From the NCBI RefSeq assembly GCF_001690195.1, contig NZ_LZGM01000009.1:1-38067 (forward strand): DNA of 38,067 bases. Direction: 5' to 3'. A program made the translations under genes and the position numbers. The notes beneath the pieces are model-generated. The model was not told where the DNA came from, did not search any database, and worked only from the letters and a program-made list of their open reading frames with translations. The stretch is from Gilliamella sp. wkB108 (GTDB taxonomy: Bacteria; Pseudomonadota; Gammaproteobacteria; Enterobacterales; Orbaceae). Of the stretch, positions 1-38,067 are shown piece by piece (the stretch's first letter is position 1; every line of letters begins with the position of its first letter).

Positions 1-737
<737 letters not shown>

Positions 738-867
738 ACAACTCGGAGTTGTTTTGGAGCGCGAAGTAGAGAAAGAAGCAGTTTGTTCCGGATTGGGTTG
801 GTGTGTTGCAGATAGCGGTAAGAAAGCGAACGAACACATTAACGAAGAAAAGAGAGGATACAGAATA
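738..867 (+). other. 23S-5S internal transcribed spacer
   Basis: A 130-base spacer between the 23S 3' end and the 5S 5' end. It carries no tRNA that I can fold. It will be removed during rRNA processing. Confidence 0.8.
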
Positions 868-987
868 TGTCTGGCGGTAATAGCGCGGTGGTCCCACCTG
901 ACCCCATGCCGAACTCAGAAGTGAAACGCCGTAGTGCCGATGGTAGTGTGGGTATTACCCATGTGAGAGTAGGGTGCCGCCAGACTA
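868..987 (+). rRNA. rrf: 5S ribosomal RNA
   Basis: About 120 bases beginning TGTCTGGCGG and ending CCGCCAGACT, so the two ends pair into helix I. The core GTGGTCCCACCTGACCCC and GAACTCAGAAGTGAAACGCC agrees with enteric 5S rRNA. End positions are good to one or two bases. Confidence 0.96.
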
Positions 988-1000
988 ATAAATAAGCGAG

Positions 1001-1028
1001 AGCCCAGCAGAGATGCTGGGCTTTTTTG
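1001..1028 (+). terminator. rRNA operon intrinsic terminator
   Basis: Perfect 9-bp stem AGCCCAGCA (1001-1009) / TGCTGGGCT (1014-1022), loop GAGA, running into a T tract. It starts 14 bases after the 5S gene, so this rRNA operon ends without a distal tRNA. Confidence 0.93.
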
Positions 1029-1512
1029 TATCTGGTGTTTTTTTGTATATAGCGTCTAGTAGGGTATAAATAAAGAACAAAGAAGTATAAATACTCGAAA
1101 TCACTCCACTTATAAAAGTAAGTAGTTACAAGTTAAGCTTATATTGACTGAAATAATGCAAATAATGTTATTATTAACTAAGTGAATAATAAAACTACTC
1201 CTAAAAAAGACATTAACATAGTAAAAGATGAATAGATTAATCGCCTTTAATAAACCATTTAATGTTATCAGCCAATTTTCAATGCATGAAAAATACAAAG
1301 CTTAAATAAGACAAGTAACCCACCACCGACTTTTAAACTCTATCCTTCAAAAGGAGAAGGACTGTAATTAATAAAAAAGCAATTGGAATATTCACAAGGT
1401 TTGCTAAAGAGTAACAACTTAAAAAATATATTATTTTTAATAAAGTGAGATAAAAATAAGATCGTTAATATAGTGTTGTAAGCCCAGATTGTTAACTGGG
1501 CTTTTGGTTATT
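1029..1512. other. AT-rich intergenic region, no gene recognised
   Basis: About 480 bases with no credible coding sequence. The only reading frame of note (minus strand, 1110-1298) is a Phe/Ile/Asn-rich product of AT-rich DNA with no convincing ribosome site. The region ends in a plus-strand terminator-like hairpin (1481-1508, separate entry), so a short plus-strand transcript is possible. Confidence 0.6.
1481..1508 (+). terminator. terminator-like hairpin on the plus strand
   Basis: Stem AGCCCAG (1481-1487) / CTGGGCT (1496-1502), loop ATTGTTAA, followed by TTTTGG and later TTATTTT. The outer stem is the same AGCCCAG/CTGGGCT as in the rRNA terminator 480 bases upstream. On the minus strand the hairpin is not followed by a T tract, so it does not look like the end of the neighbouring minus-strand gene. 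Confidence 0.55.
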
Positions 1513-1869
1513 TTATTGTTGATTTGGTGTTTTATTTTCTGTATTGACTGGGGGAATTGTTGGAGCTGATGTAGGTGGTTGAGTTTTTTGTATTTCTTCT
1601 TTTACTGCCGGAAATTCGGTAATAGAGACATGTAAACTATATTGTTTACCTTTTTCATAAGGGAAGAGAGAGGTGATTTTTTTAATAGTCTCTTCTGGAT
1701 TGTCACTATTAATAGTAATATCTAATAAATTATTTTGGTGATCTAGTTTGGCGTGATGAGTTTTAGCTGCTTCTGATGATGCATTTCCTGCTTGAGTGTG
1801 AGCTGGTTCAGCTGCAAATACAGTTGCACTCAATGTGATAAGAGCTAAAGATAATAATGTTTTCTTCAT
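1513..1869 (-). CDS. small exported protein of unknown function
   Basis: A 118-residue product. I chose the ATG at 1869 because an AGGAAAA ribosome site lies just before it and the protein then begins with a textbook signal peptide (MKK, hydrophobic core, cleavage near VFA-AEP around residues 19-20). An upstream in-frame start would add 22 unlikely residues. The mature part is hydrophilic, with a His/Ala-rich stretch, a central segment that may fold (LLDITINSDNPEETIKKI) and a Pro/Thr/Gln-rich tail. A periplasmic location is inferred. I do not recognise the family. It is a single-gene unit beyond the terminator of the ABC operon. Confidence 0.7.
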   Translation of the reverse strand: MKKTLLSLALITLSATVFAAEPAHTQAGNASSEAAKTHHAKLDHQNNLLDITINSDNPEETIKKITSLFPYEKGKQYSLHVSITEFPAVKEEIQKTQPPTSAPTIPPVNTENKTPNQQ

Positions 1870-2018
1870 TTTATTTTCCTTAAAAAAGTTAAAGTATCGA
1901 TAATTTTGTTTGATACAGAATAAGGCTATAGCCAATATTTATACTACACGATTTTTGTACAAAATGTGATAAAAAAAGGATTGTTAGAAGAAATTAATAG
2001 AAATAGATTGGGATAAAC

Positions 2019-2047
2019 AAGCAATATTTCTGCTCAAAATATTGCTT
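2019..2047 (-). terminator. terminator of the ABC transporter operon
   Basis: Perfect 11-bp stem AAGCAATATTT (2019-2029) / AAATATTGCTT (2037-2047) with a 7-base loop, 12 bases past the ATPase stop codon. Read on the minus strand the stem is followed by GTTTATCC, a modest T tract. Confidence 0.7.
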
Positions 2048-2058
2048 ATTATTTAACT

Positions 2059-2853
2059 TTAGCCTAAAAGTAACGCATCATCTGTTACTTTTTCGCCGCG
2101 TGTTTTTTCAAACATATCTAATAAATCAGTAACTGTTAATTTATCTCGTTGTTCACCAGATACATCAAGTACAACTTGACCCTGATGAAGCATAACCGTT
2201 CTATTACCATATTCTAAAGCTTGTTTCATTGAATGAGTCACCATCATTGTGGTTAAATGATGTTTAGAAACAATTTCATTAGTCAGCTCTAAAACAAATT
2301 GAGCGGTTTTAGGATCGAGAGCAGCGGTATGCTCATCAAGTAATAATATTTTAGACGGTTGTAGTGTTGACATTAATAGGCTAACGGCTTGTCTTTGTCC
2401 ACCAGAAAGTAATCCCATCATATCTGATAATCGGTTCTCTAGTCCTAAATTCAAAGTCGCAAGTTTTTCTTTAAATATTGTTCTGATTTTGCGATTAAGT
2501 GCAGGACATAAAGTAAAACTGTGACCACGATTATAAGCAATAGCTAGATTTTCTTCTATAGTCAGATTTTCACAAGTACCTACCATAGGATCTTGAAATA
2601 CTCTGGCTACCATTCCTGCGCGCTTCCATGCAGGCCAACGAGTCACGTCTTTTTCATTAATCATTACATGTCCAGAGTCAGCAAGCAAATCACCACTAAT
2701 GACATTGAGTAACGAGCTTTTACCTGCCCCATTGCTACCAATAATTGTAACAAACTCTCCTTCACTAATATTGAGATCTAAACCTCTTAATACATGATTT
2801 TCAATCGGGGTACCTTGATTAAAGGTTAATTGTAATTGTCCAACTTTAATCAT
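2059..2853 (-). CDS. ABC transporter ATP-binding protein
   Basis: Energises the ABC uptake system encoded just upstream; a cytoplasmic peripheral subunit of 264 residues. Walker A GSNGAGKSS (about 39-47), a Q-loop in VFQDPM (about 85-90), signature LSGGQRQ (about 149-155), Walker B ILLLDEHTAALD (about 169-180) and the H-loop in VTHSM are all present, so it should be active. The start overlaps the permease stop by 8 bases, which implies translational coupling; GAGGAAG precedes the ATG. By partner type (an integral permease of the branched-chain amino-acid class and ABC_sub_bind binding proteins) it belongs to the TrpXYZ-like systems. The substrate cannot be read from the ATPase. Confidence 0.93.
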   Translation of the reverse strand: MIKVGQLQLTFNQGTPIENHVLRGLDLNISEGEFVTIIGSNGAGKSSLLNVISGDLLADSGHVMINEKDVTRWPAWKRAGMVARVFQDPMVGTCENLTIEENLAIAYNRGHSFTLCPALNRKIRTIFKEKLATLNLGLENRLSDMMGLLSGGQRQAVSLLMSTLQPSKILLLDEHTAALDPKTAQFVLELTNEIVSKHHLTTMMVTHSMKQALEYGNRTVMLHQGQVVLDVSGEQRDKLTVTDLLDMFEKTRGEKVTDDALLLG

Positions 2854-3799
2854 GTTTACTTCCTCTTTTCTTCGAGTATTTTTTCAGTTGCTTAGGTAGA
2901 ACAAGTGCTAGTACGACTAATATTGCAGTAATAAGGTTGAGATCTTCAGTACCAACACCTATTTCTTGTAGAAATTCATTACTTAGCGCAAAAGCAATAA
3001 ATAATCGATATAAAATTGAGCCGAAAATCACCGCAAGCATAATTGCCCATATCCGTTTAGTAGGGAATATACTTTCACCGAGTATGATTGAAGCAAGTCC
3101 GATTACTATGGTCCCAACACCAATTGTAATATCTGCTCCACCTTGAGTTTGTACAAATAGTGAACCACCTAATGCAATTAAACCATTAGAGATTGCCATG
3201 CCTAGAATGGTAATGCCTCCTGTTGGAATGCCTTGAGATTTGGCCATTCGCTGGTTTGTCCCGGTTGCTCTGAGGGCTAGTCCCATTTGAGTATTTAAAA
3301 ATAAATTTAGTAAAAACCAAAAAACAATTACAAACCCTAATACCATAAGAGGTTGAACAAGATATTGGTTACTGTAATCTTCAGCTATAAATGGTGAAAA
3401 AATAGTTTTGGCGTCCAGTAAAGATAAATTAGGTGAACCTGCCATTCTTGGTGTTTCATTCATCAGATAAGGACCAATACCTAATATTCTTAGATTGATA
3501 GAATAGAGTCCTATCATTACGATAATACTGGAAAGTAATTGTAATATATTGAGTTTAACATACAACAACCCAGTAACTGCACCCGCTAAGCATCCCGCTA
3601 ACATACCAAACAGTGTAGCAAGCCAAGGATCAATCCCAATATAAATACATAAACCACAGACAGCCCCACCCAGCGGAAAACTAGCATCGGCAGTTAAATC
3701 AGGAAAATCGAGCAAACGGAAGGAAATAAAAACGCCTAAACTAACCAACGCATAAATAAGTCCAATTCCTAGAGAGCCTAGTAAAAATTCAAACGACAT
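2846..3799 (-). CDS. ABC transporter permease (branched-chain amino-acid permease class)
   Basis: A 317-residue, strongly hydrophobic protein with about eight or nine predicted membrane segments. Features include the N-terminal SFRLLDFPDLTADASFPLGG and GIGTIVIGLASIILGE-type glycine-rich helices, typical of the BPD_transp_2 fold used by LivH and by permeases that pair with ABC_sub_bind binding proteins. It forms the membrane channel of the system and probably homodimerises, because no second permease gene is present. The basic C-terminus (KKYSKKRGSK) should be cytoplasmic. It follows the binding-protein gene after a strong hairpin (3820-3840), which probably lowers its expression relative to the binding protein. 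Confidence 0.92.
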   Translation of the reverse strand: MSFEFLLGSLGIGLIYALVSLGVFISFRLLDFPDLTADASFPLGGAVCGLCIYIGIDPWLATLFGMLAGCLAGAVTGLLYVKLNILQLLSSIIVMIGLYSINLRILGIGPYLMNETPRMAGSPNLSLLDAKTIFSPFIAEDYSNQYLVQPLMVLGFVIVFWFLLNLFLNTQMGLALRATGTNQRMAKSQGIPTGGITILGMAISNGLIALGGSLFVQTQGGADITIGVGTIVIGLASIILGESIFPTKRIWAIMLAVIFGSILYRLFIAFALSNEFLQEIGVGTEDLNLITAILVVLALVLPKQLKKYSKKRGSKHD

Positions 3800-3811
3800 G
3801 AATAAAATCCA

Positions 3812-3840
3812 TTAAAAATAACCGCCAAAAATTGGCGGTT
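3812..3840 (-). terminator. intra-operon hairpin / partial terminator between binding protein and permease
   Basis: Perfect 9-bp stem AACCGCCAA (3820-3828) / TTGGCGGTT (3832-3840), loop of three bases. On the minus strand it is followed by ATTTTTAATGG, a fair T tract. It sits in the 62-base gap between the binding-protein stop and the permease start. Such hairpins are known to protect the upstream mRNA and attenuate downstream genes in binding-protein operons. Confidence 0.75.
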
Positions 3841-3861
3841 TAGTTATACAAAGAGAAGTAA

Positions 3862-4839
3862 TTATTTATCGACAATTTTTGCTGCTGATTTTAACACATC
3901 ATCAGATAATGTAACCCCTTGGCGTTCAGCAGCTTTTGTACTAATAGTTAACTGAGTAATGTTACCGACTTGTGGTGGAATATCACCTGGTTTTTCACCA
4001 TTGAGTATACGGATAACGATTTTACCCGCTTGTCGGCCAAGATCATAATAACTCATACCTAAAGCTGCAATAGCACCTCGCTCAGCTGAATCGGGATCAG
4101 ATGCAAGAAGAGGAATTTTACTTTCATTGGCAACTTTTGCTAAAGCTTCATAAGCTGAGACAACATTATTATCGGTAGTGGTATAGATTAAATCAACTTT
4201 ACCATTTAAGCTTCGAGCCGCAGTCGAGATGTCAGAAGTACGTTGTGCTGGAGCTGCAATAATTTTCATTCCTCTTTTTTCAAGAGCGGTTTGTAATTCT
4301 TTGAGAACAATAGTTGAATTGACTTCACTCGGACTATAAACATAACCAATGTTCTTAGCATTAGATTTTAATTTTAACATCATATCAATTTGTGTTTCTA
4401 ATGGTAACAGATCAGAAACGCCTGTAACATTCGTTTTTGATGCTTCCCAACTAGGTGTCAACTTAGCTACAACTGGATCTGTAACCGCAGTAAAAACGAT
4501 TGGGATAGTTTTTGTTGTAGCCACTAAAGCTTGTGAACTAGGTGTTGCGATACCGACGATAACATCGGGTTTACTTGCAACAAACTGTTTTGCTATTTGC
4601 GCGGCATTGGCGCTACTTCCTTGCGCACTCTTAAATTGTAATTTCAAATTTTCACCGGCAATATAACCATTGTCTTTTAACTCATCTTCTACACCTTTAC
4701 GCACATTATCTAAAGCTGGATGTTCAACAATTGCGGTAATGGCAACAAATTTCTGTTCAGCTTTTTGATCTGCTGATGATGAAAAAGCTATGACTGATAA
4801 ACCCAGTAACATAGCTATTTTTATAATAGATTTACGCAT
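3862..4839 (-). CDS. ABC transporter substrate-binding protein (ABC_sub_bind / TrpX-like), copy 1
   Basis: A 325-residue exported protein. The first 23 or so residues (MRKSIIKIAMLLGLSVIAFSSSA) are a signal peptide without a lipobox. The rest has the features of the ABC_sub_bind family: VAITAIVEHPALD near the N-terminus, SKPDVIVGIATPSSQA, GYVYSPSEVNS, YTTTDNNVVSAYEA and SYYDLGRQAG. Two alpha/beta lobes should bind the ligand in the periplasm. Members with known ligands bind aromatic amino acids (TrpX), but the ligand here is unproven. AGAGGT precedes the ATG. It is the first gene of the unit with the permease and ATPase and is paralogous to the gene at 5172-6131. Confidence 0.93.
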   Translation of the reverse strand: MRKSIIKIAMLLGLSVIAFSSSADQKAEQKFVAITAIVEHPALDNVRKGVEDELKDNGYIAGENLKLQFKSAQGSSANAAQIAKQFVASKPDVIVGIATPSSQALVATTKTIPIVFTAVTDPVVAKLTPSWEASKTNVTGVSDLLPLETQIDMMLKLKSNAKNIGYVYSPSEVNSTIVLKELQTALEKRGMKIIAAPAQRTSDISTAARSLNGKVDLIYTTTDNNVVSAYEALAKVANESKIPLLASDPDSAERGAIAALGMSYYDLGRQAGKIVIRILNGEKPGDIPPQVGNITQLTISTKAAERQGVTLSDDVLKSAAKIVDK

Positions 4840-5171
4840 ATTGGTACCTCTGTAATAATTTTTTTACAACCAAGCTAAATATGCTTTTACTATAAAGCAT
4901 ATTTGTGTAATTTTCTAGAGTAAAAAATGACGAAGGTGTAAATTTTAAATTACATTTTAATGGTTATGTTAATTTAAATAGCTTTAAAATTATCTTTTCA
5001 CCAACAGGGAATATTATCCATTATAGTTCACTGTAGAAAACTAACTAAATTATAGAAAATCAGGTATTATTCTATTTTAAAAAGGAATACTAAATGTATT
5101 CACTTTGCCCACACAATAGTGAGCAAAATGATATTAATTTAACCATTATCAATTCTAAAATAAAGTTAAGA
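4840..5171. other. intergenic region between the two binding-protein genes
   Basis: About 330 AT-rich bases with no gene. It should hold the promoter of the copy 1-permease-ATPase unit (minus strand). An imperfect hairpin at 5103-5127 (TTTGC..CAC / GTG..GCAAA, one mismatch) lies just after the copy 2 stop but has no T tract after it on the minus strand, so I do not call it a terminator. Confidence 0.55.
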
Positions 5172-6131
5172 TTATTGACCGATAACTTTATATGCTGACT
5201 GGATAATTTCTGGAGATAATGTTACTCCTTGTTTTTTAGCTGCATCCACATTCAGAACTAAACGTAGTGTTTGCCCAATTTCAGGTTTAATGTCTCCGGG
5301 TTTTTCCCCTTTTAAAATACGTACCACTAACTTACCTGATTGACGACCTACATCGTAATAACTCATGCCATATGCCGCAACCGCTCCACGTTCAATCGCA
5401 TCAGGAAAAGAGGCTAACAAAGGAATTTTGTTTTCATTAGCAAATTTTACTAATGATTCATAAGCAGATACTACATTATTATCAGTAGTGGTATAGATCA
5501 AATCAACCTTACCTTTCAAAGTATTTGCCGCAGTTGAAATATCAGCGGTACGTTGTGCCGGTACTGCGAAAAAAGCAATATTTTGTTCTGCCAGTAAAGT
5601 TTGCAGGCTTTTTAGTACTACCGTAGAGTTAATCTCATTAGGGCTGTAAATATAACCTACTGATTTCACATTTGGGACAATCTTTTTCATAAACTCAATT
5701 TGCGGTCCGGTTTCTTGCTGATCGGAAACGCCAGTAATATTGGTGCCAGACGGTTCCCAATTTTTAATTAATTTGGCGGCAATAGGATCGGTGATTCCTG
5801 CAAAAACTAAAGGGATCTGCTTGGTAGCCGCTGCAGTTGCTTGGGCGCTTGGTGTTGCAATAGCTACAATTACATCTGGTTTAGCTGCAACAAATTGCCT
5901 GGCAATTTGAGCTGCTGTTGCACTACTACCTTGCGCACTTTTATACTGCACATTTAAATCATCATTTAATCTATAACCATTCTCAATCAATTCATCTTTT
6001 ACACCATCACGGATTTGATCTAAAGATGGATGCTCAACGATAGCGGTAATCGCAACATTCTTAGTCGTATCAGCTAAAGTAATAAATGGAAAAAGTAATA
6101 ATATTGTTAGCAAAAAGCCATAACGTTTCAT
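5172..6131 (-). CDS. ABC transporter substrate-binding protein (ABC_sub_bind / TrpX-like), copy 2
   Basis: A 319-residue exported protein, clearly paralogous to the product of 3862-4839 over its whole length. They share ITAIVEHP, QYKSAQGSSATAAQIARQFVA-like and YTTTDNNVVSAYE segments. The signal peptide is MKRYGFLLTILLLFPFITLA, with cleavage near residue 20. It probably feeds the same permease with a related or identical ligand. The 332-base gap to copy 1 suggests separate promoters, so the two binding proteins may be expressed under different conditions. The ribosome site (GAGTG) is weaker than that of copy 1. Confidence 0.92.
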   Translation of the reverse strand: MKRYGFLLTILLLFPFITLADTTKNVAITAIVEHPSLDQIRDGVKDELIENGYRLNDDLNVQYKSAQGSSATAAQIARQFVAAKPDVIVAIATPSAQATAAATKQIPLVFAGITDPIAAKLIKNWEPSGTNITGVSDQQETGPQIEFMKKIVPNVKSVGYIYSPNEINSTVVLKSLQTLLAEQNIAFFAVPAQRTADISTAANTLKGKVDLIYTTTDNNVVSAYESLVKFANENKIPLLASFPDAIERGAVAAYGMSYYDVGRQSGKLVVRILKGEKPGDIKPEIGQTLRLVLNVDAAKKQGVTLSPEIIQSAYKVIGQ

Positions 6132-6365
6132 ATAAACACACTCGCAAACTAGTACAATAGTTCCATTCTAACGTTATAAAATAAAAATGTTAAGTTGTAT
6201 TTTTGTTTTATTGAAAATTATTTTAAAGTTAAGCTTCATTGGAAAAATTATAGATAGGTTAAAAAGTTGCAGAAATGGGATATGTTTGAGTTATTCGCTT
6301 TATCACTCAAATATAGGTAAAGACCTTTTACTTAAAGCATAATTTGATTTAACTGCTTTTCTTCT

Positions 6366-7271
6366 TTAGGCAAAAACAAAAGGATTAATGCCACTTTTAG
6401 CAAAACCTTCTTCTTCAGTTTTCATATCCAAAATAAGGGAGGCAATATCATCTGCAATCACTTCAATGTGAGGATCTTTATCTTGATCTAAGATTTTTAA
6501 GTAGCTACAACAAGCTTCACAACATTCTGTTTTAGTTGCAGAAAGTTCATTATCTAAAGAAAAATATTGAATATCTTTCATATTATCACAACTGGTACAT
6601 TTTACGCGAGGAACATACCATTCACTTTCACATAAGCTACAATGTAAATAACGTAAACCAACATTGTTGCCTAATTGAATGACGCTTGCAACAGGCATAC
6701 TACTACAAACCGGGCAATACCAATGTTTATTGGTATTTTCGGCGATAGCTTTACCTTTAATTTGGCTAGCAAGTTGGCTGTAATAAACGGATAGCGCAGA
6801 CCAGATAAACACTGATTCATTACCTTCCACCAGTTCAAATTCACCTTTAAGTAAATATATGGCTTTATTTTGCAATTGTTCAACACTATTTTGTTGAAGC
6901 TGTTCAATAACCTGTTTGATTTGCAAAGTTGTAGTTGGAAATGTATCTAAAATAGTTGCTAAGTAATCTTGCCATGAATTTGTCAGAGGAAAATTATTGA
7001 TACTTAACGGTGGTTGATCATTGTTTAATATATTGGTCAGATCTACAGTGATAGGCTTTTGTTTAACAATATTAGCTTGTTGTTCGGCAATAGTGGCACA
7101 GAAATTTAAGTAATCACTAAACGTACTCTCTTTTGCTAAAAATCGCAAACGTTCGGCTCTATGAATGTAAAGGGTTTTTGGTGAAGGATAAAATAATAAA
7201 GGAATTTGTCTAATAACTGAATTTACAGTTTGTTGTTCAAGTTGTTCTTGTGGAATGATTTTAATGCCCAT
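6366..7271 (-). CDS. fdhE: formate dehydrogenase accessory protein FdhE
   Basis: A 301-residue cytoplasmic, iron-binding rubredoxin-like protein needed for maturation of the respiratory formate dehydrogenases. The start at 7271 (MGIKIIPQE) lines up with E. coli FdhE (MSIRIIPQ); an in-frame extension of 16 residues to 7319 would run into the hairpin region and is unlikely. The four CxxC motifs of the family are present in order: CPVCSSMP, CSLCESEW, CTSCDNM and CEACCSYL. The C-terminal SGINPFVFA matches the E. coli tail (SSINPFLF). It lies directly downstream of the three structural genes, as in E. coli fdoGHI-fdhE, but after a terminator-like hairpin. Confidence 0.95.
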   Translation of the reverse strand: MGIKIIPQEQLEQQTVNSVIRQIPLLFYPSPKTLYIHRAERLRFLAKESTFSDYLNFCATIAEQQANIVKQKPITVDLTNILNNDQPPLSINNFPLTNSWQDYLATILDTFPTTTLQIKQVIEQLQQNSVEQLQNKAIYLLKGEFELVEGNESVFIWSALSVYYSQLASQIKGKAIAENTNKHWYCPVCSSMPVASVIQLGNNVGLRYLHCSLCESEWYVPRVKCTSCDNMKDIQYFSLDNELSATKTECCEACCSYLKILDQDKDPHIEVIADDIASLILDMKTEEEGFAKSGINPFVFA

Positions 7272-7317
7272 AGTTAAATTCCTACTCGTTATTATTCTTT
7301 TTATCCTTAATCTTTCC

Positions 7318-7361
7318 ATTTCAAAAATTAATTCCGCTGAGGTTTATCAACGGAATTAATT
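7318..7361 (-). terminator. terminator/attenuator between fdoI and fdhE
   Basis: Stem AATTAATTCCG (7326-7336) / CGGAATTAATT (7351-7361) with further TGA/TCA pairing inside. On the minus strand it continues into TTTGAAA, so the ascending arm plus tail give a T-rich end. It lies 22 bases after the gamma-subunit stop and before fdhE, and would reduce read-through into fdhE. Confidence 0.75.
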
Positions 7362-7383
7362 ATTTTATACAGAAAGTTTTTTA

Positions 7384-8088
7384 TTATGCTGGTTTGTGTT
7401 CTATTTCGGTTGATTTGGTTTTAGATTCCACAGTCGCATTCGCATTTGCATTGAGTTCGTTTTGATAAACTTTTTCCATCTCTTGCTCATACCATGACGA
7501 ATGGTTTTTACGCGCCCATGCACGGGATACATAACCTGTTATCATGCCTTTAATTGAGCCTTTAACCCAAATAGCCATATAGGCATGCCCAATAACTAGC
7601 AAGATCAACCCAATTGCCGCTAAAGAGTGAAAAAATATTGCAATTCGAACAACTTGGACAGGAAAATAATCCGAAACATATCTACGCCACATGATCATAC
7701 CAGAGAAGAACAGCACAGATATTAACCCCATAATGCACCAGAATAAAAACTTCTGTCCAACATTATACTTACCAATCGGAATACCTTCTTCTTTCCCCAT
7801 AATCACTTTTTTAAAGTTTTTAAGCCATAAAATATCATTTTTATTAGGAATATTATGATGAGCGAGTTTCAAAAACATAAACATCAACATCACAAACACA
7901 ATACAACCGAGAATCGGATGTAATACTCTAACTAATTGTGGTGTTCCCAATACTAACCCAAACAATTTCATGGACGGAAAGAATAAAGATAAGCCTGAAA
8001 GTGCAGTTAAAATAAACAGACATACCATACACCAATGGCAGAAGCGAACTATAAGAGGTGTTCTTAAAATCATCCCTTTCTTATTCAT
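7384..8088 (-). CDS. fdoI: formate dehydrogenase cytochrome b556 (gamma) subunit
   Basis: A 234-residue inner-membrane diheme cytochrome that passes electrons from the beta subunit to quinone. It has four membrane segments. Candidate heme ligands are His18 (RFCHW), His57 (VLHP), His154 (FFHS) and His168 (GHAYMA), matching E. coli FdnI positions within one residue. The [10 protein letters not shown] motif and the basic loop after the last helix are conserved. It is about 17 residues longer than E. coli FdnI, through a hydrophilic C-terminal tail. Its start overlaps the beta-subunit stop by 8 bases. FdoI and FdnI cannot be told apart from this sequence; the symbol is chosen by synteny with fdhE. 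Confidence 0.94.
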
Positions 8089-9055
8089 GACGATTCTCCT
8101 GTTGTGATGAACTTGAGGTATTTTTACGACCGAAAATCGGCAAACCTAACCGTTTTCGAGCCTGCTGATCAGCTTCTTGCTCATGCTCAATATCTTCATC
8201 ATCTACTTCGATTGCGCCAACGCCCATATAATGGAAGAGTAAACCAGCAAATGTGGCGACAAACGCAGCTGCGGAAAGTGGCTTCCAAGCACCTTTCCAG
8301 AATTTAACTATTTCGCTAATATGCGGATCTTTTGGCAAACCATGATAAAGTTCAGGTTGATCAGCATGGTGGAGTACATACATAACATGAGTGCCTCCAA
8401 CGCCTTGCGGATCATAAAGCCCTGCATGTTCAAAACCCCGTTTTTTCAAATCAACGATTCGATGCTCAGCATGACGAATCATATCTTGCTTAGTACCAAA
8501 ATGAATTGCGCCAGTTGGACACGTTTTTACACAAGCAGGCTCTTGACCAACAGCGACACGATCGACACATAAAGTACATTTATAAGAGTGATTATCTTCT
8601 TTACTTACTCGAGGAATATTAAATGGACAACCGGCAATACAGTAACCGCAACCGATACAATGCTCTGACTGGAAATCCACAATACCATTAGCATATTGAA
8701 TAATTGCGCCTTCGGAAGGGCATGCTTTCAAGCAACCGGGATCGGCACAGTGCATACAACCATCTTTACGAATAAGCCATTCAAATTTACCATTAACCTC
8801 AACTTCGGAATATCGCATCACTGTCCATGCTTTAGGCTCTAAATCAGCCGGATTATCATAAACACCGACAGTATGACCGATTTCGGCACGAAGATCGTTC
8901 CACTCGCTACAAGCCACCTGACATGCTTTACAACCGATACACGTGGTAACATCAATTAGCTTTGCTACTTCTTGCTGATAATCTCTTGCTCGTGGCGCTG
9001 GCGTTAACGAATTTGTTGCAGAGCGACGGATAATATCTTGTGTTTGTAATGACAT
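8081..9055 (-). CDS. fdoH: formate dehydrogenase iron-sulfur (beta) subunit
   Basis: A 324-residue electron-transfer subunit that relays electrons through four [4Fe-4S] clusters from the alpha subunit to the cytochrome. The four cysteine clusters are visible: [38 protein letters not shown] and CTLCVDR...CVKTCP. A single C-terminal membrane helix (about [19 protein letters not shown]) anchors it. It is longer than E. coli FdnH (294) because of an acidic, then Ser/Gln-rich tail after the anchor. A strong AAGGAGGTT lies just before the ATG, 17 bases after the alpha-subunit stop. Confidence 0.95.
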
Positions 9056-9072
9056 AATTTAACCTCCTTTTC

Positions 9073-12000
9073 CTATGCCGCCACGGTAACTTTTTCGATA
9101 TTAACTAAGAATGATTTATATTCTGGTGTTTGTGAATTAGCATCACCAAGATGAGGCGTCAATTCATTTACCAAAAATCCTTTCTTAGTCTGACCTGTGA
9201 ATCCCCATACAATTGGGATCCCAATGGTTTCGATCTCTTTACCATCAACGGTTAAGGTTGGAAGGCGTTTTGTTACCACTGCCTTTGCCTTGATATAACC
9301 TCTATTAGAGGTTACTTTCACAGTATCTCCTAATTTAATGCCTTTTTTCTTAGCCAGATTTTCACTTAATTCAATAAATTGTTCTGGCTGAGTTATTGAA
9401 GCGAGTCTTGCATGCTGGGTCCAGAAATGGAAATGTTCGGTAATACTATAAGTTGTGCCAACATAAGGGAATTCATTGGCATTACCTAATCGCGCTAAAT
9501 CTTCTTTAAAGGCTCTAGCAACAGGACTATTAACTTGACTTGGATGTAGTGGATTATTTGAAATAGGTGTTTCAAACGGTTCATAATGTTCAGGGAAAGG
9601 GCCATCGACTAAACGATTTAAACAAAATAATCCGCCTAAACCATCATTATTCATAATAAATGCACCCGCTCCAGAGCTTGGTGATAATGTTGCCGTGAAA
9701 TCAGCAACATCATTTCCTTCCCAATTTGTACCATTCCATTTGATTAAGACACGTTTAGGATCCCATGGATTTCCATTTTCATCAGCCGAAGCACGATTAT
9801 AAAGTACGCGTCGATTCATAGGCCAAGCCCAAGCCCAACCACTATGAACACCTTTACCAGAAGGATCGCTCGGATCACGTCTTGCCATTTGATTGCCTTG
9901 TTCAGTCCATGAACCACAGAAGATCCAAATGCCTGATGAAGTTGTGCCATCCGCTTTAAGTTGTGAAAAGCCGCTAAGTTGCTGACCTTTTTTGAGGATG
10001 ATATTACCGTTTGCATCAGTAAGATCGGCTAGTGCTTTACCATTATAATCTCTTGCTAGCTCTTCAGCCGCTGGCCCCTCAGGATCTTGATAATCCCAAA
10101 CTAAATTATTTATCGGATCATGATAAGCGCCACCTTCTTCCGCGTATAACTCTTTAATTCTTAGAAAGATACGCGCAATAATTTCTGGATCGTATAATGT
10201 TTCATAAGGTGGTCTGGCGGCGGCCCAATGCCATTGTAACCAACGTGAAGAATTCACTATCGTGCCATTCTCTTCAGCAAAACAGTTGGCTGGCAGTCTA
10301 AAAACTTCGGTTTGGATCTTACTTGGATCGACATCGTTTGATTCGCCATGATTTTTCCAAAATTCAGCAGTTTCAGTTGGTAAAGGATCGATATTCACTA
10401 AGAATTTTAAATTGGATAATCCTTCACGAATACTATTTTTATCAGGAAGCGCTGCCAGAGGATTAAATCCTTGGCAAATAAAGCCGTTGGCTTGACCATC
10501 TCGCATCATTTTACTAAAACGTAATATGTCATAGGTTTTATCCCATTTAGGCAGCCAATCAAAACCCCAATCATTATCTTTGGTTGATTTATCACCAAAC
10601 ATAGACTTCATAAAGCTGACAAAGAATTTTGGATAATTTCCCCAAAAATTAACTTCGCTAGGACCAAGTGGCTTAGGTGTTTTTTCTGCTAAATACTGTT
10701 CCAGTGAAACTTGCGAGTCTTTCGGCAAGTCAAGATAGGCTGGCAGACGGTTTGATAATAAACCTACATCGGTTAAACCTTGAATATTTGAATGTCCACG
10801 CAGCGCATTAATTCCGCCACCCATTACACCAATATTACCTAAAATAAGTTGGATCATTGCTGCGGTACGGATAATTTGAGTACCATAAGTGTGTTGAGTC
10901 CAACCTAAGGCATATAAAAAAGTCGCTGCACGATCATTGGTTTTAGTACTTGCTAGTGAACGACAGACATGTAAAAAACTCTCGACAGGACTGCCGGTAA
11001 CCTTATTTACCATTTCTGGTGTATAGCGACTCACGTGTTGTTTAAGTAAATTCCAAACGCAACGAGGATGATTGAGCGTCTTATCTCTAAGAGCATAACC
11101 TTTATCATCAGTTTGATATGCCCAGCTAGTCTGATCATATTGGCGATTATTAGCATCATAACCACTAAATAGTCCACTATTAACATCAAAATTAAAGTCA
11201 TCACGCACAATCAAACTTGCATTACTGTGTGTCACTAAATATTCAAAATTAACTTCATTATGAGTAATGAGGTAATTGATAATACCGAGAAGAAATGCAA
11301 TATCAGATCCAGAACGAATTGGCACATAATGGTCAGCAACCGATGCAGTACGATGAAAACGTGGATCAATAGCTATCAACTCAGCGCCATTACTGATTTT
11401 TGCCTCGATTGCCCATTTAAAGCCAACCGGGTGAGCTTCGGCAGCATTTCCGCCCATGACAATAACCACATTAGCATTTTTAATATCATTCCAGTTATTG
11501 GTCATGGCGCCACGTCCAAACGTTGCTGCTAAACTTGATACCGAAGGACCATGACAAACCCTTGCTTGGGTTTCAAGGCTCAACATACCAAGCGAACGAG
11601 CCACTTTAAATGCTAACCAGCCGGTTTCGTTACTAGCCGCAGAGGTGACTAGCCATCCGGTTGTTGTCCAACGATTAACCGTAGTGCCTTTTTCATTTTT
11701 CTCAATAAAATTCTTATCACGATCAGCTTTCATTAAACGAGCAATTCGATCAATAGCTTCATCCCAACTAATTCGTTGCCATTTATCCGATCCTGGCGCG
11801 CGATATTCTGGATATTTTACGCGATTTTCGCATTTAATATAATCAAGCACGCCTGCACCTTTAGGGCAAAGCGAACCACGGCTTACCGGATGATCAGGAT
11901 CACCTTCGACATGGAAAATAGATGACTCTGCATTTTTTGCACCGTCTCCACGACTATAAAGAAGCATACCGCATCCAACAGAACAATAGGTACAGTTATT

Positions 12001-12141
12001 ACGCGTCTCTTTTGATTTTATTAATTTAAATTGGCGAGTTTGGGCAAGCGCCACATTTGGGGCTAAACCCAGTGTGGCTACAGTTGTACCAGCCATGCCA
12101 CCAGCACAGATCTTAAAGAACTGTCTACGGTTAAGCAGCAT
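9073..12141 (-). CDS. fdoG: formate dehydrogenase major (alpha) subunit, cysteine at the Sec position
   Basis: The catalytic molybdo-bis-MGD subunit that oxidises formate to CO2 on the periplasmic side; 1022 residues, similar in length to E. coli FdnG/FdoG. I prefer the ATG at 12141 to the GTG at 12147, because the AAGGAG site overlaps that GTG and sits 5 bases before the ATG. A Tat signal (NRRQFFKICAGG) opens the protein. The [4Fe-4S] ligands are C50, C53, C57 and C92. The metal-ligand residue that is selenocysteine (UGA) in E. coli, in RV-Sec-HGP, is here cysteine: codon TGT at 11554-11556, residue 196, exactly the E. coli position. No in-frame TGA is present. First gene of the fdoGHI unit. 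Confidence 0.96.
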   Translation of the reverse strand: MLLNRRQFFKICAGGMAGTTVATLGLAPNVALAQTRQFKLIKSKETRNNCTYCSVGCGMLLYSRGDGAKNAESSIFHVEGDPDHPVSRGSLCPKGAGVLDYIKCENRVKYPEYRAPGSDKWQRISWDEAIDRIARLMKADRDKNFIEKNEKGTTVNRWTTTGWLVTSAASNETGWLAFKVARSLGMLSLETQARVCHGPSVSSLAATFGRGAMTNNWNDIKNANVVIVMGGNAAEAHPVGFKWAIEAKISNGAELIAIDPRFHRTASVADHYVPIRSGSDIAFLLGIINYLITHNEVNFEYLVTHSNASLIVRDDFNFDVNSGLFSGYDANNRQYDQTSWAYQTDDKGYALRDKTLNHPRCVWNLLKQHVSRYTPEMVNKVTGSPVESFLHVCRSLASTKTNDRAATFLYALGWTQHTYGTQIIRTAAMIQLILGNIGVMGGGINALRGHSNIQGLTDVGLLSNRLPAYLDLPKDSQVSLEQYLAEKTPKPLGPSEVNFWGNYPKFFVSFMKSMFGDKSTKDNDWGFDWLPKWDKTYDILRFSKMMRDGQANGFICQGFNPLAALPDKNSIREGLSNLKFLVNIDPLPTETAEFWKNHGESNDVDPSKIQTEVFRLPANCFAEENGTIVNSSRWLQWHWAAARPPYETLYDPEIIARIFLRIKELYAEEGGAYHDPINNLVWDYQDPEGPAAEELARDYNGKALADLTDANGNIILKKGQQLSGFSQLKADGTTSSGIWIFCGSWTEQGNQMARRDPSDPSGKGVHSGWAWAWPMNRRVLYNRASADENGNPWDPKRVLIKWNGTNWEGNDVADFTATLSPSSGAGAFIMNNDGLGGLFCLNRLVDGPFPEHYEPFETPISNNPLHPSQVNSPVARAFKEDLARLGNANEFPYVGTTYSITEHFHFWTQHARLASITQPEQFIELSENLAKKKGIKLGDTVKVTSNRGYIKAKAVVTKRLPTLTVDGKEIETIGIPIVWGFTGQTKKGFLVNELTPHLGDANSQTPEYKSFLVNIEKVTVAA

Positions 12142-12403
12142 ATGCACTCCTTAGAAAGCTGACATTACATTATGTGAATTATTATGTTGGAATATTTACA
12201 CATTCCTATTGTGGTTAATAATAATCGTTTATTAAATGGAAATAAAGGAAAAAACAAGAGTGAATAGATAAAGTTTGACATAAGTCAAAAAAATAAAGCG
12301 GCATCATTATTTTATTTCTTTACAAATTTTTGTAAGTAAAGTAGCAAATATTTTATACCCAAATGACATTTTAACCTATTTGGGTATTTCATATATATCT
12401 ATG
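12142..12403. promoter_or_regulatory. upstream control region of the formate dehydrogenase operon
   Basis: AT-rich stretch between fdoG and the plsB terminator. Besides the FNR-like site at 12274-12289 it holds a 16-bp inverted repeat TTACAAATTTTTGTAA near 12320-12335 and a long-armed repeat ATACCCAAAT (12355-12364) / ATTTGGGTAT (12378-12387). No coding sequence is seen. The roles of the latter two repeats are unknown. Confidence 0.5.
12274..12289. promoter_or_regulatory. FNR-like palindrome upstream of fdoG
   Basis: TTTGAC-ATAA-GTCAAA is a perfect 6-4-6 inverted repeat, centred about 140 bases before the fdoG start. It fits the FNR/ANR half-site layout (TTGAy-N4-rTCAA). FNR control is established for anaerobic formate dehydrogenase (fdn) genes in E. 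coli; binding here is inferred. Confidence 0.55.
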
Positions 12404-12439
12404 AAAAAAATATGCTTGCCTATGTTGAATAGACAAGCA
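12404..12439 (-). terminator. plsB terminator
   Basis: Stem TGCTTG-c-CTAT (12413-12423) / ATAG-a-CAAGCA (12429-12439) with one mismatch and a GTTGA loop. On the minus strand it is followed by TATTTTTTTC, a strong T tract. It lies 22 bases past the plsB stop. Confidence 0.88.
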
Positions 12440-12460
12440 AAATAAGGAAGCTTAAATAAA

Positions 12461-14890
12461 CTATGGTTTTATAAGAGGGTTAAACTCATCAATTGTTTGC
12501 ATAATTCGAGTAGTAATAAGCGGTTTAAGGATTTCATTCATTTTTTCAATTTTTTGAATATTCGCCCCATCTTTATCATCCAGATAACCTTGTTCACGTA
12601 ATGAGGCAACCAGTATGGAAAAGACACCTTTATCGAAAAATTCAGGCGCATTAATGCCGTGTAAAACAGACAAACGTTCAGCGATTAACCGACCTTCTTT
12701 TTCAAGGGTAGCCCGGCTGATTGTTGGGTCTTTTTGCAATAAAGAAAAAGCAATCACATAACGCTGTAGTGTATCTTTTGAAGACGATGCAATTAATTGT
12801 AAGCCTGACATTTTCAAGTAATTTAATACTAATTTATCAGATGAATTATTGATTAAATTAAGTTCTGTATAGGTTAACAAAATTTGATGTACATACTCGG
12901 TAAGTTGTTCTTCATTATGATAAAGAAATAATTCCGATTTAATTAAAGGGAACAGTAGCTTAACCTGTTCAATGACTTCATCAGTGGAGATACGATTATG
13001 TTTAAGTAAAATTCTTGCCACAATCGCCGGCGTAATAAGTAAATGTTGAATATTATTACGGTAATAAGTCATCAAAACAGCTTGTTCCGTGGTTAAACCA
13101 ACAATTTCACCGACTTCATCAGTAGTAATCACAAATTTTCCCATTTCTTTGGCATGTTCAAAGAGTTCTTCAGCGGTTTGATCGGGTATAGTTATCAAAT
13201 CTGAATAAGGAATATTTTTTAACAATCTTAAAAGATAATTAATATGCTCAATCAGTCTAACTTTAGTTAGTGCGCGCTGATCTGCGGCAAGTAAAATTGA
13301 GCAACATAAGTTCATCGCATTAATGGCAGCGGAAGCATTGATGCGCTCCATGATCTGTGTTGCTAATAGATTTGTTGTCGGCGTTAACCAGTTAGGGCGC
13401 TGCGTACCTGTAGGATCAATAGCGTCACGCCAATCCGGAATATGATTATTTAAAAATTGATTTAATGGGATTGGCTGTCCAAAATTAACATAACCAAAAC
13501 CTAATTTTTTCAATTTAAAAAAGGCCTTAATTGTTCGCCACAAACTCTCTTTCTCTTTTTTGGCGCCGCGTAGTTCATTGGCATAAGTAGCGACTTCTAA
13601 AACATGTTCATAACCAATATAGACCGGTACAACGGTAATAGGGCGAGCATCACCTCGCAATAGGGTCTGAATAGTCATCATCAACATACCTGTTTTAGGA
13701 TCTAATAATCGACCAGTACGTGAACGACCACCTTCAATAAAATACTCTACTGCATAGCCACGGATAAATAACTCAGCTAAATACTCACGAAAAACAGCAG
13801 TATAAAGTTTGTTACCTTTAAATGAACGACGAATAAAGAATGCCCCAAGATGTCTAAAAATAGGGCCCGCAGGCCAAAAGTTTAAGTTGATTCCAGCGGC
13901 AATATGTGGCGGGACTAACCCTTGACGATAAAGAACATAAGATAATAGCAAATAATCCATATGGCTACGATGACAAGGCGCATAGACAATTTCATGTCCA
14001 TTTTGTGCCAGTTCACGCACGGGATCTGCGTTAGTCACTTTTAGACCTTGATATAATCGATGCCAAGCCCAAGTTAACACAAAATCAGTAATTCTCAGCA
14101 TTCGATAAGAAAAACAAGCTGCGATTTCGTTTAACATGGATAATGCATTTTTCTTCGCTTTTTCAAGACTAATATTTTTGCTTTTTGCTTCTTCTTGTAT
14201 CGCTTCTGCAAGTCCAGGATTATTTAATAACTTATTGAGCATTGCCTGACGGACAGGGAGTTTTGGTCCAACTGACGCGATTCGTTGTTTAGCGAAATGA
14301 ATACGGGCAACACGTGCTAATTTGTGAGCTAAAAAAGAGAGATCTTGTTTATCATCAACTTTAATTTCTTTAAAGGAAACCGTTCGCGAAAAATGTGTAT
14401 AGCAATCACGACCTGACACAATTATTTTATATAACTTATAAGTTGCGCCTAACACCTGTAGTGCTGGTTTTTTTTTGCCTTCCTTATCTGGACTTCGACC
14501 AAACATTACCGAAACTGGTAATAATTGAATATCAAGATCATGATCTTGTTGATGAGCTGAAATATAATCTCTTAAAATTTCTATTGCTTTATTTTGTTGA
14601 CGCTTTGAGGCAAAAATACCTGGACCTTTATCAATATAGATAAAGCCCGGCACTAATTTACCATTAATGTTGATACCTTCTAACGGATCGGGGAGATCGT
14701 AACGCAAACAGAGCGAACGAACGACCATTAAATCTATATTAGAATTATAAGGCAATACATATAAAATTGGCCGATTAGTATCAAGATCTAATTCTGCTAT
14801 CGGATCAGTTGGAATAGGTTTACTTTTAACAAAGAGTTTAACCGGGATTTGAATAATTGCGAAATAAGCTTTCACCCACCAAGAGAACAT
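12461..14890 (-). CDS. plsB: glycerol-3-phosphate 1-O-acyltransferase
   Basis: Catalyses the first acylation of glycerol-3-phosphate in phospholipid synthesis, at the inner membrane, using acyl-ACP or acyl-CoA. At 809 residues it is nearly the length of E. coli PlsB (807). The acyltransferase motifs are intact: HRSHMD, the HX4D motif (His307, Asp312), then GAFFIRRSF, FIEGGRSRTG and a following VPVYIGYE segment. The C-terminal helical region typical of PlsB is complete. AAGG precedes the ATG. It stands alone between its own terminator and a 348-base upstream gap; the E. coli neighbour dgkA is absent. Confidence 0.97.
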   Translation of the reverse strand: MFSWWVKAYFAIIQIPVKLFVKSKPIPTDPIAELDLDTNRPILYVLPYNSNIDLMVVRSLCLRYDLPDPLEGININGKLVPGFIYIDKGPGIFASKRQQNKAIEILRDYISAHQQDHDLDIQLLPVSVMFGRSPDKEGKKKPALQVLGATYKLYKIIVSGRDCYTHFSRTVSFKEIKVDDKQDLSFLAHKLARVARIHFAKQRIASVGPKLPVRQAMLNKLLNNPGLAEAIQEEAKSKNISLEKAKKNALSMLNEIAACFSYRMLRITDFVLTWAWHRLYQGLKVTNADPVRELAQNGHEIVYAPCHRSHMDYLLLSYVLYRQGLVPPHIAAGINLNFWPAGPIFRHLGAFFIRRSFKGNKLYTAVFREYLAELFIRGYAVEYFIEGGRSRTGRLLDPKTGMLMMTIQTLLRGDARPITVVPVYIGYEHVLEVATYANELRGAKKEKESLWRTIKAFFKLKKLGFGYVNFGQPIPLNQFLNNHIPDWRDAIDPTGTQRPNWLTPTTNLLATQIMERINASAAINAMNLCCSILLAADQRALTKVRLIEHINYLLRLLKNIPYSDLITIPDQTAEELFEHAKEMGKFVITTDEVGEIVGLTTEQAVLMTYYRNNIQHLLITPAIVARILLKHNRISTDEVIEQVKLLFPLIKSELFLYHNEEQLTEYVHQILLTYTELNLINNSSDKLVLNYLKMSGLQLIASSSKDTLQRYVIAFSLLQKDPTISRATLEKEGRLIAERLSVLHGINAPEFFDKGVFSILVASLREQGYLDDKDGANIQKIEKMNEILKPLITTRIMQTIDEFNPLIKP

Positions 14891-15238
14891 ACAAATAAAC
14901 CTTATACTTTTACGTTAATTATCTACTTAAATAATACTAAGTTATTAACCCATTAATCAAATCAAAACTGAGCGTTATAAATGATAAAACTCAATGATTC
15001 ACTATTTAATTAGAAAATAGTCTTATTAAGTATATACTCGTTATTGTTTAACTGTTAGTAAATTTCCTTCATTTTTACAAGACATCTTTTAATTGTTAAT
15101 CAACTTCTTATAACGTGAGTTAACTGATGTTAAAAACATATCTTAACCTTTTGCCAATAGCTAATTTTTCAGCTCAAAAGTACTTTGAGGTAATTAACCT
15201 AGCAAATTTAAACAATTTATGGAGAAATCACCCTTAAA
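14891..15238. other. intergenic region upstream of plsB
   Basis: 348 AT-rich bases without a gene. On the minus strand TTGATT (complement of 14955-14960) and TATTAT (complement of 14931-14936), 18 bases apart, form a plausible sigma-70 promoter for plsB. Short AT hairpins (for example 15001-15021) lack T tracts. No clear terminator for aroD was found. Confidence 0.4.
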
Positions 15239-16003
15239 TTAAGCGTTGCTTCGATACATCACATCTAAGATATAACGTAACGCGTTAACATCTAATTGCC
15301 CTGGCGCAGAAGCATTTTTTGCTGCACCAAAAGTCATTGATGATCCAAATGTGGTTCCTGCAACTCGACTAATTGCTCCTAGCCCTGCCATAGACATGGT
15401 AATAATTGGTCTTGTTGCGTATTTTTCATTCATTTCAGTCGTTGCAGAAAGCAGCGTTAACACATCATCTGTTGTTTGTGGCATAACCGCAATTTTGGGA
15501 ATATCCGCACCTAAATCTTGCATTTTTCGTAATCGATAAATAATGTCACTTTTCGAAGGCGTTTTTTGGAAATCATGGTTTGATGCAACCACAAACACTT
15601 GGTGTTGGTGGGCGACATTTATAATATCAATGACATGTTCATCACCGATAAAAACCTCAACATCAATTAGATCCACTAAACCACTTTTAGCCATTTCTTT
15701 ATTCAATTCAATATAGGATTTTAGCGGCCATGGTTTAACCCCGCCTTCGTTTGCGGTTCGGAAGGTAAATAAAATTGGTTTATTCGGTAATAATTGAGTG
15801 ATTTTTTTAGCAACCTCTTTAACAGCGTCAATATCATCAACTAAGTTAAAGTGATCGACGCGCCACTCTAAAACATCAAAATCAATAGCTTGTAAAAAAG
15901 TAATCTCATCAAATAGCTCAGCTTCGGTTTTTCCCACCACTGGGACAATAATTTTGGGCGCGCCAGACCCGATTTTGAGATCTTTTATAGTAACCGTTTT
16001 CAT
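15239..16003 (-). CDS. aroD: 3-dehydroquinate dehydratase, type I
   Basis: Converts 3-dehydroquinate to 3-dehydroshikimate in the shikimate pathway through a Schiff-base intermediate. The 254 residues align with E. coli AroD (252) along the whole length. The catalytic pair is conserved at the same numbers: His143 in SNHDF and Lys170 in DIPKIAVMP. EWRVDH near residues 46-51 and the C-terminal ASAPGQL segment are also typical. AGGATA precedes the ATG. It lies downstream of the ydiB-like gene on the same strand, as in the E. coli ydiB-aroD pair, with a 170-base gap that may hold its own promoter. Confidence 0.97.
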   Translation of the reverse strand: MKTVTIKDLKIGSGAPKIIVPVVGKTEAELFDEITFLQAIDFDVLEWRVDHFNLVDDIDAVKEVAKKITQLLPNKPILFTFRTANEGGVKPWPLKSYIELNKEMAKSGLVDLIDVEVFIGDEHVIDIINVAHQHQVFVVASNHDFQKTPSKSDIIYRLRKMQDLGADIPKIAVMPQTTDDVLTLLSATTEMNEKYATRPIITMSMAGLGAISRVAGTTFGSSMTFGAAKNASAPGQLDVNALRYILDVMYRSNA

Positions 16004-16173
16004 CGTATATCCTGTTATTAAAAACTCATATTAATCAATGGTAAATTCATTTTTCAAAAGGGGGAAGCAAGTTCCAATTGGCCTAAAAATTTAATCTTGC
16101 ATCCGCTTTAATATGGTAATTATGATTGACGTTAAGGTAAAACATTGGTTATTAAAGATAAACGTATTTACCA

Positions 16174-17046
16174 TTAATTATTAAATCCCATTTGTTCTTT
16201 TACATATTCAATTGGCGAATCTTCTCCCGTCCAAATTTTGATTTGTGCTGCACCTTGCCATAACATCATACCAATACCATTTAATATTTTACATCCTTGT
16301 TGTTCAGCTATCTCCAGTAATTTGGTTTTACGGGGACTATAAATGCAATCTGTTACGACTAGATCTGCTCTTAATAAAGTAGGATCGGTAATCAAGCTTT
16401 GTCCTTCCATTGGTTTCATACCAACACCGGTCGCGTTAGTAAGAACAGTACTACTAGCTAGTTCCTTACTTAGTTGATCTTTGTCAGCGAGATCATGAAC
16501 GTGTACCTTACAATTGGTTTTTTCATTCAACTTTTTGGCGACAGCTTCTATTTTAGGATAGCACTCATCTTTCTGATTAAATATGGCTATTTCTTTCACA
16601 CCGTCTAATGCGGCTTGCACCACAATAGCTGTTGCTGCACCACCCGCACCTAAAAGGGTTATTTTTTTATTAATAACATCAACACCAGCTTCTTTTAACA
16701 TACGCATATAACCAATACCGTCAGTATTATAACCAGTTAATACACCATTATCGTTAGAAATAGTATTACATGCCCCACTCATTTCCACCGCAGGTGTCAA
16801 TTTATCAAGATATTGGCAAACAAGTTGTTTATTTGGCATTGATACGGCAGAACCACGTAACCCCAATGCCCGAATACCTTTTACAGCATCAGGTAATTTT
16901 TGTTGATCAACTTCAAATGCTAAATAAACATAAGGCACATTTAATTTAGAATAGATAGTATTTTGCATTTGTGGCGATAGGCTATGACGAATCGGATAAG
17001 CGATTAAACCAATAAGTAAAAAGTGACCATCAATTTTATTTCTCAT
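16174..17046 (-). CDS. ydiB: quinate/shikimate dehydrogenase (YdiB type)
   Basis: NAD(P)-dependent oxidoreductase interconverting shikimate/3-dehydroshikimate and quinate/3-dehydroquinate. The 290 residues follow E. coli YdiB more closely than AroE: AYPIRHSLSPQMQN, SMPNKQ, GYNTDG, LLGAGGAATA and the C-terminal MLLWQGA-like and EYVKEQMGF. The catalytic Lys73 and Asp109 correspond to YdiB Lys71 and Asp107. A Rossmann glycine loop follows at about 133-139. GGAGA precedes the ATG. Paired with aroD; the two genes would allow quinate or shikimate use as well as aromatic biosynthesis. Confidence 0.94.
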   Translation of the reverse strand: MRNKIDGHFLLIGLIAYPIRHSLSPQMQNTIYSKLNVPYVYLAFEVDQQKLPDAVKGIRALGLRGSAVSMPNKQLVCQYLDKLTPAVEMSGACNTISNDNGVLTGYNTDGIGYMRMLKEAGVDVINKKITLLGAGGAATAIVVQAALDGVKEIAIFNQKDECYPKIEAVAKKLNEKTNCKVHVHDLADKDQLSKELASSTVLTNATGVGMKPMEGQSLITDPTLLRADLVVTDCIYSPRKTKLLEIAEQQGCKILNGIGMMLWQGAAQIKIWTGEDSPIEYVKEQMGFNN

Positions 17047-17632
17047 TAAAAATTCTCCATTAGTAATCTTGCGCTGAGCAGGGCTTTATTTAAGTAAGAT
17101 CCTTTTTAAGGTATTATCATTATGCTCATATACATTCACTTGTTATTTTACTTTGTTTAATGGATGATTTCGATAATAGTCATCCCTGATAATTGTCCAT
17201 AAGTAACTTTTAGTAAAACAGTTCATCGTATCACCATGAGTTAGCGATAACCATGAATCAACGTTAAATAGCTTGTTTTTTTATTATCTCGCTATTACTT
17301 CTCAAAAGAAGCAGTCATTTTTAACTTAAAAATTAATATTAAAAAAACATAAATTTTCTGTAATTTAAACTCTCTCAAATTGCTATAGATCAATGTATAA
17401 CTATCAAAATAAGGTTCCCAATATAAACCAATTCATTGCTTAAAATATAGATTTATTAACAAATTAGCAAGTTAACGATAGAGCTATTTGAAAATAACAA
17501 ATTTGATTTTTGTTCTATCAAATAAATCATGATTTTTCCTGTTATTTGAATATGAGTACCTTGTATAAATTGCACTTTCACTGTGCATAACCTAAAATAG
17601 ATAGTTTTGAACGGTCTACCTAGAGTTTATTT
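17047..17632. other. 586-base divergent intergenic region
   Basis: AT-rich, no gene seen. It must hold the promoters of ydiB (minus) and of the transporter (plus); a good candidate for the latter is listed separately. I see no riboswitch, tRNA or mobile-element remnant. Confidence 0.5.
17570..17598 (+). promoter_or_regulatory. sigma-70-like promoter of the antiporter-family gene, with an internal inverted repeat
   Basis: TTGCAC (17570-17575), 17-base spacer, TAAAAT (17593-17598), 34 bases before the ATG at 17633. The inverted repeat TGCAC (17571-17575) / GTGCA (17583-17587) overlaps the -35 box and could be an operator. Confidence 0.5.
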
Positions 17633-18976
17633 ATGGATTTTATCCTTGGGATTTTCTCATCGATTAATGCGGTTGTAATTGCGGTAATTAGTATGTTAGT
17701 ACTTTCACTTTGCCGTGTTCATGTGGTTATTAGTCTGATTATTGGTGCATTTATTGGTGGGTTATTTAGCCATCTGACTTTAAACGAAACGATCAATGCT
17801 TTTAATACGGGAATTAGCAATGGTGCAAATATTGCGCTTTCCTACGCCATGCTTGGTGCCTTTGCGGTTGCCATTTCAAAATCCGGTTTGCCGGAGTTAT
17901 TAGCTGATAGGGCAGTAAAGCAACTCACATCCAGTGGTGCTAAAAAACGCATCAAATGGGCATTAATTATAATTATTGCACTAGTCAGTATTTCTTCACA
18001 AAATGTGATTCCGATTCATATTGCGTTTATTCCACTTTTAATTCCACCACTTTTATACGTCATGTCACGATTACAGCTTGATCGGCGCATGATTGCTTGC
18101 ATTATGACCTTTGGTTTAATCACACCATATATGTTTTTACCTGTAGGCTTTGGGAATATCTTTTTAAATCAGATATTATTAAAAAACATCATTTCATCTG
18201 GCATGGATGTCAGTCATGTTAATGTGATGCATGCAATGGCCATTCCCGCTTTAGGGATGTTTATGGGGTTACTGTGGGCTATTTTTGTAAGTTACCGCAA
18301 ACCACGACAATATCAAGTTATTCATGAAACCATGAGTTCACAAGCTACAACCAATGTTAGTGTTCGTTCTCTTGTGGTTTCATTAGTCGCCATTATCTTA
18401 TCATTCAGTATTCAACTTTATACTGGCTCTATGATTCTTGGCGCTTTAATTGGTTTTATCTGCTTTATTGTTTCAGGATCAATTAAATGGGGTGAGGCTG
18501 ACGGGGTATTTACTGACGGTATAAAAATGATGGCAATGATAGGCTTTGTAATGATTTCCGCGCAAGGATTTGCCGAAGTGTTAAAACAGACTCATGAAAT
18601 AGAGCCTTTAGTTAACAACAGTGCTACTTTATTTGCAGGTAATAAGGTTGTGGCATCATTTATGATGATGCTAGTTGGACTGGTCATAACACTCGGTATT
18701 GGATCATCATTTTCAACCGTTCCCATTATTGCTGCAATCTATGTACCACTGTGTGTGCAGCTCGGTTTCTCACCAGTTGCAACCGTGTGTTTAATTGGTG
18801 CGTCAGGGGCAATTGGTGATGCGGGTTCACCACCGTCAGATACTATCTTAGCAACCTCAGCAGGATTAAACAGTGATGGGCAGCATGATCATATTCGCGA
18901 TAGTGTTATTCCGACGTTTACCCATTTTAATATTCCACTGTTTATTGCTGGTTGGCTCGGGTCATTAATTTTATAA
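17633..18976 (+). CDS. Na+/H+ antiporter-family (NhaC/YuiF type) transporter
   Basis: A 447-residue inner-membrane protein with around eleven hydrophobic segments. The N-terminal block (VHVVISLIIGAFIGGL) and the C-terminal motif GDAGSPPSDTILATSAGLNSDGQ followed by HDHIRDSVIPTF match the family annotated as Na+/H+ antiporter, with YuiF-type proteins as nearest relatives. Some members move amino acids, so the substrate is open. It may be cotranscribed with rsmB, whose ATG lies 35 bases after its stop. TAGAG is the only ribosome site visible. Confidence 0.85.
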   Translation: MDFILGIFSSINAVVIAVISMLVLSLCRVHVVISLIIGAFIGGLFSHLTLNETINAFNTGISNGANIALSYAMLGAFAVAISKSGLPELLADRAVKQLTSSGAKKRIKWALIIIIALVSISSQNVIPIHIAFIPLLIPPLLYVMSRLQLDRRMIACIMTFGLITPYMFLPVGFGNIFLNQILLKNIISSGMDVSHVNVMHAMAIPALGMFMGLLWAIFVSYRKPRQYQVIHETMSSQATTNVSVRSLVVSLVAIILSFSIQLYTGSMILGALIGFICFIVSGSIKWGEADGVFTDGIKMMAMIGFVMISAQGFAEVLKQTHEIEPLVNNSATLFAGNKVVASFMMMLVGLVITLGIGSSFSTVPIIAAIYVPLCVQLGFSPVATVCLIGASGAIGDAGSPPSDTILATSAGLNSDGQHDHIRDSVIPTFTHFNIPLFIAGWLGSLIL

Positions 18977-19011
18977 TCAATCAAAATAGCTAAATTAAGG
19001 CATGACCTTTT

Positions 19012-20301
19012 ATGAATGATAAATCTCAGCAAAATATCCGAGCTGTCTGCGCGCAAGCTATTTTTAATGTGCTTGAACAAGGACACTCATTGAGTGCTAG
19101 TTTAACCGAGTTGAATGACAAGATACCCAATAAAGATCGCGCTTTAGTGCAAGAGATCTGCTTTGGTGTGATGCGCGTATTACCTGAACTGAATTTTTAC
19201 GTTCATACCTTGATGAGTAAAGTTCTGACCGGAAAAAATCGCGTTTTACACTACTTACTATTAGTTGGCATTTATCAGATCCTTTATACTCGCATCCCAG
19301 AACACGCCGCGGTCGGTGAAACGGTTAGTGCTGTGCAGTCACTGAAAAAAGTACAACTCAAAGGATTAGTTAATGCGATTCTTCGTGAATTTTTGCGTCA
19401 ACAAACCTCGTTACAGCAAAAATTTAGACAAGATAGCAAACAACATGTAACCCAAACCTTGCACCCAAGTTGGTTGTTAAATCGACTTAAACAAGCTTAC
19501 CCACAGCAGTGGCAAGTTATTGTGCATGCCAATAATCAAAAACCACCAATGTGGTTACGGGTTAATCAAACGCATTATTCAACACAAGAGTATCAACAGT
19601 TGCTTAATCAGCAACAAATTGAAACTAAAAGTTATCCAGAGGTACCTGGTGCGCTCCAGTTACTCACACCGGTCAACGTTAATCAATTACCCTATTTTGC
19701 TGACGGAGCGGTGACCGTGCAAGATCTCTCTGCTCAATATGCTGCCTACTTATTAGCACCACAAGACAGCGAGCAGATTTTAGATTTATGTGCCGCGCCG
19801 GGTGGTAAAACCACGCATATATTGGAAGTTGCCCCTAAAGCTAACGTGTTAGCCGTTGATATTGATGCAAGTCGCGTTAAACGTATCTATCAAAATTTGG
19901 CACGTTTAAAACAACAAGCAGAAGTTAAAGTCGGAGATGGACTGACGCCTGAAAAGTGGTGTGCGGGGCAAGAGTTTGACCGAATTTTGCTTGATGCACC
20001 CTGTTCGGCAACCGGCGTTATCCGCCGTCATCCCGATATAAAATGGTTGCGTAGAGATAGCGATATCGCGCAATTAACTGAGCTACAATATGCTATTCTA
20101 AGCAAAATTTGGCACTATTTAAAAGTCGGTGGCACATTAGTTTATGCAACTTGTTCAATTTTACCCGATGAAAATAAATTACAAATTGAACGTTTTTTAC
20201 AAGCGCATAATGATGCTAAGCTACAAGGTGAATTAAAACAATTATTACCAGCACCAGAAGGGGGGGATGGCTTCTTTTATGCAGTATTAAATAAATACTA
20301 A
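19012..20301 (+). CDS. rsmB: 16S rRNA (cytosine-967-C5)-methyltransferase
   Basis: Methylates C967 of 16S rRNA with S-adenosylmethionine. It is 429 residues, the same length as E. coli RsmB. An N-terminal NusB-like helical domain (about 1-140) is followed by a Rossmann methyltransferase domain with [12 protein letters not shown] (about 258-269). The two family cysteines are in place: Cys331 in DAPCSATG and the nucleophile Cys381 in [15 protein letters not shown] sits 11 bases before the ATG. It follows a transporter gene and not fmt/def, its usual enteric neighbours. Confidence 0.96.
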
Positions 20302-20313
20302 GAGATAAATAGT

Positions 20314-20349
20314 ATGTGATGATCGCAAAGAAAATCTAAATCATCACAT
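20314..20349. terminator. bidirectional terminator between rsmB and the reductase gene
   Basis: Perfect 10-bp inverted repeat ATGTGATGAT (20314-20323) / ATCATCACAT (20340-20349) with a 16-base loop, in the 58-base gap between two convergent genes. The T tracts are weak on both sides, so termination strength is uncertain. Confidence 0.5.
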
Positions 20350-20359
20350 TTGATTATAA

Positions 20360-20899
20360 TCAGCTATGTTGTTTAATGATTTCTTGTAATCGTTGGCTTT
20401 GTTTTAACGCTAACGCTTTTATTTTATCGTGGCTACTTTCAATCACTGGTGACACGCCATATATAAAAATCGGTGAAAGATATTGCATTTGCGTATAGAT
20501 GGTTGAGATTTTGACTGGTTGTAAAAAATCATCGATTAAATTATGCCCATCTTGTTGATAAACTTCTTCATTGGCTCCAATGGTCAAACTCGGTAACAGT
20601 TTTTTATTTTTTAATTTATCGCCGTTAGAGCCATAGGCAAATTGGTAAGTTAATACTTCATCGAACCATATTTTTAGAATAGCTGGCATATTAAACCAAT
20701 ACATAGGATATTGTAAAACAATCAGATTATGCCTTAAAAGTGCAGCTTGTTCTTCTTGGACATTGATTTGATAGTCTGGATAAAGTTGATGAATATTGCG
20801 TATTTCAATATCCGGCATATTGGTTTGTACATTCTCAATAATTGTTTTGTTAGCCACAGATTGTTCAATGTTTGGATGACCTAAAATAATTAATGCCAT
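20360..20899 (-). CDS. NAD(P)H-dependent flavodoxin-fold oxidoreductase
   Basis: A 179-residue cytoplasmic flavoprotein of the flavodoxin_2 family (KefF/MdaB/YwrO-like), reducing quinones or related electrophiles. The start MALIILGHP at 20899 has AGGGAAT before it; the longer frame to 20986 runs through the shared promoter region and is rejected. Seen motifs: ILGHPN at the N-terminus, QYPMYWFNMPAILKIWFDEVL (about 62-82) and YGSNGDKLKNKK. It is divergent from an HxlR-type regulator with palindromic sites between them, the standard layout for redox or electrophile-induced reductases. Confidence 0.88.
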   Translation of the reverse strand: MALIILGHPNIEQSVANKTIIENVQTNMPDIEIRNIHQLYPDYQINVQEEQAALLRHNLIVLQYPMYWFNMPAILKIWFDEVLTYQFAYGSNGDKLKNKKLLPSLTIGANEEVYQQDGHNLIDDFLQPVKISTIYTQMQYLSPIFIYGVSPVIESSHDKIKALALKQSQRLQEIIKQHS

Positions 20900-20929
20900 A
20901 ATGATTCCCTTTCCCTTTTTTACTATTAA

Positions 20930-20948
20930 AATGATAGTTTCTATCATT
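20930..20948. promoter_or_regulatory. inverted repeat, probable regulator operator 1
   Basis: AATGATAG-TTT-CTATCATT is a perfect 8-3-8 palindrome, 31 bases before the reductase ATG (minus strand). It shares the CTATC/GATAG core with the second repeat at 20980-20995. Confidence 0.6.
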
Positions 20949-20979
20949 AGTTTATTACTAAATAACTTTATCGCAATAT

Positions 20980-20995
20980 CTATCAAATTAGATAG
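20980..20995. promoter_or_regulatory. inverted repeat, probable regulator operator 2
   Basis: CTATC-AAATTA-GATAG, 13 bases before the HxlR-family ATG. It uses the same core as the repeat at 20930-20948, so one protein could bind both and control both genes, including its own. Confidence 0.5.
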
Positions 20996-21008
20996 TTAGG
21001 AATATTTG

Positions 21009-21350
21009 ATGCAAACAGATAAACAACGCCCGTCAAAACGTTATAAAAATAAAATTTACTATTGCCCAATTAGTTTGGCGATGGATTTAATTGGTGGCAG
21101 GTGGAAAGGGGTGATTCTTTACTATCTGCTGTTAAGTGAAAAACGTTTTTGTGAATTAAAAACAGTGATCCCTGAAATTACGGATATGACCTTAAGTATC
21201 CAACTCAAAAAACTGGAAGATGACGGTTTAATTATGCGCACTGTTTTTGGCGATAAACCACCTTTAAAAGTCATATATAAATTAACACCACTTGGCGAGC
21301 GATTAGGCCCAGCGTTAGAGCAGCTTAGCATTTGGGGATTAACTATCTAA
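21009..21350 (+). CDS. HxlR-family winged-helix transcriptional regulator
   Basis: A 113-residue DNA-binding protein. The ATG at 21009 with TTAGGA upstream is preferred over the TTG directly before it. The HxlR pattern is clear: a conserved cysteine (YYCPIS, about residue 19), then DLIGGRWKGVILYYLL, FCELKTVIPEITDMTLSIQLKKLEDDGLI and the wing FGDKPPLKVIYKLTPLG. In HypR/QorR-type members the N-terminal cysteine senses oxidants or quinones; the same role here is inferred from the divergent reductase gene. It probably regulates that gene and itself. Confidence 0.92.
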   Translation: MQTDKQRPSKRYKNKIYYCPISLAMDLIGGRWKGVILYYLLLSEKRFCELKTVIPEITDMTLSIQLKKLEDDGLIMRTVFGDKPPLKVIYKLTPLGERLGPALEQLSIWGLTI

Positions 21351-21385
21351 TCGTCAATAATGATATCGATATCTATAAAAAAATT

Positions 21386-21468
21386 CAGAAAATGAAATTT
21401 CTGACTCTAAAAATAGGGATTTTTTGTAAAAATTATTCAGGAGTCTATACCGTTTCATTTTCTGTTTT
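21386..21468 (+). terminator. long inverted repeat after the HxlR gene, possible terminator
   Basis: CAGAAAATGAAA (21386-21397) pairs with TTTCATTTTCTG (21453-21464), and GACTC (21403-21407) with GAGTC (21441-21445) inside. The outer arm is followed by TTTTAA. A 12-bp palindrome GATATCGATATC lies just before (21362-21373). It may end the HxlR transcript or be a structured leader of serB. Confidence 0.4.
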
Positions 21469-21563
21469 AAGTTTATATGCCTAAAAACCGCAGTTTGGAC
21501 AAATATTGGCAGATATGATAAATTTCCAATTTATTTTTGGCGTTTATAAAAGATATTTCTAAT

Positions 21564-22538
21564 ATGGCTTACACACTCACCTATAATGATCTCCCTGAAA
21601 ATATACAGCATTGGCAAGGTTTACCACTTTCTTTAAATGGCTGTGAAGTCGTACCGCTTGATTATAATGCTGGCAAAACAGGATGGATTATCTATGGGCG
21701 CAAGTTAAATAAGACCATATTATCCAAATTCCAAAACCAACTAGCCATGCCAATGGTGATTGTTTCATCATGGAAAATTAAAACCTATCAAATTGTTCGT
21801 ATTGCTGGCGTAATGCCTAAAAAGGCTAAATCTATATCATTGACATTAGGTATTGACGTTGCACCAATCGATAATTTACCAACCTTACATTCACCCGGAT
21901 TACTGGTCATGGATATGGATTCAACGGCGATTGGCATTGAATGTATTGATGAACTAGCCAAATTACACGGCGTTGGAGAACAAGTTGCGGCGGTGACCGA
22001 ACAAGCCATGCGTGGTGAACTTGATTTTGCAGCTAGCTTACGTAAACGCGTTGCAACGTTAAATGGCGCACAACAAGGGATTTTAGATCAAGTCAAAGAT
22101 AATTTACCGTTAACTCCGGGTTTAACCTATTTAGTCAAAGAACTACATAAAAAGCACTGGCACGTAGCTATTGTTTCTGGTGGCTTTACCTATTTTGCTG
22201 ATCATTTAAAACAACAATTAAAATTAGTCGCAGTATATGCAAATGAATTAGAGATCAAAAATAACAAATTAACCGGTAAAGTTGCTGGTCAAATTGTTGA
22301 TGCAAAGTATAAAGCCAGAACATTACAACAGTTAGCAACGTCATTAGATATACCAATTGAACAAACTGTGGCGATTGGCGATGGTGCTAATGATTTGATG
22401 ATGATTCGGATTGCCGGGCTTGGCGTTGCTTATCATGGTAAACCTAAAGTAGTCGAAAAAGCACGAATTAGCATTAATTATGCAGATTTAACTGGATTAT
22501 GGTGTATTTTGTCTACCAGTTTGTTAAGTGAAGGTTAG
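21564..22538 (+). CDS. serB: phosphoserine phosphatase
   Basis: Last step of serine synthesis: dephosphorylates L-phosphoserine. The 324 residues from the ATG at 21564 match E. coli SerB (322); the TTG nine codons upstream is rejected because E. coli starts here and no ribosome site supports it. HAD-fold motifs: MDMDSTAI (catalytic aspartates), SGGF, and GDGANDLMM near the C-terminus. An N-terminal ACT-like region precedes them. Only 9 bases separate its stop from the radA start, so the E. coli serB-radA order is kept. Confidence 0.96.
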   Translation: MAYTLTYNDLPENIQHWQGLPLSLNGCEVVPLDYNAGKTGWIIYGRKLNKTILSKFQNQLAMPMVIVSSWKIKTYQIVRIAGVMPKKAKSISLTLGIDVAPIDNLPTLHSPGLLVMDMDSTAIGIECIDELAKLHGVGEQVAAVTEQAMRGELDFAASLRKRVATLNGAQQGILDQVKDNLPLTPGLTYLVKELHKKHWHVAIVSGGFTYFADHLKQQLKLVAVYANELEIKNNKLTGKVAGQIVDAKYKARTLQQLATSLDIPIEQTVAIGDGANDLMMIRIAGLGVAYHGKPKVVEKARISINYADLTGLWCILSTSLLSEG

Positions 22539-22547
22539 GAGAAAAAT

Positions 22548-23927
22548 TTGGCAAAAACAGTAAAGCGAGCTTATGTCTGTAATGATTGTGGGGCAGATTA
22601 TCCTCGTTGGCAAGGTCAATGCAGTTCCTGTCATGCTTGGAATACTATCACCGAAGTTAGGCTAGCTAGCACTACAAACCGTAATGATCGACTGACCGGC
22701 TATGCCGGTAGTGGCGTTGGGCAAGCTAAAATTCAAAAACTATCTGAGATCAGCTTAGAAGCTCTCCCGCGATTTTCAACTGGTTTTTCCGAGTTTGATC
22801 GGGTATTAGGTGGTGGCGTTGTACCCGGTAGTGCTATTTTAATTGGTGGTAATCCTGGGGCGGGTAAAAGTACTTTGTTACTGCAAACTATGTGCAGACT
22901 CTCCTCACAAATGAATACCTTGTATGTGACAGGTGAAGAGTCTTTACAACAAGTAGCAATGCGTGCATATCGTTTAGGTTTACCAACAGATAATATTAAT
23001 ATGCTGTCAGAAACCAGCATTGAACAGATCTGCCTACTGGCAGAGCAATCGCAACCCAAATTAATGGTAATTGACTCTATCCAAGTGATGCACCTTGCTG
23101 ATATTCAATCATCGCCCGGTAGTGTGGCGCAAGTGCGTGAAACGGCCGCTTATTTAACCCGTTTTGCTAAAACTAAAGGGATCGCTATTATTATGGTCGG
23201 GCATGTGACTAAAGATGGCTCGCTAGCAGGTCCTAAAGTGTTAGAGCATTGTATTGATTGCTCAATTTTATTAGACGGTGATGCAGATTCTCGGTTTAGA
23301 ACATTACGAAGCCATAAAAATCGCTTTGGCGCAGTGAATGAACTTGGCGTATTTGCCATGACCGAACAAGGGTTAAAAGAGGTCAGTAATCCCTCTGCTA
23401 TCTTCTTAAGTCGCGGTGATGAAATGTTGCCGGGTAGTTCTGTCATGGTGTTATGGGAAGGTACCCGTCCATTACTGGTTGAAATCCAAGCTCTTGTCGA
23501 TCACTCAATGTATGGTAATCCAAGGCGGGTGACCGTTGGTTTAGATCAAAATCGGCTAGCTATGTTACTGGCGGTTTTGCATCGTCATGGTGGCTTGCAA
23601 ATGGCCGATCAAGATATTTTTGTTAATGTAGTTGGTGGTGTCAAAGTAACAGAAACCAGCGCTGATTTAGCATTGATCGCGGCTTTAGTATCGAGCTTCC
23701 GTAATCGAGCGCTACCGCAAGATGTTGTGATTTTTGGTGAGATTGGACTAGGTGGTGAAATAAGACCGGTTCCGAGTGGGCAAGAACGAATTTCTGAAGC
23801 AGCTAAACATGGCTTTAAAAAAGCGATTGTGCCGATTGCTAATATGCCGAAAAAGAGACCTGACAATATGCAGATATTTGCAGTGAAAAAAGTGTCAGAA
23901 GCACTAGATATTTTGGGTGATTTTTAA
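22548..23927 (+). CDS. radA: DNA repair protein RadA
   Basis: RecA-like ATPase that promotes branch migration during recombinational repair. 459 residues against 460 in E. coli. It has a zinc finger (CNDC...CSSC, about 11-28), Walker A GNPGAGKS (about 101-108), the RadA-specific KNRFG motif (about 257-261) and a C-terminal Lon-like domain. The start is TTG, supported by AGGAG 6-7 bases before it overlapping the serB stop, and by alignment with E. coli MAKAPKRA. The following nadR gene of E. coli is absent; a hairpin and convergent ppnN follow. Confidence 0.97.
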   Translation: MAKTVKRAYVCNDCGADYPRWQGQCSSCHAWNTITEVRLASTTNRNDRLTGYAGSGVGQAKIQKLSEISLEALPRFSTGFSEFDRVLGGGVVPGSAILIGGNPGAGKSTLLLQTMCRLSSQMNTLYVTGEESLQQVAMRAYRLGLPTDNINMLSETSIEQICLLAEQSQPKLMVIDSIQVMHLADIQSSPGSVAQVRETAAYLTRFAKTKGIAIIMVGHVTKDGSLAGPKVLEHCIDCSILLDGDADSRFRTLRSHKNRFGAVNELGVFAMTEQGLKEVSNPSAIFLSRGDEMLPGSSVMVLWEGTRPLLVEIQALVDHSMYGNPRRVTVGLDQNRLAMLLAVLHRHGGLQMADQDIFVNVVGGVKVTETSADLALIAALVSSFRNRALPQDVVIFGEIGLGGEIRPVPSGQERISEAAKHGFKKAIVPIANMPKKRPDNMQIFAVKKVSEALDILGDF

Positions 23928-23947
23928 ATATCCACACCGATAAGATT

Positions 23948-23973
23948 TTCCGCCGATCTGATTATCGGCGGAA
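23948..23973. terminator. bidirectional terminator between radA and ppnN
   Basis: Perfect 10-bp stem TTCCGCCGAT (23948-23957) / ATCGGCGGAA (23964-23973), loop CTGATT, in the 70-base gap between convergent genes. The GC-rich core stands out in this AT-rich DNA; minus-strand read-out is AATCTTATC, plus-strand TGTGTTAATT. Confidence 0.75.
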
Positions 23974-23997
23974 TGTGTTAATTACTTAGATTTTCAG

Positions 23998-25374
23998 TTA
24001 ATAACAAATTTCATAACAAGGTTTATAAGCGGTTCCTCCCGGCAATTTCATTCGATCTTGTTTAATGAAGCTACGCAATAAATTATCTAGTTGCTTCATG
24101 ATCTCCGGATCACCTTGTAATTTATAAGGTCCATGTTCGGCGATTAATTTCATGCCAAACTCTTTAACATTACCAGCAACAATACCTGAAAACGCACGGC
24201 GTAAATCGGCGGCTAATAGCTCAACCGGCTGATCTTTATGCAAGTTTAATGCAGCCATATTCTCATGCGTTGGATCGAAAGGATGCTGTAGTGATTCATC
24301 AATTTTAAGTAACCAGTTAAAACCATATGCATCACCAGTGGCTAAACGTGATGATTTAACATGTTTTACTCCTTCTTTCATGATACGTGCTACTTGTTCT
24401 GGTGAATCAATCACAATTTGATAGAGTTTGGTTGCCTCATCGCCTAATGAACTACGAATAAAATTATCAATCGCAATAAAATACTCTTCGCACTCTTTAG
24501 GACCCGTTAATATAAGTGGTAGAGTTTGGGTTTTATTGGCGGGATTTAATAAAATACCTAGTATATACAGTAACTCTTCCGCTGTGCCTGGACCGCCTGG
24601 AAAGATGATAATACCATGAGCGATTCGCACAAAAGCCTCAAGACGCTTTTCGATATCCGGCATAATAATAAGTTCATTCACTAAGGCATTCGGTGGTTCA
24701 GCGGCAATAATTGATGGTTCAGTCATGCCAATAAATCGGCTATCTTTATAACGTTGCTGAGCATGACCAACAGCAGCCCCTTTCATCGGTGCTTCCATAA
24801 TTCCCGGACCACAACCCGTACAGATATTAAGCTCGCGTAAACCCAGTTGCATACCGACTTGGCGTGCATAGTAGTATTCATTTTCATTGATTGAATGTCC
24901 ACCCCAGCAGACAACTAAGTTTGGTTCTTCCCCTACATGAAGCGCATTAGCATTACGTAAAATAGAAAAAACCAGATTGGTGATATAAAAAGAGTGATCT
25001 CTGTCAAGTTTAACATTGGAGACTAACTGTTTAACGGCACTAATCTGACTATTTAAAAAAAGAATATCTCGCAGTACCGCAAAAAGGTTTGCTTGAATAG
25101 AACGAATTATTCGTTTATCAACAAAGGCACTTTCTGGTGCATTAACCAATTCTAATTTAACGCCACGCTCTTTGCTAATGACATTAATTTCAAAAGACTC
25201 AAATCTATCAAGTAGATCTTTAGTATTATCGGTTTTGCTACCGGCATTTAATGTCGCTAACGAACAATTTCTAAATAATTGGTAAAGTTCACTATTAGCT
25301 GACTTTTTTAAAATATCTACCTCAGCTTGAGCAAGTAAGTCCATTGAGCCTAAAGGGCTAATATGGGTGATCAT
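23998..25374 (-). CDS. ppnN: pyrimidine/purine nucleotide 5'-monophosphate nucleosidase
   Basis: Cleaves nucleoside monophosphates to base and ribose-5-phosphate; the E. coli enzyme (formerly YgdH) is a (p)ppGpp target. 458 residues from the ATG at 25374 ([12 protein letters not shown], identical to the E. coli start), with GGAGG 7 bases upstream; the ATG at 25386 contains that site and is rejected. The LOG-type nucleotide motifs are present: [14 protein letters not shown] in the middle and PGGPGTAEE later. The C-terminal half also follows E. coli closely, ending in PCYEIC. Confidence 0.96.
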
Positions 25375-25651
25375 CACAACCTCCATTTGACGGTTTTATC
25401 GGCAAGACTTCCATTATATACATAAACTGATCTAATAAGTAAAACAGAAAAAATAATATATTGATTTCAGATGAATTTTATATTGCGATTTTATGTTGTA
25501 TTCTAATTTATTATAATTTGGATGTGGTTAATATAAGGTGAATAATAATCTCTATCGATTAATCAAGATATAACGGTAAATTTGTTGAAGATTATGATAA
25601 AGATTAATACTCTAAAATAAAAAAATAAAACCAATATAAAGGTGATGAAAT

Positions 25652-26545
25652 ATGGATGGCAATTTAAATAATAATGAATATTACCAAATTATTACTGGTT
25701 ATATCACTGATTTTGAAGTTTTTGATAGTAAAAGATACTTTCTCAAGTCTCGTGAATCACTGGGTCTTCCGTCTATTGATTTATCCGAAATAGGTGAATT
25801 GGAACTTGTCAGATATGATATAAGAAAAGAGATCCATTCATTACAACGAAGCTCAAAAATTGTTACACACGACATTGTAGAGTATTTTCGTTGTAAATTA
25901 GGGGATAACCTTATTGAAGGTGTATTTGCACTTATCTCCTTCAAAGAAGGAGACTATGTAGAAATGGTGGTAGAGCTATTGCCAGGTGGCAGTTATTTTG
26001 CTTTTGCTGTACGTCGTGCAATTGATCATCGTTTATGGTTACATCCTCATGCAACGAGTGGAACGCAAGCATTAAATAAATATATGAAAAATAAGTCATC
26101 AGCAATTTACGGTACTTTTTTTATAACTAGCTTATTGGGAGTGGTATTATTGGTTTATTCTCTAATGAGAATGATAAGTGAAAAGTTAAGTTTTTTTATA
26201 ATACTCTATATCTTTTTATTAATATTAGGTTTGTTTTTAGTCTTTTGTGGATATAGTTTGATATCCATGAGGAAAAACAGATCTCGATCTGGATCAAAAG
26301 TTGCGGACAAGATTTTTGCGACTTTAGGTTATCCAAATCCAAAAGAAATAATGGTTGATTTAAAAACCGATAACAACAAATATGATTTTTACAAATTAAC
26401 TTCGCTTTATTTTAGTAATACAAAAGGTAGAAACAAAGTCAAAGGTGCGTTATGGCTTGCTCTGTATACTAATGCTCCCGCGATTCCTAGCTATATTAAC
26501 GTTATTCATACTGAAAATAATCTAGAAAAGAGGACTGGAAATTGA
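25652..26545 (+). CDS. two-helix membrane protein, T6SS-associated family suspected
   Basis: A 297-residue protein preceded by AAGGTGATG. The N-terminal soluble domain (about 1-148) contains ALISFKEGDYVEMVVE and YFAFAVRRAIDHRLWLHPH, which recall a family annotated as putative type VI secretion system effector. Two hydrophobic helices follow (about 151-174 and 180-204), then a basic stretch (MRKNRSRSGSK) and a soluble C-terminal part. I am not certain of the family, and whether it is a toxin, an adaptor or an unrelated membrane protein cannot be decided. The ribosome site of the family A gene behind it overlaps its stop codon, so the two are surely cotranscribed. Confidence 0.7.
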   Translation: MDGNLNNNEYYQIITGYITDFEVFDSKRYFLKSRESLGLPSIDLSEIGELELVRYDIRKEIHSLQRSSKIVTHDIVEYFRCKLGDNLIEGVFALISFKEGDYVEMVVELLPGGSYFAFAVRRAIDHRLWLHPHATSGTQALNKYMKNKSSAIYGTFFITSLLGVVLLVYSLMRMISEKLSFFIILYIFLLILGLFLVFCGYSLISMRKNRSRSGSKVADKIFATLGYPNPKEIMVDLKTDNNKYDFYKLTSLYFSNTKGRNKVKGALWLALYTNAPAIPSYINVIHTENNLEKRTGN

Positions 26546-26553
26546 GGTACAAA

Positions 26554-27351
26554 ATGAAAAATTTTTTATTCAGCAGTTTATTGTTAATGTTATTACCTTA
26601 CTTTACTTATGCGTCCGATATTGATTTGCATAAAGATAGTTATTACTTGTTAATAAAAGATAGATTAAGTGATGAAGATGATCTATTAAAAAGTATATTA
26701 GATGAATTTGTTACACAAAATAATGAGAAGATTAGTATAGCTGGTTGTGACTTAAACCATGTTGAAACAACCAAAGAAAATATTAACGCTATTTTAGATA
26801 ACAGTAATTTTTATAAAGATTACGATCAAGAATTAAAAAAATATCACTTATCATTAAATGAATTTAACCGACTTTATTCAATTGATGAATCTAATTTATC
26901 TGAAGAGTGTCGTCAATTAAGTTACAAGTACATTATTCAGCTTGAAAATAATGAATTAATGATCCCATACAAAAATCTATTATCTTTTTATCAGCGCCTT
27001 TCGAAAGAAGATGAAAACAAAATAGATAATTTAAAAAATAATCAACAATGCTTTGACTCAAAGAAAACTGATGAAATGCAGTGGACGAATATCTGTTATT
27101 ACAAAAATATGACCATTTTGGATGTTTATAATGCGATGGCTTTGATACCAGATTATGTTTTTAGAGAAAAAATAAAAGAAGGTAAAAATTTTTCTCACTT
27201 TTATAAAGATAAGGAGGTCAAAGTAGACTATATTTGGGACGGCACCAATAAATTAGAAATCATCCAATACTTTGCTGGTGGAGATACCGCTTATTACTTT
27301 ATCTATCAAGGTGGTAAAACCAAAGTAATATCTATATATTCTGCTGATTAA
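26554..27351 (+). CDS. exported four-cysteine protein, family A copy 1 (putative immunity protein)
   Basis: 265 residues, starting at the ATG at 26554 with GAGG 6 bases before it (the earlier in-frame TTG is rejected). The signal peptide is MKNFLFSSLLLMLLPYFTYA, with cleavage before SDID. Four cysteines recur in all family A copies: AGCDL, EECRQ, QQCFD and NICYYKNMT. Shared blocks are NELMIPY, FYQRL and YYKNMTILDVYNAM. The C-terminal pattern is FR-KKIK-type, a YxWxGxNKLEI-like strand and TxYxFIYQGGKTK. The family is unknown to me. A periplasmic immunity role is inferred from its kin clustered behind the M23 protein; this copy lies before it, coupled to the membrane protein. Confidence 0.8.
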   Translation: MKNFLFSSLLLMLLPYFTYASDIDLHKDSYYLLIKDRLSDEDDLLKSILDEFVTQNNEKISIAGCDLNHVETTKENINAILDNSNFYKDYDQELKKYHLSLNEFNRLYSIDESNLSEECRQLSYKYIIQLENNELMIPYKNLLSFYQRLSKEDENKIDNLKNNQQCFDSKKTDEMQWTNICYYKNMTILDVYNAMALIPDYVFREKIKEGKNFSHFYKDKEVKVDYIWDGTNKLEIIQYFAGGDTAYYFIYQGGKTKVISIYSAD

Positions 27352-27720
27352 AAGTTAGAAAGTAGGTTAAGTATTAATGATCGATTTGCAATACATCGAT
27401 ACTAAGTTATTCTGCACCAATCAAAAACCTGTTTTTTTTAAAATTCATTATTATTCAGTGAATTATTTTTATTTTCAACGTAGATAAATAAAAAACTATT
27501 TGATTATTTAATAATCAACTATAATAAACTAATCGTCATCTAAGTAATCGTTAATGCCACTACAATAAAATAAATATTTCTATTACTTATAATGACGATA
27601 TATCTAATGGCAATTACAATTTAATATTTTATAAAGGTTATTATTAAATTGTTATCCATTTGATTTAATTTAATAAGTACTTGTAAGGGAATTCAATTTT
27701 CCATATTAAAGGACTCTATT
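27352..27720. other. intergenic region upstream of the M23 effector gene
   Basis: 369 very AT-rich bases without a gene. The palindrome TTGATTAT-TTA-ATAATCAA (27500-27518) may be a weak terminator or a binding site. A promoter for the M23 gene is expected here, but no clear match stands out. Confidence 0.5.
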
Positions 27721-30700
27721 ATGGTACTATCCTCAATAAAAAAATGGCGATATCCGATCGTTGTAGAAGATAAGAAAAAGAAGGTTAACGCTAATCATTA
27801 TTTCCGTGCATTACTATCTGCCAAAAGTGGTTTTTATCCGGTAAGTATTAATAAACTTGTACATATGGGGATCCACATTGACCAAAAGGTATTAGATGAG
27901 TTACACATAGGTAAACCATTAAAAGTAAATTGCATCGCTGATGGCGAAGTGATTGCTTATCGCGTCAATGGTCATTACCCAAAAATTGATTATGGCGAAA
28001 AAGTCGCTTTTTTCTCAACGGGATTTGTATTAGTTCGACATTTACTTGAAATGGAACGTGTACCTGAAAAAAAATCTGAAACAACAGATAGTGATCCTCC
28101 GACTGCTGACAACAATACTCCCACTCAAGCTGCTAATGCTGACACAAATTCACCGTCTGACTCAACCCCCGCCGCTGCCGATACAGCGCCAAGTCAGTCC
28201 CCTACAACAGATACAGGGACAAGTCCTGTCACTACTCCAGCTCCAACCACCACAGAGACAACAGAAAATGAAAAAAAAGAGCCGGGACATCAACTCTATT
28301 TTTACAGTCTCTATATGCATATGGCTGATTCGGCTTATTATGATAAAGATCCCAAAAAACCAGAACCAGCGCCGGCCTTTTGGGATCAAGAAACTTATCG
28401 AGTGATTGATAATCAACTTCAAAATATTGAGGGATTACGCATCCGTAAAGAACCAAAAGGTTCAATTAAAGCCGTATTGCAAAATGGAACAAAAGTTAAT
28501 TTAAATCTTGCGGTTCATGATAAAGGCAAACAATGGTATGGTGTGTCATCTTTAGCTGATGGTTATACCTCTATTCCGACTTTGACACCTTTTGAATATA
28601 AAAATGGTGAAAAAATCGAAATGATTTTAGGTTGGGTTTATACCGGGGAAATGGTAAACGAATCACTATTTGAAATTAAAGAAAGTAAAGATTCAAATCT
28701 TGCAAGCTCGAAAGGATTAGCAGTAAAAAATGAAAGTGGAGAAAAAGTTATTTCAACAATACCGATTGGCACACAAATTAAGATCACCGGAACCAAAAAT
28801 AAAAAAGGTTTAGTTGAATTAACCGAAATTATCCGCAATGGCAAGCCCACTATTCCATTACCCGAAACGAAAAAAATGGTTAATTTTGCTTCTTTGGAGA
28901 AGATATCCAGAGGGAAAAAATATGATGAAGTAGTGGTATTAGATAAACCTTATTCAATAAAGGCGGGTGAATTAGTTGGGCATATTGGACATTATCAAGA
29001 ATATGAAGATGCAATCGATATATCCAAAAATGATGACGAAAAGTTGCAAAATATTGAAACTTTACCCGTTGACACTTTACTAAATAGATATTTCAAACCA
29101 TTGCTACATATAGAATGTTTTACCTGTGAAGATTTGCCCGATTACATTACACAAACCCAGACTGAGGCAGGTAAATTGCCTGATGATGAAAAAACACTTT
29201 TAGCTATATCAAAAGGGGCAAAACTACTGGCGCATCCCAATAGAGAAGACACCACAGTAGGTAAACCCTATAAGGGTACAAAAATAAAGGTAAAAAGTAA
29301 AAATGTCGATAATAAATGGATACAAATTGAAATTAACACTTCAGAAACCGAAACCAAGACATTATGGATAGAAAATAGTGAAGAGGTGGCTAAAACAGCC
29401 AAGCCGGATGGTGAAATTGCATTAAAGGAAAACACGGTAGCATGGAGCCAACATCCTTTACAGTCCACTGAATTATCTAAAAGCACTCAAACTGTAGGTA
29501 CACCATTACTGTTATCTATACATGATGAAAAATTCACCTCACGAGATAAACGAGCTGAAGATGAACAAGACACTTTATGGTGGCAAGTTGAAGCACTTGA
29601 CGACAAAAATCTTCCAATAGCTGGTTGGGTGTCAAGCAAAGGAGAAGGCGTAAAAAAAGTAAGCGCTTGGGATTGGTTTGATTTTACCCAATTAACTGAA
29701 AGTGCTAGCTTATTGGAATTTTACAAAGATGTGGAATTATCTTTTAAACGAGATAAATATAATTCATCATTAGATAATTACAAACCTACCTTAAAAGCAA
29801 CACTATCTATTTTAGATAAACAATATCCAACAGAATCGAAGCTATATGCTTATATTAAGGAAGTCTATTTTAATAGAATAATTGACAAAGATATTCTGAC
29901 ACAGGCGCTTGCTCGTCTACTTATAAACTATGAAAGTGAATGGTATTGTGAAATCGATACTGAAGGTAAAATGCCAAAATGGGAAGAGTTAAATAATGAG
30001 ATGACCGATCTTGTAAAAAATCTTTTAGATTATCTGAAAAATGGAGACGAGGAAAAGAAAGAAATTTGTGTCAACGGTATATGTGTAAACCAAGGTATAT
30101 TAAATAAAAAAGAAGAAATTAAAAATATGCTGGAACAAAAACGCCACGAAATTGAGAAAAAATCCGCTCAAAATGAACCCACTGAAAATAATGACAAAGC
30201 AGAGAGTGAAGAAGACAATGTAAATGATGAAATAATTACTTATCTTCAAGAACAGGCTACTCGCTGGGAAAAAGAGAAAGAGAAAATCAAAAAATGCTTA
30301 TGGTGGAAAGATGTGGTTAAAGGATTAGCAAGCCAAAATAAACCAACATCCGATTCAAGCAAAACCAATGAGAATGGAGATACCTCAAACACATCAACAG
30401 AACAAACCGAAGCAAAAACACCCCCAGCTACGCTAAACCCAGACGGTAAAGCTTGGTTTATCCATCCTATTTCAATAATGATGCTAACAAATTATAAAAA
30501 AGATATTATTTTCCCATTCAAAGTAAAACCAATAAATAATTTTGATAAGCAATTTGGTGCTAATTACAATTGGACTAAAGATAATAACCAGACAATGTTT
30601 GGGTGGGGGCGCAGTGGCGGTACAAGAAAACATGCCGCAAGAGATTTATATACTGAACCATATACAGAGATTGTTGCAATTAGTGATGGTGTTATATTAC

Positions 30701-31080
30701 AAGTTGCTCCTTTTTATTCTCAAACTGATCAAATAACAATAAAACATGAAACATGGAGTGGACGACAATTTATTATTCGTTATGGTGAAGTTGATCATGA
30801 TAGTGCTAAAAAACTTAAAGTAGGTGATTTTGTCAAACAAGGAACTGTAATCGCAAAAACAGGTAAATTATTAAAAGACGGTAAACCAGAACTTGTTATA
30901 AACGGAAAAGTTATATATATGTTACATTTAGAATATTATTCCGGTAATAGTGGATTAAATTTAACAAAACCATTAAGTGACAAAGCAAACAAACCTTATG
31001 AAAGACGAAAAGATTTACTGGATCCTCTTGATATTTTGAAAGAAGGATATCGAAATTCATTTGGTGAAGATCCTCAATAA
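27721..31080 (+). CDS. large M23 metallopeptidase-domain protein, putative peptidoglycan-targeting effector
   Basis: 1119 residues, AAGGA 7 bases before the ATG, no signal peptide. An N-terminal M23-like fold (about 36-112) has GIHID, IADGEVIAYR and FVLVRH; its end, FYSLYMHMAD (about 194-203), is split off by a Pro/Thr/Asp linker (about 113-188). SH3-like segments follow (about 228-290, 493-560, 565-650) with HIECF near 463, then a helical part with ESEWYCEID (about 739), a charged coiled coil (about 800-860) and a second linker. The C-terminal M23 domain (about 905-1115) has HAARD (His971, Asp975), AISDGVI, RYGEVD (about 1020-1025) and MLHLEYYSG (His1069). RYGEV and MLHLE replace the usual YxHL and HLHFE, a variant I associate with T6SS-type M23 toxins. 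Secretion route not visible here; toxin role inferred. Confidence 0.82.
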   Translation: MVLSSIKKWRYPIVVEDKKKKVNANHYFRALLSAKSGFYPVSINKLVHMGIHIDQKVLDELHIGKPLKVNCIADGEVIAYRVNGHYPKIDYGEKVAFFSTGFVLVRHLLEMERVPEKKSETTDSDPPTADNNTPTQAANADTNSPSDSTPAAADTAPSQSPTTDTGTSPVTTPAPTTTETTENEKKEPGHQLYFYSLYMHMADSAYYDKDPKKPEPAPAFWDQETYRVIDNQLQNIEGLRIRKEPKGSIKAVLQNGTKVNLNLAVHDKGKQWYGVSSLADGYTSIPTLTPFEYKNGEKIEMILGWVYTGEMVNESLFEIKESKDSNLASSKGLAVKNESGEKVISTIPIGTQIKITGTKNKKGLVELTEIIRNGKPTIPLPETKKMVNFASLEKISRGKKYDEVVVLDKPYSIKAGELVGHIGHYQEYEDAIDISKNDDEKLQNIETLPVDTLLNRYFKPLLHIECFTCEDLPDYITQTQTEAGKLPDDEKTLLAISKGAKLLAHPNREDTTVGKPYKGTKIKVKSKNVDNKWIQIEINTSETETKTLWIENSEEVAKTAKPDGEIALKENTVAWSQHPLQSTELSKSTQTVGTPLLLSIHDEKFTSRDKRAEDEQDTLWWQVEALDDKNLPIAGWVSSKGEGVKKVSAWDWFDFTQLTESASLLEFYKDVELSFKRDKYNSSLDNYKPTLKATLSILDKQYPTESKLYAYIKEVYFNRIIDKDILTQALARLLINYESEWYCEIDTEGKMPKWEELNNEMTDLVKNLLDYLKNGDEEKKEICVNGICVNQGILNKKEEIKNMLEQKRHEIEKKSAQNEPTENNDKAESEEDNVNDEIITYLQEQATRWEKEKEKIKKCLWWKDVVKGLASQNKPTSDSSKTNENGDTSNTSTEQTEAKTPPATLNPDGKAWFIHPISIMMLTNYKKDIIFPFKVKPINNFDKQFGANYNWTKDNNQTMFGWGRSGGTRKHAARDLYTEPYTEIVAISDGVILQVAPFYSQTDQITIKHETWSGRQFIIRYGEVDHDSAKKLKVGDFVKQGTVIAKTGKLLKDGKPELVINGKVIYMLHLEYYSGNSGLNLTKPLSDKANKPYERRKDLLDPLDILKEGYRNSFGEDPQ

Positions 31081-31095
31081 ATTAGGAGTGGCCGT

Positions 31096-31899
31096 GTGAA
31101 AAATTTTTTATTTAGAGTTTTTTTATTATTTTCATTGCCATATTTTACTTTAGCTTCTGATATTGATTTTAATAAAAACCATTATTATTTAATAAAAATA
31201 GATAAGATAAATGTAAAAGAACAAGAAAGAGCATGGTTTGTCGGATCTTTAAATACTTTGATTAGTAGTAATGAACAAAATATAAATATTTTAGGCTGTG
31301 ATTTTAAGCGTTTCGAAGTAAGTAAAGAAAATATTAATAATCAATTAAATAAAATTAATTTTTTTGATGATTATGATGAAGAGTTAAAAAAATATGGTTT
31401 ATCATTAAATAATTTTAATAGCCTTTATTTTATAGATTCATCAAATCAATCTGAAAGATGTTCTAATTTAAGTTATAAAATTATCATACTACTTAATAAT
31501 AATGAATTAATGATTCCTTATGAAAGATATTTAATTTTCTATAAACAATTAGCCATTACAGATGAAAATAAAATAAATAATTTAAAACACAATAAAAAAT
31601 GTCTTGAAAGAAAATATTTTGAAATGGGGTCAATGGATGTTTGTTACTATAAAAATATGACAATATTAGATGTATATACAGCAATGAGTTTTGAACCTTC
31701 TAACGTATTTAGGAAAAAAATTAAAATAGGTGAAAATTTTACCGATACTTATGATGATCTTAGTGTTGAGGTCAAATATAAATGGAAAGGAAAAAATAAA
31801 TTAGAAATTGAACAAAACTTTGATGGAGGCGTAACATCTTATACATTTATTTACCAAAATAATAGAACTAAATTAATAGCTAATTATTATCCTGATTAA
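31096..31899 (+). CDS. exported four-cysteine protein, family A copy 2 (putative cognate immunity protein)
   Basis: 267 residues, GTG start at 31096 with TAGGAG about 7 bases before it, 15 bases after the M23 effector stop. The signal peptide is MKNFLFRVFLLFSLPYFTLA. All four family cysteines are present (LGCDF, ERCSN, KKCLE, DVCYYKNMT). Its place directly behind the intact effector, in the same operon, makes it the best candidate for the cognate immunity protein, acting in the periplasm where an M23 peptidase would attack peptidoglycan. Its sequence is about as different from copies 3 and 4 as from copy 1. Confidence 0.82.
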   Translation: MKNFLFRVFLLFSLPYFTLASDIDFNKNHYYLIKIDKINVKEQERAWFVGSLNTLISSNEQNINILGCDFKRFEVSKENINNQLNKINFFDDYDEELKKYGLSLNNFNSLYFIDSSNQSERCSNLSYKIIILLNNNELMIPYERYLIFYKQLAITDENKINNLKHNKKCLERKYFEMGSMDVCYYKNMTILDVYTAMSFEPSNVFRKKIKIGENFTDTYDDLSVEVKYKWKGKNKLEIEQNFDGGVTSYTFIYQNNRTKLIANYYPD

Positions 31900-31910
31900 A
31901 TATTTGTAAA

Positions 31911-32377
31911 ATGATGCTAACAAATTATAAAAAAAATATTATTTTCCCCTTAAAAATCAAAAGCAATAAATAATTTTGATAAGCAATTTTGTGTTAATTT
32001 CAATTGGGCTAAAGATAATAACCAGACAATGTTTGGGTAGGGGGGATATGGAGGTACAAGATATTTATATACTGAACCATATACATAAACTGTTGCAATT
32101 AGTGATGGAATAGTTTTAGCAATAAGAGATTTTTATGATAAGGCATATCAAATTATCATAAGACATTAAATTACTTAATGAATTAGATGAATCACGGCTA
32201 ACTATTAATGGGAAGGTGATTTTTATGTTTTATCTAGAATATTATTCCGGCTCAAGTGAATTAGACTTAAAAATTCCATTGACTAATAAAGGCAATAAAC
32301 CTTACGAAAGGCGTAAAGATTTATTAGATCCTCTGGAATAAGGATATCGAAATACCTTTGGGACTGCACCACACTAA
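31911..32377 (+). pseudogene. degenerate copy of an M23 effector C-terminal domain
   Basis: Follows the coding sequence of the intact effector from MMLTNYKK to the C-terminus but cannot be translated. A TAG replaces the Trp codon in the FGWG motif (near 32038), other in-frame stops and shifts occur, the HAARD segment is lost, and roughly the stretch between the IKHE and VINGKV motifs is deleted. The end is well preserved (LEYYSG, KPYERRKDLLDPL, GYRNTFG) and then reads TAPH-stop, unlike the EDPQ end of the intact gene. So it derives from a different effector allele. It ends 11 bases before family A copy 3, matching the spacing and TAGGAG junction of the intact effector and copy 2. Confidence 0.88.
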
Positions 32378-32447
32378 CTAGGAGTAATATGAAGAATTTT
32401 TTATTAAGTTATTTATTATTAATTTTAGTTTCCAATTTTGTTTTTGC
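32368..32447 (+). repeat. 80-bp direct repeat, copy 1 (junction and signal-peptide segment)
   Basis: Identical by eye to 35886-35965: 21 bases of junction with TAGGAG plus the first 59 bases of the family A gene. It ends exactly where copies 3 and 4 begin to differ. Confidence 0.85.
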
Positions 32448-33204
32448 ATTAGATATTGATGTGAAAAACAATAATTATTATACACTAATGAAGGATAGGT
32501 TAAATAAACAAGTCACACAAACAAAAGAAGGGGAAAAATTAGTTAGAGAATTAGAACAATTAGTTACTTATAATCAACAAAAAATAGTTTTTTGGGGTTG
32601 TGATTTTAAACCGATAGAAGGAAACAAAGAGGATATTATTAAGGAATTAAAAAAAAATAATTTTTTTGAAAATTATGGCAATGAATTAAATAAATATCAC
32701 TTAACATTATCTAACTTTAGTAAAATTTATACTAATGATAGGTCTAGTTCATCAACTCTTTGTAATAGTAATAATTATATGAGTATTATTCAGCTTGATA
32801 GTAATCAATTAATGATTCCATACGAAAGCCAATTAATCTTTTATAAACGTCCTTCCACACAAGAAGAGAGAAATATTAGGAATTATTATAATGGGAAATG
32901 CTATGAATTGGATCAGGTTGATATGGATTCTACTGATATTTGTTATTATAAAAATATGACCATTTTGGATGTTTATAATGTAATGAGTTTTAATTCTGAT
33001 AAAATTTTTAGAAAAAAAATAAAAGTAGGAAAAAATTTCTCTGTTACTTATGATGATGAAGATATGCGTGTGGAAGTAGAATATAAATGGTCTGGTAAAA
33101 ACAAATTAAAAATCACACAAAATTTTGATGGTGGAGTGACTACCTATACTTTTATCTACCAAGGTAATAAAACAAAATTAATAACAGTTTATTCACCTGA
33201 TTAA
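32389..33204 (+). CDS. exported four-cysteine protein, family A copy 3 (putative orphan immunity protein)
   Basis: 271 residues, ATG at 32389 preceded by TAGGAGTAAT. The signal peptide is MKNFLLSYLLLILVSNFVFA. The cysteines are WGCDF, TLCNS, GKCYE and DICYYKNMT. Its last 65 residues are identical to those of copy 4, and its signal peptide is nearly so, while the middle differs. Preceded by a dead effector fragment, it looks like the immunity gene of a displaced effector. Family B copy 1 follows after 16 bases. Confidence 0.82.
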   Translation: MKNFLLSYLLLILVSNFVFALDIDVKNNNYYTLMKDRLNKQVTQTKEGEKLVRELEQLVTYNQQKIVFWGCDFKPIEGNKEDIIKELKKNNFFENYGNELNKYHLTLSNFSKIYTNDRSSSSTLCNSNNYMSIIQLDSNQLMIPYESQLIFYKRPSTQEERNIRNYYNGKCYELDQVDMDSTDICYYKNMTILDVYNVMSFNSDKIFRKKIKVGKNFSVTYDDEDMRVEVEYKWSGKNKLKITQNFDGGVTTYTFIYQGNKTKLITVYSPD

Positions 33205-34546
33205 AAGAAGATAAATCACAATGATACTAAATAAAAGGAATTACCTTATCCTAGTTTTTTTAACTTTCTTTATGTCAGCTGTTTCGGCTCAAACAGAAGA
33301 GGACGAAAAGGAAGAAGAGCAATTAATGCAAAAATGGGGAGAAAGAGATTTTGCTGAAGAAGTTGGCATAGTCTCTGAGTTTCTCCTAAGTAAAGGTTAT
33401 AAAATCCCTAGTGAAAAAAGTTTCAAACAAAAAAGTTGGGATTTTTTTGGTATTGATGTTGATTCAATAACATCTGATTGTCAATCTTTGCTTAGCAAGT
33501 ACGATTATTGTTGTTTTACTAAAAATGGTCGTTTTTTACTTACTTATGGTGAAACATTTCGGGTTAGTGTATACGATCGTTTACAAGTTATTCTTACTCC
33601 TAAACAAGGATTAGAATTACTCAATAGCCCTGATAATGGTTTTTCTCCACATCTTATTGCTTATAATAAATTACTTTTTAATGATAATGTTGATCCTTAC
33701 GTTAAAAATTATTTTTTAAAAAATCGAGCAAGTTCACTGCAAGAAGTTGTAATTTATTTTAATTATGAAACAAATAGTTTGTTATATGAAGCGTCCTTAC
33801 CTGTGTGGGACGATGATTTAAGAAATATGTGGCATTTTCTTTTCTATAATAATTATCAGAAAGGATATAGAAAGCGCCTGTTGAATGATTTGTACAATCA
33901 ATCTGGTCAATATTTTATATCTACTTTACTAAAGGATTTAACTAAAAATTGGCATGCATATCAGCAAGGAATTACAATTGTTGGTGATAAAAAAATTAGA
34001 ATTTTGCCTATATCGCAAGATAAAGCTTTATTACATCTGATTAAATTACAAAGCCAGCATCAGGACAGTGAAACAAGTTTAGCTGATAGCCAACATAAGG
34101 CATACCAATATTTGGTTAATTTTTACAAAATAGACAATGAGCTTGAACCAAGACTCAAAGAAAATAATTATTATAATATGGGGTTAAAAGTATTAACTGA
34201 AGAACAAAAAATTATTTCTGAAGATCAATACAAATTAACAGAAAATCATTATATTACGAAATCAAATGATGATTATATCAATTTCCGCAGTGAACCAAAC
34301 TCTAAAGCGACCGTTATCAGCAAATTATTAAATAATACAGATCTTATTAAAATTAACACTCAAGGAGAGTGGTTGTATGTCAAACTAACTGATAACCCAT
34401 CAGTGAAAGGTTACATTCATCTAAGTCAATTAGAATATAACGATAATAATTAATTTAATGCATATATTGACGCAGTCAATTTATCAACATAATAAGGTTA
34501 AGGTTAGGTCATGATGATTAACAAAATAGGGAAAAAAATTATTATA
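33010..34546 (+). repeat. long direct repeat, copy 1
   Basis: 1537 bases that I find without difference at 36531-38067 (offset 3521). It covers the end of a family A gene, all of a family B gene and the first 36 bases of the next family B gene. The left border is at AGAAAAAAAAT; the right border of the second copy is the window end, so the repeat may be longer. Confidence 0.93.
33221..34453 (+). CDS. exported SH3b-domain protein, family B copy 1 (putative immunity or accessory protein)
   Basis: 410 residues. The signal peptide is about 1-23 (ending VSA-QTEE), followed by an acidic stretch and a helical body with LIAYNKLLFND, MWHFLFYNN, KGYRKRLLNDL and LADSQHKAYQYL. The C-terminal bacterial SH3 domain (about 344-408) has NFRSEPNSKA, GEWLYVKL and KGYIHLSQLEY. 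SH3b domains commonly bind peptidoglycan or mediate protein contact. It lies 16 bases after family A copy 3. The protein is identical to that of 36742-37974. Function unknown; a periplasmic partner of the family A proteins is inferred from the constant order A then B. Confidence 0.8.
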   Translation: MILNKRNYLILVFLTFFMSAVSAQTEEDEKEEEQLMQKWGERDFAEEVGIVSEFLLSKGYKIPSEKSFKQKSWDFFGIDVDSITSDCQSLLSKYDYCCFTKNGRFLLTYGETFRVSVYDRLQVILTPKQGLELLNSPDNGFSPHLIAYNKLLFNDNVDPYVKNYFLKNRASSLQEVVIYFNYETNSLLYEASLPVWDDDLRNMWHFLFYNNYQKGYRKRLLNDLYNQSGQYFISTLLKDLTKNWHAYQQGITIVGDKKIRILPISQDKALLHLIKLQSQHQDSETSLADSQHKAYQYLVNFYKIDNELEPRLKENNYYNMGLKVLTEEQKIISEDQYKLTENHYITKSNDDYINFRSEPNSKATVISKLLNNTDLIKINTQGEWLYVKLTDNPSVKGYIHLSQLEYNDNN

Positions 34547-35674
34547 GTTCTGGCTTTTTTTTCAATTAAGGTATTGGCTAACGCACAAGCAGAGGTTGCC
34601 CCAACTAATAATTCAGACAAAACCATAAATAAGATATCAAGACTACTTGAGCAAGAACAATATCAACCACCTGATTCAAAGAAGTTTAAACAGAAAATTG
34701 ACGATTATTTTGGTCTGAATACCGGAGTAATTATGGATGATTTTTGTCAAACACATACCAGTGAAGATAATTATTATGGCATAACAAATAATGGTAAATT
34801 TATTTACTCCTGTTCATTAATGAATTTATTTTCAAATGGCACATCAGATGATGAAAAAGATAAATATGTTCAACAGCTAATTGCTTATAACAAATTACTT
34901 TTTAATGATGATGATTCTGCTAAAAATTACTTATTAAAGCATAAGTATTTTTTAGCAGAACCCGTAGTTAATTTTAACTATGAAAAAGATATTCGATTAT
35001 ATGAAATAGTTGTATCAAATTCAATTGTTTCCGACGAAGATGAATGGCATTTTCTATTTTATAATAACGAATCAAAAGGTTATAGAAAACGATTTTTAAA
35101 TGATATGTTATTAGATAAAGCTTATTTCCGAGGTTTGTTAATGACGTTATATATCAACTGGAATAAAAAGCAAAAAAATACAAGGGTTCAAGGGAAAGAG
35201 GTAATAATTTCACAAGCAACTAAAGACAAAGCGCTTATTCATTTAATTAAATATCGTAGCTATCTACAAAATAATGGTGAAACTTTAGAGCGTAGCCAAC
35301 ACTTAGCTTATCAATATTTGACAGATTTTAGTGACAAAGATAATCAATTAAAAGAAAGGTTAAAGAAAAACAATTATTATGGTATGGGGATAATAGTTTC
35401 GGAAGAGAAACAAAAAGTAATTTCAAATAGCCATAATGAAATACTGGAGAATCATTATCATACAAAATCGGGCAAAAAAGATATAAATTTACACCAAAAA
35501 GCAAACATAAAATCGCCTATTATCATGAAACTAGCAAATCATACTGATGTAATAAAGCTTTATATAAACTATATAGATTTTGATAAAAATAATGAATGGT
35601 TGCATGTAAAGTTGGCTAACAATCCATCAATAAGTGGTTATATACCTATTAAATATTTAGAGTATAGCGATTAA
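34511..35674 (+). CDS. exported SH3b-domain protein, family B copy 2 (divergent paralogue)
   Basis: 387 residues; the start is ATG at 34511 or the next codon, also ATG. The signal peptide is about 1-26 (ending NA-QAEV). It shares with copy 1 the blocks LIAYNKLLFND, EWHFLFYNN, KGYRKRFLND, SQHLAYQYL and YYGMG, and an SH3b-like tail (about 316-387: INLHQKAN, EWLHVKL, SGYIPIKYLEY). Overall divergence is large, so this is an old duplication, unlike the identical pair 33221/36742. A short hairpin CGCTTT-ATAC-AAAGCG (35701-35716) follows the gene. Confidence 0.78.
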   Translation: MMINKIGKKIIIVLAFFSIKVLANAQAEVAPTNNSDKTINKISRLLEQEQYQPPDSKKFKQKIDDYFGLNTGVIMDDFCQTHTSEDNYYGITNNGKFIYSCSLMNLFSNGTSDDEKDKYVQQLIAYNKLLFNDDDSAKNYLLKHKYFLAEPVVNFNYEKDIRLYEIVVSNSIVSDEDEWHFLFYNNESKGYRKRFLNDMLLDKAYFRGLLMTLYINWNKKQKNTRVQGKEVIISQATKDKALIHLIKYRSYLQNNGETLERSQHLAYQYLTDFSDKDNQLKERLKKNNYYGMGIIVSEEKQKVISNSHNEILENHYHTKSGKKDINLHQKANIKSPIIMKLANHTDVIKLYINYIDFDKNNEWLHVKLANNPSISGYIPIKYLEYSD

Positions 35675-35761
35675 GATTAGTTATACAAATTGCTAAATGA
35701 CGCTTTATACAAAGCGATTAGTAAAAATTTGAATTGGAGACATGACTTAATGATTTAGGAT

Positions 35762-35885
35762 GAAAAAAACAAAAACCGAAGCCAAAACACCCCGAGCCAC
35801 GCTAAACCCAGACGGTAAATCTTGGCTTATCCATCCTATTTCAATAATGATGCTAACAAATTGTAAAAAAGATATTATTTTCCCA
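35762..35885 (+). pseudogene. short remnant of an M23 effector (linker and start of the C-terminal domain)
   Basis: About 90 percent identical by eye to 30403-30515 of the intact effector (TEAKTP, TLNPDGK, WLIHPISIMMLTN, KDIIFP). It then jumps directly to the ACCACACTAACTAGGAG junction of the next family A gene, so the whole M23 catalytic part is deleted. The remnant is in frame with the gene behind it (ATG at 35760), giving a possible but probably unused 49-residue extension. Confidence 0.85.
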
Positions 35886-35965
35886 ACCACACTAACTAGG
35901 AGTAATATGAAGAATTTTTTATTAAGTTATTTATTATTAATTTTAGTTTCCAATTTTGTTTTTGC
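35886..35965 (+). repeat. 80-bp direct repeat, copy 2
   Basis: Partner of 32368-32447, at an offset of 3518 and not 3521, because the two family A genes differ by one codon in length between this repeat and the long one. Confidence 0.85.
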
Positions 35966-36725
35966 GTCAAATATTGATGTAGAAAATAACAATTATTATA
36001 CCTTGATAAAAGATAAATTAAATGAACAAGTTGAACAAACAGATGAAAGAGAAAGATTATTGAGAATATTAGATGATTTAGTCACTTATAATAAACAAGA
36101 AGTAATTTTTTTAGGTTGTGAATTTAAACTGCTTGGTGAAGATAAAGAAGATATTAATAATGTATTAAAAGAAAATAATTTTTTTGTTAATTATGGCAGA
36201 GATTTAAAAAAATATGATTTATTATCAAATAAATTTAGCCAACTTTTTGTAATTAATAGAAATAGTTTATCTAACAATTGTAATCAAAGCAATCATACAA
36301 ATATTATCAAACTAAATAATAATGAATTAATAGTTCCTTATGAAAATCTATTAGTTTTTTATCAACGTTTGTCTAAACAAGATGAACAAGATATAAATAA
36401 TTTTCATCGGTATGAAAAATGCCTTAAAACTAAGCAAGTCGACATGGATACAACAATCACTTGTAACTATAAAAATATGACTATTATGAATGTTTATAAT
36501 GCATTACGTTACTATCCTGAATATATCTTCAGAAAAAAAATAAAAGTAGGAAAAAATTTCTCTGTTACTTATGATGATGAAGATATGCGTGTGGAAGTAG
36601 AATATAAATGGTCTGGTAAAAACAAATTAAAAATCACACAAAATTTTGATGGTGGAGTGACTACCTATACTTTTATCTACCAAGGTAATAAAACAAAATT
36701 AATAACAGTTTATTCACCTGATTAA
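35907..36725 (+). CDS. exported four-cysteine protein, family A copy 4 (putative orphan immunity protein)
   Basis: 272 residues from the ATG at 35907, chosen because TAGGAG precedes it and it begins with a signal peptide; the longer frame from 35760 would bury that signal behind an effector remnant. The cysteines are LGCEF, NNCNQ, EKCLK and ITCNYKNMT. The N-terminal 19-20 and C-terminal 65 residues equal those of copy 3, but the core (about 21-207) is clearly diverged. This fits replacement of the specificity region or partial gene conversion. Family B copy 3 follows after 16 bases. Confidence 0.82.
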   Translation: MKNFLLSYLLLILVSNFVFASNIDVENNNYYTLIKDKLNEQVEQTDERERLLRILDDLVTYNKQEVIFLGCEFKLLGEDKEDINNVLKENNFFVNYGRDLKKYDLLSNKFSQLFVINRNSLSNNCNQSNHTNIIKLNNNELIVPYENLLVFYQRLSKQDEQDINNFHRYEKCLKTKQVDMDTTITCNYKNMTIMNVYNALRYYPEYIFRKKIKVGKNFSVTYDDEDMRVEVEYKWSGKNKLKITQNFDGGVTTYTFIYQGNKTKLITVYSPD

Positions 36726-36741
36726 AAGAAGATAAATCACA

Positions 36742-37974
36742 ATGATACTAAATAAAAGGAATTACCTTATCCTAGTTTTTTTAACTTTCTTTATGTCAGC
36801 TGTTTCGGCTCAAACAGAAGAGGACGAAAAGGAAGAAGAGCAATTAATGCAAAAATGGGGAGAAAGAGATTTTGCTGAAGAAGTTGGCATAGTCTCTGAG
36901 TTTCTCCTAAGTAAAGGTTATAAAATCCCTAGTGAAAAAAGTTTCAAACAAAAAAGTTGGGATTTTTTTGGTATTGATGTTGATTCAATAACATCTGATT
37001 GTCAATCTTTGCTTAGCAAGTACGATTATTGTTGTTTTACTAAAAATGGTCGTTTTTTACTTACTTATGGTGAAACATTTCGGGTTAGTGTATACGATCG
37101 TTTACAAGTTATTCTTACTCCTAAACAAGGATTAGAATTACTCAATAGCCCTGATAATGGTTTTTCTCCACATCTTATTGCTTATAATAAATTACTTTTT
37201 AATGATAATGTTGATCCTTACGTTAAAAATTATTTTTTAAAAAATCGAGCAAGTTCACTGCAAGAAGTTGTAATTTATTTTAATTATGAAACAAATAGTT
37301 TGTTATATGAAGCGTCCTTACCTGTGTGGGACGATGATTTAAGAAATATGTGGCATTTTCTTTTCTATAATAATTATCAGAAAGGATATAGAAAGCGCCT
37401 GTTGAATGATTTGTACAATCAATCTGGTCAATATTTTATATCTACTTTACTAAAGGATTTAACTAAAAATTGGCATGCATATCAGCAAGGAATTACAATT
37501 GTTGGTGATAAAAAAATTAGAATTTTGCCTATATCGCAAGATAAAGCTTTATTACATCTGATTAAATTACAAAGCCAGCATCAGGACAGTGAAACAAGTT
37601 TAGCTGATAGCCAACATAAGGCATACCAATATTTGGTTAATTTTTACAAAATAGACAATGAGCTTGAACCAAGACTCAAAGAAAATAATTATTATAATAT
37701 GGGGTTAAAAGTATTAACTGAAGAACAAAAAATTATTTCTGAAGATCAATACAAATTAACAGAAAATCATTATATTACGAAATCAAATGATGATTATATC
37801 AATTTCCGCAGTGAACCAAACTCTAAAGCGACCGTTATCAGCAAATTATTAAATAATACAGATCTTATTAAAATTAACACTCAAGGAGAGTGGTTGTATG
37901 TCAAACTAACTGATAACCCATCAGTGAAAGGTTACATTCATCTAAGTCAATTAGAATATAACGATAATAATTAA
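36742..37974 (+). CDS. exported SH3b-domain protein, family B copy 3, identical to copy 1
   Basis: 410 residues, identical to the product of 33221-34453, with identical flanks. Signal peptide, helical body and C-terminal SH3b domain are as described there. The identity points to a very recent duplication or to ongoing gene conversion. Confidence 0.82.
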   Translation: MILNKRNYLILVFLTFFMSAVSAQTEEDEKEEEQLMQKWGERDFAEEVGIVSEFLLSKGYKIPSEKSFKQKSWDFFGIDVDSITSDCQSLLSKYDYCCFTKNGRFLLTYGETFRVSVYDRLQVILTPKQGLELLNSPDNGFSPHLIAYNKLLFNDNVDPYVKNYFLKNRASSLQEVVIYFNYETNSLLYEASLPVWDDDLRNMWHFLFYNNYQKGYRKRLLNDLYNQSGQYFISTLLKDLTKNWHAYQQGITIVGDKKIRILPISQDKALLHLIKLQSQHQDSETSLADSQHKAYQYLVNFYKIDNELEPRLKENNYYNMGLKVLTEEQKIISEDQYKLTENHYITKSNDDYINFRSEPNSKATVISKLLNNTDLIKINTQGEWLYVKLTDNPSVKGYIHLSQLEYNDNN

Positions 37975-38031
37975 TTTAATGCATATATTGACGCAGTCAA
38001 TTTATCAACATAATAAGGTTAAGGTTAGGTC

Positions 38032-38067
38032 ATGATGATTAACAAAATAGGGAAAAAAATTATTATA
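38032..38067 (+). CDS. family B copy 4, 5' end only (cut by window end)
   Basis: The 36 bases after the ATG at 38032 equal the start of the 34511-35674 gene (MMINKIGKKIII), with the same upstream AGGTTAGGTC. It shows that the A-B-B unit repeats again, so the array continues past the window. Confidence 0.8.
   Translation, partial: MMINKIGKKIII

Follow-up and report, generated by a model that had tools for sequence, protein, structure and literature searches.

The WHIX class of effectors of the type VI secretion system (T6SS) takes its name from the motif WHxxxH; its members carry mostly peptidoglycan-targeting domains, and their gene neighbours mostly encode proteins with a signal peptide (PMC12135965, Fridman et al. 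2025). Table 1 of that paper names C-terminal domains and places 145 proteins under 'Others', and M23 is named in Table 2 for N-terminal extensions (PMC12135965). Arrays of T6SS immunity genes have been described in Vibrio cholerae, where they arise by successive effector displacement (PMC5361080), and in bee gut bacteria Rhs toxins undergo C-terminal displacement (PMC5727410, PMC8125069). In Salmonella, an L,D-transpeptidase-fold T6SS effector and its immunity protein are known as Tlde1/Tldi1 (PMC9638812). WHIX effectors and immunity arrays are, in themselves, already known. The main text of PMC12135965 mentions neither Gilliamella nor the words 'displacement', 'cassette' or 'array', and in the main texts of PMC5727410 and PMC8125069 the words 'peptidoglycan' and 'peptidase' occur zero times.

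The window, that is, the whole stretch of 38,067 nucleotides analysed here, is an entire contig (C9) of Gilliamella sp. wkB108, whose genome of 3.08 Mb is spread over 129 contigs; protein hits that bear an organism name come from Gilliamella or Candidatus Schmidhempelia. With a probability of roughly 80%, the window carries the gene of a WHIX-related T6SS effector together with an array of immunity genes, of which family A would act against M23 tips and the pair B1+B2 against YkuD tips. The features of the locus are the following:

23998-25386, minus strand: ppnN, left flank of the array.
25652..26545, plus strand: membrane protein matching NCBIfam T6SS_Burk_ExIF (putative type VI secretion system effector; NF041560, 99.9 bits, cut-off 90), counted as flank and not assigned to the array.
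26554..27351, plus strand: A1, orphan copy of family A without an M23 tip upstream, with an export signal by eye (sequence comparison).
27721..31080, plus strand: WHIX-type T6SS effector relative of 1119 aa, conserved over residues ~1-920 and with an M23 tip at ~927-1119 (homology, Pfam).
27859..27882, plus strand: VHMGIHID, residues 47-54, at the position of the WHIX motif WHxxxH (alignment; motif as described in PMC12135965).
30442..30471, plus strand: junction motif DGKAWFIHPI, residues 908-917, preceding the variable tip (motif search).
30499..31077, plus strand: M23-type C-terminal tip, presumptive toxin domain (PF01551; eight-member alignment).
31096..31899, plus strand: A2, a family A gene with GTG as start codon, presumptively conferring immunity to the M23 tip (position, homology).
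about 31901..32371, plus strand: remnant of a second M23 tip, interrupted by stops and a gap (sequence match).
32389..33204, plus strand: A3, family A, 84% identical to the A gene adjoining the closest effector (L098).
33221..34453, plus strand: B1, family B, with a C-terminal SH3_3 (PF08239, 27.6 bits, cut-off 27); presumptive immunity protein against a YkuD tip absent here.
34511..35674, plus strand: B2, paralogue of B1 (42% identical) and its tandem partner, SH3_3 below cut-off (sequence comparison, Pfam).
35769..35897, plus strand: effector fragment corresponding to residues 894-936, comprising the junction plus the beginning of an M23-type tip and sharing the reading frame of A4 (sequence match).
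35907..36725, plus strand: A4, a family A chimera whose final part is identical to that of A3 (sequence comparison).
36742..37974, plus strand: B3, second copy of B1, with an identical protein (sequence comparison).
38032..38067, plus strand: first 36 bases of a second B2-type gene, the rest cut off by the contig end (sequence match).
33010..34546, plus strand: first copy of a 1537-bp block, exactly identical to 36531-38067.
36531..38067, plus strand: second copy of this block, exactly identical to 33010-34546 and cut by the contig end.

This arrangement agrees with the gene order given in the original prediction (effector, A2, M23-tip remnant, A3, B1, B2, effector fragment, A4, B3 and the start of a B2), as well as with its count of four A copies and three of B plus the start of a fourth; A1 (26554-27351) precedes the start that it gave to the array. 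That the array is not a product of chance is evident from the identity of the A2-A4 proteins to A1 (50-55%), from that between B1 and B2 (42%) and from the block at 33010-34546, which recurs without any difference over 1537 bp. The element taken for a dead effector is indeed a remnant, but of a C-terminal tip only and not of a whole effector: one matched piece holds one TAG and three TAA, and the other one TAA. Both families had been called unrecognised, and neither gave a match over the cut-off in Pfam, NCBIfam or PADLOC except for the SH3_3 at the end of B1. On visual inspection, the N-termini of the A and B proteins look like typical export signals.

The sole Pfam domain above the cut-off in the effector is Peptidase_M23 (residues 970-1059, 34.9 bits, cut-off 28.7). 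When residues 1-920 were used as a query, 368 homologues were found among 8000 scored candidates; among the 120 of them that were listed, the first belong to Gilliamella and Orbus and the later ones to Pseudomonas and others, and some carry C-terminal domains such as PF01551, PF01520, PF05838, PF16754, PF00182 and PF00959. A pattern search located HxxxH at the matching place in 113 of these 120, preceded by W in 69 (the complete WHxxxH), by I in 19, by M in 16 and by V in 9, while the remaining seven comprise four with HxxxH by eye and three pieces without that region. Most Orbaceae homologues among the 120 have I, M or V in place of W. The window effector has YPVSINKLVHMGIHID at this place, with VHMGIH and hence V for W, and WHGGIH is found in L103, a same-genus effector whose M23 tip is of the same kind. 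Matches between the window effector and the WHxxxH proteins of Pseudomonas and others reach E values of 1e-45 to 1e-57, the WHIX identity of these proteins being judged by motif and architecture. Under a strict WHxxxH rule, VHMGIH leaves the effector outside the class; since it is homologous to these proteins and the W is missing, it is classed, from its sequence, as a divergent relative and not as a proven member.

The effector has a fused peptidoglycan-targeting domain (PF01551, 34.9 bits), and its genome encodes TssB (G000:C85, 179.7 bits) and VgrG (G000:C102). A VgrG gene lies immediately upstream of four of the six long effectors for which upstream ORFs were listed (L113, from this same genome, L098, L119 and L122); among the upstream ORFs of the window effector, L103 and L123, no vgrG was found just before the gene. 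Effector matches are present in 25 of 44 Orbaceae genomes, and TssB was detected in 23 of these 25 versus 9 of the 19 effector-negative genomes (Fisher p 0.0017); the two effector-positive genomes without TssB are G016, whose effector match is weak, and G035, which is 74% complete. Compared with the class as presented in PMC12135965, the shared properties are the N-terminal homology to WHxxxH proteins, the retained HxxxH, the presence of a T6SS in the genome, VgrG genes next to relatives, C-terminal domains directed at the wall and a presumptive exported product downstream. The differences are the V for W of the window effector, the I, M or V of most listed Orbaceae homologues, and the occurrence among the C-terminal tips of M23 and YkuD, neither of which Table 1 of that paper names as a C-terminal domain.

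Most of the long effector matches listed from the 44 Orbaceae genomes end near residue 920-930, which points to a conserved long part followed by a variable tip. The junction motif DGKAWFIHP[VI], together with close variants, occurs 44 times in the window and 40 fetched stretches; as each stretch was picked because it contains A, B or a long match to the effector, tallies drawn from them do not correspond to a random sample. YkuD was matched in three tips associated with family B (42.2, 34.0 and 29.7 bits, cut-off 23.4). Eighteen other tips gave matches to M23 (two), M15/VanY (one), phage lysozyme (two), Amidase_2 (one), GH19 (two, with one further tip just below the cut-off) and PG_binding_1 (one), and eight had no Pfam match at E 0.01. 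The recognised Orbaceae tips appear to be mostly of cell-wall type. Formally, GH19 counts as a family of chitinases.

The full catalytic set expected of an M23 enzyme consists of HxxxD and HxH. In an alignment of eight M23 tips, HxxxD and LHLE are kept in every member, and the first His of HxH is replaced by M or I in every member, the second His being retained. Owing to the missing His, activity is not certain; the tip is named M23-type by its profile, and its enzymatic activity is putative.

The association of family A with this tip was evaluated in 21 copies covering at least 200 model positions (nine shorter matches were dropped), 20 of which have readable upstream sequence. Directly upstream of 13 of the 20 lies an M23 tip, its remnant or, in the case of A4, the junction and the first tip residues; the seven copies without an M23 tip upstream comprise two (A1 and the A gene in G030:C7) that are preceded by a complete or decayed ExIF gene and five that are preceded by neither. 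Viewed from the tips, five of the six full M23 tips located by the junction motif are followed by A (the exception is L103), and the same order is found in the intact pairs L096 and L098, which lie outside that search. In all seven intact pairs the gap between tip and A is 17-28 bases including the stop; A2 starts 15 bases past the effector stop. Neither A nor B1 comes next after the other 31 tip occurrences, of which 28 have unrelated ORFs behind them (many with an export signal by eye), two reach contig ends and one has none. Family A, then, goes with the M23 tip and is presumptively its immunity gene.

The correspondence between individual tips and A genes is looser. Tip identity and identity of the neighbouring A are uncorrelated over the seven pairs (r -0.21; 4233 of 5040 permutations at least as high), and L098, the closest effector, with a tip 83% identical, has an A gene that resembles A3 (84%) and is only 49% like A2, so that A genes seem to have been exchanged under similar tips. 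Both A2 and A3 may act on the M23 tip of the window, as far as their sequences indicate. Charge complementarity is not clear (tip +5.1, A2 -1.4). Two A copies of G030:C6 share a reading frame with a 256-aa protein, and this protein is found by itself behind a Tox-REase-5 toxin gene (45.1 bits) as well, so that A accompanies the neighbour of another toxin.

Since an ExIF gene or what is left of one precedes both A1 and the A gene in G030:C7, and since A does not co-diverge with the tip, it could be argued that A confers immunity to the neighbouring ExIF-type protein, or inhibits wall enzymes in general, and that it adjoins M23 tips for some other reason. This is very improbable, because A lies behind M23 tips or their remnants in 13 of 20 cases and behind none of the 31 other tip occurrences, and because both ExIF cases are found at one chromosomal site, between ppnN and moaA, and so perhaps represent one event. 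In G030, a genome of the same genus, the order at this site is radA, ppnN, ExIF remnant, A, a 308-aa exported protein (with relatives, 30-41% identical, in other fetched stretches) and moaA. In the genome studied here, contig C66 opens with the end of an A gene and a fragment of an M23 tip and continues with moaA, which indicates that the array probably runs on to moaA. Both ppnN and moaA are on one contig in 30 of 35 same-genus genomes, 27 of them in the usual head-to-head orientation and three otherwise, and the distance between them in these 27 ranges from 296 bases to 13.4 kb (below 1 kb in 14, 1-5 kb in 10 and 6.5-13.4 kb in three). The array occupies, evidently, a variable site.

Family B has a different partner. 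Six of eight B1 genes are located 0-10 bases behind a YkuD tip (L,D-transpeptidase fold) or its remnant, the two others, both in the window, are behind A instead, and all four full YkuD tips are followed by B1. B2 follows B1 in six of seven B loci (the B2 of G023 has an in-frame TAG), and in G041:C59 B1 is alone. As judged by this neighbourhood, B1 and B2 are presumptive immunity genes that go with the YkuD tip. With A placed behind M23 tips and B behind YkuD tips, the two families become presumptive immunity genes for two toxins. Homologues lying mostly away from M23 or other toxin genes, the outcome that the original prediction had named as contrary to it, were not what was found, with A at M23 in 13 of 20 cases and B1 at YkuD in six of eight.

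The proposal that A and B jointly form one two-component immunity unit for the M23 effector, based on a constant pairing of the two, fares badly. A3-B1 and A4-B3 do adjoin in the window, each with a 16-base spacer, and a search of the 700 bases upstream gave 36-residue B2-like matches (38% identical, E about 4e-4) before two A genes elsewhere (L089 and L092). However, A1 and A2 have no B behind them, no B was found at E 1e-4 at the A loci fetched from other contigs and genomes, and elsewhere the two families are on different contigs and with different tips. The second A-B junction also counts against such a unit, since it belongs to the 1537-bp exact copy; A4 itself is 77-86% identical to A3 in its first part (in 100-base steps), less so in the middle and identical over the last 195 bases. 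The pairing of A with B in the window is secondary and was copied by this duplication. A joint A+B unit is accordingly given hardly any credence, and the pair that does recur is B1+B2.

Another interpretation is that A and B are accessory proteins of the effector, either periplasmic folding helpers or partners of the enzyme. The SH3_3 domain of B1 is one that cell-wall enzymes have too, and the immunity role is itself deduced from sequence; moreover, in G026 (one contig, TssB present), an open M23-tipped effector is followed by only ~40 residues of A, with no other A match in the genome, so that A is nearly gone despite the effector. Against this, A and B stay intact after tips have decayed or gone, A is present even in G011, although this genome has no TssB match, exported proteins would not be expected to aid a T6SS cargo made in the cytoplasm, and the ORFs behind the family's other tips are mostly unrelated. 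The accessory role is quite unlikely. What stands of the toxin/immunity reading proposed originally is that of a polymorphic-toxin locus with orphan immunity genes, in which a wall-enzyme effector is accompanied by exported proteins of presumptive immunity function; what does not stand is the treatment of A and B as one unit.

In the preferred reading, that of a WHIX-related effector with immunity genes against two kinds of tip, the conserved N-terminal ~920 residues would ride on the T6SS spike and the C-terminal M23 tip would attack peptidoglycan in the periplasm of a rival. The exported A proteins would neutralise such M23 tips by binding them and so protect their owner against itself and its kin, and the B1+B2 pair would block the YkuD-fold tip of the same effector family, which is absent from the window. 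New cassettes of tip plus immunity gene would arrive by recombination at the common junction, old tips would decay, and the immunity genes would stay and duplicate, giving the array A, A, B, B, A, B. The sequences directly show how the families are related, which genes go with which tips, that tips have decayed and that the block was duplicated; secretion, enzymatic activity, binding, protection and the route of recombination are deduced. A more specific version is rather doubtful. In it, the WHIX-type effectors of Orbaceae would have become a system of exchangeable tips, displaced as cassettes together with their immunity genes, and a paralogous pair, B1 (with its SH3 domain) and B2, would counter the YkuD tip, perhaps by occupying the peptidoglycan substrate and not the toxin; if true, B1+B2 would be a two-component immunity unit, other than the A+B unit first proposed.

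The V. cholerae arrays (PMC5361080) are similar in that orphan immunity genes are kept downstream as effectors are replaced, but here it is tips, not whole effectors, that seem to be displaced, and the array of the window consists of copies of two immunity-like families plus an exact duplication. The Rhs systems of bee gut bacteria (PMC5727410, PMC8125069) share with it the gut community, the T6SS and a full gene followed by orphan toxin ends and immunity genes, whereas they are built on an Rhs core with toxins and the present one on WHIX. Tlde1/Tldi1 (PMC9638812) provides the precedent of an L,D-transpeptidase fold as a T6SS toxin paired with an immunity gene; unlike there, the domain here forms the tip of a long WHIX-type protein, and its gene is followed by a tandem of two B genes.

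As far as could be seen, three elements are new: C-terminal M23 and YkuD tips on the WHIX class, not named in Table 1 of PMC12135965; two immunity-like families lacking a Pfam, NCBIfam or PADLOC match over the cut-off (the SH3_3 of B1 aside); and displaced-tip arrays, the words 'displacement', 'cassette' and 'array' being absent from the main text of the same paper. Two apparently undescribed exported families are thereby tied to two specific wall-enzyme toxin domains, which makes binding and protection directly testable. The finding extends the WHIX class, described in 2025, to the Orbaceae of the bee gut, and shows how immunity genes accumulate in a gut symbiont that belongs to a small community.

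The site between ppnN and moaA, which holds the array of the window (25387 onwards), is a variable insertion site across the 35 same-genus genomes surveyed: the distance between the two genes ranges from 296 bases to 13.4 kb in the 27 genomes with the usual orientation, and ppnN/moaA are turned in 3 further genomes. Immediately upstream of A1, an orphan copy of exported family A (the presumptive immunity protein of M23 tips), a membrane protein of the T6SS_Burk_ExIF type (NF041560) is encoded at 25652-26545.

Long relatives of the window's WHIX-related effector are also present elsewhere in its own genome, at least four of them (contigs C102, C84, C83 and C122 of G000); their open frames span 1131-1207 codons, and in some cases the end of a contig may truncate the frame. 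The one-contig genome G026 carries an open WHIX-M23 effector (stretch L103, from G026:C1, 2753-6316) followed by an A gene reduced to about 40 residues and, farther on, by a VasX_N protein.

Outside the window, an intact orphan A gene lies in L093 (G011:C17, 7452-8264), and its genome, G011, yielded no TssB match. Two tandem frames of 526 and 527 aa in L100 (G030:C6, 3211-4788 and 5057-6637) each join A in frame to a 256-aa protein, which is also found alone, behind a Tox-REase-5 toxin gene. Two exported proteins on another contig of that genome (L102, G030:C2, 6062-6931 and 7206-8051) are distant relatives of A according to its profile (E 3e-12 and 1e-8, respectively), and neither matches Pfam.

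A further exported protein, of 308 aa, is encoded in stretch L090 (8138-9061) and likewise has no Pfam match; together with its relatives in other fetched stretches (30-41%), it perhaps constitutes one more immunity family.
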